Below are positions 1 through 64,000 of a DNA stretch of 64,000 nt, piece after piece (position 1 is the stretch's first letter; each line of letters begins with the position of its first letter). The position numbers were made by a program, and so were the translations under genes. Location of the stretch: positions 186,001-250,000 of the forward strand of contig JAUHWR010000001.1 in the NCBI GenBank assembly GCA_030427385.1, read 5' to 3'. The notes below the pieces were generated by a model. It saw only the letters and a program-made list of their open reading frames with translations. It ran no database searches and was not told where the DNA came from. The DNA is from Alphaproteobacteria bacterium (GTDB lineage: Bacteria; Pseudomonadota; Alphaproteobacteria; Micavibrionales; Micavibrionaceae).

Positions 1-1290
1 CCGCATACATTATTAATTATCTCGCATGACCGTGAAGTGCTGAATCGCTGTATTGACCATGTTGTGCATGTGGATAATCAAAAATTGACGATGTATACCG
101 GCAATTACGATACGTTTGAGAAAGAGCGCGCGGAAGCCCTTGGGTTACAGCAGAAAATGTTCGAAAAGCAGCAAGCCGAGCGCGAGCATATGCAAAAATT
201 CGTCGATCGCTTTAAAGCAAAAGCCAGTAAAGCCAAACAAGCGCAAAGCCGCATGAAGGCGCTGGAAAAAATGGATTTGGTCGATGCGGTGATCTCCAGT
301 CGCGCCGTGCATTTTACCTTCCCAAATCCGGAAAAAATTCCCTCTCCGATGATTGCGATTAGTAAGGCAGATATCGGCTATGCCCCCGGCGCACCGGTTT
401 TAAGACAGGTGCACGAAAATATTGACCACGATGACCGCATCGCGATATTGGGCGCAAACGGGAATGGTAAATCGACCATGATGAAGTTAATTGCCGATAA
501 ATTGGGCGTGATGGCAGGGGAAGTAAATCGTTCTAAAAAATTGCGGATCGGTTATTTCTCCCAGCATCAAACCGAGGAATTGGACGTGAATGCCACGCCC
601 TATGAGGAAATGATGAAAATGGTACGTGAAAGCGGCGGGGATGCTAAGGAACACAAGGTGCGCGCAAAGCTTGGCGCTTTTGGATTTTCGCGTGATTTAT
701 TAGATAATAAAATATCCACCCTTAGTGGCGGCGAAAAAGCACGATTATTGTTTGCGTTTATGAGTTTTGACGCGCCGCATTTATTATTGCTCGATGAACC
801 GACCAACCATTTGGATATTGATGCCCGTGAAGCCTTGGTACAGGCATTAAATAATTACGAAGGCGCGATTATCATCGTCAGCCACGATCCGAATATGATC
901 GAACGCGTTGCGGATCGCCTCTGGCTTGTTAAGGATGGTTCTTGTGACCATTTTGAAGGTAATTTGGATGATTATCGTGAATTTACAATTCAGGCGCGCC
1001 GCGAAGATCGTAAAAAAGATAAAAAGAAAGCCAAGGAAAAAGCACGAGCAAACGAGGCTCCGCAGAAAATAAAAAATGTTAGCCCGATTGACCAAAAGCA
1101 AGTAATTAAGGTTGAAAAAAAGATTGAACGCCTAGGGCAGGAAAAATCAGACCTCGAAGCACAGATGTCTGACCCTGCTTTCTATCAAAAAGATCAAGAT
1201 TTTATCGCGGGCGTGCAAAAAAAATACGATGCTCTTATCAAAGATCTGGAGCATCATGAAGCCCTGTGGTTGGATGCACAGGAGGCCTGA
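1..1290 (+). CDS. ABC-F family ATPase, 3' part (YheS-like)
   Basis: The reading frame is open to the left edge: the first codons read PHTLLIISHDREVLN, the end of the first ABC domain (H-loop). The gene therefore starts outside the window. Next comes the inter-domain linker, rich in charged residues and ending near KAKQAQSRMKALEKM, typical of the YheS branch. The second ABC domain follows, with Walker A GANGNGKST, signature LSGGEKAR, Walker B LLLLDEPTNHLD and H-loop SHD. A lysine-rich region and a C-terminal coiled coil complete the protein. There are no membrane segments. ABC-F proteins are soluble and act on the ribosome during translation. The family is certain; the YheS assignment rests on the linker. 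Confidence 0.93.
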   Translation, partial: PHTLLIISHDREVLNRCIDHVVHVDNQKLTMYTGNYDTFEKERAEALGLQQKMFEKQQAEREHMQKFVDRFKAKASKAKQAQSRMKALEKMDLVDAVISSRAVHFTFPNPEKIPSPMIAISKADIGYAPGAPVLRQVHENIDHDDRIAILGANGNGKSTMMKLIADKLGVMAGEVNRSKKLRIGYFSQHQTEELDVNATPYEEMMKMVRESGGDAKEHKVRAKLGAFGFSRDLLDNKISTLSGGEKARLLFAFMSFDAPHLLLLDEPTNHLDIDAREALVQALNNYEGAIIIVSHDPNMIERVADRLWLVKDGSCDHFEGNLDDYREFTIQARREDRKKDKKKAKEKARANEAPQKIKNVSPIDQKQVIKVEKKIERLGQEKSDLEAQMSDPAFYQKDQDFIAGVQKKYDALIKDLEHHEALWLDAQEA

Positions 1291-1308
1291 TATATGACGG
1301 CGCGTTCC

Positions 1309-3144
1309 TTACAGAATTAAATCATTGATGGTTATATCATGGAGACCTTCTAAACGAATGGTGAAGGAATCTTCGCCTGTCGCGTTTAATCTTCCTTTTA
1401 CGCTGGTAAAATTATGCTCGTAATTTTTATAAAAGCCTAAATCTGTCGCCTCGGATAACCAATTTGAAGAAATGAAGTCAAAGCTTTGCTTGCCTGCTTT
1501 TGTGTTATCCGCATCCATTTGGCTCAAATCTATACGATCGCCTTCGGAAAAATCGAGGATAGTATCAAAGCCAACATTTAAGTCTGAAAACTGGAAGGTA
1601 TCATTCCCTGAATTTCCGATGAGCTTGTCGTTACCAGATCCACCATTTATTAAATCGTCGCCGGATCCGCCATAGATTAGATCATTACCATTTGCCCCGT
1701 ACAATTTATCATCGCCCGAATGACCATAAAGCGTATCATTGCCATTTTTTCCGTCTATAACATCATCGCTATTTTTGGTGAAATAACCGCTCAGGATATC
1801 ATCTTCAGCTGTCCCATATAATACAGTAGATTGAGGGCTGCTGAAAATGAAGTTATCTTCACTTAACGTATGAATTCCGATGAGCTTTAGTTCGATTTTC
1901 TTACTACCATCATCATTCTGCCATCCCACGATGGATGTCGTGTTATTTTGATGGTTGTGATAAAAGCCAATCTGTCCTGCGCCTGTTAGCCATTCCGAAC
2001 CGACGAATTTAAACGTCTCAAACTTTGATGTATTCCAGATGGCATCAATGGCACTAAGGTCGATTTTATCATCTGTATTGAATGCCATAGGCACATATGA
2101 AGGCAGTTCATCTTGTGTAAAGACATGAGTTTGTGCATGTACGATATCCTCGAAATCTTCAGGATTATTTTTTTGGTCTGCGAGTAATTCGGCTTGTTGA
2201 TGCGCCAATTGTTTAAATGTGTCGTAAGACTCTTTCTTCTCGCCATTTGGTCCGACTAAACCAAACCATGCCTCAGTATCGTTGATATTATTCCCACGGT
2301 CTTGGTAGGAATACCAAAGAATAGGGCCCATCCAGTCATATTCACGTCCAATTTCAATGGATTGACGCATGATTTCGGCTTGTTGTTCCTGTGTCACGGC
2401 ATTATTACCGCCGGCTGTCGGTGCGCCTAGCTCTGTAATCCATACTTGCTTATTGCCATCATTATAGGCATTCATTGTGTCACGAACGCCGTCTTCCATA
2501 ATTTGCCATCCGTTCCAAGCAGCTGGATCATTAGGCATCAAAGGAAAGGTATAGGGATGAAAGCCAACGGCATCCATATACTCTTTTGCGCCCGCGGCAT
2601 ACATACGATCAAGATATTCTACAGCGCCATATTTACCGGCTACAGAGCTTGGCACAGGCGACAATCCTCCGGAAACAACAATATTTTCACTGCTTACATC
2701 TTTGATTGCGTTATAGGCTTCTTTCATCATCGCAGTATAATGTTCGGGGGTGATGTTATCTAAGTTTTGTTCATTATAAATTTCCCAGATGTTTACGCGC
2801 CCATCAAAGCGCTCTGCGGCTATGCCTGCAAATTCTCCATATGCTTTTTGACTGCTTGTGGAAGTGAATGAGCGATCATTTAACCAAGACGGCTGGTTAT
2901 TAATTATGCCGATCACTTCAATGCCGTAAGTTTGCGCGGCATCAACAACGGAATCAATCCCATTCCAAAAATATTCATTTTCATTCCACTCTATCCATGA
3001 CCAACGAAAATCAACACGAAGATATTGAACACCCAATTCAGCATAATTGGCAAATTCAGCCATCATGTCTGATTTTGAGCTTCCGACCAATTCTTCGTAA
3101 GGTGTGGATATACCAAATTGTGGGATGTTCGTAACCATAAGCAC
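1309..3144 (-). CDS. Secreted clan GH-A glycoside hydrolase with RTX repeats
   Basis: 611 residues. The N-terminal ~320 residues form a TIM-barrel hydrolase of clan GH-A (GH5/GH39-like). E125 in WEIYNEQN fits the acid/base residue and E238 in WITELGAP fits the nucleophile. There is no Sec signal peptide. Residues about 444-512 carry nonapeptide RTX repeats such as GGSGNDxLxG, which bind calcium in type I secreted proteins, so export by a type I system is likely; none is in the window. Residues ~353-433 and ~531-611 resemble each other (IDLS..., a GFY-N-N core, then a T-V-G region) and the serralysin C-terminal module, suggesting an internal duplication. The substrate cannot be read from sequence. 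The start could be M1 or M3. Confidence 0.85.
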   Translation of the reverse strand: MLMVTNIPQFGISTPYEELVGSSKSDMMAEFANYAELGVQYLRVDFRWSWIEWNENEYFWNGIDSVVDAAQTYGIEVIGIINNQPSWLNDRSFTSTSSQKAYGEFAGIAAERFDGRVNIWEIYNEQNLDNITPEHYTAMMKEAYNAIKDVSSENIVVSGGLSPVPSSVAGKYGAVEYLDRMYAAGAKEYMDAVGFHPYTFPLMPNDPAAWNGWQIMEDGVRDTMNAYNDGNKQVWITELGAPTAGGNNAVTQEQQAEIMRQSIEIGREYDWMGPILWYSYQDRGNNINDTEAWFGLVGPNGEKKESYDTFKQLAHQQAELLADQKNNPEDFEDIVHAQTHVFTQDELPSYVPMAFNTDDKIDLSAIDAIWNTSKFETFKFVGSEWLTGAGQIGFYHNHQNNTTSIVGWQNDDGSKKIELKLIGIHTLSEDNFIFSSPQSTVLYGTAEDDILSGYFTKNSDDVIDGKNGNDTLYGHSGDDKLYGANGNDLIYGGSGDDLINGGSGNDKLIGNSGNDTFQFSDLNVGFDTILDFSEGDRIDLSQMDADNTKAGKQSFDFISSNWLSEATDLGFYKNYEHNFTSVKGRLNATGEDSFTIRLEGLHDITINDLIL

Positions 3145-3321
3145 TCTCTATTTTTATATTTGTCAGCGAAATTACAATCTAAATTGTGATGCCCATTATT
3201 TATTTTGCAAATTAGACATTTCTATCTACGCCCAAGTTTTAAGCTTTATGCAGGCATGATTATAACCATAGTCAAAAATAGAGCACAATAAAATTCTCTG
3301 TCAGGGCTTTGTATATCGCAA

Positions 3322-3930
3322 CTATTTGAATTGCTTGAAAAATTGATTGATAATTTTATGTGCGTTGGTCTCTAAATCAAATCCATCTGGATTATTAAGG
3401 TGCTCGACAATAATGCCCTTCATGAAGAAACATACTGATTGAGCAAGAAGATCGGAATCCGCAACATCGGATAACTTCTTTTCATCTTTCGCTTTCTCAA
3501 AGTATTTTGAAAAAAGTTTTAAACTTTCTGCTTTTTTGGCCAGATGCTGATCTCTGAATGTCGACATATTGCCGGAATAATTACTTTGTGATGTAAAGAC
3601 GGTCATGGCATGTCTTTTTTTCGGGTCACGCTCCATGTCCAGTAAAAGCTGTACACACATATTTTCAAGCTGTTCCAACGGGTTATGGTGACCTTGTTCA
3701 AGGTCTTGCATAATCATTTGTGCAAGAGGTTGATATAGGCGTTCATGCAAGGCATCAAAAATCTCTGATTTATTTTGAAAATGCCAATAGATCGCGCCGC
3801 GGGTTACCTTTGCTTTCTTACCGATTTGTTCCAAAGATGTATTGGCAACACCTTTTTCCGCGAATAGCTCCACGGCGGCATCAAGGATGGTATTTCGAGT
3901 TTTTAGAGCATCTTCTTTTGTGCGGCGCAT
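3322..3930 (-). CDS. TetR/AcrR-family repressor of the adjacent RND efflux operon
   Basis: An N-terminal helix-turn-helix of TetR type (TRNTILDAAVELFAEKGV..TSLEQIGKKAKVTRGAIYWHF) is followed by an all-helical ligand-binding domain. The HTH closely resembles those of AcrR/TtgR/SmeT drug-efflux repressors. I chose the ATG at 3930 (MRRTKED), which has an AAGG about eight bases upstream. A longer frame beginning at 3960 would run into the operator. The gene is divergent from the efflux operon starting at 4060, the classical arrangement in which the repressor controls both the pump and itself until a substrate binds. Confidence 0.9.
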   Translation of the reverse strand: MRRTKEDALKTRNTILDAAVELFAEKGVANTSLEQIGKKAKVTRGAIYWHFQNKSEIFDALHERLYQPLAQMIMQDLEQGHHNPLEQLENMCVQLLLDMERDPKKRHAMTVFTSQSNYSGNMSTFRDQHLAKKAESLKLFSKYFEKAKDEKKLSDVADSDLLAQSVCFFMKGIIVEHLNNPDGFDLETNAHKIINQFFKQFK

Positions 3931-3950
3931 AAAAAAAACCTTACGTGGCG

Positions 3951-3979
3951 TTGACAACAAACATACATGTATGTATGTT
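3951..3979 (+). promoter_or_regulatory. Predicted promoter of the RND efflux operon
   Basis: TTGACA at 3951-3956, a 17-base spacer and TATGTT at 3974-3979 form a near-consensus housekeeping promoter reading toward the operon at 4060. The repressor operator covers the spacer and the -10 box. Confidence 0.6.
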
Positions 3980-3980
3980 T
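3959..3980. promoter_or_regulatory. TetR-type palindromic operator
   Basis: Two perfect 10-base half-sites, AAACATACAT and ATGTATGTTT, flank a 2-base centre (GT). Size and base composition match operators of AcrR/TtgR-class repressors. The site lies between the divergent repressor and pump genes and overlaps the pump promoter, so binding should block transcription. Confidence 0.75.
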
Positions 3981-4059
3981 ATAGTATACATGTTTTTTTC
4001 TGTTTGTCCATTTTTGCATCAGATAAAGACATTTTACTCAAATAGATAGAGCTAATGCT

Positions 4060-5256
4060 ATGAATAAACGTGTTATTATCGCAGCCATTATATTGCTGAT
4101 CGCTGCTGCCTCCAGCTATTATATTATAAACAATATAGGGGCGGAAGATGCCACGGCAAGTCAGGGCGAGGGCATGCCACCACCCCCATCTGTTGCGGTT
4201 CTGGAATTAAAGGAGCAGACAATTACAATGACTCGTTCTTTACCGGGGCGCATTTCTGCTTTCAGACAATCGCAAATTCGCCCACAAGTAAACGGTATTA
4301 TTACGGAGCGGTTATTCGAAGAGGGTGCGTATGTTGAAAAAGGTCAACAATTATATCAAATTGATGATGCACGTTACAAAGCTGAATTAACTAGCGCCGA
4401 TGCGGACCTTAAAAGCGCTAAATCAACCATTGCTTCCATTGAATCGAGAACCAAACGTTATCAAAACCTTGTTAAAATTGATGCAGTAAGTAAACAGGAA
4501 TATGAAGATGTCAAAGCAGAGCTTGATCAGGCCAAGGCGGCCGTGGCTGTTGCGCAGGCAAGTGTTGATCTTGCCCAAGTTAATTTAGACTACACCAAAG
4601 TTTACGCCCCGATATCGGGACGCATAGGCAGATCTTTAGTCACCGAAGGGGCGCTTGTTACGGCGAACCAATCACAGGCCATGGCGGTCATTACCTTGCT
4701 TGATCCGGTCTATGTTGATATGCAGCAATCCAGCCAGGAAGCTATGGAGTTACAGCAAATGCGCCTATCTGGACAGGAAAAAATTCCTGTAAGTGTGTTG
4801 CTAGGTGAGAGTAATGAACAAATATATCCCCATCAGGGTAATTTAAGCTTCTCTGAAGTGACCATAGATGAAACAACCGGCTCAATTACCTTACGGGCAA
4901 CAGTTCCAAACCCCGATGGGGTGTTAATGCCGGGTCTTTTTGTTCGCACCTCATTAGCATTAGGTAAAAAAACAGCGCTTCTGGTCCCTCAACGCGCAAG
5001 TACACGAAATGCAGATGGCAGTATCAGTGTCATGATAGTCGATGACAAAAATAAAGTTCAGCCCCGTGCTATTAAAGTACGTGATGCCTATGAGGATAGC
5101 TGGATTGTGTCAGAGGGGCTTGCTCCCGGTGATAAGGTGATTATTGAGGGTTATCAGAAAGTTGCCCCGAACAGCGTTGTCTCGGTAACCAATTGGCAGC
5201 AGGCCGGAGACGGCGCGATGCCATCTGCTACGCCGCCTGAAACCTCAGACGAGTAG
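4060..5256 (+). CDS. RND efflux periplasmic adaptor (membrane fusion protein)
   Basis: 398 residues of the AcrA/MexA class. It has an N-terminal hydrophobic anchor (about residues 5-25), a proline-rich stretch, split biotinyl-lipoyl halves ([11 protein letters not shown]...[11 protein letters not shown] and [17 protein letters not shown]), a helical hairpin between them, then beta-barrel and membrane-proximal domains. No lipobox is evident, so it is probably held by an uncleaved or cleaved signal segment rather than lipid. It bridges the inner-membrane pump and the outer-membrane channel encoded next in the operon. The gap to the pump gene is 11 bases. Confidence 0.93.
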
Positions 5257-5267
5257 GAGTAAAGCAT

Positions 5268-8200
5268 ATGTCCCGTTTTTTTATTGACCGCCCTGTTTTT
5301 GCCTGGGTTCTTGCGATTGTAACCATGTTGGTCGGGGTACTGGCGATCCGTTCTTTGCCTATTGAACAATACCCCAAAATCGCCCCGCCAACAGTTGCCA
5401 TTAGTGCAAGCTACCCCGGCGCTTCGGCGGAAACGGTTGAAAATGCAGTCACGCAGGTCATTGAGCAACGGTTAAGCGGAATAGATCATCTGCGCTATTT
5501 TTCTTCAAATAGTGCCGATGGATCAATGTCAATTACACTGACTTTTGAGCCGGAAGCTGATCCGGATATTGCACAGGTACAAACGCAAAATAAAGTGCAG
5601 GGCGCTGTGCCGCTCCTACCGCAGGAAGTACAGCAGCTGGGGGTAACGGTTACGAAATCTAATGATACGTTCTTATTGGTTGTGGGGTTATATGCCAGTG
5701 ACGGAAAATATTCACAAGGCGATCTGAGCGATATTCTGGTGTCTAATTTTCGCGATGCGCTCTCTCGTGTAAACGGAGTGGGGAGTGTGCGTGTTTTCGG
5801 TGAACAACATGCGATGCGAATTTGGCTTGATCCGGCCAAGCTTTACAGCTTTAACATGACGCCGCTTGATGTGCAGGCGGCAATTCAAATACAGAATACA
5901 GATATTTCCGCAGGACAATTGGGGGGCATGCCATCAATCGAAGGTCAGCAGATAAATGCAACGATTAAAGCGCAATCACGTTTGGAAAATGTGGATGATT
6001 TCAAAAATATCATTCTGCGGGTAAATGCCGATGGATCTCAAGTACGCTTGCGTGATGTTGCCAAAGTCGAGTTAGGATCAGAATCCTATGATAGGATTGT
6101 CCGATATAAAAGAAAACCGGCAAGTGGTATTGCCATAAGCCTTGCAACTGGCGCAAACGCCCTTAAGACAGCAGAATTAGTAAAAGAACGCGTTGCGGAA
6201 TTAGAGGAGTTTTTACCGGAGGGCATTGAGGTAATCTACCCCTATGACACAACTCCGTTCGTGGAGCTTTCTATTGAATCTGTGGTTCACACATTGATTG
6301 AAGCGGTCGTTCTTGTGTTTTTAGTAATGTTATTATTCTTGCAAAATTGGCGCGCCACCTTGATACCCACAATTGCCGTTCCGGTTGTGTTGCTGGGAAC
6401 ATTCGCAATTCTGGCGATGTTTGGATTTACAATTAACACGTTGACTATGTTTGCTATGGTTCTTGCGATTGGTTTGCTGGTTGATGATGCGATTGTCGTT
6501 GTTGAAAATGTTGAACGGATCATGAGCGAAGAGGGCTTATCACCAAAAGAGGCAACTAAAAAATCGATGGATCAGATTACCGGAGCCTTGATCGGGATTG
6601 CCACAGTGCTTTCTACGGTTTTTATTCCTATGGCTTTCTTTAGCGGCTCTGCGGGGGCGATTTATCGTCAGTTCTCTATCACTATTGTTGCGGCTATGGC
6701 TTTGTCCGTTGCGGTTGCGTTAATTTTGTCACCGTCTTTATGTGCTACAATTTTAAAACAGGAAAAAGATGGCAGCCGCCGAAAAGAAACGGGGTTCTTT
6801 GGGGCATTTAATCGTAACTTTAACAAGGCAAGGCATTATTATCAGACCAGTGCAATCTATATTGCCCGTCGCACTATTCGCTTTTTTGTCGTGTATTTAG
6901 TTTTAATTGGCGGTCTGATATTTGGATTTATGAACATTCCGACGTCTTTCTTACCTGATGAGGATCAGGGGTTTTTATTTATGATGGTTAACACGCCGGC
7001 CGGATCGACAGCGGGGCGTACCCTGGAATCTGTAGAAAAAGTCGAAGATTATTTATTAGATCAGGAAAAAATCGAGCACTTATTCACAGTTGTAGGATTT
7101 AGCTTTGCCGGCTCGGCGCAAAATGCAGCTTTTGGATTTGTTGGCTTGAAGGATTGGTCAGAGCGTAAAGAAGAGCATGAAAGCGTCTTTGCAATTTCGG
7201 GACAGGCCATGGGCGCGTTTTCGCAAATTAAAGATGCGATGGCTTTTGCTTTCTTCCCGCCGCCAATTCGTGAACTTGGTAATGCATCAGGGTTTGACTT
7301 CCAGTTAGTAGATCGTGCCGGTCTGGGGCATGACGCATTGATTAATGCGCGAAATCAGCTACTTGGTTCCGCTGCACAGAATACTATGCTGTCAGGTGTG
7401 CGCCCAAATGGATTAAATGACGTGCCGCAATTTAAAATCAATATTGATAATGAAAAAGCCTCTGCCATGGGGGTTTCCCTAAGTGATATTAACAGTACAT
7501 TGCAAATTGCATGGGGATCCAGCTATGTAAATGATTTTGTTGATGGGGGACGGATTAAAAAGGTCTATATGCAGGGAGATGCCCCCCATCGTATGATGCC
7601 CGAAGATTTAAATGAGTGGTTCGTGCGCAATGGCGGCGGCGAAATGGTTCCGTTTAATGCCTTTGCCACAACAGAATGGACATATGGCTCCCCCAAGCTA
7701 GAACGTTTTAACGGAAATGCTTCTGTCAATATCCAAGGCGGCACCGCCGAAGGTGTTAGTACGGGCGATGCCATGGATCAGGTACAAGATATTGTTGATA
7801 CCCTACCGGAGGGTATTGGGTTGGAATGGTCGGGAATATCCTATGAGGAACGTCAGGCTGGCGCGCAGGCGCCTGCGCTATATGCATTATCTGTTTTGAT
7901 TGTTTTCCTATGTTTAGCGGCGCTTTATGAGAGTTGGGCGGTGCCCCTTGCGGTCATGCTTGTTGTTCCTTTGGGGATTTTGGGCGCAGTTATTGCCAGT
8001 AATATTTTTGGTATGTCCAATGATGTTTACTTTCAGGTCGCATTATTGACAACCGTTGGATTGTCCGCCAAGAACGCCATTTTAATCGTGGAATTTGCCA
8101 AGGATTTGAAAGAAGACGGACATAGCGTGATGGAGGCGGTGGAAATGGCCGCACGTCAACGTTTTCGCCCCATCCTTATGACATCAATGGCATTTATGTT

Positions 8201-8381
8201 GGGGGTCACACCATTGGCTCTTGCTAGCGGTGCAGGTGCGGCTAGTCAAAATGCCATTGGTATTGCGGTAATGGGCGGTATGCTCGCAGCGACGTTTTTG
8301 GCGATCTTCTTCGTTCCGATGTTCTATGTCGCGGTTGAAAAAATATTTCATAAGGAAAAAACGGAAAAGGACAAAGTATGA
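5268..8381 (+). CDS. RND multidrug efflux transporter, HAE-1 family (AcrB-like)
   Basis: 1037 residues, full family length, with N-terminal [17 protein letters not shown] and twelve predicted membrane helices around two large periplasmic loops. The proton-relay aspartates appear in [14 protein letters not shown] (TM4), and the TM10 lysine in [14 protein letters not shown]. It exports hydrophobic compounds from membrane and periplasm, driven by the proton gradient, as a trimer with the upstream adaptor and downstream channel. GGAG lies close before the ATG. Its last codons overlap the channel gene by four bases (ATGA), indicating translational coupling. Confidence 0.96.
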
Positions 8382-9805
8382 AGAAGCCGGTTTTAACGAT
8401 TGTGACAACATTAATGATGGGGGTAAGCCTTGGGGCCTGCACAATGGTTCCAGAATATATGGTTCCCGATTTTGCCGCTAAAGATGAATGGCATGATATC
8501 CCGGGTTATGAGCAAGTACAAAACGAGATTACGGCGCATGAATTAAATTGGCAGGATTTTTTTAAAGATCCGGCGTTACTTCAAGTAATTGATACAGCGC
8601 TGAAGAATAATAAAGATTTACGATTGGCGGCATTAAATATAGAAGAGGCGCGCGCGCTTTATCGTATAGAGCGATCTGATCTTGTGCCTTCGCTTCGTGC
8701 CAATGGCGGGGCAAATTATGTGGGCAGCTCTGATGAAAGCAGCACCACCGGCACAGCGCAGACTACAAAAACGCATAACGCAAATATAGGTATAAGTTCC
8801 TATGAAGTTGATCTGTTCGGACGCATTCGCAGTCAAAATCAATCATCAATTAATGAGTATTTAGCCACAGAATCTGCGCGAAATGTTGTGCAAAATGCAT
8901 TAATTGCAGAAGTTGCCAATGCGTATTTACAATTGTTAGCTGATGAAAAATTACTCTCATTGACGGATAAAACATTGGATGCGCAATTACAAACTTATGA
9001 ACTCTTATCTAAAATAAGAGATGAGGGCGTTGCCACGGAATCTGATGTCTCCCGCGCGCAAACAGCGGTGGAAACTGCACGCGTGAACCAGCATCAATAT
9101 CGCCGCAATGTAGAGCAAGATAAAAACGCCCTTATTCTTTTAATGGGTGTGAAGCACGATAAGGAATTTATTCCAAATTCTAAGTTGGAAGATATAGATA
9201 TCACTAAAAATTTAAACGCCCGTTTGCCTTCACAGGTTTTAACTGCTCGCCCGGATATACAACAGGCTGAGTATCAGTTGCTTGCCAGAAATGCAGATAT
9301 TGGCGCGGCGCGCGCGGCATTTTTCCCAAGTATAACGTTAACAGGCACTTATGGCCTTGCCAGTGAGAGCTTATCAAATCTTTTTACCTCTGGCGCATGG
9401 GGGGCATGGGCATTTATTCCTCAAGTCACAGTGCCTATTTTTGAGGGTGGTCGGAACAAAGCAAATCTTGATTTAGCAGAAATTCGTAAAGACCAAGCTA
9501 TTGTAACTTACGAGAAAGCAATCCAGACAGCCTTTCGGGAGGTTGCAGATGAATTGGCCGCGCGTGCAACTTTAACGCAACAACTGGAGGCGCAGCGCCG
9601 GTTAGTTGAGGCCGGACAGCGCGTTTACAATGCCTCTAATGAGCGATATAAGTCAGGTATCGACAGCTTTCTGAGTGTGTTAGATGCCCAAAGGGAATTA
9701 TATACCTATCAGCAGAATGAAATCCTAATCGAGCAGCAGCGTTTGGCGAATTTAGTCAACCTTTATAAAGTATTAGGTGGCGGTTCTGATGCGAATACGC
9801 AATAA
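8378..9805 (+). CDS. RND efflux outer-membrane channel lipoprotein (OprM/NodT family)
   Basis: 475 residues. The signal peptide ends in a lipobox (LGAC, Cys about residue 20), so the mature protein should be lipidated. Two repeated outer-membrane-efflux-protein domains follow, with family motifs such as NWQDFFKDP near the start, [11 protein letters not shown] in the first half and [14 protein letters not shown] at the start of the second half. It is the TolC-like exit duct of the pump in this operon. It overlaps the transporter gene by four bases. Confidence 0.94.
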
Positions 9806-9821
9806 ATGTAATCGCACTCTA

Positions 9822-12137
9822 TTAGGAAGCTAAGGGTATTTTTAAAGTAAAAATGGTTTCTCCGTTATTATCTTCAAATAAAAGCTGACCATGCAAAATA
9901 TCGGCACTTTTTTTGATCATATATAATCCTAATCCGGAGCCAAAAGAGGTGTTTGCGTGAAAGCGCTTAAACATTTTAAACAGATTTTTTTGATGTTCTT
10001 CCGGGATGCCAAGTCCGTTATCTTTGATCGTAAATACGAAATGGTTTTTCTCTTTGTAAGTGGAAACGTTAATATATGATGTTTCTTTTTTGGTGTCCTG
10101 ATATTTAATGGCATTTGAAAGAAGGTTTTCAATGATTAAAACCAATCTTACTTTTTTAACTACCAAGCCTTCTTTGAAGTTTAAATCTTGCTGAATATCA
10201 AGGCGCTCGTAATTATCCATATATGCGAATTTATTTAGGGCGGTGTCGATAATCAATTTTATATCAACGTCTTGTGGGTCTTCTTCTATGTTTTTTACCT
10301 TAGTGAGAGTTAAAATATCTTTCACTAAATCTTCAAGTCTTTGTAAAGAATCCTTAGTATGTCCCATACTTTCACGTACAAAATCATATTGTTTTTTATC
10401 TAATGCTTCATTCGCCATACCCAATAAAGCAATAGATGAAATCAGCGGAGAGCGAAGATCGTGAGATGTGCGATATGCAAATTCTTCCAATTCTTCATTG
10501 GCATGAGTTAATTTTTTAGTTTGTTCATCTACCTTCTTTTTGATGGTATCTTTACTATGAAGCAATTTATTAAGTGTAAAATAAATAAAGCAGGCAAAGA
10601 TTATTCCGAAGATCAAAATAATTAGCCCTAAATTTTGGTTCGCCGGTGGGGTGAAAGTGCTATTTGGTGTCCATTGAATAGTCCATACTCGTCCGGCAAT
10701 CTCGAATTTTGTTTTTTTAGTCAGACCTGTAAAGAGATTGCTGAATTTATCTGTATTCATATATATCAGATCGTCAGCAGCTGTTTGTTCCCCGTCATAT
10801 ACGGCAAAATCAAGTTGGTTCCCACTGATATTATTAATACCATTTAAGAAATTTGCGCCGATAAAGGGGGCATATACCCATCCTTGAAGATGGGCGCGTC
10901 TAAGGTCTAGGGTCGCCGGAATATCATGTGTTTCATAAATGGGGATCAACATTAAAAAACCGGGCTGTTTCTTTTGATCTTGCACCAATAAAATTTTCTT
11001 CGTAAGTGCAGGGACCCCAAGATCGCGCGCCCGCTCTGCGGCGGTGCGTCTGTTTTTCTCAAAGCCAATATCTAATCCAACGGCCTCAATGTTATCCTCA
11101 ACCGGCTCAATAAACTTTATGATGAATTTATCTTTATAGGTTGTCTCTGGGTGATTTCGAAAATTTGGAAAATCATCCATACGCGTTTGTTCTAGATAGG
11201 CAGGTAAATTTTGTTCTGTGACGTAATCTATATAGCCAATTCCATTAATGCCGGGCAGACGTTCTTTAACTTTTAGTGCATCAATATAATTTTTCCATTC
11301 TTGCCGTTCAACGGAGGCGGAAGCATAGTAAAGACCTAAGCCGCCAAATAAGCTTTGCTCATATAAGTCATAGCGATCTTGTAAAATACTCTCTGAGTCA
11401 GATACCAGGTTATCAAAATATTCAAGGTTATGAGTCCTAGCCTCTTCTTGGATTGTGTACCATGCAAATACCGAAAATACACTGATGATCGTGGCAATTG
11501 AAAATGGTGTAATATACCAAAAATCAAAAGGCTTTTTGCTCCATCCCCACAGACCATATATGAAGAGTGCTATCCCAAGAAGAATAAAACCGCTGGCGGT
11601 GTGAATTGCCATCCGTGTGAGTGTCCCCCATCCATATATGCCATCATTTACGGTGATAAGATAACTCAAGGATGCGAATGCAGAAAATGCAAATACGGCT
11701 AGTGACAGGCTGACTACTAAAGATCGTTTACGTTTAATGGAAAATAATCCTAAAGCAGACAATATGAAACATATTGCCGTGATCGGGGCCATGCGTCCCG
11801 GATGCGATGTTTTAGTGATAAAGACAGGATCAACAAATAATTCATCAATGCCTAAATCGAAATCAAAAATATATTGAAATAGCGTTGCCACCCCCAAAAG
11901 AAGAACCAAAAGCGATAAGATTTTGGCAGCCATTTGTTGTTTTAAATAATAAGCGATTAAGCTTAACCCACATAAGAAAAAGCCCAACGCGGTATTATAT
12001 TGCATGGGCGCAAATGTGGGGCTAACCTGAATTAATATTTGGCTATGGGAATACCATCCTAGAATAACCATCCCTCCCAATAATGTTAGGATAAGAGCCA
12101 AAAATAAAGGGAGGGTTTTTATAAAGTTACGTGTCAT
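9822..12137 (-). CDS. Membrane-bound sensor histidine kinase with CHASE domain
   Basis: 771 residues. About seven hydrophobic segments fill residues 1-230. An extracytoplasmic CHASE-type sensor region (~240-480) contains the GINGIGYIDYV and PVEDNIEAVGLDIG motifs. A further membrane helix lies at ~503-523. The kinase core has a HisKA H-box (YRTSHDLRSPL, phosphorylated His ~559) and an HATPase domain with N-box NLLSNAIKYQ, G1 DNGLGIP and G2 GSGLGLYMIKK. It therefore senses an external small molecule and autophosphorylates. No response regulator sits next to it, so it is an orphan; the nearest receiver gene is at 22851-23414. Confidence 0.9.
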   Translation of the reverse strand: MTRNFIKTLPLFLALILTLLGGMVILGWYSHSQILIQVSPTFAPMQYNTALGFFLCGLSLIAYYLKQQMAAKILSLLVLLLGVATLFQYIFDFDLGIDELFVDPVFITKTSHPGRMAPITAICFILSALGLFSIKRKRSLVVSLSLAVFAFSAFASLSYLITVNDGIYGWGTLTRMAIHTASGFILLGIALFIYGLWGWSKKPFDFWYITPFSIATIISVFSVFAWYTIQEEARTHNLEYFDNLVSDSESILQDRYDLYEQSLFGGLGLYYASASVERQEWKNYIDALKVKERLPGINGIGYIDYVTEQNLPAYLEQTRMDDFPNFRNHPETTYKDKFIIKFIEPVEDNIEAVGLDIGFEKNRRTAAERARDLGVPALTKKILLVQDQKKQPGFLMLIPIYETHDIPATLDLRRAHLQGWVYAPFIGANFLNGINNISGNQLDFAVYDGEQTAADDLIYMNTDKFSNLFTGLTKKTKFEIAGRVWTIQWTPNSTFTPPANQNLGLIILIFGIIFACFIYFTLNKLLHSKDTIKKKVDEQTKKLTHANEELEEFAYRTSHDLRSPLISSIALLGMANEALDKKQYDFVRESMGHTKDSLQRLEDLVKDILTLTKVKNIEEDPQDVDIKLIIDTALNKFAYMDNYERLDIQQDLNFKEGLVVKKVRLVLIIENLLSNAIKYQDTKKETSYINVSTYKEKNHFVFTIKDNGLGIPEEHQKNLFKMFKRFHANTSFGSGLGLYMIKKSADILHGQLLFEDNNGETIFTLKIPLAS

Positions 12138-12333
12138 TATTTATATGATTTTAAAAAAGTACTTTTGCGTGAAAGAAAAAGCGGTTGAGGTCAAAAATAT
12201 CATTTAGTAAGTCTAGGGTGTATGTATAAAGAATGTCTAAATATGAATGATTTAGGTCATTATATTATGTCAGAATTGTTTTAAGCTGTCACATCCGTTT
12301 GCTAAAAATTCTTAATGTGAATTTTTTTAGCCA

Positions 12334-13215
12334 TTAGTCGTCTTCATACTCTGACGGTGATTTTGAAAAATACTCAGTCAGCCATATTGAGAATTCATCA
12401 CTCTCAATGGCCGTTAGTAGATTATGTCGAAGTGTATTTTCTGCGTCTTTATGAATTGAAAATCCCGCGCATTGTGCGGTTAGTCCATTGCCGCTATAGC
12501 GGGCATTATGGCGATCAACTTGCTCCAAATGATGGCCATATTCAATTAATAATTCTGAGACTTTTGGCCCCAAGAATCCGACGGAAAACGTCAATGCTTC
12601 TTCAGTGGTAATCCCTTCATGGGCAAATTGTGGAGGGATGTAAATCACATCGCCAATTTGTGTTTCAATATCAGTGCCTTCAAAGGGATGCTTTAGCACC
12701 TTCAGATCCTGCGCAGGAATATATTCCGCATCAGGAATAGGGTGATGCCCAACTTTCCAACGGCGAATTCCCATGCCTTGCACCAGAAATACGTGGTAGC
12801 TATCGATGTGCGGCCCGACGCTACCGCCTTTGGTGGAATAGCTGACCATAATATCATCCATTAACCAGCGCGGTGCAAAATCAAAAAATGCGAGGAGCTT
12901 GGCTGTATCTGTATGATAATCCTCAACATTTTGCACCAGAAGGCTCCAGTTTTCTTCGCCGAGTTCAGTGAATACGTCTTCCTCAAATGGCCCAAAATCA
13001 CATGACCATTCGCCGCCAGATGGCATTGTTTTAATGATGCGGGATTTAATTTCTTCTTCTAAAGATAATCCGGCTAAATAGTCCCCATCAATTAATTCAT
13101 TAAAAACAGCTGGTTCGATGGCTTGCCTTACAACAAACGGCTGTTTGTTCCAGTATGTTTTGTAAAAATCCTCCGACGATGGGAATTTATTCAGGATTGT
13201 TAAGCCGCTACTCAT
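12334..13215 (-). CDS. JmjC/cupin 2-oxoglutarate oxygenase, RoxA (YcfD)-like
   Basis: 293 residues. The N-terminal region ([17 protein letters not shown]) and the cupin core match ROX-type ribosomal oxygenases; YcfD/RoxA hydroxylates an arginine of ribosomal protein L16. The Fe(II)-binding facial triad is seen as H136-x-D138 (GPHIDSY) and H199 (PPQFAHEG). The protein is shorter than the roughly 370 residues of E. coli YcfD, mostly at the C-terminus, where the winged-helix module appears reduced. Its ATG overlaps the recQ stop (ATGA), so the two are co-translated. The substrate is not proven by sequence. Confidence 0.82.
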
Positions 13216-15071
13216 GCTTTGATGCTTTCCATTTCGGTTAAGGCATTTAGAAACGGGTGTCCGTATTTTTCTAATTTTGATTGTCCTACGCCCGGTACGC
13301 GCCCCATATCTTGCAGGGAACGTGGTTTACGCAAAACCATATCGATTAAAGTTTTATCATGGAATACCACATAAGGCGGGACATTTTGTTCTTTTGCGAT
13401 ATTGAGCCTTAATGCTTTCAGATGCGCGAATAAATCTTTATCGGATTCTGTTTGCAGGCTTAAGGCGGGATCGGTTTTTGCGCCGCTGCTTGATGAGCCA
13501 TCGCTAGCGCCGATGACTTTTGGATCAAGTCGAAGCTTTAAGTCTGGTTTTTCCTTTAAGAATTCAACTCCCTCTTTGGTAATCTTTAAGCCGCCATGCG
13601 CATCCATATCCACATAAATCAAACCCAATGCGACAAGTTGACGGATCAGGCTCTGCCATTCTTTTGCGCTATGTTCTGTACCGATACCATAGGTACTAAG
13701 CTTATCATGAGCGGCATTTTTAATGCGGTCATTATCGCGCCCCAAAAGCACATCTATAATATAACCGCTGCCAAATATCTGTCCGGTGCGGTAAATACAG
13801 GAGATAATTTTTTGAGCGGCAATTTTACCATCAATTGTTTTCGGCGGGGTCAGACATGTATCGCAATTACCACATGGCGCGCCATTATCGTCAAAATAAT
13901 GCAGCAGAACCTGACGACGGCAGGTGGCGGTTTCACAATATCCCAAAAAGGCGGTAAGTTTTTGCCGCTCAATTCTCTTTTGATCGGACGGGCTGTCGGA
14001 ACTTTCTATCATTTGGCGTTGCAGGGCCAGATCTTGTAATCCATAGACCATCCATGCAACGGCCGCCAAACCGTCACGGCCTGCGCGTCCTGTTTCCTGA
14101 TAATAGGCTTCAATATTTTTTGGTAAATCCAAATGTGCGACAAAGCGCACATCTGGTTTGTTGATCCCCATGCCAAAGGCAATGGTGGCCACCATAATAA
14201 TACCTTCTTCTTTTAAAAATCGTTCTTGATTACGATTGCGCACATCTTTATCAAGGCGGGCATGATAAGGCAGGGCGTTATAACCCTGTTTTGACAGCCA
14301 TGCCGCTGTATCTTCAACTTTACGGCGGGACAGGCAATAAACGATGCCGCTTTCATCGCGGCTACGGGTTTTTAAAAAACGAAGGAACTGCGCGCGTGGA
14401 TTGTCCTTAATGGCAACATCATAAGTGATGTTCGGACGATCAAAACCGGCTACATATAGCTTCGTTAGAGAGAGACGCTCCATAATATCTTTGCGCGTCG
14501 GCGTGTCGGCTGTGGCGGTGACGGCAATGCATGGGACATTCGGATAACGCGTACGGAGCAGAGAAATTTGCCGATATTCGGGGCGAAAGTCGTGTCCCCA
14601 TTGCGAGATGCAATGCGCCTCATCAATTGCAAAAAGAGCGAGGGGCAGATTGTCCAGAATATCCAAAAATTCATCATTAACCAAACGTTCCGGGGCGATA
14701 TAAACTAAATCCAAATTGCCTGATTTTAGTTCATTCATCGTCGCATTTAACTCGGAATATTCCAGAGCCGAATGAATCGCCGCGGCTTTAAAACCCAATT
14801 CTTTTAAAGCCGTTACCTGATCTTGCATTAAGGCAATAAGGGGGGAAATAATAATGCCGGTTCCATTTCGACAAAGAGCCGGGATTTGATAGCATAATGA
14901 TTTACCGCTACCCGTGGGCATTAACACGCCGCAGCTATTCCCCGCAATGACATCATCAATAATTTCCTTCTGCTCCCCGCGAAAGGCATCATACCCAAAA
15001 ATAGATGACAAGATTTCCTCCGGAGAAGTGATCGTCGGATTTGGGGAAATGGATAGTGCAGAAGATTGCAT
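13212..15071 (-). CDS. recQ: ATP-dependent DNA helicase RecQ
   Basis: 619 residues in the normal RecQ order. A DEAH helicase core carries Walker [13 protein letters not shown] and [20 protein letters not shown]. The second helicase domain contains motif [12 protein letters not shown] zinc-binding RQC domain ([18 protein letters not shown], then CGNCDTC) and a winged helix follow, with a C-terminal HRDC domain ([14 protein letters not shown]...[11 protein letters not shown]). It unwinds DNA 3' to 5' in recombination and fork repair. It is the first gene of a two-gene unit with the cupin gene. A long inverted repeat lies just upstream. Confidence 0.97.
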
Positions 15072-15084
15072 CTGATAACTTTAA

Positions 15085-15155
15085 AGCCCCTATAGCGGGT
15101 ATGTCTAATGCTAAGTTTGATAATTGGGCACATAAACACAGAAAATATAGGGGCT
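15085..15155. repeat. Inverted repeat in the recQ leader
   Basis: AGCCCCTATA at 15085-15094 and its exact complement TATAGGGGCT at 15146-15155 are separated by 51 bases. The repeat lies 14 bases upstream of the recQ start on the minus strand and could form a stem in its leader or be a protein-binding pair. Confidence 0.5.
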
Positions 15156-15273
15156 ATGCCTTTCAATCTTAGACGTGTTTCGATCCTAAATTTACATAGT
15201 CACTTTAAAGTTTTTTTATAAATTATCAATATACTCGGTTTTATTCGATAAACCGCAATGTGCAATAGGCAGG

Positions 15274-17451
15274 ATGTTTGAAATGACAGATATAAATACT
15301 TCTTTAAATGATCTTGCTTTTGTAAATGAGTGCGGTTGCCCGGCCTGTATGGGGGGGCGAAGTGATGATGCAGGATCAATTACAAAGGGGGCGGGGCAGT
15401 TCGCGCCTTCGACTTATGCGACACCTGAACAAATGGTTGATCAGCTTATAAATGGATATTGGCAGAGCAATGGATATGGTCATCATCAATGGAGCGAGAA
15501 TGTCATTACTTATAAATTAGGGGATGGCTATACGTCTGCTGAAAAGTCATCATATCGGATGGCATTTCGTCTTTGGGCCGATATAGCCGATATTCAATTT
15601 AACGAAGTATCTAGCGGACAATTAATTACTGTCACCGAAGGAAATGACGGCGGCGCATCGTCCGGCGGATCATGGTATACCAGCTCAGGCAATATGGTCA
15701 GCGCCACCATATCTGTTGATACGGATACCTATAGCTGGGGCGATCTGAATACACTTGGCGGGTATGGGGTACAAACACTTATTCATGAAATTGGTCACGC
15801 CATCGGATTGGGGCATGCCGGAAATTATAATGGCAGCGTAAATTATAACGAGCAGGTTCAATATTTGAATGATAATCGCCAATTTACGGTGATGTCCTAT
15901 AATAATGCCAATGTGATTGGTACAGACCATACAAATATTAACAATGTTTTGGAATATGCCGCCGTGCCTTTATTATATGATATAGCGGCTATTCAGCAGA
16001 TTTACGGCGCGAATATGGCAACGCGCACAGGCGATTCTACATATGGATTTAATGTCAGCGCCGATATTATTTTTGATCAATATAATTTTGCAATTTCCGA
16101 TGCCCCACTTGCGATATGGGATGCAGGCGGGATAGATACTCTCGATTTGTCAGGTTATGCCACAGATCAAGTTATTACATTAGAGCAGGGCGAGTTCAGC
16201 AGCGTGGGGCACATGACCAATAATATGGTGATAGCTTATAATACCGTTATAGAAAACGCCATTGGCGGCTCAGGCGCCGATATGATGATGGGGAACTCTG
16301 TCGCTAATAATATTTCCGCAGGTGACGGCAATGACACAATATTAGCCTCAGGCGGAGATGATATTATTGATGGCGGCGCCGGATCGGACAAGATAAAATA
16401 TGATAGTGCTTTAGCAAGTTTTTCTTTTAACTTTCTCGATACTGTAACCTTAGCCCTCACGCATATTTTAGACAATTTTACAGACACCATTAAAAATATT
16501 GAAACCTTTATATTTGATGGTGCCTCCTATTCATTTTCTGAGTTAGAGAATTTATTCGGCGAAACCAACATTGCGCCGATTGCACAAGATGATGCATTTG
16601 TAACCGATCAAGGAAAAGGATTTACCGGAGTTTTCTGGGCGGATCATGGCAATGGAATGGATTATGATCCTGATGGCGATGCTCTAACATATACTTCCAT
16701 GAATATTACCACATCGGGCGGTGGGAATATTATATCGGATGTGAATGGCTGGTTCCGATATACGCCGGATGCTAATTTTCATGGCACGGACAGTTTCACT
16801 TATTCTGTTCATGATGGTAATGGCGGCGTTAGTACGGCCAATGTCAATATCACCGTAAATGAAGGTGATGTTCCGGATAATATAGCTCCTATTGCTAAGG
16901 ATGATTACTTTGTCATTGATCAAGGGCAGGTTTTAATGGGGGTTTTTTGGGCGGATCATGGAAATGGTGTCGATTACGACCCGAATGGTGATCTTTTAAA
17001 ATATATTTCTGTTAATATTACCACATCTGGCGGTGGGAATATTATGTCGGATACTAATGGTTGGTTCCGATATACGCCTGCGCATGACTTTGTTGGCATT
17101 GATACATTCACATATTCTTTGCACGATGGTCGAGGTGGTCTGGATACCGGGTTGGTTACATTTGAAGTAATAGACAGCGCAAGCGCCAATTTATACGAAG
17201 ACACAAATCAAGGCATAAACATGCTGGCGATAGGTGATCTACAAGAACAGAAATCCGCTATAGAAGAGAATTTTATAGATTTTACGTTAGAGAGCGATGA
17301 TGAGTTTAATTTACATGATTTGCTTAGCGTCAATTCTGACCCCGATCCATCTGCGGCAAATATACATGCCCCTTTAAGCGAGCCTTTTTTAGACTCAAGT
17401 GCGAGCGAGGATCTTATATATATTGTTGAAGATCAGAATATAATTTTTTAA
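15274..17451 (+). CDS. Secreted serralysin-like (M10) metallopeptidase with RTX and two Ig/cadherin-like repeats
   Basis: 725 residues. The catalytic domain (~40-260) holds the zinc motif HEIGHAIGLGH (H171, H175, H181) and the Met-turn VMSY. RTX-like GDGNDTILASGGDDII repeats lie at ~350-367. Two near-identical ~98-residue domains (~433-530 and ~536-633) share DHGNG(M/V)DYDPxGD, TTSGGGNI and NGWFRYTP, as in VCBS/cadherin-like modules. An acidic tail ends the protein. There is no Sec signal peptide, which points to type I secretion. The only obvious cysteines are in CGCPAC (C20, C22, C25), a possible latency switch. The ATG at 15283 is an alternative start with AGG nine bases before it. Confidence 0.88.
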   Translation: MFEMTDINTSLNDLAFVNECGCPACMGGRSDDAGSITKGAGQFAPSTYATPEQMVDQLINGYWQSNGYGHHQWSENVITYKLGDGYTSAEKSSYRMAFRLWADIADIQFNEVSSGQLITVTEGNDGGASSGGSWYTSSGNMVSATISVDTDTYSWGDLNTLGGYGVQTLIHEIGHAIGLGHAGNYNGSVNYNEQVQYLNDNRQFTVMSYNNANVIGTDHTNINNVLEYAAVPLLYDIAAIQQIYGANMATRTGDSTYGFNVSADIIFDQYNFAISDAPLAIWDAGGIDTLDLSGYATDQVITLEQGEFSSVGHMTNNMVIAYNTVIENAIGGSGADMMMGNSVANNISAGDGNDTILASGGDDIIDGGAGSDKIKYDSALASFSFNFLDTVTLALTHILDNFTDTIKNIETFIFDGASYSFSELENLFGETNIAPIAQDDAFVTDQGKGFTGVFWADHGNGMDYDPDGDALTYTSMNITTSGGGNIISDVNGWFRYTPDANFHGTDSFTYSVHDGNGGVSTANVNITVNEGDVPDNIAPIAKDDYFVIDQGQVLMGVFWADHGNGVDYDPNGDLLKYISVNITTSGGGNIMSDTNGWFRYTPAHDFVGIDTFTYSLHDGRGGLDTGLVTFEVIDSASANLYEDTNQGINMLAIGDLQEQKSAIEENFIDFTLESDDEFNLHDLLSVNSDPDPSAANIHAPLSEPFLDSSASEDLIYIVEDQNIIF

Positions 17452-17532
17452 CGGAATGATATCTATGTGAATGTCATTTGGTATGCTAAACAAAACGAGT
17501 GAATAAGCAATGTGGAGTATATTGAGAATAAA

Positions 17533-19485
17533 ATGACAGTTCAGACATATCGGATCAAAAAATTCGTCCTATTTTTTTCTCTTTTTTTACTCACGCTAAA
17601 TGCCTGTTTTTTAAATATATGTGTAGCACGTAGCTCGCAAGATATTGAAAAAGCATTGATTTTGATTAATCAGAATCAATGGAGTAAAGCGCAAAGCCTT
17701 GTTCAGTCTCTCAAAGATCCGCTTTTGAACGAAATATTTTTATGGCAAAGTTACACTAAGCAGGGATTTCCGCTAAATAATCAGCAAATGTTTATAGGGC
17801 TTGATCGTTTTATTCGCGATCACCCGGAATGGCCAGGAATTAATGCTTTGAAAGAAAAAGCGGAGGCATTAATGCCGCTCTCATTCACTCCCCTGCAAGT
17901 TATCTCATGGTATGGCAAGGATAAGCCGCTTACCGTTATCGGGAATGATCGTTACATTGACGCATTGATGGCAGCCGGACGTTTAACCGAGGCTCGTCAC
18001 TATTTACAATTATGGTGGCGTGATGCCATGCTCACGCGGGATCAGCAAAAAAGTATATATAGAAAATATGCGGCGCATATTGATGGGCAAACAAATGTTC
18101 AACGCATGGATTATTTACTCTATAAGGGGCAATATCAAAATGCATTGGCAATATCAAATGTATTGGAAAAAGGTTACCCCGATTTAGCAAGAGCAAGAAT
18201 TGCCTTGTCAGAACAACAGCCAGGGGTTGAGGCTATGTTGCGTAAGGTTCCGGTTCATCTACAGAATGATCCGGGCTTATTATATGAGAGAATGCGCTGG
18301 CGCAGAGTTAAAAATCTGGATAGTGGCGTGATCGATATTTTAAAGCGCATGCCGCAGGCAAAAGATATTCAAAATCTCGAGGCCTGGTGGACAGAGAGAA
18401 GCATTTTAATGCGCCGCCTGATTGAGAAAAAGGAATTCCAAGCGGCTTATAATCTGGCGGCAAGCCATAAACAAACCGATCCATTCTCTCTAAGTCAGGC
18501 AGAGTGGAGTGCGGGATGGCTAGCGCTTCGATTTTTAAAACAGCCGGCCAAGGCATTACCTCATTTTCAAAAGCTATATGCGAATGTCTCTACCCCCATT
18601 AGTAAATCACGCGGAGCCTATTGGATAGGTCTAAGCTATACGGCGCTTGGCCAGAAGGAAAATGCCATAAAATGGTATCAGGAGGCGGCGCGCTATCAAA
18701 TTACGTTTTATGGTCAAATGGCAAGCATGGCTTTGTCTTCTAAAGATACTGCCCTGAAGGATGAAACGCCTGTTTTAACAAAAGCTCAACAACAAAAATT
18801 TGAACAGGATGATTTAATTCGCGCGGCACGGCTATATCATAAGGCCGGCATGAAAAAGATGTCCGTTCGTTTTATCAATGCGTTTGTTGATCATCATAAC
18901 TCGATACAAGGCTATAGCTATGGCGCAAAGTTAGCCCAAGAGTTTAATTACTATTCTGATAGCGTCAAAATTTCTAAGAATGCGGCGGGGGAAAGTCTTA
19001 TTTTGATACCGACATCTTATCCCAATTTCAAAAATTATGTGACAGATCCAAAAATGGATAGAGCCTTGATTTTGTCCCTTATTCGTCAGGAAAGCATATT
19101 TGATGCGGCAGCACGAAGCCCGGCAGGAGCATTGGGCTTAATGCAAATTATGCCGGCAACCGGCGCGGAAACAGCGCGAAAAATTGGCATATCTCATTCG
19201 CAAGACCGTCTGACCAGTGACCCCAGCCATAATATCAAGATTGGAAGTTATTATCTAAACCAACTTTTGCAACGTTATGATGGCTCTTATCCTCTTGCGA
19301 TTGCGGCTTATAATGCTGGTCCTGGCCGTGTAAATAGGTGGCTTAACTTATTTGGTGATCCAAGGAAAGGTGAAGTAGATATGACGGATTGGATTGAATT
19401 AATCCCCATTTATGAAACACGAAATTATGTTCAGCGAGTCATGGAAGGGCGTGAAGTCTACCTTCATATTTTGAATAAAAAATAA
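17533..19485 (+). CDS. Soluble lytic murein transglycosylase (Slt70-like)
   Basis: About 650 residues. I prefer the ATG at 17533 because a hydrophobic signal segment (FVLFFSLFLLTLNACF) follows at once; a GTG at 17512 gives seven more residues. The large N-terminal part is an alpha-superhelix of TPR-like repeats, as in Slt70. The C-terminal SLT domain has the catalytic glutamate in LIRQESIFDAAARSPAGALG, LMQIMPATG and AIAAYNAGPGRVNRW. It cleaves peptidoglycan glycan strands in the periplasm, forming anhydromuropeptides. The gene ends directly against the convergent desaturase gene with no spacer. Confidence 0.93.
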   Translation: MTVQTYRIKKFVLFFSLFLLTLNACFLNICVARSSQDIEKALILINQNQWSKAQSLVQSLKDPLLNEIFLWQSYTKQGFPLNNQQMFIGLDRFIRDHPEWPGINALKEKAEALMPLSFTPLQVISWYGKDKPLTVIGNDRYIDALMAAGRLTEARHYLQLWWRDAMLTRDQQKSIYRKYAAHIDGQTNVQRMDYLLYKGQYQNALAISNVLEKGYPDLARARIALSEQQPGVEAMLRKVPVHLQNDPGLLYERMRWRRVKNLDSGVIDILKRMPQAKDIQNLEAWWTERSILMRRLIEKKEFQAAYNLAASHKQTDPFSLSQAEWSAGWLALRFLKQPAKALPHFQKLYANVSTPISKSRGAYWIGLSYTALGQKENAIKWYQEAARYQITFYGQMASMALSSKDTALKDETPVLTKAQQQKFEQDDLIRAARLYHKAGMKKMSVRFINAFVDHHNSIQGYSYGAKLAQEFNYYSDSVKISKNAAGESLILIPTSYPNFKNYVTDPKMDRALILSLIRQESIFDAAARSPAGALGLMQIMPATGAETARKIGISHSQDRLTSDPSHNIKIGSYYLNQLLQRYDGSYPLAIAAYNAGPGRVNRWLNLFGDPRKGEVDMTDWIELIPIYETRNYVQRVMEGREVYLHILNKK

Positions 19486-20535
19486 CTATGCCGTATGTAT
19501 TTGTTTAAAATTAACCAAGCACTTCTTATCTTCATCCCATAGCTTTAATCGCATACATTTCAGACTTTTCCAAAAAGTGATTTGATTAATATCGCGCAGT
19601 TCCGGTCTGGCATCCATACATTCCTGCAATTTATAATTGGGTATTTTACTGCATAGGTGATGGATGTGATGAAGGCCGATATTTCCGGTAAACCATTGCA
19701 GGATTTTAGGAAGTTTATAATAAGAGCTGCCGTGAAGGCTGGCTTCTTGTAGTTTCCAGTTTTCACTGCCATCCCAATAGGTATCTTCAAATTGATGTTG
19801 AATGAAAAACAGCCATCCGCCGATCCAGGATGTTAGAATAAGAGTGGGCAAAATGACTAATAACAACATATTTACGCCTACAAAATAGGCCATGACACCA
19901 TAGAATAAGGTCAAAGAAAGTGTTGTTAAAATAGAGCTCTTCCATCTTGAGTAACCGCTTAAACTTTTCCCGTTATCATAGAACATGGAGCGTTCCGTAT
20001 GCGGAATGCGAGATGCTAAAAGGATATATATTGGCGTACCAAACATAAGTAAAAAAACAGGGTTTCGATAAATTCTATACAGAAACTTCTTTAAAGGCGT
20101 GTAGGATTGATACTCCTTTACGGTAATGGTCTCAACGCCGCCCACATTCCGGTGATCCAAATTGCCCGATGTGGCATGGTGGATATTATGAGAGCGCCGC
20201 CAGAAATCGTAAGGTGTAACGGTAAATAAACTAAGAAACCTACCCGTCCAATCATTCATTTTTTTTGTTTTAAAAAAAGACCCATGCCCGCAATCATGCT
20301 GCAATGTGAAAAGACGTGTTAATAAACCAGCGGCCAGAATAATTAATAATGCCGTAAGCCAGTAAGAGATTTGCATACTATAATAAGCGGCTATTAAGAT
20401 TGCAACATATAAGATAACTGTCGTTATAAGTTGAAAAACACTTCGCATCTCATCGGCGCCTTGATAGGACATGCAATGTGCAGCAATTTGCTTAATCGGT
20501 GTTTCTTCGGAAATATCCGCTTGTTCTGTACTCAT
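19486..20535 (-). CDS. Membrane fatty-acid desaturase
   Basis: 349 residues with about six hydrophobic segments and the three histidine boxes of the di-iron desaturase family: HDCGH (80-84), HNIHH (116-120) and HHIHH (289-293). Box spacing fits acyl-lipid omega-6/delta-12-type enzymes (DesA-like), which introduce double bonds into membrane acyl chains. Electron donors are not adjacent. The mRNA start lies in a strong hairpin (20539-20581), suggesting post-transcriptional control. Chain position specificity cannot be told from sequence. Confidence 0.9.
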   Translation of the reverse strand: MSTEQADISEETPIKQIAAHCMSYQGADEMRSVFQLITTVILYVAILIAAYYSMQISYWLTALLIILAAGLLTRLFTLQHDCGHGSFFKTKKMNDWTGRFLSLFTVTPYDFWRRSHNIHHATSGNLDHRNVGGVETITVKEYQSYTPLKKFLYRIYRNPVFLLMFGTPIYILLASRIPHTERSMFYDNGKSLSGYSRWKSSILTTLSLTLFYGVMAYFVGVNMLLLVILPTLILTSWIGGWLFFIQHQFEDTYWDGSENWKLQEASLHGSSYYKLPKILQWFTGNIGLHHIHHLCSKIPNYKLQECMDARPELRDINQITFWKSLKCMRLKLWDEDKKCLVNFKQIHTA

Positions 20536-20538
20536 GAT

Positions 20539-20581
20539 GCCTCTGATATATATTAACCATTCATACTAGAAGATCAGAGGC
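20539..20581 (-). promoter_or_regulatory. Hairpin that covers the desaturase ribosome-binding site
   Basis: On the minus strand GCCTCTGAT pairs with ATCAGAGGC, a perfect 9-bp stem with a 25-base loop. The 3' arm contains the only Shine-Dalgarno-like run (AGAGG), three to eight bases before the desaturase ATG. Folding would hide it from the ribosome. It may instead be a DNA operator. Confidence 0.5.
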
Positions 20582-20789
20582 TTAATACAACAGTTTTTCG
20601 TTATATACCTTTATTTATAAGCTTTTTAGCGATTTTGCGAATATGTATAAAGCAATAAAATTAACGTTTTATTTAATATATCTTTACTTAAATATGGTAT
20701 TTTAACAATGGGTAAGTCTATGTTTTTATATGATTTGCTTCTTTGTAGTAAACAAATAAGAGACACAGAATGTGTATATATAGGATGAT

Positions 20790-22361
20790 ATGGAGATAGT
20801 CGTGAATAGCGCGTCACGTGCAACACTTCTATCACTCCAAAGCACGTCACGTTCAATTGATTTAACAAGCCTGCGTCTTTCCACGGGTTTGAAAGTGAAT
20901 ACTGCACTCGATAATCCCCAAAATTTCTTTGCCTCTTCTGCCTTAAAAAACGAATCGTCAGATTTTAATCGTCTTCTTGATGGCATTGGACAAAGTGCCC
21001 GCACAATTCAAACGGCCTTGCATGGGGTTGAGACTACATCAAAATTATTGAATCAAGCCGAAACTATTGCAATTGAATCGCGTGAGAAGCTGTTAAATGG
21101 GGAGGTGGATGACCAGATTTATGAGGTTGAGAAAAATATTGTCCCTGCATCTTTGGACGCTCAGATATTACAAGCTTCACCGGATGTGTATTATCGCCTG
21201 GATAATGTTGGGGCGACCGCAACAGATTTTGGCGGCGGCGGAGGCGTGACAGCAACGTATAATGGGGGCGTTAGCACAGGCGCGCCGGCTTTATATAATA
21301 ATGGCGGCACCTTCAGTGCTGATTTTGATGGTATTAATGACCGTATTGTCGTTCAAAATAGTAATCTGATTAATGTGGGCGCACGACCGGAGAGAACGAT
21401 TGAATTGGTGTTTAATGCGGATGATGTCACCACGCGCCAAGTCTTATATGAAGAGGGCGGGGGGACGAATAGCTTTAATATTTATATTGAAAATGGGGAG
21501 GTGTTCGTTACGGGGACAGACCAAAATGTATGGGGGCCCAATTCTTTGCAGGGTCCTACAAATATTCGCGCCGCTATTACGACGGGGCAAACGTATCATG
21601 TGGCACTCGTCTTCAGTTCATTTAATAATAGGTTTGAGGGGTTCCTCGACGGCTCGACTATGGGTGATGTTAGTGTTGGTAATACGCCATTCCCCAGCCA
21701 TACCGGCGGCGTAGGTATCGGAAGTTTTAATGGCGGCGCTTGGTTTGATACCGTCAGCAGCGGTGGCAACGGATCTAATTTTAATGGGCGCATTTCAAAT
21801 GTTGCTATATATAATGACGCATTGGACGGTAGTGTGATTGCCAGCCATGCGAATTCTCTCAACGCACGCTCAACGATTGAATTCCATCATCGTGACTTTG
21901 AAAACGTAATGAATGAAATTAATCAGGTTGCCTTTGATGCTAGCTATCGCGGCATAAATTTATTATGGGGTGAAAATTTATCAACGACGTTTAATCCATT
22001 AAAAACAAGCACTATTGTCACTGATGGCGTTGATTTTAGACGTTTTGCAGATGCTGTCCCTCGCAATGATTTTAATAATCTGAATCATTTAAATAATATT
22101 TTGGAAAAACTTACAATTGCCAAAGATGCTTTGCGGGATTTTAGCTCTTCACTCGTGTCGGACTTAAATATTATTGAAACAAGAAAAATTTATACAAGAG
22201 AATATATCTCGACACTACAATCGGGCTCGGATGATTTAACATTAATTGATCAAAATAAAGCCGGCGCGAATTTTCTGGCGCTTCAAACGCGCCAGCAATT
22301 GGGTGTGACGGCACTATCGCTTGCCAGTCAGTCAAATCAGAGCGTACTTAGGTTGTTTTAG
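20790..22361 (+). CDS. Flagellin with a LamG-like domain inserted in the surface region
   Basis: 523 residues. The N-terminal ~115 residues are flagellin D0/D1 (SLRLSTGLKVNTALDNPQNFFASSAL). The C-terminal ~120 residues are the matching flagellin helix ending in SNQSVLRLF. Between them, residues ~132-352 form a beta-rich laminin-G/concanavalin-like domain (FSADFDGINDRIVV, RTIELVFNADD, GQTYHVALVF, FNGRISNVAIYNDAL). In a filament this part would be exposed on the outside and could bind glycans. ATG 20790 has AGGA upstream; GTG 20802, preceded by GGAG, is an equally credible start. No flagellar cluster surrounds it. Confidence 0.88.
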   Translation: MEIVVNSASRATLLSLQSTSRSIDLTSLRLSTGLKVNTALDNPQNFFASSALKNESSDFNRLLDGIGQSARTIQTALHGVETTSKLLNQAETIAIESREKLLNGEVDDQIYEVEKNIVPASLDAQILQASPDVYYRLDNVGATATDFGGGGGVTATYNGGVSTGAPALYNNGGTFSADFDGINDRIVVQNSNLINVGARPERTIELVFNADDVTTRQVLYEEGGGTNSFNIYIENGEVFVTGTDQNVWGPNSLQGPTNIRAAITTGQTYHVALVFSSFNNRFEGFLDGSTMGDVSVGNTPFPSHTGGVGIGSFNGGAWFDTVSSGGNGSNFNGRISNVAIYNDALDGSVIASHANSLNARSTIEFHHRDFENVMNEINQVAFDASYRGINLLWGENLSTTFNPLKTSTIVTDGVDFRRFADAVPRNDFNNLNHLNNILEKLTIAKDALRDFSSSLVSDLNIIETRKIYTREYISTLQSGSDDLTLIDQNKAGANFLALQTRQQLGVTALSLASQSNQSVLRLF

Positions 22362-22864
22362 AAATATTTTCGAATGGCTTGTGATACAACTAACTTCAGT
22401 TCTTCGGCTTTTGGTCCGACCTCACCTTTAAGTTTTTCATTGAAGGTAATCCACATAACATCAATATGAGCTTGGACAATAACGTGATGTTCTTTTTTGT
22501 TTACATCAATTTTTTCGCAAAAATTTCTCAGAGATAAACTAAAATGATGCATTAGGTCATGTTGGTACGTTGCGGTCAGGTCTTTTATATTATTAGAAAA
22601 ATTATATATGCGATCAATCAATTCATCGCGCTGGTCTTCGGGGGCTTGCTTTAATTCTTTCCATGAATCCACGAGCTGGTTCAAAACCGCTTCGACTGTT
22701 GCCGGATATTCATTTTCTTTTTGGTCGATTTTCATTTGAGCTTTCAAGATGGTGGATTTATCAATAAATCCAACTTTATCTTCATCTAGCCCAAATCCGG
22801 CCTTAAGCTTAAGTTTATTAACGCGTTTATAGACTTGTACTTTTTTTTCTTCAGAATTCTTCAC
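22358..22864 (-). CDS. Helical protein coupled to the response regulator
   Basis: About 168 residues, rich in charge and predicted helical, with no family I can name. I place the start at GTG 22864 (VKNSEEKKVQ), which has GGAGGT directly upstream. An ATG further up at 22909 would lie deep inside the receiver gene. The gene overlaps the response-regulator gene by 14 bases, so they are translated together. It has no membrane segments or obvious catalytic motif. A role as the receiver's effector or phosphotransfer partner is inference from gene order. Its end overlaps the flagellin end by four bases on the opposite strand. Confidence 0.7.
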   Translation of the reverse strand: MKNSEEKKVQVYKRVNKLKLKAGFGLDEDKVGFIDKSTILKAQMKIDQKENEYPATVEAVLNQLVDSWKELKQAPEDQRDELIDRIYNFSNNIKDLTATYQHDLMHHFSLSLRNFCEKIDVNKKEHHVIVQAHIDVMWITFNEKLKGEVGPKAEELKLVVSQAIRKYF

Positions 22865-23414
22865 TATGAACCTCCATGTCTTGGCTATCAAGTTTACGAC
22901 GATCGGCACCCTTAAATTTTACTGACTGACGACGACGATCAGGGCCGAAAAAGTCAGGAGTCTTTATGAAAGGCCTTGGTTTTTCAATCACATGTTGGAT
23001 GCGACTGGCTAATTTTTCAGCAGAAACCGGCTTTACCATTACTTCTGTTGCTCCTAAATCACGTGCTTTCTCAACGAATTTTGTTGAGGTATAGGCGCTA
23101 CATACAATAACGGGTAAGAATTTAATCGTCTCATTTGTGTTATCTCTAATCCATTCTAAAAGTTCCTGCCCATTCATTTCAGGCATCAACCAATCAATGA
23201 TAATAACATCAATATTATTAACACTTTGTACTGTATTGTAATTTTTTATACGGTCCATCGCATGACGGCCATTTTCGGCCTTCATGATCTTTCCCACGCC
23301 CATTTCCGCCAAGGTGGATGACACTAACTCTGTAATAAAGGCAAAGTCATCCACAACCAACACTTTAAATGTGCTGAAATCGTATCCTTGTTTTTCTTTA
23401 CGTTCGATAGTCAG
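22851..23414 (-). CDS. CheY-like response regulator, probable CTG start
   Basis: A receiver domain with VLVVDD (acidic pocket), phosphoacceptor Asp in IIIDWLMPEMNG, Ser/Thr in VVCSAYTS and Lys in MVKPVS. After the domain come the tail motif FFGPDRRRQ and a second DRR, common in alphaproteobacterial single-domain regulators. The first usual start codon, GTG 23363, would remove the beginning of strand beta-1 and has no ribosome site. Seventeen codons upstream, CTG at 23414 is preceded by AAGGAG at six bases and gives an N-terminus TIERKEKQGYDFSTFKVLVVDD. I therefore annotate the CTG start. There is no output domain. Confidence 0.8.
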   Translation of the reverse strand: MTIERKEKQGYDFSTFKVLVVDDFAFITELVSSTLAEMGVGKIMKAENGRHAMDRIKNYNTVQSVNNIDVIIIDWLMPEMNGQELLEWIRDNTNETIKFLPVIVCSAYTSTKFVEKARDLGATEVMVKPVSAEKLASRIQHVIEKPRPFIKTPDFFGPDRRRQSVKFKGADRRKLDSQDMEVHSEEF

Positions 23415-23504
23415 TGTCGTCTCCTTAAAAATATATCGTTTTTATTTTATGGGAGTTTATGACGCTTGCAAAGCAAGAAGTCATAAAAAGTCCTTTAGAT
23501 AGAA

Positions 23505-25295
23505 TCAATAAACGCGTGCTTTGGGGGGGATAGGCTTGATTTCATCGGTCAGGGTTTCCATCGTGACGGGACGATCTCCGAATATTACCTTTCCATTCGG
23601 ATCAACCCATGTCACAGAATGACGCATCCAGTTTTTATCATCGCGATCCGGATAATCCTCATGCGCATGTGCGCCGCGGCTTTCTTTACGGTTAGTGGCG
23701 GCATATAAAGTGGCAACTGATTGGGACAATAAATTGTCCAATTCCAATGTTTCAACTAAATCCGTATTAAAAATCATGGAGCGGTCTTCAATACCAAGAT
23801 CAATACGGGCATCAAAACATTCGTCAATTTTCACACAACCTTCTTGCAGGCTTTCATCCGTTCTGAAAACGGCGGCATGGTTTTGCATGGTGCGTTGCAT
23901 TTGGCTGCGAAGCTCTGCTGTGCGGGTATCACCCTTTGCATTGCGGAAATGATCAAGACGATCAAGCGCGCGCGTGCCATCATCAGCGCCGAGCGGCTTA
24001 TGTGTTGCGCCGGGTGTAATTGTTTCCGCACAGCGGATGGACGCGCTGCGCCCAAATACAACCAAATCAAGAAGGGAATTTGATCCCAGACGATTGGCAC
24101 CGTGAACGGACACACATGCGGCTTCGCCGATCGCCATTAATCCCGGCACAATCGCATTTGGATTATCTTCGGACGGGTTTAGAACCTCGGCGCGGTAATT
24201 GGTGGGGATGCCTCCCATATTATAATGCACGGTGGGTAAAACCGGGATTGGCTCTTTTGTTACATCGACGGCGGAAAATATCTTTGCGGTTTCCGCAATG
24301 CCCGGAAGACGCCCGTGAATAATATCGGGATCAAGATGCATCAGATTCAGATGGATATGATCATTATGTTCGCCGACTCCGCGCCCTTCGCGGATTTCAA
24401 TCGTCATGGAACGGGAGACCACATCGCGTGACGCTAAATCTTTTGCGGATGGCGCGTAACGCTCCATAAAGCGCTCGCCCTCTGAATTGGTTAAGTACCC
24501 GCCTTCACCGCGCACGCCTTCTGTAATCAAACAGCCGGCGCCATAAATGCCTGTTGGGTGAAACTGAACAAATTCCATATCTTGCAGCGGTAATCCGGCG
24601 CGAAGTACCATGGCATTTCCATCCCCCGTACAGGTATGGGCGGATGTACAAGAGAAATAAGCGCGTCCATAACCACCGGTGGCTAAGATTGTTTGATGCG
24701 CGCGGAATCTATGGATTTCACCTTTATCCAAATCCCACGCCATAACACCCAGACAATCACCGTCGTCACCCATAATCAGATCAAGCGCAAAATATTCAAT
24801 GAAAAATTCCGCATTATGTTTCATGGCCTGCTGATAAAGGGTGTGCAACATGGCATGCCCCGTTCTATCGGCGGCGGCGCAGGTGCGTTGCGCCGTACCT
24901 TCGCCAAAATCGACGGTCATACCGCCAAAGGCACGCTGATAAATTTTACCTTCTTCTGTGCGGGAAAACGGCACGCCGTAATGCTCCAACTCAATAATCG
25001 CTTGCGGCGCTTCACGGCACATATATTCGATTGAGTCCTGATCACCCAGCCAGTCAGATCCCTTTACAGTGTCATACATATGGAATGTCCAATGATCACG
25101 CCCCATATTTCCAAGTGCCGCCGAAATGCCGCCCTGCGCCGCAACAGTATGTGAACGTGTGGGGAATACTTTGGTGATGCAGGCTGTTGAAAGGCCTGCT
25201 TCCACGCAGCCAACCACAGCGCGAAGGCCGGAGCCTCCGCCGCCGACAACAACAACGTCATATTCGTGATCTATAATTTTATACTGGTCTGACAT
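23505..25295 (-). CDS. sdhA: Succinate dehydrogenase flavoprotein subunit
   Basis: 596 residues, normal length. It has the N-terminal FAD dinucleotide motif [16 protein letters not shown], the flavinylation histidine in [10 protein letters not shown], active-site regions [14 protein letters not shown] and [15 protein letters not shown], and the C-terminal [16 protein letters not shown]. It oxidises succinate to fumarate in the TCA cycle and respiratory complex II at the inner membrane. It is the last gene of the sdhC-sdhD-ORF-sdhA unit; the expected sdhB is not downstream. Confidence 0.97.
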
Positions 25296-25331
25296 ATTTT
25301 CTATACGTACTTTAATGAGAGGGAGAGGGAT

Positions 25332-26030
25332 TTATTGAAACAAAACATTGCTTCCAAATTGGACATGGCCGGATCCTTGGGCGTCTTTAATATAATCCGG
25401 TACGGTTTCTTCGATGTTGGTAACCATCGCCTTACCCTTGCAGTTTTCATGAGAAATTCTGGGGATATCGTCATAATCAATAACAATATGATGACGGCAT
25501 TCATTCTTTGTAATGACATCTGCCGTTACTTTTATAATATCCTCGATCTCAGTCGCATCATATTTATATGTATGAATAATATTCACATCAACGATCGCTT
25601 TTTGCCCCATATATTCGATATTTTTAATATCGTATTGGGCTTCCATATTTTTAATTTTTTTCTCTTCTTTAAGGGCATTTTCAAATAGGCCCCGATCCAT
25701 TTGTATATTTACAAACGGAAGAATATCATCCTTTTCAGTCAGGATTTTATAAGTCCCTTTGATTTGTGCGGCTTCGGTATAATGATACACAATTTGCTGG
25801 GCAATTTCTTTACGTTGCTTATCTTCCAGTTCAATATCATCTGTATCAATAAGTGAGATTTCTTTTAGAAGCAGGTCATCATAAAGTTGATTGATTTCGG
25901 CTTGTGTCAAATCCCGGTCTTGCTGGGCTTGCGCGCTTAAACCAATGACGCAAAAACCGGCGGTCAGCAAAAGATATTTCGCAGTATTCGCAGTATTCAT
26001 AGATAGGTACTTTCTTGTTTTCGTCATCAT
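25332..26030 (-). CDS. Secreted protein of unknown function inside the sdh operon
   Basis: 232 residues. A signal peptide (AKYLLLTAGFCVIGLSAQAQ) predicts a periplasmic protein. The start at 26030 has AAGG eight bases upstream; ATG 26000 is possible but lacks a ribosome site. The mature part is acidic, mixed alpha/beta, with no recognised motif. Two cysteines (ECRHH and ENCKG) could pair in the periplasm. It sits between sdhD and sdhA on the same strand, 10 bases after sdhD, so it should be co-expressed with complex II. Function is unknown. Confidence 0.75.
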   Translation of the reverse strand: MMTKTRKYLSMNTANTAKYLLLTAGFCVIGLSAQAQQDRDLTQAEINQLYDDLLLKEISLIDTDDIELEDKQRKEIAQQIVYHYTEAAQIKGTYKILTEKDDILPFVNIQMDRGLFENALKEEKKIKNMEAQYDIKNIEYMGQKAIVDVNIIHTYKYDATEIEDIIKVTADVITKNECRHHIVIDYDDIPRISHENCKGKAMVTNIEETVPDYIKDAQGSGHVQFGSNVLFQ

Positions 26031-26040
26031 AATTAAAACC

Positions 26041-26433
26041 TTACGTAAATGCCAGTTTTAGAATTGAAAAAATACAGGCAACGGCAAGCCCGATATAGAT
26101 AAGACGATGGGAGAGTAATTTTATAATTTTCAACGGTTCATTATGCACATAATCTTCGACAACAACCTGCGTTCCCAAGACAGCATGATAGAAAGCGGAT
26201 ATTACAAATAATATCAATAGAATTGCATTCACAGGCTGTGAGATCCAGCCATCAAATACTAGATAACTTGTGAAATCATGCGTGCAAATTGACCATACTA
26301 GCCAAAGCACCAAAGGAATATTCGCAACCGCGGTCAGCCGTTGATGTATCCAATGATGCGTGCCGCTTTTGGCACTTCCCAGACCACTTACTCTGGCTTC
26401 TGCGGTTTTAAGGCCTGTATTATCCCATTTCAT
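26041..26433 (-). CDS. sdhD: Succinate dehydrogenase membrane anchor subunit D
   Basis: About 130 residues, starting at ATG 26433 (MKWDNTGLKT), one base after the sdhC stop. The N-terminal GLGSAKSGTHHWIHQRLTAVAN motif is characteristic of alphaproteobacterial SdhD. Three membrane helices follow, with HAVLGTQVVVEDYVH between the second and third, carrying the heme/quinone-region histidine. With SdhC it anchors SdhA/SdhB to the membrane and holds heme b and the quinone site. Confidence 0.9.
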   Translation of the reverse strand: MKWDNTGLKTAEARVSGLGSAKSGTHHWIHQRLTAVANIPLVLWLVWSICTHDFTSYLVFDGWISQPVNAILLILFVISAFYHAVLGTQVVVEDYVHNEPLKIIKLLSHRLIYIGLAVACIFSILKLAFT

Positions 26434-26434
26434 A

Positions 26435-26812
26435 TTAACTGATCCAGACAATTAAGGTTAGTAACGCGCTGGCGATTAAAACAATATATCCAGCCATATA
26501 CGCATTTTTAAGTTTAAATAAGCGACCGCTATCCCAGAATAAATGGCGCATGCCATTACATAAATGATAAAAAACAGATGCCGTCCATCCAAATAACAAA
26601 AACATTCCCAATCCGGATGTCATAAAGGATGTGAACGTCGCATAGGATTCAATGCCGCTTGCGGCGGCGATCATCCACCAGGCAAATAGTAACAAGCCAA
26701 TGGTATTTGCGATCCCGGTCATGCGGTGCAAAATTGACATCATAGAGGTCAATTGCGGTTTATAGACCTGCAAATGCGGGGAAAGGGGGCGTTTGGATGT
26801 TTTTGAGCTCAT
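26435..26812 (-). CDS. sdhC: Succinate dehydrogenase cytochrome b556 subunit
   Basis: About 125 residues from ATG 26812 (MSSKTSKRPLSPHLQVYKPQ). The family signature RPLSPHLxVYKPQ and SILHRMTG are present. Three membrane helices follow, with the heme ligand in FYHLCNGMRHLFWD. This is the first gene of the sdh unit, divergent from dnaB with a roughly 155-base spacer. A longer upstream frame is not supported by family length. Confidence 0.93.
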   Translation of the reverse strand: MSSKTSKRPLSPHLQVYKPQLTSMMSILHRMTGIANTIGLLLFAWWMIAAASGIESYATFTSFMTSGLGMFLLFGWTASVFYHLCNGMRHLFWDSGRLFKLKNAYMAGYIVLIASALLTLIVWIS

Positions 26813-26968
26813 AATTACAAAATAGTTTAAGCCGATTATATCATGTTGGCAAGATAGGGATTGGGGATTTTGCCATTTAATGCCGACCACAAACATGTCC
26901 ACGCTATCCACAGGCAGGATATGGTTTTTCTATTCCCAAAAAGCGGATGTCAATGCTATGGTCTGGAC

Positions 26969-28438
26969 ATGTTAAAAGCCATCGAGACACCAGACAACCC
27001 ACCCGAAGACGGGATCAAAAAAAATGATGTTCGTATTTTGCCTCATAATCAGGAGGCAGAGCAGGGCTTGATCGGTGCATTGATGACGGATAATCAGGCT
27101 ATCGAAAAAGTTAGTGAGTTTCTACGCCCGGAACACTTTTTCTTTCCCGCGCATGAGCGCATTTTTCATGCCATTGAAAAATTGATTGATAAGGGACAGG
27201 TTGCCGACGCGACGACCCTTAAAAATTATTTTGAAAGTGATGAAGATCTGGAGCCGGTTGGCGGGGCGAGCTATTTATTTTCTTTGGCGGAAAATTTTGG
27301 CTTTGTATTCAATGTCGGTAACTACGCAAAGACGATTTACGATTTGTACTTACGCCGTCAACTCATCCGTTTAGGGCGCGATGTGGTAGATGATGGCTTC
27401 AAGCATGATCTGGACCGCCCGCCGGAAAAATTGATTGAAGAGGCAGAATCTAAATTATTCAAAATGGCGGAAAGTGGCACGACGGAAAGCGGATTTGTCA
27501 CAATTCGCGAATCGGTGAATGCGGCGATTGCTCTCGCCGAGCAAGCGTTCCATCGTGATTCACAGGTCAGCGGGGTCACAACCGGACTGAAAGATTTAAA
27601 TGAAATGACGGGCGGCTTGCAGCCATCTGACTTGCTTATTTTGGCGGCGCGTCCTTCTATGGGGAAAACATCTTTGGCGATGAATATTGCCTATAACGCT
27701 GCCAGCGCCTATGCGCGATCCGGCGGTAAAGAAGGCGGACGCACATGCTTTTTCTCTCTGGAGATGTCTTCAGATCAGCTTGCTGCCCGATTGTTGGGGG
27801 AGCGGTCAGGCATATCATCAGCGGAAATCCGTAAGGGGAATGTTAAAAAGAATGAGCTTCAGCAATTTATTGAGGCCAGTCACGAACTGTCACAAATTCC
27901 GTTATATATCGATGATACGCCCGCCCTGTCTATCGGCGCGGTTCGTACACGTGCGCGGCGTTTGGTGCGCAAACATGGCTGTGATTTGATTATTATCGAT
28001 TACTTACAGCTTCTACGCGGGTCTGGCTCGGCGCAATCTGAATCTAATCGCGTGCAGGAGGTTTCCGAAATTACGCGCGGGCTAAAAGCAATTGCCAAAG
28101 AACTAAACGTGCCTGTTCTGGCGCTGTCCCAGCTTTCACGTGCGGTGGAACAACGTGAGGATAAACGTCCGATGCTCTCTGATTTGCGTGAATCCGGATC
28201 TATTGAGCAGGACGCCGATATCGTGATGTTTATTTACCGTGAGGAATATTATCTGGAACGCTCTCAGCCCGATATAGACAATGCCGAAAAATTTGCCGCA
28301 TGGCAGGAACGTATGGACAAGGTTTTAAACGTTGCCGAAGTCATCGTTGCCAAACAGCGTCATGGCCCGGTCGGCACTGTCCGTACCTTCTTCGATCCAA
28401 GATTAACCCGATTTAGTGATTTGCAACGGGAGTTTTAA
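26969..28438 (+). CDS. dnaB: Replicative DNA helicase DnaB
   Basis: About 489 residues from ATG 26969 (MLKAIETPDNPP). The N-terminal DnaB domain begins at LPHNQEAEQGLIGALM. The RecA-like C-terminal motor has Walker A AARPSMGKTSLAMN, Walker B LIIIDYLQLL and the arginine-rich VAKQRHGPVGTVRTFF end. It is the hexameric fork helicase. No intein is present. An upstream frame to 26861 is not conserved with the family and would reach back toward the divergent sdhC gene. uvrC follows closely. Confidence 0.96.
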   Translation: MLKAIETPDNPPEDGIKKNDVRILPHNQEAEQGLIGALMTDNQAIEKVSEFLRPEHFFFPAHERIFHAIEKLIDKGQVADATTLKNYFESDEDLEPVGGASYLFSLAENFGFVFNVGNYAKTIYDLYLRRQLIRLGRDVVDDGFKHDLDRPPEKLIEEAESKLFKMAESGTTESGFVTIRESVNAAIALAEQAFHRDSQVSGVTTGLKDLNEMTGGLQPSDLLILAARPSMGKTSLAMNIAYNAASAYARSGGKEGGRTCFFSLEMSSDQLAARLLGERSGISSAEIRKGNVKKNELQQFIEASHELSQIPLYIDDTPALSIGAVRTRARRLVRKHGCDLIIIDYLQLLRGSGSAQSESNRVQEVSEITRGLKAIAKELNVPVLALSQLSRAVEQREDKRPMLSDLRESGSIEQDADIVMFIYREEYYLERSQPDIDNAEKFAAWQERMDKVLNVAEVIVAKQRHGPVGTVRTFFDPRLTRFSDLQREF

Positions 28439-28442
28439 TTCC

Positions 28443-30287
28443 GTGCACCCTTTCCAAACCGGTACAGACATTATTCGGGAATATTGCAAACTTCTGCCAT
28501 TAACCCCCGGTGTGTACCGCATGTTTAATGAGGCAGGAGAAGTGCTCTATGTTGGAAAAGCAAAGGCGCTAAAAAATCGTGTGGTTAGCTATACCCGCGC
28601 CAATGGATTATCCGTTCGTATCCAGCGCATGGTATCCCAAACACGCAGTATGGAATTTATTCACACGAAGACCGAGGCTGAAGCGCTTTTACTTGAGTCT
28701 AATTTAATCAAGAAATTAAAGCCTCCTTTCAACGTAGTTTTCCGTGACGACAAATCCTATCCTTTTATCGAAGTGAATATAGAACACGATTATCCGCGCG
28801 CCGCAAAATATCGGGGCTTAAAGAAGAAAGAGGGTGAGTTTTATGGCCCGTTTGCGAATGCCGGCGCGGTAAACCGTACTTTGATTGCCCTGCAAAAGGC
28901 ATTTCAAATTAGAAATTGCACGGAAGGAAACTTTCTTAATCGCACGCGCCCGTGCTTGCAATATCATATTAAACGATGTACCGCCCCTTGTGTTGGTTAT
29001 GTTTCTAAAGAAGAATATGGCACGCAGGTACAAGATATGCGCGATTTCCTATCCGGCAAAAGTAATACAATCAAGCAACGCCTTGCCGAGCAAATGGATC
29101 TTGCCGCGGCGGATATGGATTATGAAACCGCCGCCAAATTTCGCGATAAAATCCGCGCACTTAGCGCCATAACAGCGCATCAGGATATTAATATCGATAT
29201 CGTCGGTGATGCCGATGGTATCGGTATCATTCAAATGGGAACGCAAATCTGTATTCAGGTTTTCTTTATTCGGAGTGGCCAGAACTACGGCAACCGCAGC
29301 GCAATTCGCAGTCTTGATAACGATATCAGCATAGAGACAGCATTATCGACCTATCTGGCGCAATTTTATGAGAATAAACCCATTCCTGCGACGATATATG
29401 TCTCGCATATTCCTGATGAAAAGGAGTTATTAGAAGAGGCATTTAGCGAACGCATTGAGCGCAAGGTCAAAATTATCAAACCGGAGCGCGGCGATAAATT
29501 ACGCCTGATTGAATTTATATTAAATAATGCGCGCCACGAAATGGCGCAACATGTCGCACAGACATCTTCGCAAGCAAAATTACTACAGGGCGTTGCCGAT
29601 GTTTTTGGAATGGAAGATGCACCCAAACGCATTGAAATATACGATAATTCACACCTCAGCGGGACGGGAATGGTTGGTGCGATGGTGGTCGCGGGGCCGG
29701 AAGGGTTCCAAAAAAATGCCTATCGTAAATTTAACATGCGCACCGCCGATGCATCGGATGATTACGGTATGATGCGCGAAATGATGGAGCGGCGATTTGC
29801 GCGTAGCTTAAAAGAAGGCGAAGGGCCGGGCAGTGAAAATTGGCCTGATCTATTGTTAATTGACGGCGGCAAAGGGCAGCTTTCCGTTGTTGAAGAGACT
29901 CTGCAGGAATTGGGTATTTTGGATGATCTGGTGGTCGTTGGAATTTCGAAAGGGCCGGATCGTAATGCGGGGCGGGAGCAATTCCACATGCGCGGGCGGG
30001 AGGCATTTATGTTGCCGCATTCCGACTCAACTTTGCATTACTTACAACGCTTGCGGGATGAATCGCACCGTTTCGTGATTGGGGCACAACGCACCAAGCG
30101 CAAAATGTCCATCGGCAGCTCTCCGCTGGATGAGATTGCGGGGATTGGTCCAAAAAAGAAAAAGGCGCTTCTTCAATATTTCGGATCTTCAAAGGAAGTC
30201 TCAGTCGCCGCCATTGAAGACCTAAGAAAAGTGGATGGGATCAGTGAGGCAATCGCCACGATGATCTACAATCATTTTCACTCATAA
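28443..30287 (+). CDS. uvrC: Excinuclease ABC subunit C
   Basis: About 614 residues from GTG 28443, with GGGAG ten bases upstream inside the end of dnaB. The order is a GIY-YIG nuclease domain (LPLTPGVYRMF...VLYVGKAKALKNRV), a UVR domain (AAADMDYETAAKFRDKI), the RNase-H-like C-terminal nuclease (RIEIYDNSHLSGTGMVGAMVV, LLIDGGKGQL) and a helix-hairpin-helix end (LDEIAGIGPKKKKALL). It makes both incisions in nucleotide excision repair. It is probably co-transcribed with dnaB. The last ten bases overlap a convergent small gene. Confidence 0.96.
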   Translation: MHPFQTGTDIIREYCKLLPLTPGVYRMFNEAGEVLYVGKAKALKNRVVSYTRANGLSVRIQRMVSQTRSMEFIHTKTEAEALLLESNLIKKLKPPFNVVFRDDKSYPFIEVNIEHDYPRAAKYRGLKKKEGEFYGPFANAGAVNRTLIALQKAFQIRNCTEGNFLNRTRPCLQYHIKRCTAPCVGYVSKEEYGTQVQDMRDFLSGKSNTIKQRLAEQMDLAAADMDYETAAKFRDKIRALSAITAHQDINIDIVGDADGIGIIQMGTQICIQVFFIRSGQNYGNRSAIRSLDNDISIETALSTYLAQFYENKPIPATIYVSHIPDEKELLEEAFSERIERKVKIIKPERGDKLRLIEFILNNARHEMAQHVAQTSSQAKLLQGVADVFGMEDAPKRIEIYDNSHLSGTGMVGAMVVAGPEGFQKNAYRKFNMRTADASDDYGMMREMMERRFARSLKEGEGPGSENWPDLLLIDGGKGQLSVVEETLQELGILDDLVVVGISKGPDRNAGREQFHMRGREAFMLPHSDSTLHYLQRLRDESHRFVIGAQRTKRKMSIGSSPLDEIAGIGPKKKKALLQYFGSSKEVSVAAIEDLRKVDGISEAIATMIYNHFHS

Positions 30288-30430
30288 GGGCAAGAAATAG
30301 TCCTGTCTCTGTCGCCTAAATTTGAGGGGTTTGTAGGCGCCTTTTCAGTTTCATTCTTAGGTTTTTTATCTTCTACGTCCTTTGGTGTTTGCAGAGAACT
30401 TTTAAAATCATCGGTCATATTCGAGGGCAT
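30278..30430 (-). CDS. Small 50-residue protein after the DUF1636-like gene
   Basis: ATG 30430 (MPSNMTDDFKSS) lies two bases after the stop of the upstream gene and has GGAG at a suitable distance, so translation is likely coupled. The product is hydrophilic, lysine- and proline-rich, and ends in GDRDRTISCPYE. This weakly recalls the GDWE...DF end of the DUF1674/SDHAF4 complex-II assembly family, but I do not consider it established. The end overlaps the uvrC end by ten bases. Confidence 0.55.
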   Translation of the reverse strand: MPSNMTDDFKSSLQTPKDVEDKKPKNETEKAPTNPSNLGDRDRTISCPYE

Positions 30431-30432
30431 AT

Positions 30433-30816
30433 TTATCTCCTTTTTTCTACTTCATCCAACATTGCGGGGATTCTTGCAAGAACTGTTTCTTTTAATGCAT
30501 GCGGGCGGTCATGTTTCATCATCTTTTCTCCTTGCTTAAAGGAACAGTATTTTTGAAACCCTTCTATAATATCATCTTCGTCTTTGTTTGATATTAACGG
30601 CCCAAACACAAGGGTTTCACGCCCTTTTCCTTGGAATGCGACGACCTCATGATGTTCACAAAATCCCATACAGGAAACGGCGCGAATTTTTTGGTCTGAA
30701 ACTATTTTTTTTAAAATATTTTTTCGCATGATTTTCGCAGATTGAGCCATTTGCGGCTCGTTATTATCATGGCCACAATCATGGCAGATTAAAATCTCAC
30801 ATTGTCTGCTTGTCAT
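30433..30816 (-). CDS. DUF1636-like metal-binding protein
   Basis: 127 residues. Two paired-cysteine motifs, ICHDCGHD near the N-terminus and VSCMGFCEHHEVVAFQG in the middle, followed by ETLVFGPL, fit the DUF1636 thioredoxin-like (2Fe-2S) ferredoxin fold. A lysine-rich extension of about 35 residues follows. The family is often near cobalamin or metal-homeostasis genes; no such neighbour is present here. It is followed after two bases by a 50-residue gene. Function is unknown; an iron-sulfur or metal-carrier role is inference. Confidence 0.7.
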   Translation of the reverse strand: MTSRQCEILICHDCGHDNNEPQMAQSAKIMRKNILKKIVSDQKIRAVSCMGFCEHHEVVAFQGKGRETLVFGPLISNKDEDDIIEGFQKYCSFKQGEKMMKHDRPHALKETVLARIPAMLDEVEKRR

Positions 30817-30873
30817 TTTTTACCGTCTTGATAATGTCTGTTTGTAAATAATCTAACCTAGGAGTTTTAATAA

Positions 30874-31626
30874 ATGAAGCCATATTTTTTATCCGCTGTT
30901 ACAGGCATAGCACTCGTTACAATGCCCTCTATTGCTGACGCAGCGAGACATGGCGGCGCGCCGTATGTCAACGGAATTGTAGAGAAATTTGTAGCACATG
31001 CCGACCCCGCTATTTTAGAAAATGCAGATGTTGCTAAGAAACTTGATGCGTTTCAAGCCATCACACAAGAAAACCCTTGGCTAACAAATGAAGTTGATTT
31101 AGCAGGTAAATCCCCGGAAGAGATTGACGCATTTTATGCTGAATATACGCCTCTTTTTGAAAAGCTAACTAATATAGCTACGGAAATAAAAGCAACTTAT
31201 GGTGAGCTTATCTCTGAGCCGGATGTGGCGATGGCGTTTTTGGATAATGTTGATGCACCAGCAGATTTAAACGACAGATCCGTGGATGCAGGTAAATTTG
31301 CGTACGGTTATTTGGATGACCTAAGTGAAGTCGCAAGCAATGATGTTGTAATCAGCCATAACTTGCAAATTATTGAAGAAGCGTGCAAAAAATTAGGCGG
31401 TCAATCAAATTGCTTTGAGCGTTTTGCATCGGCAGAACAAAACATAGCAGATCATATTCCAACACATACAGTTTTCCATGCTATGCGCGGTATTGGCATA
31501 CGTATGCGGGATTTACCCGAAACAACAAAAAACGATAGAATTATTGCGGCAACATTCTTGGATGTTTGTGGGCCAGATCAACAAGAGGCCTCGATAAATA
31601 TGAATTTTGATTTTTCTAAATCTTAA
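30874..31626 (+). CDS. Secreted protein of unknown function
   Basis: 250 residues with a Sec signal peptide (MKPYFLSAVTGIALVTMPSIADA-A). The mature part is acidic and mostly helical, with two cysteines in CKKLGGQSNCF that could form a disulphide. AGGAG lies upstream of the ATG. I recognise no family. It stands alone, divergent from the DUF1636-like gene, and ends at a shared terminator. Confidence 0.75.
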   Translation: MKPYFLSAVTGIALVTMPSIADAARHGGAPYVNGIVEKFVAHADPAILENADVAKKLDAFQAITQENPWLTNEVDLAGKSPEEIDAFYAEYTPLFEKLTNIATEIKATYGELISEPDVAMAFLDNVDAPADLNDRSVDAGKFAYGYLDDLSEVASNDVVISHNLQIIEEACKKLGGQSNCFERFASAEQNIADHIPTHTVFHAMRGIGIRMRDLPETTKNDRIIAATFLDVCGPDQQEASINMNFDFSKS

Positions 31627-31645
31627 GTCAATATAGAAATGATTT

Positions 31646-31677
31646 TTTAAAAAAGCCCGATTTTCGGGCTTTTTTTA
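31646..31677. terminator. Bidirectional rho-independent terminator
   Basis: The stem AGCCCGA/TCGGGCT (31654-31660 and 31664-31670) is flanked by A- and T-runs. It serves the convergent genes ending at 31626 and 31675. Confidence 0.9.
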
Positions 31678-32316
31678 ATCCCAGGCCAAGTCCCATTCCA
31701 GGCCGACGCGGATTTCATGGGCGGAATAATCTATATCGCTTTGACCAAGTCCGATATCTGATCCGTCCACATAACGATAGCCCGCCGTCCATGCAAAATT
31801 GTCTTTCACGCGATATTTCACGCCTGTTCCGACGTTCCACATCAGATTATAGCTGCTATCATTGACATTCGCGCTAAAGGCGCCGGGATCGTTAATGCTG
31901 CCGCTATGGCGACCAACGCCTAAACCCGCTGTGACGTAAGGTTGCGTTTTCCATCCGCCAATATCAAAATCGTAATATCCGTTAAGAAATAAGATAGAGC
32001 TGCTGATATCGCCGTTGACGGGTGTTGTGCCTGTTCCGACGACATATGCGCTTTCGATATCTGACTTGCGATAGGATAGTTCAGCTTCCATGCGCAGGTT
32101 TTTGTTGAAACGTAATCCGAGCGCACCTGCAAAATTCAATGTATTTTCCGGCTCATAACTGCCGCTGCTTGGTGTGGCGCTATCGCTGAAATCAAGATCA
32201 TTTAATCCGGAAAATCCCGCATATCCGGCAAAATAGAGCCGTTTCGTTTGGGCGTGCGCCGCCGTGGATAATGTTAAAAGTGCAATACAAAGTGCAGAGG
32301 GTAAAAGCTTTTTCAT
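31675..32316 (-). CDS. Outer-membrane beta-barrel protein
   Basis: 213 residues with a clear signal peptide (MKKLLPSALCIALLTLSTAAHA). The rest alternates polar and aromatic residues as in 8-stranded OmpA/Opa-type barrels (GALGLRFNKNLRMEAELSYRKSD, YVTAGLGVGRH, GTGVKYRVKDNFAWTAGYRYVDGSD) and ends in EIRVGLEWDLAWD. No OmpA-like peptidoglycan domain is attached. The role is probably structural or surface; a specific function cannot be given. Confidence 0.82.
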   Translation of the reverse strand: MKKLLPSALCIALLTLSTAAHAQTKRLYFAGYAGFSGLNDLDFSDSATPSSGSYEPENTLNFAGALGLRFNKNLRMEAELSYRKSDIESAYVVGTGTTPVNGDISSSILFLNGYYDFDIGGWKTQPYVTAGLGVGRHSGSINDPGAFSANVNDSSYNLMWNVGTGVKYRVKDNFAWTAGYRYVDGSDIGLGQSDIDYSAHEIRVGLEWDLAWD

Positions 32317-32458
32317 GAAATACTCACTTCAGGTCAGAAGTTTTAGACAATTCAGGATAAGTTAAAATAGCAATCGCTTCAACCGATTATATGATTTTAT
32401 TAAAAAATTATCGCGACAATGTTTCCCATTTTTTGATTTTCGTGGTTAATATCAGGCT

Positions 32459-33184
32459 ATGAGTGATAAAAAACCACCCTCCGATAAAAACGGCCCAAAC
32501 ACACCCGGCAAAAAACCGCGCGTCAAACATAAACGCACGGCGCGAGATCCGTCCCAAAGTGTGAAAACCTCAAAGGGGCGGAAAACATCGTCAACGCAAT
32601 GGCTGAAACGTCAGTTGAATGATCCGTATGTACGGGAGGCAGAATTACAAGGCTATCGATCCCGCGCGGCATTTAAATTAATCGAAATGAATGACAAGCT
32701 GGATTTCCTGCGGAAGGGGCAGGTGATCGTTGATCTGGGCGCAGCGCCCGGCGGATGGTCACAAGTTGCGGCAAAATTGGGCGCAAAAGTCGTGGCGATT
32801 GATATTCTGGAGATGGATGAGCTGGCCGATGTGGAATTTACGCAGATGGATTTTACCGATAATGATGCCTCGGATAAGTTGCTGGAGATGCTCGGCGGTC
32901 GCAAAGCGGATGTGGTGATGTCGGATATTGCGCCAAATACCATCGGGCATAAACAAACCGATCACTTACGGATTATGGCGCTTGCTGATATGTCATACGA
33001 TTTTGCAAAGGATGTTTTAAAAGAAGGGGGGATTTTCATCACAAAAGTGCGCCAAGGCGGCACGCAAGATGATCTTTTAAAAGAGCTCCGTAAAAATTTC
33101 GAAACTGTTAAACATATAAAGCCCCCCGCCAGCCGTAAGGACAGTGCGGAGATGTATGTCGTGGGAATTGGGTTTAAGAAATAG
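32459..33184 (+). CDS. rlmE: 23S rRNA 2'-O-methyltransferase RlmE (FtsJ)
   Basis: 241 residues. A basic N-terminal extension of ~45 residues precedes the core. YRSRAAFKLIEMNDK carries the catalytic lysine, VDLGAAPGGWSQVAA is the SAM site, MSDIAPNTIGHKQTDH holds the catalytic aspartate, and FITKVRQGG and SRKDSAEMYVV hold the other catalytic residues. It methylates U2552 of 23S rRNA late in 50S assembly. The end overlaps the convergent gene at 33174 by eleven bases. Confidence 0.95.
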   Translation: MSDKKPPSDKNGPNTPGKKPRVKHKRTARDPSQSVKTSKGRKTSSTQWLKRQLNDPYVREAELQGYRSRAAFKLIEMNDKLDFLRKGQVIVDLGAAPGGWSQVAAKLGAKVVAIDILEMDELADVEFTQMDFTDNDASDKLLEMLGGRKADVVMSDIAPNTIGHKQTDHLRIMALADMSYDFAKDVLKEGGIFITKVRQGGTQDDLLKELRKNFETVKHIKPPASRKDSAEMYVVGIGFKK

Positions 33185-33605
33185 GTTCTGGAGGTTTACA
33201 TCTGGGAGAATGTTCGATTAACATGGCTTGATATAAAATAAAGTCATCTTTTATTTCGCGTCTTTCTGCAGGCGTTGGTATTTTTGGAAAATCAAATGAT
33301 CCTATACCCTTACTTCTTTCGGCTATCAAAGCTTCCATACATACGTCATCAATTTCTGTTGTTTCACCTATTAGGCAATTTCCACAAAGGTCTATGTAGG
33401 CTTGCTCAATAGTTGTAAAATCAGGCAAAGTCTCTCCATCAAATTTACCTATGCGGATACCCAAAACGCGATGGCATGTTTCTTCGCTACGGCTTAAATG
33501 ATTATCGGCCTCGTTTTTTCTGGCGTCCAAAATATTAAAGGCTTTCTCTTCAGGGGTCGTTTCTGGAGTGCGTGATCTAAAGAAAATACGGGATAAAAAA
33601 GACAT
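33174..33605 (-). CDS. Hypothetical cytosolic protein
   Basis: 143 residues, with AGGAG upstream of the ATG (33605). It is largely helical. Four cysteines (ETCHRV, DLCGNCL, VCMEA) and one near the C-terminus (PRCKPP) could bind a metal, but no known motif is matched. There is no signal peptide. It is convergent with rlmE and divergent from guaB. Confidence 0.65.
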   Translation of the reverse strand: MSFLSRIFFRSRTPETTPEEKAFNILDARKNEADNHLSRSEETCHRVLGIRIGKFDGETLPDFTTIEQAYIDLCGNCLIGETTEIDDVCMEALIAERSKGIGSFDFPKIPTPAERREIKDDFILYQAMLIEHSPRCKPPEPIS

Positions 33606-33690
33606 TCGTTTTACTCCTCATTCATGTATTATTTTTCGTATTGTAGGAGTGTTATATTTTTTTTCAACAAAATATTCAAATTTTTACTAG

Positions 33691-35265
<1,575 letters not shown>

Positions 35266-35283
35266 AAGATTGTCAGGCTGTAC

Positions 35284-35685
35284 CTAAACATTATCATCAA
35301 ACAGCCTTAGCAATTCATCACTTAATTCTGATGCGATCTGCAGGCTTTTGGCATTGGCTTTATAGGTGATTTCCGCTTGTTTTAAATTCACGATTTCTTC
35401 GGCTAGATCCGTATTTGGCACGCCGATTAACCCATCTGTATCCGCAAAGGGGGAATCCGGGGCATAAGACGGTACAAAGCCGGGGTTTTTAGTTGTAACG
35501 TCCGTGCGGACGCCGCCGCTCTCAATAGCGGTCTGCGTGGATAGCTTGGTTGCATAGGGCAAATTGCCTGTATCCCCAGATAAGCTGCCGCTGGTCGAAA
35601 CATTTGCGATATTCGACGCAGCGACGCTCACTTTCTGTGAACTGGCTGTGAGCCCTGACAACGCATTTGACACTGCGTTAAACAT
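35284..35685 (-). CDS. Flagellar basal-body rod protein (FlgC-like)
   Basis: 133 residues. The N-terminal rod motif LSGLTASSQKVSVAASNIANVSTSG and the C-terminal TDLAEEIVNLKQAEITYKANAKSLQ are the conserved coiled-coil ends shared by FlgB/C/F/G and hook proteins. The length fits FlgC. It is alone, not in a flagellar operon, so it may be an extra copy or an axial-family protein with another use. It is convergent with guaB. Confidence 0.78.
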   Translation of the reverse strand: MFNAVSNALSGLTASSQKVSVAASNIANVSTSGSLSGDTGNLPYATKLSTQTAIESGGVRTDVTTKNPGFVPSYAPDSPFADTDGLIGVPNTDLAEEIVNLKQAEITYKANAKSLQIASELSDELLRLFDDNV

Positions 35686-35745
35686 AACTTAATAATAGCA
35701 TGTAATATTTAAATTATTTGTTAACAAAATATTGGTGTTTTCACG

Positions 35746-36216
35746 ATGATCAAGCAAACTCTTATGGCAACCATTGTGGTTGTGATGATCTCCTCTCCCG
35801 CCGCAGCAGCGCCTAAGCCATGGATTTTTAGTTGGTGGCCTGGTCATTTCGCGGAAATTGAGCGCCGTAAGGAATTACAACTTAATCATAAGGATTTACA
35901 TGCACGTCAGTGGGATTCTAAAAAATGGAACCCTGATGTCTGGATTCAGCAAGAAGGTGATGGTTTGGAATTAATCAATGGTTTCTATGAAGCCGGAATT
36001 TTGAAAGATCAGACCTACAAAAACACCGTGCCTTATCTTCATGTTGGTCCGAATTACTACAAGTTAAGCGGCTATGATCAACGTCGTATTTTACAATCAA
36101 TTGATGAAGTGTATGGCATTACAAATATCGAGACGGATGATTTGTTTTTTATATATGATGATAACAAGCGCCGCATTATTGGGACCTATACTAAACATGG
36201 CCTTCAGCAGGATTAA
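35746..36216 (+). CDS. Secreted protein of unknown function
   Basis: 156 residues with signal peptide MIKQTLMATIVVVMISSPAAAA. The mature protein is rich in Trp, Tyr and His (PWIFSWWPGHF, KWNPDVWIQQEGDG, YLHVGPNYYKLSGYDQR). I recognise no named family. It contains no cysteines. It is followed by a strong terminator. Confidence 0.72.
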   Translation: MIKQTLMATIVVVMISSPAAAAPKPWIFSWWPGHFAEIERRKELQLNHKDLHARQWDSKKWNPDVWIQQEGDGLELINGFYEAGILKDQTYKNTVPYLHVGPNYYKLSGYDQRRILQSIDEVYGITNIETDDLFFIYDDNKRRIIGTYTKHGLQQD

Positions 36217-36218
36217 TT

Positions 36219-36251
36219 AAAAAAAAGCGGCTCAAAAGGCCGCTTTTTTTT
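36219..36251. terminator. Bidirectional rho-independent terminator
   Basis: An A-run, GCGGC...GCCGC stem and T-run lie between two convergent genes (ends 36216 and 36267). Confidence 0.9.
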
Positions 36252-36266
36252 TAACGCTAAACTTAA

Positions 36267-37028
36267 TTAATGCGCGTTATCTGATTTATCTGTTTCTTCA
36301 TCATCATTCTCTTCTGAGGGAGGAGACACTTCTTCAACTTTATCTGAATCGTTTTCGACGCTATTTTCTGACTCTGTATCGTTTTCTACATCGGCATCTG
36401 CTTCGCCCTCAGTAGCAGCAGAATCTTGTGGTGTAGTTTCTTCTTCGCTCACTTCTGGCTCAGGCGCTAATTCAGCCTTCTCCGCTTCGATTGCGGCATC
36501 GGTCGGGAGTGCGATTGGCGCATCGCCGATAGTACGAAGCCATGCGATGATTGCGGCTCTATCTTCGGTTTTCTTGACACCTGCATAGGCCATCTTGGTG
36601 CCTGAAATATAAACTTTTGGATTATAAAGAAATTTATTCATCTCTTCATAACTCCAATTTCCGCCATGGCTTGTCATGGCTTCGGAATAGGCAAAGCCGG
36701 AATGGTGTCCTTTTTGTGCCCCCATGGCGTTCCATAAATTCGGACCTATTTTGTTAATACCTCCTTTATCGAAGGAATGACATGCGGCACAGGCCTTGGA
36801 CAGTTTTTCACCTCGTGCAACCTCTGCGGTGGCAATTAAATGAAGCAATGGTTCTGGGCCGCTAGGGCCGGCGGCAGGGCCGGCAACAGATGCAACCCCC
36901 TCAATTGGGACGGCATCTTCTTCAAGTGCATGCGGGTGCATCACAAGGTCTGAAACGAAACTTGCGGTACCGGCTGTAATACCGGCAACGAGGAGGGCTG
37001 CAAAAAGCTTGTTAAATTCTAGGTTCAT
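36267..37028 (-). CDS. Membrane-anchored class I cytochrome c (CycM-like) with acidic tail
   Basis: 253 residues. One N-terminal membrane anchor (FAALLVAGITAGTASFVSDLV) and a Gly/Pro/Ala linker precede the cytochrome domain. The domain has heme site CAACH (ACAACHSFDKGG), IGPNLW and axial Met in GTKMAYAG. The last ~70 residues are very acidic and low in complexity. Membrane-bound c-type cytochromes of this type carry electrons between complex III and terminal oxidases. The acidic tail is unusual in length and may be an electrostatic docking or interaction segment. Confidence 0.88.
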   Translation of the reverse strand: MNLEFNKLFAALLVAGITAGTASFVSDLVMHPHALEEDAVPIEGVASVAGPAAGPSGPEPLLHLIATAEVARGEKLSKACAACHSFDKGGINKIGPNLWNAMGAQKGHHSGFAYSEAMTSHGGNWSYEEMNKFLYNPKVYISGTKMAYAGVKKTEDRAAIIAWLRTIGDAPIALPTDAAIEAEKAELAPEPEVSEEETTPQDSAATEGEADADVENDTESENSVENDSDKVEEVSPPSEENDDEETDKSDNAH

Positions 37029-37077
37029 AGGTATTTATTGTTTCTATTTTGTAAAACCTATTTAGAATATCTGAACC

Positions 37078-37929
37078 ATGACGTCAATAAAACAAAAAAT
37101 CATTTCTTTTCAAGGGGCACTCGGTGCGAATTCCGATTTGGCCTGTCGCGCCGTCTATCCGGACTGGGAAACCTTACCTTGTGAGACATTTCAAGATGCT
37201 TTTGACGCTGTAAAAAGCGATAAAGCAACCCGCGCAATGATTCCGATTGATAATACAATTGCCGGGCGTGTGGCAGATGTGCATCACTTAATGCCGGGAT
37301 CGGGCCTTCATATTATCGCCGAGCACTTCGAACCGATTCGCCACGCCTTGATGGGGGTGAAAGGGGTGGATATTAAAGATCTAGAGCACGTCCACAGTCA
37401 TGTTCATGCCATTCCTCAATGTCGTAAGATAATCAAGGAACTTGGATTAAAAGCTCATGTGCATGCCGATACAGCCGGCGCGGCCGAGGAAATAGCGGCG
37501 CGCAATGATCGAAAACATGCGGCGATTGCAACGCCCTTGGCGGCGGAAATTTATGGATTGGATGTGTTGCGCGGCGATATTCAGGATGAGAATCATAATA
37601 CAACGCGGTTCATTGTTTTATCTAAAACCGAATCAATCGCGGACAGACAGCCAGATAAAAACTATATTACTAGCATGATCTTTCGGGTTCGTAATATTCC
37701 GGCGGCCCTTTATAAATCTATGGGCGGGTTTGCAACAAACGGCGTGAATATGTTGAAGCTTGAATCTTATATTGATCCCGATTTTCAAGCTGCACAATTT
37801 TATGTGGATGTTGATGGTCACGTTCAAGATCGCAATATTCAACTGGCCTTGCAGGAGCTAAAATTTTTTGCTGCGGAGTTTACATTGTTAGGTAGCTATG
37901 AGGCGCATGACTTTCGTAAGGGTAATTAA
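37078..37929 (+). CDS. pheA: Prephenate dehydratase
   Basis: 283 residues. A PDT catalytic domain (ISFQGALGANSDLACR..., MIPIDNTIAGRVADVHHLM, NHNTTRFIVLSK) is followed by an ACT regulatory domain (NIPAALYKSMGGFATNGVNMLKLESY). No chorismate mutase domain is fused, as in alphaproteobacteria. It converts prephenate to phenylpyruvate in phenylalanine synthesis and is expected to be feedback-inhibited by Phe through ACT. It overlaps the convergent acetyltransferase gene by four bases. Confidence 0.94.
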   Translation: MTSIKQKIISFQGALGANSDLACRAVYPDWETLPCETFQDAFDAVKSDKATRAMIPIDNTIAGRVADVHHLMPGSGLHIIAEHFEPIRHALMGVKGVDIKDLEHVHSHVHAIPQCRKIIKELGLKAHVHADTAGAAEEIAARNDRKHAAIATPLAAEIYGLDVLRGDIQDENHNTTRFIVLSKTESIADRQPDKNYITSMIFRVRNIPAALYKSMGGFATNGVNMLKLESYIDPDFQAAQFYVDVDGHVQDRNIQLALQELKFFAAEFTLLGSYEAHDFRKGN

Positions 37930-38357
37930 ATCAAGGCATGATACGTAAAATCTAATTTAACACCGAATGATTTATATAGCTGTTGAGCTGCAGCATTATT
38001 TTCTTCGGCGACCCAATAAATTCGCGCCCATTTTTGTTGTTTATGTTCCTGATATAATGCCTGCAGCAATTTTTTGGCAATGCCTTTATTGCGGTGAGAG
38101 GGAAGGGTGAATAAATCTTGCATATAGCAGGCATTATTTATGCTGCCTGTGACGGGATGAAGGATATAATGCAATATCCCCACTAACTCCTCTTTATCAA
38201 ATGCGGCAAATCCAAAAACGGATTGGGCGGGATCGCATAATCTTTGCCATGTTTGTGAGGTAACTTTTTCATTTATATGACCCGCATTATTTTCATTCCA
38301 TAATGGAAGCCATGCCGGGAAATCGTTAAATATCAGGGGGCGTGTTTTTATGCTCAT
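37926..38357 (-). CDS. GNAT-family N-acetyltransferase
   Basis: 143 residues. The acetyl-CoA loop is in LPSHRNKGIAKKLLQALY, followed by YWVAEENNAAAQQLYKSFGVK. Preceding strands (CYMQDLFTLPS) are typical. The substrate is unknown. It lies downstream of the rpsF-rpsR-rplI unit but beyond its terminator. Confidence 0.88.
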   Translation of the reverse strand: MSIKTRPLIFNDFPAWLPLWNENNAGHINEKVTSQTWQRLCDPAQSVFGFAAFDKEELVGILHYILHPVTGSINNACYMQDLFTLPSHRNKGIAKKLLQALYQEHKQQKWARIYWVAEENNAAAQQLYKSFGVKLDFTYHALI

Positions 38358-38385
38358 AGATCAGGATAGCATTAATACCAGCCAT

Positions 38386-38411
38386 AAAAAAATCCCCAAA
38401 AGGGGATTTTT
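38386..38411 (-). terminator. Terminator of the rpsF-rpsR-rplI unit
   Basis: The stem AAAAATCCCC/GGGGATTTTT with a short loop, followed by T residues on the minus strand, lies 25 bases after rplI. Confidence 0.85.
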
Positions 38412-38435
38412 AAATTGTTACATAATATAAGCAGA

Positions 38436-39053
38436 TTAAGCTGCTTCAGACTCTGCATTTTCTTCTGATGCTGTCTCTGCTTCAGCATCCGCAGCTTCTT
38501 CTGCATTTTCTTCGGCGCTAGTATCTTCTTTTTCTGCTTCTTCCATTGCACCGGCTATCAAAGCTTTGCCAAGTTCTCTTTGAGTTTTGGCTTCGCTTTC
38601 TGTGCGGGCAATATTCACGGTAACATCCAACTTAACTTCTGGGTGAAGCGCGATTGTGACGGGGAATAAACCGATCATTTTAAAGTTCTGGTTCAAATCA
38701 ACCATGTTCCGATCAATCGGTAGGCCTGATTTTTCGGCAACTTCATCGGAAATATCACGTGCGCTGACGGATCCGTAAAGCTGTCCGCCTTCAGATGCTT
38801 GTCGAATAAGGTCGATGGTTAATCCATCAAGTTTTTTCGCATCTTTTTGTGCGGCATCACGTTTTTTCTTATTTTCAGCTTCCAGAACAGATTTTTGTGT
38901 TTCAAAAAAAGCAATGTTATCTGCTGTCGCACGAAGCGCTTTACCTTGTGGCAGAAGAAAATTGCGGGCGAACCCTTGCTTCACATTAACGGTATCACCG
39001 ATACCGCCAAGGCGATCAATATGTTCGAGTAGAATGACTTGTGTGGCTCCCAT
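38436..39053 (-). CDS. rplI: 50S ribosomal protein L9 with acidic C-terminal extension
   Basis: 205 residues. The N-domain reads VILLEHIDRLGGIGDTVNVKQGFARNFLLPQGKA; a connecting helix and C-domain (LYGSVSARDISDEV) follow. The family is usually ~150 residues. Here the last ~40 are almost only E, A, D and S, an acidic low-complexity tail seen in some alphaproteobacteria. L9 binds 23S rRNA and helps keep the reading frame. It is the third gene of the unit. Confidence 0.97.
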   Translation of the reverse strand: MGATQVILLEHIDRLGGIGDTVNVKQGFARNFLLPQGKALRATADNIAFFETQKSVLEAENKKKRDAAQKDAKKLDGLTIDLIRQASEGGQLYGSVSARDISDEVAEKSGLPIDRNMVDLNQNFKMIGLFPVTIALHPEVKLDVTVNIARTESEAKTQRELGKALIAGAMEEAEKEDTSAEENAEEAADAEAETASEENAESEAA

Positions 39054-39073
39054 AATATGGTCCTTTCAAAATT

Positions 39074-39337
39074 TTATTTATAGCTGTCCATCTCTTGGCG
39101 CACATAAGGCATTAAACCCATATAACGTGCGCGTTTGATGGCTGTTGCCAATTCGCGTTGTTTTTTCTGTGATACGTTTGTAATTCGGCTTGGCATAATT
39201 TTGCCGCGCTCTGAAATAAAACGGGATAATGTTTTCACATCTCTCCAATCAATAGTTTGTCCATGAGGGCCTGAAAACGGGCAGGATTTGGAACGTTTAA
39301 AGAATGGTTTTTTAACGGTTGGGATTTCTGCGTTCAT
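39074..39337 (-). CDS. rpsR: 30S ribosomal protein S18
   Basis: 87 residues with [50 protein letters not shown] split across the S18 core. The N-terminal region includes CPFSGPHG. It pairs with S6 on the 30S platform. The start overlaps the rpsF stop by one base (TAATG), indicating tight coupling and equimolar production. Confidence 0.97.
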
Positions 39338-39720
39338 TATGCGGCTTCCTTTTTATCATTAGCGTTATCGCTATTAGTGTCAGACTTTTCGTATCTGTCA
39401 TAAGTTTTCATCATCGGAGATGGCTCTTTTGAAATTTCATTGATTTTCAAAGACATGTAACGAACCACGTCATTATGAATGCGCATCTGGCGTTCCATTT
39501 CGTGGATGGTTTCGCCTTCGGCTTCAACTTCCATCATAGTATAGCTAGCTTTTTTGGCTTTATTAATCTTATAAGCCAAAGACTTCAGACCCCATTGCTC
39601 GGTCTTATGAATTTTTCCCTTGGCATCTGTAATAATTTTTTGGATATGCGTTGTCAGTTCTTCGACCTGTTGTGGGCTCAGCTCCTGACGTGACATGAAG
39701 GTCACTTCATATAAGTTCAT
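39337..39720 (-). CDS. rpsF: 30S ribosomal protein S6
   Basis: 127 residues with [49 protein letters not shown] and [10 protein letters not shown]. The C-terminal tail is charged and lysine-rich. It is the first gene of the rpsF-rpsR-rplI unit, with AAAGGA upstream. A hairpin in its leader may be an autoregulatory site. Confidence 0.97.
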
Positions 39721-39721
39721 C

Positions 39722-39758
39722 TGTTTTCCTTTCGGTTACGTGCCTGTGTGACACACAG
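39722..39758 (-). promoter_or_regulatory. rpsF leader hairpin, candidate S6:S18 autoregulatory element
   Basis: A perfect 7-bp inverted repeat with a one-base centre (39744-39758; arms CTGTGTG and CACACAG on the plus strand) lies 24 bases upstream of rpsF. Between stem and ATG the minus strand reads CGTAACCGAAAGGAAAAC, including a CCG. S6:S18-binding leaders with a CCG element are known upstream of rpsF in many bacteria; the match here is only suggestive. Confidence 0.4.
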
Positions 39759-39804
39759 CCCATTTCACCATGAAAAGGGCAAGGTTTTTTAGTATTAGGA
39801 GCGA

Positions 39805-39832
39805 TTTATACGGATTTAAAAGGGAAATGCAA
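39805..39832 (-). promoter_or_regulatory. Predicted promoter of the rpsF unit
   Basis: On the minus strand TTGCAT (39832-39827), a 16-base spacer and TATAAA (39810-39805) lie between pyk and rpsF. Confidence 0.45.
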
Positions 39833-39840
39833 GTAAAAAG

Positions 39841-41256
39841 TTACTCCACATCCGCAACGCGTAAATTATTCGTTGTTCCGGGCATGCCGAACGGAACGCC
39901 GGCTGTAATCACCAACCGGTCACCGGGTTTTGCCATTTTTTGTTCTTTGGCACATTTAATACCGGCGGCAACTGCTTCCTTGAAGTCTTTGACGTATTCC
40001 ACATGCGCGGCGTGAACGCCATATGACATACAAAGCTGATTGGCGACTTGTTCGCTGGTGGTCAGGCATAGGATCGGCATGGATGGACGGTGTCTGGCGG
40101 CGCGTAGCGTTGTAGAACCAGAAGATGTAAAAGTTGTAATGCAAGTGGCATGAACTGTTTTAGCAACTTGATCGGCGGCCACGGTAATGGCATCGCCCAC
40201 ATCATCTGAGCTCTCCGGATGGTTTGCTTCCATAATTAGGCGATAAAGTGGATCATGCTCGGTTACATGACATATTCTATCCATAATAGTTACAGCCTCA
40301 ATCGGATATTCGCCGGCCGCTGTTTCTGCCGATAACATAACGGCATCGGTGCCATCATAAACCGCGGTTGCCACGTCAGATGCTTCGGCGCGGGTCGGGC
40401 GTGCATTTTCAATCATGGATTCCAGCATTTGCGTTGCCACTACAACGGGCTTACCCGCATAGCGAACGGCCTTTACCACGCGCTTTTGCACAGAAGGCAC
40501 ATTTTCCGGCGGGATTTCAACACCCAAATCGCCGCGTGCCAACATCACGCCATCGGCAATGGCAATCATTTCATGCAGGTAATCCAGCGCGGATGGCTTT
40601 TCCAGTTTGATCATTAATTTGGCGCGCCCTTCAATCAAATTCTTTGCCAAAATCACATCATCCGGCTTTTGCACAAAGCTTTGGGCGATCCAGTCAACGC
40701 CCATACCAATGGCTGCCTCTAAGTCGATTTTGTCTTTCTCGGTCAGTGCTTCAATCGGCAAAATCACGCCAGGGACGTTAAAGCCTTTATTGTTGGACAA
40801 CTTTGCGCCGGTCTCAATTTCAACTTCTAAGAAATCTTTACCTTTATTCAAGACGCGCACGCGCACTTTGCCATCATCTAGTAATATATGATCATCAACA
40901 TTTAATGCGTGAATCACTTCGGGGTGCGGCAGATTTACACGTTTTTCATCACCTTCGGCTGTATCCAGATCAAATCGTAGCTTCATACCTGTGCTCAAAT
41001 CGATTTTACCGCCTTTAAATTTACCGACCCGTAATTTCGGCCCTTGCAAATCGCCGATAACACCAATGGGCTTACCGGTTTCCGCAGCAATTTCGCGTAT
41101 AAATCTAATGCGCTCGGCATGATCTTCATGTGATCCATGGGAGAAGTTCAATCTGAAGACGTCAACGCCGGCATCGAACAACTTGCGGATCATATCTTTT
41201 GTGGAGGAGGCGGGGCCAAGAGTCCCGACGATTTTGGTTTGTCTATTTCTTTTCAT
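39841..41256 (-). CDS. pyk: Pyruvate kinase
   Basis: About 471 residues from ATG 41256 (MKRNRQTKIVGTLGPASS). Conserved sites are RLNFSHGSHEDH, IGDLQGPKLRVG, the catalytic lysine and metal region LMIKLEKPSAL and MLARGDLGVEIP, and TQMLESMIENARPTRAEASDVATAV. It converts PEP and ADP to pyruvate and ATP. It has the normal A/B/C domain order. A TTG eight codons upstream (41280) is less likely to be the start. Confidence 0.96.
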   Translation of the reverse strand: MKRNRQTKIVGTLGPASSTKDMIRKLFDAGVDVFRLNFSHGSHEDHAERIRFIREIAAETGKPIGVIGDLQGPKLRVGKFKGGKIDLSTGMKLRFDLDTAEGDEKRVNLPHPEVIHALNVDDHILLDDGKVRVRVLNKGKDFLEVEIETGAKLSNNKGFNVPGVILPIEALTEKDKIDLEAAIGMGVDWIAQSFVQKPDDVILAKNLIEGRAKLMIKLEKPSALDYLHEMIAIADGVMLARGDLGVEIPPENVPSVQKRVVKAVRYAGKPVVVATQMLESMIENARPTRAEASDVATAVYDGTDAVMLSAETAAGEYPIEAVTIMDRICHVTEHDPLYRLIMEANHPESSDDVGDAITVAADQVAKTVHATCITTFTSSGSTTLRAARHRPSMPILCLTTSEQVANQLCMSYGVHAAHVEYVKDFKEAVAAGIKCAKEQKMAKPGDRLVITAGVPFGMPGTTNNLRVADVE

Positions 41257-41559
41257 GACGTTTCTTTTACCATGCTTCAAAATTCTATCAAATGGAAATA
41301 GATAGCATTTATGGTATTTTTATCGGGCTAACATCTGACTTTAAATAAAATAGAAGCCAGCTATAGAGTCAAAGCAGCGGTCATTAAGCCCATACCAATG
41401 ATTATAGTTGATGAAATAATTCATTTCTGTTCTTACGAAGGGACAATAGTAAGGCAGTATCTTGTGAATTGATGCAACATACATCGTCAATGAGAGGAAT
41501 TGAATTTCAGACGTGATCCGTGTATTCTAGCTCAAATTTTAACGCATAAGGATCATATC
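41257..41559. other. Intergenic region between divergent pyk and a secreted protein gene
   Basis: About 300 bases without a convincing gene. A 27-codon frame on the minus strand (41341-41424) lacks a ribosome site. The region should hold the divergent promoters of pyk and the gene at 41560. I see no repeat or strong hairpin. Confidence 0.5.
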
Positions 41560-42126
41560 ATGCTCAAATCCCTTACCTCTTGTTTGTTCATTCTTCTGCT
41601 TACGGTTCACACCGCCGCGGCAAATGAAATTTTGACGGCCCTTAAGATTAACAGCTTCTTATCTACAATTGAGGAAGTGAAGGCCCTGTCCGATGAGATG
41701 AGTCCGGAAGGCAAAAAACAATTAACTGATATTCAGGCTAGCGCGATGCAGGGCAATGATTTTACCCCTTATAGAAGCGGCGTCACAATTCTTAAAAAAT
41801 CATATCCTTATGATTACACAAAATTATCCGATACTGTCGGTAGTTACGGCTTTAACAGCCCTGAAAATTGGGCGCAGACCGGTGATGATATGATGGCGGC
41901 TTATGTCAGTGTTAAAATGGGTGATACGGCTCAACAAACCATGAAGTCCATGTCTGCAAACATGAATCCGGAAATGATGGCTATGCTACCACCCGAAGCC
42001 AAAGCAACAATTCAGAAAACAAAAGCCATGTTAAATACGCTCGAAAAAGTGCCGGCAGAAAATAAAAAAGTAGTAGCACCGTTAATGGATAAGATCGAAA
42101 CAACGATGAATAACGTCGCGGATTAA
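41560..42126 (+). CDS. Secreted helical protein of unknown function
   Basis: About 188 residues from ATG 41560 with AAGGA eight bases upstream; a hydrophobic signal peptide follows at once (MLKSLTSCLFILLLTVHTAAA-N). The mature protein is helical and methionine-rich (MSANMNPEMMAMLPPEAKATIQKTKAML), with no named domain and no cysteines. It occupies the place where infC is often found before rpmI. Confidence 0.7.
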   Translation: MLKSLTSCLFILLLTVHTAAANEILTALKINSFLSTIEEVKALSDEMSPEGKKQLTDIQASAMQGNDFTPYRSGVTILKKSYPYDYTKLSDTVGSYGFNSPENWAQTGDDMMAAYVSVKMGDTAQQTMKSMSANMNPEMMAMLPPEAKATIQKTKAMLNTLEKVPAENKKVVAPLMDKIETTMNNVAD

Positions 42127-42134
42127 AATAATCC

Positions 42135-42163
42135 TTGATTTCTGCATCTGCTTTGCCTTATAT
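42135..42163 (+). promoter_or_regulatory. Predicted promoter of rpmI-rplT
   Basis: TTGATT (42135-42140), a 17-base spacer and TTATAT (42158-42163) are followed by about 80 bases of leader before rpmI. Confidence 0.4.
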
Positions 42164-42241
42164 AAGCACACATTAATAGCCTGGCTTAGTATATCGGCTG
42201 CCATGGTTATTTGACTTTAACCCTTTAACAAGGAGATCAAA

Positions 42242-42481
42242 ATGCCGAAGATGAAAACCAAAAGTGGTGCCAAAAAGCGTTTTAAAATAACCGCTTCCGG
42301 CAAAGTAAAGTTCAAACAGTCTAATGCCAGACACCGTTTGTTATCCCGTCCAACCTCTATGAAACGTAAAGCGCGCGGCACAGCCGTAATGTGTGAAGCC
42401 GATGAAACTATCGTGAAAAAATACATGCCTTACGCTCGTAAACGTAAAAGCAAACCAGATTCCAGAACAGAGGAGGCATAA
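42242..42481 (+). CDS. rpmI: 50S ribosomal protein L35
   Basis: 79 residues, very basic, with MPKMKTKSGAKKRFKITASG and the HRLLSRPTSMKRKARG signature. AAGGAG precedes the ATG. It is somewhat longer than usual (~65), with a charged C-terminal end. rplT follows after three bases. Confidence 0.97.
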   Translation: MPKMKTKSGAKKRFKITASGKVKFKQSNARHRLLSRPTSMKRKARGTAVMCEADETIVKKYMPYARKRKSKPDSRTEEA

Positions 42482-42484
42482 GAG

Positions 42485-42844
42485 ATGTCACGTGTAAAAG
42501 GTGGAAAAACGGCACATGCCCGTCATAAAAAAGTTGTCGATAATGCGAAAGGCTATTACGGCCGTCGTAAGAATTGTTTCCGTACAGCGGTTCAGGCCGT
42601 TGAAAAGGCAGGGCAGTATGCTTACCGCGATCGTCGTAACAAAAAACGCGACTTCCGTCGTCTTTGGATACAACGCATCAATGCAGCTGCGCGTCTTCAT
42701 GGCATGACATATTCCGTATTTATGGGCGGCATGAAAAAAGCAGGTATCGAAGTGGACCGTAAAGTTTTATCCGATATCGCGATCACAGATGAAGCCGCTT
42801 TCGCAGCAATTGCGGAAAGCGTGCAAAAAGCTTTAAAAGCTTAA
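42485..42844 (+). CDS. rplT: 50S ribosomal protein L20
   Basis: 119 residues, family length, starting [28 protein letters not shown] across the signature; the globular end contains [23 protein letters not shown] and [13 protein letters not shown]20 is an early 50S assembly protein and usually the repressor of its own operon through a leader RNA. The usual downstream pheS is absent. Confidence 0.97.
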
Positions 42845-42857
42845 ATCTAACAAATTG

Positions 42858-42898
42858 ATATCCCGCTCCTGTAAAAATAGAGGGGCGGGATATTTTAT
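42858..42898 (+). terminator. Terminator after rplT
   Basis: The stem ATATCCCGC/GCGGGATAT with an A-rich loop is followed by TTTTA, 14 bases after the rplT stop. Confidence 0.75.
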
Positions 42899-43501
42899 GT
42901 GTATGATTTTGATTTGATTATTTATTTCGGTTTCATCCACACCTTATCCCCATATTATCCCTTATATATCCCCTAAAACTCCCACAACTTTTTGTTTTTA
43001 TTGGCTTTTTATCTCTAGACAGATAGGGAGCTTTGCGGCATCATTTGGATATAGACACAGGCAAGAAATCTTAAAAAGTATGGGTCTGAAAGCATCTGGC
43101 AAGTGTTTTTAAGATGAGATTGAATGTTTGATATTGTCTGCCAGTCAGGGGACATACACCTGATAAGGACGGAAGAAAAGATGTGTACATATCTCCATTC
43201 CACGCCGAACCGCTTTTAAGAAGTTTTATTAGGTTACTTTTAAAGTCTTAATCGCATCAGAAAATGTTTTGGGTCTTCACTCAGAACACTTTCGGAAAAG
43301 ACCATAACAATCACAAGAACGGCTTTGCCGCAGATTGGATTGAAATGGCACTTACCAACCGGTCCTCGTGACCAAGATACGACCTGTATTTGCTCAATTT
43401 AAGGTGGCTTGCCACTGGGGTTAATTACAGGTCGTTTTCTTGTTTGGAAATTCATGGTTTATATATTTGCTATCAATGTTCGAATGCTATAAAAAATTTG
43501 A
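42899..43501. other. Gene-free accessory stretch before the Mrr-like gene
   Basis: About 600 bases with no long frame on either strand. Features seen are a 12-codon frame at 43181-43219 (MCTYLHSTPNRF) with a purine-rich GGAAGAAAAG directly before it, and, from 43272, a run of consecutive hairpins. No tRNA, SRP, RNase P or tmRNA signature is recognisable. It replaces the usual rplT-pheS junction. Confidence 0.5.
43272..43440 (+). ncRNA. Candidate structured RNA of unknown class
   Basis: Four hairpins follow one another: GGTCTT/AAGACC (43272-43303), CGGC/GCCG (43320-43330), GGTC/GACC (43361-43373) and a 10-bp perfect stem ACGACCTGTA/TACAGGTCGT (43379-43388 with 43426-43435). The last contains an inner GTGGC/GCCAC hairpin and is followed by a T-rich run. 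Strand is inferred from the T-run and the downstream gene. It could be a small RNA or an mRNA leader of the endonuclease gene. Confidence 0.35.
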
Positions 43502-44650
43502 ATGTTAAAAAAATTTCTAAAAATGTTTAGAAAGAGGTCTCCTAATATTGTTCCTGAGGCAAGATCTTATAAAAAAATTAGACAAGAATTGATGCCTGTT
43601 AAATGTGATCAATATATAGGATATCAAATCCCGGAGAAGGTATCCAAAATAAATCAAGAGATTGAAGCGGAGCAAAAATATAAAAAGAAAAAACAAGCGG
43701 TAAAATTAGATGACCGCTGGCTTCAAAATGAAGATGAAATTAAAAAAGTTGTTTTGGAATTATTGGCAAATCAAGGAAATAAGGGATTCAGTGTCAGGCA
43801 ATTAAATCAATGCGTTGTGAGCTCTTTTCTTGAGTCCGAATACAATGTCGTAACGCTTTCTAATGAAAAATATGTTAGGGATACACTTTACGGCATTTAT
43901 TCCGTGCTGCGTAGCGAAGAAAAAATCTGGTTTCGTCCGAGTAATAGAACATGGGTTATAAAAAAGCAGCCTAGCGCCGCAAAAAGAAAAGCTAGTATTT
44001 TTGATAACTTTTACATTCGGGATGTGAACCAAAAAGAAAGGGTTTTTCTAAGAGAAAATTATAAAATTAAAGGAAATTGGAAATATATTAAATCCGAGGA
44101 TGTTTTTTCTTGGCTGCATTCTTTTCTAAGTCAGGGAAGTAAGAATGGGGAAGCGTTTGAGAGGTTTTGCTGTTGTTTATTAGAGCATTATTATGTTTCA
44201 GATGTAAAAATAACAAAGAAGCGGGCTGTGAGCGGCGCCGATGGTGGCGTCGATGGCGTAGGAATAGAGCGAATAGATAATGTTGAACAGGGTTTTGCCT
44301 TTGAAGCAAAATGCTATGCGCCTGACAGGCAGGTCGGTGAGGACATTGTCGCCAAGTTTTCTTTTGTTTTGGGGACAAAGCTGAACTATAAACATGGTTG
44401 TATCATAACCACAGGAACCTTCTCGGATAGGGCTGAAAAAGCAATCAAAAAAGCTGAGAATACTTACGGATATAAAATCATATCCATAGATAAGTATCAA
44501 ATAATTGACATGATGTGTAATCGTGAAGGGCGATACAGTAAAGGATTAGGCTTATTCAAAACGGATGATTATGGAATTTACTATTTAAATGAAGATATGT
44601 TGCTTCATGAAATATCCAGACACAGGCCTGAAATAATAATCGAAGAATAA
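43502..44650 (+). CDS. Mrr-like restriction endonuclease
   Basis: 382 residues. A basic N-terminal part and a winged-helix-like segment (DEIKKVVLELLANQGNKGFSVRQL...) at ~75-160 precede a C-terminal Mrr_cat PD-(D/E)xK nuclease. GEAFERFCCCLLEHYY, ADGGVDGVG (catalytic Asp) and FAFEAKCYA (ExK) mark its core, with GCIITTGTFSDRAEKAIKK typical of Mrr. Mrr enzymes cut modified or foreign DNA and need no methylase; none is adjacent. Codon use is markedly AT-rich and lysine-heavy compared with flanking ribosomal genes, suggesting transfer. No clear Shine-Dalgarno precedes the ATG. Confidence 0.8.
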   Translation: MLKKFLKMFRKRSPNIVPEARSYKKIRQELMPVKCDQYIGYQIPEKVSKINQEIEAEQKYKKKKQAVKLDDRWLQNEDEIKKVVLELLANQGNKGFSVRQLNQCVVSSFLESEYNVVTLSNEKYVRDTLYGIYSVLRSEEKIWFRPSNRTWVIKKQPSAAKRKASIFDNFYIRDVNQKERVFLRENYKIKGNWKYIKSEDVFSWLHSFLSQGSKNGEAFERFCCCLLEHYYVSDVKITKKRAVSGADGGVDGVGIERIDNVEQGFAFEAKCYAPDRQVGEDIVAKFSFVLGTKLNYKHGCIITTGTFSDRAEKAIKKAENTYGYKIISIDKYQIIDMMCNREGRYSKGLGLFKTDDYGIYYLNEDMLLHEISRHRPEIIIEE

Positions 44651-44742
44651 TCACTAAACTGATTGTTTTTATTTAAAAAAAATACTTTTTTTTAAATTTA
44701 AGAATATAGTTAGGCTACGTCTTAGGGAGGCGTTTCAAAAAA

Positions 44743-45138
44743 ATGATGTTCGATATTGTTTGTCTTGTCTTAGGGTTGGTCTTACTCTTTATTGGCGGGG
44801 AAGGTTTAGTGCGTGGCAGTGTTTCATTTGCGGAACGTTTTAAATTATTAACGCTTTTGGTATCTTTGGTAATTGTGGGATTTGGTACTTCAACTGTTGT
44901 GATCAGGAATGTGCTGGGCAGTAACCTGTTTAATATTCTTGGAATTTTGGGGGTAACGTCATTGATAACGCCGATTGCTTTTACAGGTCAAATCGCTAAT
45001 TTTGATGTTTGGATAATGCTCGCAGTTGCGCTGATTGTATTTATGCTGATTTTCTTGAATAAACAGATCAGACGGATGGCGGGAACCTTTTTCCTATCTG
45101 CCTATACAGCTTATACGATTTACTTATTTATGAGTTAA
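44743..45138 (+). CDS. Internally deleted Na+/Ca2+ exchanger (CaCA family), probably inactive
   Basis: 131 residues, hydrophobic throughout; full YrbG-type exchangers are ~310-320. The start (LVLLFIGGEGLVRGSVSFAERF) matches the N-terminal helix, and IVGFGTS the first alpha-repeat. This jumps directly to NVLGSNLFNILGILG and then to an end resembling the normal C-terminus (RMAGTFFLSAYTAYTIYLF). The essential PE of GTSxPE is gone. The best reading is an in-frame deletion, perhaps between the two internal repeats. GGAGG lies upstream. It should be treated as a remnant unless expressed. Confidence 0.7.
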   Translation: MMFDIVCLVLGLVLLFIGGEGLVRGSVSFAERFKLLTLLVSLVIVGFGTSTVVIRNVLGSNLFNILGILGVTSLITPIAFTGQIANFDVWIMLAVALIVFMLIFLNKQIRRMAGTFFLSAYTAYTIYLFMS

Positions 45139-45141
45139 GTG

Positions 45142-45729
45142 TCAGTTTTCAAAAGTATGTTGCGGTGGAAAGTTTTTATTTGTACGAACTTTACTCCAAT
45201 TTTCTTTTGTAACTTCCCAGATTTCTTCTATTTGTGGTCCTTCATGATAATCGCTTTTTGCCTCGCCAATTAATCGCGCGCCAGTTTTTTCTTTAATGCG
45301 GCGAGATGCTTCATTTGATTTAGAGTTTTTGACAATGATTTTCTCCACGCCGAGGTCAAAGAAAATAAAATCCTGAACAGCTTCAATGGCTTCGGTCATA
45401 TATCCTTTCCCCCAATATGGCTCTCCAAGCCAAAAACTTCTGTGATCCTGTTGTTCAGTAATATGACGGTAGGCCATTTGCCCAATAAGTTCCTCAGGAT
45501 GGCTTTTCAATGTAATCGCCCAGCCATATGTCTCGCCCGCCTCCATTTTTGGTAATATGCTTTCCAGAAATGTGATTGCGCCGTCGTCGGGATAGGGCCA
45601 TGGAACGCCACCGCCGATGATTTTAATAACATTCCAGTTATTAAACTTTTCCTGAATTTGTTCGGCATCTTCCATGCATAAAGGACGAAGAATTAATCGC
45701 TCTGTATCAAGAGTGGGTGTTTTCATCAT
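45142..45729 (-). CDS. GNAT acetyltransferase (RimJ/RimL type)
   Basis: 195 residues: [18 protein letters not shown] at the start, [28 protein letters not shown] (acetyl-CoA loop region) and [21 protein letters not shown] at the end. This is the pattern of protein or small-molecule N-acetyltransferases of the RimJ group. It overlaps acs by four bases (ATGA) and is probably co-translated with it. The substrate is unknown. Confidence 0.9.
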
Positions 45730-47651
45730 ATTTTATTCTCAATCAACTCCTCAACCACCCCCGGATCAGCCAGCGTGGACGTATCTCCCAAGCTATCAAA
45801 TTCTCCGGCTGCAATTTTACGCAAGATGCGGCGCATGATTTTGCCGCTGCGGGTTTTTGGCAGGGCGGGTGCCCATTGAATAACGTCGCATTTGGCAATC
45901 GGGCCGATTTTGGCACGTAAGATGGCATTAATCTCGGACTTGATTTCCTCGCTCCCTGTCACGCCTTCCTTTAATGTAATATAGGCATAGATGCCTTGCC
46001 CTTTGATGTCGTGCGGAAAGCCGACGATGGCGGATTCGGCAACGCCGTCATGTTCATTGATGGCGGATTCAATCTCGGCGGTGCCAAGGCGATGCCCGGA
46101 AACATTGATCACATCATCAACGCGCCCCGTAATCCAATAATCGCCGTCTGCATCACGCCGCGCACCGTCGCCTGTGAAATAAACTCCTTCAAATGTGGAA
46201 AAATAGGTCAATTCAAAACGGTCATGATCACCATATAAGCTACGCATTTGCCCCGGCCAGCTATCCATAATGCAGAGCATGCCCTCGGCTTCCCCCTCCA
46301 GAATATGCCCCTCATTATCCAGCAATTCCGGCTGCACGCCAAAGAATGGCTTGGTGGCTGATCCGGGTTTGAGCGTTGTCGCATAGGGCAGGGAAGTCAG
46401 CATATGTCCGCCGGTTTCGGTTTGCCACCATGTATCCACAATCGGGCATTTGCCTTTGCCGACCACATTATAATACCAGTTCCAAGCCTCCTGATTAATA
46501 GGCTCCCCAACGGTGCCAAGAATTCGCAAAGAGCTAAGATCACATTTATTCACAAATTTATCCCCCGCCTTAATCAGGGAACGAATGGCTGTGGGCGCGG
46601 TATAGAAGCTATTAACCTGATGCTTTTCCACAATTTGCCAGAATCGCGACCAATCGGGATAATTCGGCACACCTTCAAACATTAACGTCGTCGCCCCATT
46701 CGCCAAAGGCCCATAAACGCAATAGGAATGCCCCGTTACCCAGCCAACATCGGCGGTGCACCAATATACATCCTCGTCTTGGTAATCAAAGGTGAGTTCA
46801 TGAGTCATCGCCGCATAGAGTAAATATCCGCCCGTTGTATGCAGCACGCCCTTTGGCTTGCCGGTCGATCCGGAGGTATAAAGAATAAATAAAGGATCTT
46901 CGGCATTCATATGCTCGGCGATGCAGCTTGTATCTTGCTGGGCAATAAAGTCATGCCACCAGATATCACGCCCATCCGTCCAATCAATCTTACCGCCAGT
47001 GCGTTGTAAAACAAAAACGCTTTCTACATCGGGGCATTCACGCAATGCCACATCTACGTTTGCTTTCAGCGGGATGGTTTTAGCGCCGCGCACCCCTTCA
47101 TCGGCGGTGATCATTACTTTTGAGCCGCAATCTTGAATGCGATCTCGCAGAGCTTCGGGCGAGAATCCGCCAAATACCACGGAATGCACCGCCCCGATTC
47201 GGGCGCAGGCCAGCATAGCATAGGCGGCTTCGGGAACCATGGGCATATAAATCGTCACGCGATCACCCTTTTGCACACCGCGCTGCTTCAGGGCATTACC
47301 AATTTTGCATACTTCGTCATGTAATTCTTGGTAGGTGATGTGTTTCACATCATTCGGCTCATCCCCCTCAAATATAATCGCGACCTGATCTGCTTTGTTT
47401 TGAAGATGGCGGTCAATACAATTCACCGACACATTTAATACACCATCTTCAAACCATTTAATGGAAACAGGTTTAAAAAAGGATGTGTTTTTAATGATGG
47501 TCGGGGACTTAAACCAATCCAGCCGCTGTGCCTGTACCCGCCAGAAAATATCCGGCGCATTCACCGATCCGTGATACATGGCATCATATTGATCGGGAAT
47601 AATGTGTGGGTTGTGGGCGGGGGATAGAGGAGGATATGTTTTTTTGCTCAT
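45726..47651 (-). CDS. acs: Acetyl-CoA synthetase
   Basis: About 641 residues from ATG 47651 ([15 protein letters not shown]). The N-terminal ACS domain ([17 protein letters not shown]) precedes the AMP-binding core with [24 protein letters not shown] and [10 protein letters not shown]. The C-terminal domain has [20 protein letters not shown] and the acetylation-site lysine in [13 protein letters not shown]. It activates acetate to acetyl-CoA through acetyl-AMP. A GNAT gene follows with overlap; some GNAT enzymes (Pat) acetylate Acs at this lysine, but whether this one does is inference. Confidence 0.96.
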
Positions 47652-47662
47652 ACAACCATCAA

Positions 47663-47706
47663 ACCAAAAAAACAAACACCGCCCAAGCGTTTATTCTTGT
47701 GCGGTG
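47663..47706 (-). terminator. Terminator after the glycine-zipper lipoprotein gene
   Basis: On the minus strand CACCGCACAAG and CTTGGGCGGTG form a stem of ten pairs with one mismatch, followed by TTTGTTTTTTT. It lies between the gene ending at 47737 and acs. Confidence 0.8.
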
Positions 47707-47736
47707 CGGTAGACTTAAAGAATTTAGTAAAAAAAA

Positions 47737-48213
47737 TTACCAAAAAAGAGGCTCACCAAACTCTTTATCTCCTTTTGGTTCTTCTTTTTTTACAATAATA
47801 ACAGTAGCAGAACTACTGGTTTGCTGAGCTGTTGGGTATGCATTCGATGAAAGATAGCCACCAGGAGGAGGAATGTTAGCTGGAAATGGTGTTTCTCTAC
47901 TACAAGATGCAGGCACCCCAACTAAGTTTCCGTTATAGTCATAAATTGCTTGTTGTAAGCACTCGCCTTCTCTTTCTTTTTGTTCTTCTCTCCGCTCTTC
48001 AGCTCTCGTAGCAGCACCACCCGCTAAACCTCCGCCAAGCGCAGCGCCTGCTATTACTGCGCGGCTATCACCATTTGACAATTCATTTGCTAAGAATCCA
48101 CCTAAAGCCGCGCCCGTAAGACGAGCATCAGTAGGTGGCATTTCCTCCAAAGTTGCACATCCCGTAGCGCCAACACAAATCCCGAAAATCCCTGCTATTT
48201 TTGCTATACCCAT
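47737..48213 (-). CDS. Glycine-zipper lipoprotein
   Basis: 158 residues. AGGAG precedes the ATG. The signal peptide ends in lipobox GATGC. Two glycine-zipper stretches follow (LTGAALGGFLANELSNG and VIAGAALGGGLAGGAATRAEERR), the pattern of 17-kDa-antigen/SlyB-like envelope proteins. The C-terminal half is Pro/Ser-rich with a cysteine pair. It is probably anchored in the outer membrane; function is unknown. Confidence 0.75.
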   Translation of the reverse strand: MGIAKIAGIFGICVGATGCATLEEMPPTDARLTGAALGGFLANELSNGDSRAVIAGAALGGGLAGGAATRAEERREEQKEREGECLQQAIYDYNGNLVGVPASCSRETPFPANIPPPGGYLSSNAYPTAQQTSSSATVIIVKKEEPKGDKEFGEPLFW

Positions 48214-48362
48214 GATAAACTCCTCTATAAAATTACTATGACTTTATAATTCTTTTTCCCCTAAAAAGTCAAGTATTTTCCAATTATCACTTATTAAAAA
48301 TGCAAAATTGACATTCTATGGGGATGGGCGTAGCCTTTGTTTGTTCTATGGAGGAAACCAAC

Positions 48363-49031
48363 ATGAATACGATTCCTAATGTAACGCTAGCAATTATGTC
48401 TGTGGCATTTTTAACAGCCTCAAATCCGGAAGACGCCCAGGCGGTTAGTCCGCAAGATGCGTTAAATGTGATCGGTACGATCATGTGTATTACTAATCCT
48501 GAGTTATGCCAAGAGGCAGTAAAAGCTACATCACGAACTGCGGATGGAATTGTTTCTCCCAGTGAATTGGGTGATCCAAGTAAAATAAAATTTTTTGGTC
48601 GCACTCAAAATAGTCAGGGACAGGACGTGTATCTTTGGGATGTTGATGTAAAAGGTGATAAAGGTCTTGCATGTGTGGGAAATAAAAATTTCATTTCCCC
48701 TGAGCAGGAACAAATGGCTTTTATTGATCAAAGACGTTGTGAAAAAGTGTTTGGAGAAAATAATGATATGACACAAATCCAAATACCCCCCCCGCGGACA
48801 GCCACAAATGTTAATAATGGCGGGGATACCCTTTTTGGCACATTCGGAAAAAAACAGGCTTCTCAAGAGGGGATATATCCCGCCGTCGCTTGGGGGGCAA
48901 ATGCCTATAATAGGAGTGCGCCAACTGCTTGTTATGAAGTCACTGATCCTACTGATGAGGTCGCGGAATGGGTCGCCCCCACTTATTGCCGTGATAAAGC
49001 TATGCCGGTTATAAATTATACGTTCGATTAA
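48363..49031 (+). CDS. Secreted protein of unknown function
   Basis: About 222 residues. The start ATG 48363 is chosen because GGAGG stands seven bases upstream and a signal-like segment follows (TLAIMSVAFLTASNPEDAQA-V). The mature part has six cysteines (MCITNPELCQ, ACVGN, RRCEK, ACYEV, YCRDK), consistent with disulphides in the periplasm. No family is recognised. It is divergent from the glycine-zipper lipoprotein. Confidence 0.7.
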   Translation: MNTIPNVTLAIMSVAFLTASNPEDAQAVSPQDALNVIGTIMCITNPELCQEAVKATSRTADGIVSPSELGDPSKIKFFGRTQNSQGQDVYLWDVDVKGDKGLACVGNKNFISPEQEQMAFIDQRRCEKVFGENNDMTQIQIPPPRTATNVNNGGDTLFGTFGKKQASQEGIYPAVAWGANAYNRSAPTACYEVTDPTDEVAEWVAPTYCRDKAMPVINYTFD

Positions 49032-49114
49032 GACACCGCCTTTCTGACATAACTTTATAAGCTAAGCTTGCACAAGTATTTTAGCGGGGCTGAATAAGAT
49101 TGAAACTCTTATTC

Positions 49115-49324
49115 TTACTCATAAGTAGGGCATTCACCATTTCCGGCAAAGTTCATGCATGTTTTAAGATTGGGATTTTCCTGTGCCATTTCCATAATTT
49201 CCGCTATATCGGGAACTTGGCCTTCGGTTACAGGGGAGGGTGGAGTAGTCGGAGCGTCATTGGACGCGCAAGCTGCTAATGATAACATTAATGCTAATGC
49301 GCTAGTTTTTTTTACAAGATTCAT
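49115..49324 (-). CDS. Small lipoprotein
   Basis: 69 residues from ATG 49324 with AGGAG eight bases upstream. The signal peptide ends in lipobox LAAC. A short Pro/Thr-rich mature part with two cysteines (KTCMNFAGNGECPTYE) ends the protein. Function is unknown. Confidence 0.75.
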   Translation of the reverse strand: MNLVKKTSALALMLSLAACASNDAPTTPPSPVTEGQVPDIAEIMEMAQENPNLKTCMNFAGNGECPTYE

Positions 49325-49416
49325 ACTTAACACTCCTCTATTTTTATAATTATAGAAGAGTATTTTTAAATCCTTTCACAAAGAAAGTCAAATATATGTT
49401 AATTGCTGATACGCCT

Positions 49417-50376
49417 TTACTGTGCGCTCGCCACGCGGATATCCGCGCCTTGAGAGGCGGTATGTAACCACCACGCGCTGCGATTGATCGAGAAAATCGG
49501 GCGGTAGCGGTTGACGGAACTCGCGGCCTGCATAGATTTATTTTGATTGTCTAGCACCATTGCCCCGCGTTCGGTGTAAACAATTAAAACGGCATGCGGG
49601 ATATTCTTTTGCTTATCATGCACGATCGCCAATCTTAAACGCTCCTCCGGAACGCCAAGGGCACGCAGGCTGGCATATTTGGCGATGGCAAAATCTTCAC
49701 AATCGCCGCCGCGTGCAAAAAATTCCAGAGGCGTCGCCCAATAATCGGACTGCCCCCATAATTTATTATCTGAAATATAAGGGTAGGAATTCACGTACTT
49801 ATTCACTTTTAAGGTCATGTCATAGACTGATGATCCTTTAAAAGCAGATAGCTCTTTTTTCCAGGTAGCAATGATGGCTTTATTTTTTGTATTTTTAATG
49901 GATTTATCCAAACGGTCAAACATACCTGACCATTTCGTGAAAGGTCTTAAATTTTGTGAGGCTTTCTCAGTGGAGCCAAAAAGGGAGGGGTAATAATTTA
50001 AAGGCTCAATCCGTGTATCATCAATCCGTGTATCATAGGAAGATACCAACGTAATTTCGGTGGGAATATCTTTAAGTTGGCTGGCGCGAGCATTTTTTAA
50101 ACCTAATGATGAAAAGGCAATGAAAATAGTAAAAATCGTAGCGAGCGTACGAAACGCAAATTGTTCAAATAGAGCGCGACGCAGTTTGGCGGTGGTTAAA
50201 AAATTATGATTAATTAAAATTGTACCAAGCGGCACACATTCGGTTTTTTGTAAATTAAGGGCGGTTTTCAAATCATTTGCGGAAATTTGGCCGCTTTGAA
50301 CCAGAACTTCCCCCAATCTGTTGCGGTCTAAGCGTGCTTTTAAGCGTCTTAATATTCCCTGATGCCCCTGGCTCAT
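49417..50376 (-). CDS. MshEN-type domain fused to a LapG-like (DUF920) periplasmic cysteine protease
   Basis: 319 residues. Residues 20-43 (RLGEVLVQSGQ...ALNLQ) and 49-72 (PLGTILINHNF...ALFEQ) are two 24-residue motifs separated by five residues, the layout of c-di-GMP-binding MshEN (GspE N-terminal) domains. A single membrane helix follows (~74-93), with ARAS-Q after it as a possible signal-peptidase site. The rest is a transglutaminase-like cysteine peptidase of the LapG family, with C226 in GGDCEDFAIAKY, H261 in IPHAVLIV and D276 in MVLDNQ. LapG cuts surface adhesins when freed from the c-di-GMP receptor LapD. Here both functions may sit in one protein; c-di-GMP binding is inferred from the motif only. 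Confidence 0.85.
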   Translation of the reverse strand: MSQGHQGILRRLKARLDRNRLGEVLVQSGQISANDLKTALNLQKTECVPLGTILINHNFLTTAKLRRALFEQFAFRTLATIFTIFIAFSSLGLKNARASQLKDIPTEITLVSSYDTRIDDTRIEPLNYYPSLFGSTEKASQNLRPFTKWSGMFDRLDKSIKNTKNKAIIATWKKELSAFKGSSVYDMTLKVNKYVNSYPYISDNKLWGQSDYWATPLEFFARGGDCEDFAIAKYASLRALGVPEERLRLAIVHDKQKNIPHAVLIVYTERGAMVLDNQNKSMQAASSVNRYRPIFSINRSAWWLHTASQGADIRVASAQ

Positions 50377-50571
50377 ATCTTTTTCCCTTATTTTTTTAAT
50401 CTAGTCCCAATGAACAGTATGCCTAAAAAGCGTTTAGAAATTCCTAATATTTCCTAAAAAAGCATGTGTTTTTATGAAAATTTTTTGCTGGGATAGCACT
50501 ATATTTATGCACTTTATAGCTATCATCAACAATATGTTGTGTTTTACTATTGATCTTTCATGATAATTAGG

Positions 50572-50586
50572 TGAGAATCATTCTTA
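50572..50586. promoter_or_regulatory. Candidate Fur box
   Basis: TGAGAAT-C-ATTCTTA is a 7-1-7 inverted repeat with one mismatch, close to the Fur pattern TGATAATxATTATCA. A further TGATAAT half-site lies at 50561-50567. It precedes the 65-residue gene at 50634. Confidence 0.4.
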
Positions 50587-50633
50587 AGAAGAATCACATC
50601 CAATCTTTTTTCAAAAAATCTGTGGGGATTATC

Positions 50634-50831
50634 ATGTTTCAGGAACTTTCTTTACTCAACGAATATTTTGACCAACCTTATTCCGTTATTTATGAAGAGG
50701 ATCTGGTTGAAAAGTATGGGCGTGAAAACGTCTCTAAAGCCATTCATAGCGGGGCTTTGCAGCATAGATGGGTGCCGTGCGGATCGGGAAAAAGACGCTG
50801 TGTTTGCTGGGTTGATGGCAAGATAGATTAA
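50634..50831 (+). CDS. Small cysteine-containing protein, 65 residues
   Basis: ATG 50634 with GGGG seven bases upstream. The product (MFQELSLLNEYFDQPYSV...) is probably a small helix-turn-helix-like fold (YEEDLVEKYGRENVSKAIHSG). It is followed by CGSGKRRCVC, three cysteines that could bind metal. No family is recognised. A Fur-like box lies upstream, so it may be iron-regulated. A longer frame from 50571 would begin at the box itself and is less likely. Confidence 0.6.
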   Translation: MFQELSLLNEYFDQPYSVIYEEDLVEKYGRENVSKAIHSGALQHRWVPCGSGKRRCVCWVDGKID

Positions 50832-50900
50832 ATTTTCCAAAAAACATTCTATGCCATGTTTTAGAAACCTGATATTATCTTCAAAAATCAGGCTGGAATA

Positions 50901-51599
50901 ATGAATAAATACACACTTTCTCTTTTTACTTGTCTCTCACTGGGTGCGTTATCTGCATGTACAATTGGCGATTTTTATGGCCCAAGTGCAACGCCGCGCG
51001 GTTATGCACATACGCATCGTGAATATAAAACTGTGATTCCCGATCGCCCCTATTTTATTGGTGATGAATATTCAGATGAAGAAGTGATTCAATCTGAAGA
51101 GCTGTGGACGATGGGGATTAATGAGCTGTTAAATGAACTGGAGCTGAATTCATTCATGAATGGATTGAGTGTATCTCTGCAACCGGTAAGCCCGACTAAT
51201 TCTTTTGATGTGCGTATGGATTATTATCTACGTAAAGCATTAAAAGACCGTGGATATCTGATTGTGACGGATACAATAAGCAGCGTGCCGGTATTGAATG
51301 CCACGGCCAGATTGCCGGGATATGAAACCGGATTGCAATCAAAGGGGCGCGTAAAAGATGATCTGGATAACATGAGGGAGCATTTCGATGTGATGGAAGA
51401 TCCTAAAAATAATGGACAGCCATATGTATTCATGGGAATCGAAGTTTATGATATGAGCGCGCCTAAGGAAGAGCAACTTTTACTAAAAGTTGAAACGCTT
51501 CAAACTGTTCTAGATAAAGACATGCATGAAATCAGAGGGGCATTGATTGATGCGCCGCTTGTTTATGGCGTGCCTCCCAAATCAAATATCAATCCTTAA
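50901..51599 (+). CDS. Lipoprotein, partner of the FlgO-like gene
   Basis: 232 residues. The signal peptide ends in lipobox LSAC. The mature part has a mixed alpha/beta region (VRMDYYLRKALKDRGYLIVTDT) and ends in a strand-rich segment (PYVFMGIEVYDMSAPKEEQLLLKVET). It is followed after six bases by another lipoprotein gene, so they form one operon, presumably in the outer-membrane periplasmic face. No precise family assignment. Confidence 0.75.
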   Translation: MNKYTLSLFTCLSLGALSACTIGDFYGPSATPRGYAHTHREYKTVIPDRPYFIGDEYSDEEVIQSEELWTMGINELLNELELNSFMNGLSVSLQPVSPTNSFDVRMDYYLRKALKDRGYLIVTDTISSVPVLNATARLPGYETGLQSKGRVKDDLDNMREHFDVMEDPKNNGQPYVFMGIEVYDMSAPKEEQLLLKVETLQTVLDKDMHEIRGALIDAPLVYGVPPKSNINP

Positions 51600-51605
51600 C
51601 TGAAT

Positions 51606-52247
51606 ATGCTGCGTTCCGTTTTACATTCATTTAAATTTATCGGCGTCATGGGCGCGGTCTTGGTTTTAGGTGGATGTGAAATGAAACAAGGATGGAATCT
51701 TCCTGAATTCACATCCCTTGGCACAAAAGAACGTGCAGACTGGACGCATATTCGGCGTGCTAACTATGCGGCTGCTGATGTGCTGTTTCAACGCGCGGGT
51801 AAAAAATTGGATCGCTTTCACCGCGTTGAATTAATTCGCTTGAATAATTTAGGTGAGCCACTTGCCGAAGGCGTGGCACCGATTGAATGGTTGGTACCGC
51901 AACAGGTGGGCAATCGTCTGGCCATTTTGGGTCTGAAGGTCGATCAACCTAAAAAGGCGCCAATGAATGCCGCTGATAAACGCGCCGATGGCACTTTACC
52001 CATGCAATTATTTGATCAGGGATACGTAAAACCCGTTGTGACAAAGCGTGAATATGGGCATTTATACGTTGAGGGAGATTACGCCTATCTGGAAGATGAA
52101 TTATTAGTGTCTTTGCAATTGGTGGATGGAACAAAAAATTTGATTTTATCTTCGGTTGAATATGACATGAAAGTGGATCCTAATTTATTCATGCTTTTAA
52201 ACCCGATGGAAAATGACCGTCTATTTGATTCTGGCTGGATGTACTGA
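51606..52247 (+). CDS. FlgO-domain-like lipoprotein
   Basis: 213 residues. Lipobox LGGC lies after a hydrophobic signal. The mature protein matches the FlgO pattern: ANYAAADVLFQRA, then LIRLNNLGEPLAEG...QQVGNRLAILGLKV, and YVEGDYAYLEDELLVSLQLVDGTKNLILSS near the end. In Vibrio, FlgO is an outer-membrane lipoprotein linked to flagellar function; here the assignment is by pattern, so moderate. It forms an operon with the upstream lipoprotein. Confidence 0.65.
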   Translation: MLRSVLHSFKFIGVMGAVLVLGGCEMKQGWNLPEFTSLGTKERADWTHIRRANYAAADVLFQRAGKKLDRFHRVELIRLNNLGEPLAEGVAPIEWLVPQQVGNRLAILGLKVDQPKKAPMNAADKRADGTLPMQLFDQGYVKPVVTKREYGHLYVEGDYAYLEDELLVSLQLVDGTKNLILSSVEYDMKVDPNLFMLLNPMENDRLFDSGWMY

Positions 52248-52258
52248 AATCTTTAACT

Positions 52259-52933
52259 TTAACGGGGCATAATAACGTGGACATAATGGCGCGATGAATC
52301 CGATCCACACTGAACACATGCTTGCATAGATGGCGTTTGAGAGAATGAAGCTTCATTAGTGGTGTTTGGAACGGCGGCAAATAATGTCCCCCCATCAAAC
52401 CTGCCGCTGGCACCGGCATTTACACATGTTCCGGTATCTTCAGGTTGTCCTGTATACCCAAGTTTTTCATTAATAAAATCACAAAATCCCGATGTCACAT
52501 TTGGTAAAACCATGACCAGATCGGCATTACTTGACCCTACTGATGGCATGTGTGTTTCACCATAAAATTCCCAAGCAGATCCGTCATTAACTCCGGATGG
52601 AGGCAGGCTGTAATTCGCGCCGCCGCCGCTACGACTAAATATTTGGCGCTCCGGTGTATCTGTAATGTCCCCGTAATCGGCATGGGCATCGGGATGTGAA
52701 AAGCGTAGGTCACTCTCGCTAAAGTTATTCACAAAAATAAAACGCACTGCATTTTCAATTTCAGAGGCATATTGTTTAATTTCAGAAAAACGAATCGTGT
52801 ATGTTTCGCGGTCAATATTTTCATTCCCGGTTTGGGACGTGGATTGCAGGGCGACAGTCAATACACCAATCAAAACGATCGCAACCAAAATCATAAAAAG
52901 AACATTTCCAGATTGGTTAGCGTGTTGATACAT
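52259..52933 (-). CDS. Pseudopilin-like envelope protein
   Basis: 224 residues. A short polar start is followed by a long hydrophobic helix (GNVLFMILVAIVLIGVLTVAL) and then an extracytoplasmic domain with paired cysteines (FCDFI, TCVN, ACVQCGSD). This resembles a type IV pilin-like or Tad-related minor subunit, but no clear prepilin peptidase site (G-F/T) precedes the helix. No assembly genes are adjacent. Lies 12 bases after the carboxypeptidase gene on the same strand. Confidence 0.6.
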   Translation of the reverse strand: MYQHANQSGNVLFMILVAIVLIGVLTVALQSTSQTGNENIDRETYTIRFSEIKQYASEIENAVRFIFVNNFSESDLRFSHPDAHADYGDITDTPERQIFSRSGGGANYSLPPSGVNDGSAWEFYGETHMPSVGSSNADLVMVLPNVTSGFCDFINEKLGYTGQPEDTGTCVNAGASGRFDGGTLFAAVPNTTNEASFSQTPSMQACVQCGSDSSRHYVHVIMPR

Positions 52934-52945
52934 AACTATAGCCTA

Positions 52946-54292
52946 TTATGATTGTGTTTGAATAACTAGACATTCTTTAAAGAAAGTGCAGGCTTTTTTG
53001 GCATCTTGTTGGGAAAAGCCCACTAACCATGCGCGGTAAATACGCCCTTTTTTTAATTCTGCGGGGGCAACCATGGTTTTTCCATACTGTAATGCGCTAG
53101 GCAGTTTTTTATAGGCGCGATCTAAAATAATGTCAGTCGCGGCGCGATCAGTAAAGGCACCGACCTGTATGCCCCAACGATGTATAGCATCATCTGATTT
53201 TAAAGAGCTTCGAATTGATTTTGTTTGCGCCGTATTTTGTAAGCCAGCCGCTAGATAGCTATCCTCTTTGTATCGTAATAAACGCCGTTCTTGTGCCGTT
53301 ATTTCGGAAGATTTCTGTGTTAAGTTTTTATCTGGATTGTCCAAAAGTTGCTGCGTTAATTGTGTTGTATTTAATGCGGTTGTTGTGTTTTGCGAGGCCA
53401 TATCAACCTCATGCCTGCGCGGGTTTCTGACGGGTAAAATAATGGAAGCGTTACGTACGTCTGTATATTTCTTAAAACCTTCATCTAAAAGTTTGCGCAT
53501 ATGCTCATTACGCGTTTTTGTACTTCGTCCCCCAAAAACTACGCCAATTAAGCGCCTGTTATTTCTTTTTGCCGATGCCAGAAGATTAAAGCCGGATGCC
53601 TGAACATAGCCGGTTTTAATCCCGTCCATACCTTCGTAATCTTTCATAAGATGGTTATGATTATTATATTTTTTCCCACGATATGTGAATTGCCGTGTTG
53701 AAAAATAAGGGTAATATTTGGGCTGTATCGCAATTAAGTAACGCCCCATTTTTGCCATATCTCTGGCTGTGGTGACTTGTTTAGGGTGATGTAAGCCGGA
53801 GGCATTGATGAATTGTGTTCTATTCATACCAAGATCGCGCGCTTTTTTGGTCATCATACCTGCAAAACGCGTCTCTGTTTTTCCCAGTTTTTCCGCAACA
53901 GCCACAGCAATATCATTGGCTGATTTGGTTACCAATGCATAGATCGCATCCTTAACCATAATGCTTGATCCTGCAGGAAGGTTAAGTTTACTCGGCACCA
54001 TACTGGCAGCATTCCGAGAGATGGGAATTTGATCAGTAAGTTTAATAGCATTCTTATCAAGAGCATCAAATAGCATGAGCAATGTCATTACTTTGGTTAG
54101 GGATGCCGGGTGCAGCATTTTATCAGCGTTACTCTGATGAATGATAATACCAGTATCCGCATCCATAACTAAAGAGGCATACTTATTATTGGCATAGGCA
54201 GAACCGGATAAGGCCACTGTCATCATCAATAATAGTAAAAGCCCTATCATGAAAAAAGAATATTTTCTGGGGTCGAAATAAAATGAATTCAT
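52946..54292 (-). CDS. D-alanyl-D-alanine carboxypeptidase with C-terminal SPOR domain
   Basis: 448 residues. The signal segment (FFMIGLLLLLMMTVALSGSAYA) precedes a class S11 catalytic domain with SxxK S64-K67 (PASLTKVMT), SxN S124-N126 (KSANDIAV) and KTG at 226-228. It trims the terminal D-Ala of peptidoglycan stem peptides. The usual PBP5 C-terminal anchor is replaced by a SPOR domain (WGIQVGAFTDRAATDIIL...KKGRIYRAWLVGF) at ~370-445. SPOR binds denuded glycan at the division site, so septal targeting is likely. Confidence 0.93.
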   Translation of the reverse strand: MNSFYFDPRKYSFFMIGLLLLLMMTVALSGSAYANNKYASLVMDADTGIIIHQSNADKMLHPASLTKVMTLLMLFDALDKNAIKLTDQIPISRNAASMVPSKLNLPAGSSIMVKDAIYALVTKSANDIAVAVAEKLGKTETRFAGMMTKKARDLGMNRTQFINASGLHHPKQVTTARDMAKMGRYLIAIQPKYYPYFSTRQFTYRGKKYNNHNHLMKDYEGMDGIKTGYVQASGFNLLASAKRNNRRLIGVVFGGRSTKTRNEHMRKLLDEGFKKYTDVRNASIILPVRNPRRHEVDMASQNTTTALNTTQLTQQLLDNPDKNLTQKSSEITAQERRLLRYKEDSYLAAGLQNTAQTKSIRSSLKSDDAIHRWGIQVGAFTDRAATDIILDRAYKKLPSALQYGKTMVAPAELKKGRIYRAWLVGFSQQDAKKACTFFKECLVIQTQS

Positions 54293-54359
54293 ATTAGAAT
54301 TTTAACAGAAAATACCTGTGGAAAGCTATGCCTCAATATAAGAAAAAAATAATTTTTTG

Positions 54360-54388
54360 TTGCAATGCAAAAAATAGTGCCCTATATA
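54360..54388 (+). promoter_or_regulatory. Predicted phasin promoter
   Basis: TTGCAA (54360-54365), a 17-base spacer and TATATA (54383-54388) lie 54 bases before the phasin start. Confidence 0.5.
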
Positions 54389-54442
54389 TTTATTAAAGAG
54401 TGGTCATGGTGTAAGATATATTTTTAAAAGAAGGAATCGGAA

Positions 54443-55030
54443 ATGGCACAAAAAAAGACGAAATCCAAGGCGACGGCAAAGAAAACCTCTTTAAAGGTTG
54501 TGGAGTCAACTCCCCCTAAGAAGAAAGCTAAAAAGCGCGTTGTGTCTCGTCCATCACCTTCACGCACGAAAACAAAAACAGAAGTTACTAAGCCATCTAC
54601 AACAGCAGAAGCCACCAATTTTTTTACACAATTCAACATGAAGGAGATTATGATGAACATGAATAACACTAAGAACTTTGAAAAAATGTCACAAGAAGCA
54701 GCCAATGTCGGTAAAGAGACTATGGAAGCATGCCAAAAATCTGCTTCTATCCTTGCAAAAAACAGCCAAGCTTGCATGACAAGTTACATGGCAATGTTGC
54801 AATCTGCGGCGGAAAAACAAAGTCGTTTAATGAAAGACATGTTGGGTAAAAAAACCATCAATGAGATGAGTGAAACTCTACAAAGCGCATCACAGGAAAG
54901 TTTTTCAGAAGCTATGGAAAACATGTCGAAATTATCTGAACAATCTATCAAAGCAATGATGGATTGCTGTGAGCCGCTCAACACTCAAATGAATAAAGCT
55001 GCGAAAAAAGCATCTGATATGGCGGCTTAA
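54443..55030 (+). CDS. Phasin-family protein
   Basis: 195 residues. A strongly basic, low-complexity N-terminus of ~55 residues (KKTKSKATAKKTS...) precedes a helical phasin domain (NFEKMSQEAANVGKETMEACQKSASILAKNSQACMTSYMAMLQ). Phasins coat polyhydroxyalkanoate granules. The Lys/Ala N-terminus resembles DNA-binding phasins, but an internal ATG (MKEIMMNMN) could also give a short form. AAGGA precedes the first ATG. No PHA synthase is in the window. It is monocistronic with its own terminator. Confidence 0.85.
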   Translation: MAQKKTKSKATAKKTSLKVVESTPPKKKAKKRVVSRPSPSRTKTKTEVTKPSTTAEATNFFTQFNMKEIMMNMNNTKNFEKMSQEAANVGKETMEACQKSASILAKNSQACMTSYMAMLQSAAEKQSRLMKDMLGKKTINEMSETLQSASQESFSEAMENMSKLSEQSIKAMMDCCEPLNTQMNKAAKKASDMAA

Positions 55031-55053
55031 TATCGTTTTAAGATTTGAATTTG

Positions 55054-55083
55054 AAACGCCGGATTTATCCGGCGTTTTTTTAT
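55054..55083. terminator. Terminator after the phasin gene
   Basis: The stem AAACGCCGGA/TCCGGCGTTT with loop TTTA and a T-run lies between convergent genes. Confidence 0.9.
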
Positions 55084-55658
55084 TAAATACGCAAAACGCC
55101 TTTAAGCTTGCGTAATGCATCTTCCTCCGAGGGGCTGATGTTTAATACATGATCCAAGGAAAAATCATATTTTTTGATAAAAGCATCCCATTTTTTTTGA
55201 AGAATACGTATGCGTATATAAAGACTATCTAAAAAAGATATGTCCTCTTCTTCAATTTCCCGATAAGCCAGCGCAACAGTTTCTGCAATTTCAAATAAAC
55301 TCTCTTTAAAATCATTTAGATGCTTTGTACTCACGTCACTGGACAATAAAAAAATTAATGTTTCGCATTCTTTGGGAACATCTTCAATATGCTCTGCCCA
55401 CGTATCCCACTGCTCATAACCTAGAACTGTTTTCTCCATAACACTTTGCGTGAACTCTGATTTACATACATCTTCGCCATAAGATAAGATTACGCTTTCC
55501 AATGCATTTTGCTCCAAAATATTGGACTCACTGCCGCCGGTTTGATCGCTTTGGCTCAACCAAAGACCGATGCGATAGGGAAGACGAATCAGCTGCTCCT
55601 GCAATTCAGCATTAAGGGACAGTTCGTCAATTCTTTGGGTGCTCACATTCATTGTCAT
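55083..55658 (-). CDS. Hypothetical protein downstream of mutL
   Basis: About 191 residues from ATG 55658 (MTMNVSTQRIDEL). A TTG at 55676 is less likely. It is acidic and mostly helical, with no signal peptide and no recognised domain. It follows mutL by 20 bases on the same strand and is probably in the same unit; whether it has any link to repair is unknown. Confidence 0.65.
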   Translation of the reverse strand: MTMNVSTQRIDELSLNAELQEQLIRLPYRIGLWLSQSDQTGGSESNILEQNALESVILSYGEDVCKSEFTQSVMEKTVLGYEQWDTWAEHIEDVPKECETLIFLLSSDVSTKHLNDFKESLFEIAETVALAYREIEEEDISFLDSLYIRIRILQKKWDAFIKKYDFSLDHVLNISPSEEDALRKLKGVLRI

Positions 55659-55678
55659 AGGGGTACAATGTAACAAAT

Positions 55679-57487
55679 TTAGCGGCGTTTAAAAAGCTTT
55701 TCGATATCGTTCAGGCTTAATTTTATATAAGTCGGACGTCCATGATTGCATTGCCCCGATAGCGGCGTCGCCTCCATATCCCGCAATAGATGGTTCATTT
55801 CGTCTGCGCTCATACGTCTGCCGGAGCGAATTGAACCGTGGCAAGCTCTTCGGGACAGGATTTCAAAGATTTTATCCTCCAGCAATTTCGTACTGCCTTT
55901 ATCCTCAATTTCATCAATAATATCGTGAATAAGCCGTTTAATATCAATGTTCCCCCCTAATAACGCAGGGATAGCTGAAACAGAAATGGCTTGTGTTCCA
56001 AAAGCATCTATATCTAACCCATATGCCTTTAAGTCATCTTGATAAGAGAGTAAATTTTCAGTTTTTAAAGGATCTAGCTCAATAATTTCCGGTGTAAGTA
56101 GCCCTTGCACGGCGATATTATTCTCTGAAAATTGACGTTTAAAACGCTCATACACTAAACGTTCATGCGCCGCATGTTGGTCAATCATCACCATGCCATC
56201 GTTAGTTTGCGAAATAATGTAATTTTCATGTATCTGGGCGCGCGCTGCCCCCAAAGGGAAATCTTTAATGTTGTTATTCTCTTCAGGAATAATTTCACAT
56301 TTCGAAGATGGCGGCAGTGTATGCGGCGCGTTATAGATATTCTGTACGGCTTCCGCCATGGCCTGATTTCTATGGTTCGGAGCGCCGCTGGCATATTCAA
56401 TTGTGTGATAAGGTAGCGTCTGGGGAGTGTATTCCTGATTTACGCGTGACTGATTTTGTGTAATTAAATTTTGAAGCGGACTTTGCACAGAAGACGCGCT
56501 GCGCCCCCCATGTTCCAACAGGGCGTGGCGAATGGTACTGACTAATAATCCTCTGATATGGGCGGCTTCTCGGAAACGAACTTCGGCTTTGGCGGGATGG
56601 ACATTTACATCAACATCTTCGGGCGATAACGTCAGGAACAATGCGGCAACCGGGTAACGATCACGCGCCAAAACATCGCAATAGGCTCCTTTTAATGCGC
56701 CTAAAAGTAGACGGTCTTTCACAGCGCGACCATTCACAAATAAATATTGAGATAGCGCATTGCCCTTATTATAGGTCGGCAGTGAGGCCAAGCCTTCCAG
56801 TTTAATCGTGTCGCGCACCGCCAATATGGGCATGGCATTTTGCGGAAATTCGCGCCCAAGTAATAACCCGAGACGCTCTTCTTGGGATGACGGACTTAAG
56901 TTTAAATTCTTTTTGCCATCAAATTGCAAAGTAAAACCAATATGGGGCGCTGCCATCGCAAGACGTAAAATCATGTCTTTAATGGCCATGTTCTCGCTGC
57001 GATCTGTTTTTAAGAATTTTAGCCGGGCAGGGGTTGCGAAAAAAAGATCGCGAATCTCTATTTTCGTTCCAGATGGATGGGATGATGGCATGGGGTCAGA
57101 TTTTTTGCCGCCTTCCACGCGTATTTGCCATGCGGATCGATCATCTTTGGAATATGTGAAAATTTCCATGCGGCTGACGGAGGCAATTGAGGGTAATGCT
57201 TCACCGCGAAATCCTAAATTCTCAATATGTAGTAAATCGTTATCAGGCAATTTTGATGTTGCGTGGCGATCAAGGCAGGCAATCAATTCTTCGCGGTTCA
57301 TACCAAACCCGTTATCGGCAACGCACATATAACTTTTGCCGCCATCATGGATATCAATATTGATCTGCGTTGCACCGGCATCGATAGAATTTTCCACCAA
57401 TTCTTTAATGGCGGCGGCGGGGCGCTCTATCACTTCTCCCGCAGCGATCTGATTGATCAGCGTGTCTGGTAAATGTCGGATTCGCAT
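55679..57487 (-). CDS. mutL: DNA mismatch repair protein MutL
   Basis: 602 residues. The N-terminal GHKL ATPase has IAAGEVIERPAAAIKELVENSIDAGA, DNGFGM and GFRGEALPSIASVSRM. The C-terminal dimerisation domain contains MIDQHAAHERLVYE, FEILSRRACHGSIRSGR and CNHGRPTYIKL. No DQHA(x)2E(x)4E endonuclease set is complete enough to judge nicking ability by eye. It couples MutS recognition to strand removal. Confidence 0.95.
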   Translation of the reverse strand: MRIRHLPDTLINQIAAGEVIERPAAAIKELVENSIDAGATQINIDIHDGGKSYMCVADNGFGMNREELIACLDRHATSKLPDNDLLHIENLGFRGEALPSIASVSRMEIFTYSKDDRSAWQIRVEGGKKSDPMPSSHPSGTKIEIRDLFFATPARLKFLKTDRSENMAIKDMILRLAMAAPHIGFTLQFDGKKNLNLSPSSQEERLGLLLGREFPQNAMPILAVRDTIKLEGLASLPTYNKGNALSQYLFVNGRAVKDRLLLGALKGAYCDVLARDRYPVAALFLTLSPEDVDVNVHPAKAEVRFREAAHIRGLLVSTIRHALLEHGGRSASSVQSPLQNLITQNQSRVNQEYTPQTLPYHTIEYASGAPNHRNQAMAEAVQNIYNAPHTLPPSSKCEIIPEENNNIKDFPLGAARAQIHENYIISQTNDGMVMIDQHAAHERLVYERFKRQFSENNIAVQGLLTPEIIELDPLKTENLLSYQDDLKAYGLDIDAFGTQAISVSAIPALLGGNIDIKRLIHDIIDEIEDKGSTKLLEDKIFEILSRRACHGSIRSGRRMSADEMNHLLRDMEATPLSGQCNHGRPTYIKLSLNDIEKLFKRR

Positions 57488-57545
57488 AGCAATAGTTTAT
57501 CACAGCTTATAAAGCATGTGGCAATCGCTATTCTTGGTAATAGGT

Positions 57546-57884
57546 TTATCTATTATTTACGTTGATCATGCTGGCTTTGCCTGACAGACAAGCCGCGGCC
57601 AACATAGTCCACGGCACGCCCGCTATTTCGGCGGCGGATTTCAAACGGTCACATTTTCGCAGTGCCCATGATAAATCTTCCTCGCTCAAATTCGGGTTAT
57701 GCAAGGCGCGTTGGAATAAATTAATGGATTGCGCCGCAAAATCGGCAAAATCGCCGTTCATATGACCACCGCCATGAACATAATTCATGTAAGCGTCATT
57801 GGTTTCTCCAAGTAATTTTTCCAAACGTGAATATTTTTGTTCGCTTGGCGATCGTGTTCGTGTTGATTCTAGTAATGCGTTCAT
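57546..57884 (-). CDS. Hypothetical small protein
   Basis: About 112 residues from ATG 57884 (MNALLESTRTRSPSEQ). It is helical, with one cysteine in RKCDRL and one in AACLS. It has no signal peptide and no family I can name. It lies upstream of mutL on the same strand with a 58-base gap. Confidence 0.6.
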   Translation of the reverse strand: MNALLESTRTRSPSEQKYSRLEKLLGETNDAYMNYVHGGGHMNGDFADFAAQSINLFQRALHNPNLSEEDLSWALRKCDRLKSAAEIAGVPWTMLAAACLSGKASMINVNNR

Positions 57885-58071
57885 AACAAGCCCCATTTGT
57901 TAAAAGTTTCACACGCACATCTATTTATTATTATTGAATAAAAAGCGGTTGAAAAAGCCTCAACTGCTAATTTCGTATCTGTATGATTGCTTATTTTGTA
58001 ACATTGTTGCCAAGAAAAATCAAGTCTTTTTTATACTGCAATCCAATAAAGTCAATTGTTACGTCATATCA

Positions 58072-58100
58072 TTGACATGGGGGATGTATGATTAGATATT
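58072..58100 (+). promoter_or_regulatory. Predicted fabD promoter
   Basis: A consensus TTGACA (58072-58077), a 17-base spacer and GATATT (58095-58100) lie before fabD. Confidence 0.4.
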
Positions 58101-58125
58101 TAGTAAAAATAAGTTAGGAAAAATC

Positions 58126-59064
58126 ATGACAGTTACATTCACATGCCCCGGTCAGGGATCTCAATATATCGGAATGGGAAAAGAATTAGCGGAAACCTAT
58201 GCGGAGGCCAAAGAGGTCTTCCAAGAAGTTGACGAAACGCTCTCACAAAAGTTGTCTGATCTTATGTGGAACGGTGATGAGCGAGATTTGAACTTAACAG
58301 AAAACACCCAGCCCGCCTTAATGGCGGTATCAATGGCGGTGTACCGCGTGATTACTAAACAAAGCGGAAAGACGCTATCTGATATGGCGTCCTTTGCGGC
58401 GGGGCATTCCTTGGGTGAATATTCCGCATTGGCAATGGCGGGCAGTTTGTCTCTTTCAGATACGGCAAAATTACTAAAACTACGTGGACAGGCCATGCAG
58501 CGCGCCGTTCCAGTGGGCGTGGGAAGCATGGCGGCAATTTTGGGGCTAAGTTTTGAAGATGTGCAAAAAATCGCCATAGAAGTCTCCGGTGCAGAGAGTT
58601 GCGAGGCGGCGAATGATAATTCCGTCGGACAAGTTGTAGTCAGTGGACATCGGGGCGCTGTAACGGCGGCGATTGCTTTGGCTACGGAGCGCGGCGCAAA
58701 ACGCGCATTGGAACTTAGTGTATCCGCGCCGTTTCATTCCAAACTAATGGCACCAGCAGCCGAGGAAATGAAGGTAGCTTTAGCCGAAGTCAAAATGCTC
58801 CCTCCCTCTGTTCCTTTAATTGCCAATGTCACCGCCGGAGAAGTCTCCGATCCGGAAGAGATTAAAAAATTACTGGTCGCGCAGGTTACCGGAACAGTGC
58901 GCTGGCGCGAATCGGTCTTGGAAATGAAAGCAAAAGGCGTGGATCATCTGGTGGAATTGGGCGCAGGAAAAGTTTTATCCGGATTGGCGCGTCGTATTGA
59001 TAAAGATTTGCAAACAACCTCCATCGAAACACCGGAGCAAATTGATGCGTATCTAAATAAATAA
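58126..59064 (+). CDS. fabD: Malonyl-CoA:ACP transacylase
   Basis: 312 residues. FTCPGQGSQYIGMGKEL opens the protein, nucleophile S95 is in GHSLGEYSALA, the catalytic histidine is in SAPFHSKLM, and the C-terminal VELGAGKVLSGLARRID is conserved. It loads malonyl onto ACP for fatty-acid synthesis. The usual fabG-acpP-fabF neighbours are not next to it. AGGA precedes the ATG. An fdxA gene follows on the same strand. Confidence 0.96.
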   Translation: MTVTFTCPGQGSQYIGMGKELAETYAEAKEVFQEVDETLSQKLSDLMWNGDERDLNLTENTQPALMAVSMAVYRVITKQSGKTLSDMASFAAGHSLGEYSALAMAGSLSLSDTAKLLKLRGQAMQRAVPVGVGSMAAILGLSFEDVQKIAIEVSGAESCEAANDNSVGQVVVSGHRGAVTAAIALATERGAKRALELSVSAPFHSKLMAPAAEEMKVALAEVKMLPPSVPLIANVTAGEVSDPEEIKKLLVAQVTGTVRWRESVLEMKAKGVDHLVELGAGKVLSGLARRIDKDLQTTSIETPEQIDAYLNK

Positions 59065-59107
59065 TTTATTGATTGCTTATCCTAGGACTACAAAGTAAAA
59101 AAATCCC

Positions 59108-59446
59108 ATGACCTTTGTCGTAACCGATGTCTGTATTATGTGCAAATACACTGATTGTGTAGAAGTTTGCCCCGTGGATTGTTTCTATGAGGGGGAAAAC
59201 ATGTTGGTGATTCACCCCGATGAGTGCATTGATTGCGGGGTCTGTGAGCCGGAATGCCCGATTGAGGCGATTATCCCCGATACTGATCCTGCCGCCACCA
59301 AATGGCTCGATGTTAACCGTCGTTATTCCGAGCAATGGCCTGTTATTACACGTATAAAGCCGGCTATGCCGAATGCGGATGACTTTAAGGATAAGGCGGA
59401 TAAATTTAAAGATTATTTCTCCCCTAAAGAGGGTGAGGGCGACTAA
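59108..59446 (+). CDS. fdxA: Seven-iron ferredoxin FdxA
   Basis: 112 residues. Cysteines in [18 protein letters not shown] and [16 protein letters not shown] give one [3Fe-4S] and one [4Fe-4S] site, as in Azotobacter-type FdI/FdxA. The C-terminal helical extension is typical. It is a low-potential electron carrier in the cytosol. The gene order fdxA-carD is common in alphaproteobacteria and supports the lineage guess. Confidence 0.96.
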
Positions 59447-59690
59447 TTAACATATTATTAATCTTTTTTATTGAATTTTTGCGTTTTTTCTGATACCTTA
59501 TACGAAATTCAGCCAGACTGATGAATAAATGTCTTCCTTTTATTTCAATGAAATAGGGAGTTTTTTTCAACTAGGTAGAATGACATCATGCCGACATAGG
59601 GACGCATGATTTTTTATTGGATGAGGGATTATTTAATCGATAAATTTCCTCTCATTCTGTACGACAACATAAAACAGGAGAATTTTATAT

Positions 59691-60221
59691 ATGGCTCATA
59701 ATGATAATCAAAATCCGGCATTCCAAACGGGAACAAAAGTTGTCTACCCTGCACATGGAGTCGGGGAAATCGAAGGTGTTGAAACACAAACAATTGCTGG
59801 TATGGAAGTTAGCCTTTATAAAATTAATTTCTCACAAGATCGTCTTGTTTTACGCGTGCCTGTTCAAAAAGCACAGGCCTCTGGTCTTCGTCCGATTTCA
59901 AGCGAAGAGCGTATTACGGATGCGATTACTACATTAAAAGGCCGCGCCCGCGTTCGCCGCATGATGTGGAGCCGCCGCGCGCAGGAATATGAAACAAAAA
60001 TCAATTCCGGTGACCCTGTGTCCATCGCGGAAGTTCTACGTGATTTGAAGCGTAGCAATGATGAGAGCGAGCAATCATACAGCGAGCGTCAAATCTATCA
60101 GTCAGCGCTTGAGCGTTTGGCACGTGAATATGCTGCGGTTGAAAACATCACAGAGACAGACGCATCCGATAAATTGGAAACAATGATGGGTCGTAAAAAA
60201 GAAGAAGCTGTCGCAGCTTAA
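59691..60221 (+). CDS. CarD-family transcriptional regulator
   Basis: 176 residues. The N-terminal RNA-polymerase-interacting Tudor-like domain reads FQTGTKVVYPAHGVGEIEG...; the helical C-terminal domain holds RVRRMMWSRRAQEYETKINSGDPVSIAEVLRDL. CarD binds the beta subunit and stabilises open promoter complexes, notably at rRNA genes. CAGGAG precedes the ATG after a 244-base leader region containing no gene. It is followed by a strong terminator. Confidence 0.95.
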   Translation: MAHNDNQNPAFQTGTKVVYPAHGVGEIEGVETQTIAGMEVSLYKINFSQDRLVLRVPVQKAQASGLRPISSEERITDAITTLKGRARVRRMMWSRRAQEYETKINSGDPVSIAEVLRDLKRSNDESEQSYSERQIYQSALERLAREYAAVENITETDASDKLETMMGRKKEEAVAA

Positions 60222-60246
60222 TTCTTTGAGATATATACTGAAATTT

Positions 60247-60277
60247 AAAGCCCCGTTTATCGGGGCTTTTTTCTTTT
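60247..60277. terminator. Terminator between carD and trkH
   Basis: The stem AAAGCCCCG/CGGGGCTTT with loop TTTA and a T-run serves convergent genes. Confidence 0.92.
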
Positions 60278-60286
60278 AAGCAAACC

Positions 60287-61732
60287 TTACGGTTTCCAAA
60301 ATCTGGGTAAGAGCATAACCATGACGGTAAAGATTTCTAAGCGTCCTAAAATCATTCCCAGACACATCACCCATTTTGCGGTATCCGTGAAAGACGTATA
60401 ATTACCTGTAGGGCCAATAATCGGGCCGAATCCAGGCCCGACATTCGCAATCGCGCTGGCGGCGCCGGACATGGCGGTCAAATAATCTAATCCGGTCATT
60501 GATAGTAAGATGGCCAAAACTGTAAAAGTCAGCGCAAATAAGAAGAAAAAGCTCATCACCGATAACGGCACATCGGCGGGAATCGGCTTGCCATTATATA
60601 GCGAGGTTATAACGCCATTGGGGCTAAGTAATTTTTTGATTTGGGATTTGCTAACCGCATAAATAACTTGAAAGCGGAATATTTTAATGCCGCAGCTTGT
60701 AGAGCCCGCACAGCCGCCAACAACCATTAAAAAGAATAGAAGGGCAACGGGGAAGGGGCCCCATAAATTATAATCGGCATTGGCATATCCGGTCCCTGTA
60801 ATCATGGATGTTACGCTAAAGGCAATATGCACAAGGCGATCACCCGTCATATCTTGTGAGTTTTGGCTATATACCCATATCGATAATAAAAGGATGACAC
60901 TGCCCAGTATGGATAGAAACCATCTCACCTGCGTATCTCTATATAGCTTTGTAATGTTCCCTTGTAACGCTTTTAAATATAAAACGAAGGGAAGGGCCCC
61001 CAAAATCATAAAGATGATCGCAACTAATTCTTTGGCAACGTCAGGATGATTCATAAAGGACGCATCATATGTGGAATAACCGCCGGTTGCGATGGTTGTC
61101 ATCGCATGGGCGACAGCATCAAACAGGCTAAACCCAGCCATGATATAGCAGACCATGCATAAAAACGTCAGACCGCCATATATATAGAAGATGTAAGTTG
61201 CGAGCGCCGTCGCGCGCGGCATGGCTTTTTCATTCTCTGATGATTCAGCGCGAAATAATTGCATACCCCCAATCCCTAAAAACGGGAGTAGAGATAGAGC
61301 CATCACGATAATCCCGATTCCGCCAAGCCATTGCAAAATGGATCGCCAAATTAATAATCCCGGAGGGGCTTCATCAAGGCCGGCAATAATTGTTGCTCCG
61401 GTTGTTGTAATCCCAGAGACTGATTCGAAAATAGAATCAGTCAAACTTAGTTCGAGTTCGGAAAACCAAATCGGCAATGCTCCAAATAAACTCAGCATTG
61501 TCCAGCTGAGGGTCGTTAACAAAAACCCTTCGCGCAATCTGATGGTGAGTGTTTCCGTTTGATTCGTCAGAGCCAGCAATCCTCCAAAGAAGAAGGTGGT
61601 TACCATGCAGACCATAAATACTTTCCAATCAGGATGGTGGTTATAAAGATCAACCAACAGAGGAATAAACATACTGCAAGAAAGGATGCATAGAAGAATT
61701 CCGATGACGTAGAAAACAGGTCTATAGTTCAT
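60287..61732 (-). CDS. trkH: TrkH-family potassium uptake protein
   Basis: 481 residues, about ten membrane helices, with four pore-like loops. FESVSGITTTGATII, AMTTIATGGYS, SVTSMITGTGYANADY and SAIANVGPGFGPIIG carry the K+-filter glycines. It forms the K+-conducting part of Trk and normally needs TrkA (not in the window). It is single, between two terminators. Confidence 0.95.
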   Translation of the reverse strand: MNYRPVFYVIGILLCILSCSMFIPLLVDLYNHHPDWKVFMVCMVTTFFFGGLLALTNQTETLTIRLREGFLLTTLSWTMLSLFGALPIWFSELELSLTDSIFESVSGITTTGATIIAGLDEAPPGLLIWRSILQWLGGIGIIVMALSLLPFLGIGGMQLFRAESSENEKAMPRATALATYIFYIYGGLTFLCMVCYIMAGFSLFDAVAHAMTTIATGGYSTYDASFMNHPDVAKELVAIIFMILGALPFVLYLKALQGNITKLYRDTQVRWFLSILGSVILLLSIWVYSQNSQDMTGDRLVHIAFSVTSMITGTGYANADYNLWGPFPVALLFFLMVVGGCAGSTSCGIKIFRFQVIYAVSKSQIKKLLSPNGVITSLYNGKPIPADVPLSVMSFFFLFALTFTVLAILLSMTGLDYLTAMSGAASAIANVGPGFGPIIGPTGNYTSFTDTAKWVMCLGMILGRLEIFTVMVMLLPRFWKP

Positions 61733-61745
61733 GTTATTATCATAT

Positions 61746-61780
61746 AAAAAAAAGGGGCGTGAAGATACGCCCCTTTTTTA
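61746..61780 (-). terminator. Terminator after the OmpA-like gene
   Basis: The stem AAAAGGGGCGT/ACGCCCCTTTT with long A/T flanks lies between the OmpA-like gene and trkH on the minus strand. Confidence 0.9.
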
Positions 61781-61801
61781 AATTAGGTTTATCGATGCGT
61801 C

Positions 61802-62692
61802 TTATTCAAACGCAATACTAACACGGCGGTTTGCCGGCTCACGAATATTATCAGCTGTCTGAACAATCAGATCTGATTCGCCGCGGCTTTCCATGCGGAT
61901 TAATGCCGGATCAACACCGCGTGCAACTAATGCGTCCATAACTTTTTGTGCACGCTTCATCGCAAGACGTTGGTTATATGTGTTTGAACCTGATGTATCG
62001 GTGTGACCAATGATTGTAATTGTTGTCACATCGCTACGTCCGTTCAGTTCGTTAACAACGGCATCAACAATGCTTTGCCCTTCTGGTGTTACCAAAGATT
62101 TATCAAAGTCAAAGAAAACAAGGTAAACAGCATTTTCAATCTGCATTGGCTCGCTTGCTTCTACAACCATAGGAGGCTCAGCAGGAGTAGCGGCTGTTGT
62201 GATTTGATCTTCAAGTGTTTTTAACACGCTGATGAAATCATTTTTACATGTTGAAATATCATCATTCTGCCAGTTTTCTTCTTGTTGCTCAATCCAGCAA
62301 TCAAAACGAGCCTGTGCGATAGCAGCCTGATCTGGCATCATTTCACGTGCGCCCATGTCTAAAACATTCATAAGGCGGCCACGTGATGTGCCAAGCTCAT
62401 TGACATGCTCAGGAGATAGGTTCCAGTCAGAAATTGGTTCTGGAAGAACGGCTTCACCTGAAGATGCTGCCAAACCTTTACGTGCAAAATGAAGTGCATC
62501 AGGGTAATCAAACATTTCTTTTAGTTCAACATTTGAAAATTCGCGGTATTCTGCAGCCAAACGCTGTGTGAACGGGCTGCCAACAGCTTGTGAACTATTC
62601 AGCGCTTCGACTTCGCTAAAGCTGTCGTAAGAACACGCACCCAATGTGCACACAGCAGCCATACCGAGCATTAACCCTTTAACTTTATTCAT
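61802..62692 (-). CDS. OmpA-family lipoprotein
   Basis: About 296 residues from ATG 62692 with GAGGAG seven bases upstream. The signal peptide ends in lipobox LGAC. A helical middle region precedes the C-terminal OmpA/MotB peptidoglycan-binding domain (YLVFFDFDKSLVTPEGQSIVD, TITIIGHTDTSGSNTYNQRLAMKRAQ, NRRVSIAFE). It probably tethers the outer membrane to peptidoglycan, like Pal but larger. Monocistronic with its own terminator. Confidence 0.92.
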   Translation of the reverse strand: MNKVKGLMLGMAAVCTLGACSYDSFSEVEALNSSQAVGSPFTQRLAAEYREFSNVELKEMFDYPDALHFARKGLAASSGEAVLPEPISDWNLSPEHVNELGTSRGRLMNVLDMGAREMMPDQAAIAQARFDCWIEQQEENWQNDDISTCKNDFISVLKTLEDQITTAATPAEPPMVVEASEPMQIENAVYLVFFDFDKSLVTPEGQSIVDAVVNELNGRSDVTTITIIGHTDTSGSNTYNQRLAMKRAQKVMDALVARGVDPALIRMESRGESDLIVQTADNIREPANRRVSIAFE

Positions 62693-62805
62693 TGATAATC
62701 TCCTCAATCTTTTCTTTTGAATTCTAAAAATTCTATAGCTTAATGCGACAATATATACAAATGATATTTCTTGTAAAGCAGTATGTTTACAGAATATATC
62801 CCTTC

Positions 62806-63765
62806 TTAACCGTCAGATGTAATCTTTGCAATCAACTCTTCCAATACATCTTCAGCTTTCAGATTTGTGACCTGGCATGTGCCTGCCGCATCATGCCCGC
62901 CTCCGCCATATGACAACATTAACTGGCCGATTTTGGTATTGCTGGTTCGATTTATAATTGATTTTCCGGTTGCGAAAACGGTGTTTTGTTTGTTTTTTCC
63001 CCAAATCACATGAATAGACACATTTGTTTGCGGATACAGCGCATAAACTACAAAGCGGTTCCCTGCCCAGATTGTATCCTCTTTTCTGTAATCGAGTATG
63101 ATCAGATTTTTATGAACAGTGGCGCAGCGCTGTATTTGTTCACGGAATTTCACCTGATGCTCATAATACAAATCAACCCGCTCTCTAACGTCAGGCACAT
63201 TTAAAATCTTTTCAATGTCCTGATGCTCGCGGCAGGTATCAATTAATTTCATCATTAATTGATAGTTGGAGATGTTGAAATTTCTAAAGCGGCCTAACCC
63301 TGTGCGCGCGTCCATAATGAAATTAAGTAACGTCCAGCCTTCCGGATTTAAGATTTCATCTTTAGAGAATTGCGCTGAGTCGGCTTTATCAACGGCAATC
63401 ATAATGTCTTCGGATATTTGCGGAAATGTCTCTGCTCCGCCAAAGTAATCATAAACGACTCGCGCCGCAGAAGGCGCCTTCGGATCAATGATGTGGTTAT
63501 CTTTTGTACCGTCTGCGCGTTCAACTTCGCTCGCATGATGGTCAAACGCCATGCAAACACCCGGGACATAGGGCAAATTCGTAGTAATGTCATCCGGCCC
63601 CACATCGATTAAACCGTCCTGCATATCTTTCGGGTGGGCAAAGGTGACATCATCAATTAAGTCCAGTTCTTTCATTAAAACTGCGCAAACAAGGCCATCC
63701 ATGTCGGATCGGGTAATCAGGCGGTATTTCTTGGACGTATCTAATTTTTCAAGTGCGGTGGGCAT
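62806..63765 (-). CDS. DHH/DHHA1-family phosphoesterase
   Basis: 319 residues. Metal sites are RSDMDGLVCAVLM near the N-terminus, AFDHHASE (the DHH) and DKADSAQFS; the C-terminal DHHA1 domain has SYGGGGHDAAGTCQV. This group includes nanoRNases (NrnA), c-di-AMP phosphodiesterases and exopolyphosphatase-like proteins; the substrate cannot be fixed by eye. Cytosolic, monocistronic. Confidence 0.88.
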   Translation of the reverse strand: MPTALEKLDTSKKYRLITRSDMDGLVCAVLMKELDLIDDVTFAHPKDMQDGLIDVGPDDITTNLPYVPGVCMAFDHHASEVERADGTKDNHIIDPKAPSAARVVYDYFGGAETFPQISEDIMIAVDKADSAQFSKDEILNPEGWTLLNFIMDARTGLGRFRNFNISNYQLMMKLIDTCREHQDIEKILNVPDVRERVDLYYEHQVKFREQIQRCATVHKNLIILDYRKEDTIWAGNRFVVYALYPQTNVSIHVIWGKNKQNTVFATGKSIINRTSNTKIGQLMLSYGGGGHDAAGTCQVTNLKAEDVLEELIAKITSDG

Positions 63766-63858
63766 GTAACTCTTACTTCTTTATATTAATATGTGAAAAT
63801 CATAGGAGCGTCTTCGTGCTGGCGCAATAGTTAAGATGAAAAATTTTTAAATATTGTT

Positions 63859-64000
63859 TTATGATTTTAAATCGGGCGCCTCTGAGAATGGAATATCTTT
63901 ATTAAACGCTTGAATGGCATTATTCCTCTTAATATCTTCCGGACTTACTTTTGCTACAGCGCCATATCCATTGTTAATTCTCAAAGTCTGCTCATATACC
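63859..64000 (-). CDS. 3' end of an unidentified gene (partial)
   Basis: A minus-strand frame is open to the right edge and stops at 63859 (TAA). The last ~46 residues read YEQTLRINNGYGAVAKVSPED... and end EAPDLKS. No family can be assigned from this fragment. The start lies outside the window. Confidence 0.5.
   Translation of the reverse strand, partial: VYEQTLRINNGYGAVAKVSPEDIKRNNAIQAFNKDIPFSEAPDLKS

Follow-up and report, generated by a model that had tools for sequence, protein, structure and literature searches.

The gene at positions 49417-50376 on the minus strand of the window, i.e., of the whole stretch of 64,000 nucleotides that was analysed, encodes a 319-residue protein in which an MshEN-type domain, a signal-peptide-like helix and a LapG/BTLCP protease follow one another, as indicated by the open reading frame, by the matches to NF053729 and to NF045674 and PF06035, and by the conservation across the family and the order. 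That this fusion architecture is real we regard as practically certain. We are inclined to read the protein as a LapG/BTLCP protease with an export signal that has been extended by a cytosolic MshE-type receptor, serving as the standing LapG of the order and replacing LapD there.

Architecture and distribution of the fused gene

The open reading frame comprises 319 codons running from 50376 to 49417, with the plus frame full of stops; the interval given in the first-pass annotation is correct, the strand being minus, to which all the feature coordinates below refer. The joining of an MshEN module and a LapG protease in one protein, which that annotation had claimed, is borne out, with both the NF053729 and the PF06035 models matched above their cut-offs. 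All of the 65 aligned family members that were tested match both the MshEN and the LapG models (NF053729 at E <= 0.001). Since about 100 of the 104 family genomes show the layout and these 65 members match both models, an origin of the layout by chance is ruled out, as a chance match of the MshEN motif is by the family-wide conservation. The structure model, built from the alignment of the 65 sequences, is confident in both domains, and the column statistics given below were taken over 96 homologues.

The fused gene is matched in 101 of the 104 Micavibrionaceae genomes, nearly always at full length, with one match being weak and one (in G095) being without the N-domain. Full-length matches are also present in other families of the order, and the fused layout was confirmed by inspecting twenty loci, of which three belong to the Micavibrionaceae and the others to further families of the order. 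Among 385 evenly sampled genomes of the class, the matches from outside the family are confined to the protease, and among 399 genomes of the phylum the full-length match is found only in the window's own genome. Based on the order-wide matches and on this absence from the class and phylum samples, the fusion characterises this order, as far as these samples and local profile alignment allow. As for conserved homologues without the N-domain, the existence of which the first-pass annotation had set against its reading, orthologues clearly of this kind occur in only two of the about 140 order genomes (L275 in G095 and L279 in G492). These two have lost the MshEN domain and resemble ordinary secreted LapGs, providing a natural comparison pair. 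In another genome (L276 in G029) the N-domain is split over two frames, as if by a frameshift or an assembly error. At eight loci (L073, L067, L079, L095, L108, L030, L052 and L076) the fused gene has a further LapG-like gene close by, which is unfused and encodes an ordinary signal peptide. It is noted that Micavibrio is filed under Bdellovibrionota in the NCBI taxonomy.

At the two ends of the protein, residues 1-19 (50320-50376) form a short basic N-terminal helix (helix 6-17 in the model, at lower confidence) in which the patch Gly7-[Ile/Val]-[Leu/Phe] is conserved, Gly7 being present in 93 of the 96 homologues, and residues 307-319 (49420-49458) form a C-terminal tail with low pLDDT over 312-319, where position 313 is Thr in 93/96 (Ile here) and Ala316 is invariant (96/96). 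The tail pattern T-x-[VIL]-A-S (49417-49458 of the window) is strongly conserved in the family despite the unconfident model there. An internal start that would give an MshEN-less protease was considered and rejected, with an ATG or GTG preceded by a Shine-Dalgarno-like site at codons 64-81 being present in 0 of 95 genes. Near the fused gene no RNA elements were matched at gathering scores, and the promoter and terminator scan around it gave matches near the shuffle level. The neighbouring genes, named from their sequences, are hldE-, pyruvate-kinase- and carboxypeptidase-like. A 237-residue predicted exported protein with no Pfam match (48318-49031 of the window) adjoins the fused gene, and two adjacent predicted lipoproteins with no Pfam or NCBIfam match (50901-52247) are syntenic with it in most family loci.

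The MshE-type domain, the protease and the probable export helix

The N-terminal domain, residues 20-72 (50161-50319), matches NF053729, the NCBIfam model of an MshE-related c-di-GMP domain, over all 53 positions with an E value of 5.6e-14 and 51.7 bits against a curated cut-off of 38, so that the MshEN assignment of these residues in the first-pass annotation is significant. The proposed arrangement of two 24-residue motifs with a 5-residue spacer is also exact (residues 20-43, 44-48 and 49-72). Motif I (50248-50319) reads R20 L21 G22 ... L36 ... L40 ... Q43 and motif II (50161-50232) reads P49 L50 G51 ... L65 ... L69 ... Q72. The best PDB sequence matches of the domain are Thermus PilF 6f8l (5e-9) and Vibrio MshE 5htl (4e-4). 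In Foldseek, the predicted domain superimposes on c-di-GMP-bound MshE (5htl_B) over 57 columns at 1.1 A rmsd, a comparison that the earlier note had named as a check, and on PilF GSPII-B over 55 columns at 1.6 A; these hits have weak E values (0.03 and above), the domain making up only a small fraction of the query.

Conservation is concentrated at the positions that contact the ligand. The 12 c-di-GMP contact positions have a mean entropy of 0.61 versus 2.55 at the remaining MshEN positions, and random sets of 12 were never as low in 100,000 draws (permutation p < 1e-5). G22, L36, G51 and Q72 are invariant over the 96 homologues, L40, L69 and L50 are nearly so, and position 20 is Arg or Lys. 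The weakest contact position is Gln43 (Q in 71, S in 17 and H in 5), replaced in about a quarter of the homologues, mostly by Ser or His, and once it is relaxed to Q/S/H the MshEN motif is fitted by 93 of the 96. The first-pass annotation had pointed out that motif II opens with Pro instead of the usual Arg or Lys. The Pro is indeed present, but it is no departure within the family, where it is the commonest residue at this position (54/96), and GSPII-C of T. thermophilus PilF, which has Pro there as well (P335), has a KD for c-di-GMP near 0.3-0.5 uM (PMC11731258). Pro49 is therefore no objection to binding, and its reading as a binding defect is ruled out by these published data.

PF05157 is not among the Pfam matches of the fused protein. 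This model, which covers the region of the MshEN_C subdomain, appears to describe the C-subdomain, since in PilB of the window's genome it maps after both motifs (129-214 versus 73-124). The isolated MshEN_N (residues 1-62) is reported to bind c-di-GMP without the C-subdomain, which is thus dispensable for binding (PMC5013675). As judged from sequence, fold and conservation, the fused N-domain very probably binds c-di-GMP. PilB of the window's genome (L140:3619-5517) keeps its MshEN match, while on inspection its sequence has Lys and Ser in place of the two ligand Gln, and it probably does not bind c-di-GMP. Since this other MshEN domain has lost both Gln, the fused protease carries the only intact motif that NF053729 finds in the window's genome.

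The protease domain, residues 132-306 (49459-49983), is matched by PF06035 (Peptidase_C93/BTLCP) over residues 185-292 with an E value of 1.3e-22 and 80.7 bits against a cut-off of 27, and its best PDB sequence match is Legionella LapG 4fgo (4e-21), to which Foldseek also leads with E 1.3e-11. The complete Cys-His-Asp triad that had been claimed is confirmed as Cys226 (49699-49701), His261 (49594-49596) and Asp276 (49549-49551), each invariant across the 96 homologues, as are Asp225 and Glu227, the calcium-ligand positions flanking the catalytic Cys. The LapG equivalog model NF045674 gives 110.7 bits, below its cut-off of 320, and by NCBI's criterion the protease is thus a BTLCP relative rather than a LapG orthologue.

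Between the two domains, residues 73-98 (50083-50160) form a signal-peptide-like helix, with an Arg76 that is invariant (96/96), a hydrophobic stretch at 77-93 and a c-region. It is continuous with MshEN helix 4: in the model this last MshEN helix runs unbroken into the export helix (62-89), followed by low confidence from about 90 to 120. Residues 96-98, Ala-Arg-Ala (50083-50091), are a predicted signal peptidase I site with cleavage after Ala98, which is invariant (96/96) amid variable columns. At -3 the residue is A in 69, S in 18, V in 5, T in 2 and P in 2 homologues, i.e., small (A/S/V/T) in 94 of the 96, and the Ala-ending site is kept in other families, being read by eye in 15 of 15 MshEN-bearing orthologues. 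From Arg76 to Ala98 inclusive there are 22-24 residues in 88 of the 96 homologues. The linker to the protease, residues 99-131 (49984-50082), varies in length among homologues and is partly disordered in the model, with pLDDT of about 46-63 over 91-120.

The earlier description of this region as a single membrane segment holds insofar as a hydrophobic helix is present, but the features are those of a signal peptide. The maximum 19-residue hydropathy of the helix averages 1.59, which is lower than for the type I adaptor (2.45) and MreC (2.26) anchors of the same family and lower also than the value of about 2.0 reached by signal peptides, namely those of unfused LapGs and of a carboxypeptidase. 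A positive n-region (net charge +8.4 over residues 1-76), a hydrophobic core and an A-x-A pattern are all present. Unfused alphaproteobacterial LapGs have ordinary signal peptides with similar A-x-A sites, and in published work LapG and HvyA are exported via signal peptides (PMC13090378, PMC4241560). We read the helix as a signal peptide because of the Ala-x-Ala motif, the weak hydrophobicity and the resemblance of the sensor-less orthologues to ordinary secreted LapGs, and signal peptidase I likely cuts after Ala98, as the sequence predicts. Note also that Lys94 and Arg97 place positive charge just past the hydrophobic stretch, which is unusual in the c-region of a signal peptide.

LapD and the candidate substrate locus

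The profile search with LapD_MoxY_N matched none of the 104 family genomes, so that a separate lapD, which the first-pass annotation had set against its reading, did not turn up there, an unrelated receptor being possible. This absence is meaningful because the same model finds lapD elsewhere in the Pseudomonadota, with hits in 58 of the 200 genomes sampled from the phylum, frequently adjacent to lapG. A single PF06035 protein is present in the window's genome, along with two EAL proteins and five GGDEF matches, three of them strong, so that diguanylate cyclases are available to make the ligand, and the genome has no match to HD-GYP (PF13487). A GGDEF-EAL protein of 729 residues, with two helices and a loop that looks periplasmic (L036:652-2841), is LapD-like in outline only; as a LapD it was rejected, its EAL catalytic motifs looking intact by eye and LapD_MoxY_N giving no match, and it is a possible extra partner.

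A retention_LapA-like match, below the curated cut-off, is present in 72 of the 104 family genomes. In the window's genome it falls weakly on a 1079-residue FecR/FG-GAP protein, which also has a weak BapA_N match and a FecR match and adjoins an LssB-type ABC and an HlyD-type gene (a type I secretion pair), a CHASE2 adenylate cyclase and a cNMP-EAL protein, one of the two EAL proteins of the genome. The latter resembles Bdellovibrio Bd1971, of which a Micavibrio homologue is named in PMC6717892. The secretion/adhesin gene order recurs in several genera. In the window's genome these genes occupy L139:1149-11340 (about 674148-684339 of C1), where the ABC, HlyD-type, CHASE2 cyclase, retention-like and cNMP-EAL genes lie together next to mreB, which suggests cAMP-to-c-di-GMP control at this adhesin locus. 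The type I secretion/adhesin locus with its cNMP-EAL enzyme is our candidate for both the substrate and the input, and the fused protease gene lies apart from it. That the protease may trim surface adhesins is plausible. An adhesin with a LapG cleavage site, for which the first-pass annotation had proposed to search, did not emerge in the best candidate: among 19 candidate adhesins, no LapG-type di-Ala site, [TPASVQ]AA[GVIASQ], is conserved within the 600 N-terminal residues. Other roles exist for such proteases, as HvyA is an alphaproteobacterial BTLCP that acts in capsulation (PMC4241560).

Proposed mechanism, alternatives and known systems

Based on our reading, the N-domain would stay in the cytosol and bind one c-di-GMP by its two RLG...L...L..Q half-motifs, as the sequence, the fold and the conservation suggest. 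In the predicted model the last MshEN helix, which bears the contacts L65, L69 and Q72, enters the export helix, and since the contact-bearing helix thus continues into the export helix, binding of the ligand could shift the seating of the latter in the membrane. The protease would reach the periplasm on the flexible linker, and signal peptidase I would free it after Ala98, as the AxA motif indicates. With the sign borrowed from the Lap system, at high c-di-GMP the protease would remain unexported, uncut or tethered and the adhesins would stay on the cell, while at low c-di-GMP the protease would be released and clip the adhesins, and the cell would detach.

The fused domain probably controls the protease. 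Because the continuous helix 62-89 is followed by the low-confidence chain 90-120, direct transmission to the protease is unlikely and an effect on the export helix is likelier, and we favour, with some reserve, control mainly by export, processing or release rather than by allostery. The more specific proposal, that c-di-GMP on a receptor built onto a signal peptide gates the export or the signal-peptidase cleavage of a periplasmic protease, we put forward tentatively. The one-piece switch of the first-pass annotation therefore stands in part: the fusion, the intact triad, a motif of c-di-GMP type and the lack of a recognisable lapD are all supported, but the proposed transmission through the membrane is weakened by the invariant Ala98, the weak hydropathy and the low-confidence linker. 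Regulated tethering, export or release is a better fit than a signal passed on directly.

By contrast, if the helix were a stable, uncut anchor, the c-di-GMP signal would cross the membrane, e.g., by a dimer rearrangement, to a tethered protease. This is consistent with the single continuous helix formed in the model by MshEN helix 4 and the hydrophobic helix, with the positive charges flanking it, and with DvhG of D. vulgaris, a LapG homologue that is experimentally membrane-anchored (PMC13090378). Against these stand Ala98, which is invariant and has a small residue at -3, the hydropathy of 1.59 versus 2.26-2.45 for anchors, the low-confidence linker and the MshEN-less orthologues that resemble secreted LapG, and we consider a transmembrane switch unlikely, though it deserves attention. 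If cleavage, which the AxA motif suggests, were instead constitutive, control of the protease by MshEN would end with it, and the domain might act alone as a membrane stub. Alternatively, its c-di-GMP binding might serve placement, e.g., at a pole or near a secretion machine. In both cases the protease activity would not itself be set by c-di-GMP. MshEN domains are indeed reported as common on secretion and pilus ATPases (PMC5013675), but the fusion is kept across an order and mere targeting would not obviously require an intact nucleotide-binding motif, which makes such a role improbable. It is more improbable still that the N-domain is a relic that has lost c-di-GMP binding: motif II opens with Pro, Gln43 varies and two orthologues have dropped the domain, but the contact positions are conserved while the remaining MshEN positions are not, Pro is tolerated there in PilF GSPII-C, and in the window's genome it is the MshEN of PilB that is without both Gln.

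An alternative that concerns the substrate, and that is compatible with the export-control mechanism, is that under c-di-GMP the protease acts on a capsule or envelope target, as is the case for the Caulobacter protease HvyA, an alphaproteobacterial BTLCP with the same triad that controls capsulation (PMC4241560). The candidate adhesin without a conserved LapG site and the NF045674 score far under the equivalog cut-off (110.7 versus 320 bits) are in line with it. The retention-module-like protein in most family genomes, with type I secretion beside it in several genera, and the sequence being closest to LapG among solved structures speak for adhesins instead, and we consider a capsule or envelope substrate possible but rather doubtful.

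Returning to the export-control reading, the protein is like the LapD-LapG-LapA system of Pseudomonas fluorescens and Legionella in having a calcium-dependent cysteine protease of LapG type, in its probable control by c-di-GMP and, at another place in the genome, in a candidate retention-module-like protein accompanied by a type I secretion system. It is unlike that system in that the receptor and the protease are one polypeptide with no lapD found, that the receptor is MshEN rather than a GGDEF-EAL receptor with a LapD_MoxY_N periplasmic domain, and that the protease gene is far from the adhesin locus. In the literature examined, inside-out c-di-GMP control of adhesin proteolysis uses only a separate membrane receptor, LapD or DvhD, whereas in this case the receptor and the protease appear to have been merged throughout an order, which would be a very compact and testable variant of Lap-type control. 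If true, c-di-GMP gating of export or cleavage would be a new coupling of c-di-GMP to events outside the cytosol, with the nucleotide controlling the release of a protein at the membrane instead of acting by allostery or sequestration. The order includes epibiotic predators that need to attach to and leave their prey, and the fused protein gives a concrete handle on the possible control of this attachment; most of its members are represented by metagenomes alone, and for them a predatory lifestyle is not assumed.

No description of an MshEN-LapG fusion was found in the papers that mention both, which do so in passing or in a review of c-di-GMP effectors, and the MshEN partners given in the main text of PMC5013675 are kinases, cyclases, HD-GYP and receivers, with no protease listed there. 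The divergent Lap-like DvhD-DvhG system of Desulfovibrio vulgaris (PMC13090378) is similar in that its LapG homologue carries a membrane helix at the N-terminus as well as a disordered linker, but its receptor is a separate HD-GYP/dCache protein, unlike the fused cytosolic receptor here, in a genome without HD-GYP. HvyA of Caulobacter (PMC4241560) is likewise an exported alphaproteobacterial BTLCP with a Cys-His-Asp triad, but it has an ordinary Sec signal peptide and no c-di-GMP domain, and acts in capsulation under control by expression and turnover. With the MshEN/GSPII domains of MshE, PilF (GSPII-B and -C) and NfrB, the fused N-domain shares the 53-residue two-motif domain, the fold and the contact positions; unlike them, it is joined by an export-type helix to a periplasmic-type protease and is without the MshEN_C subdomain.
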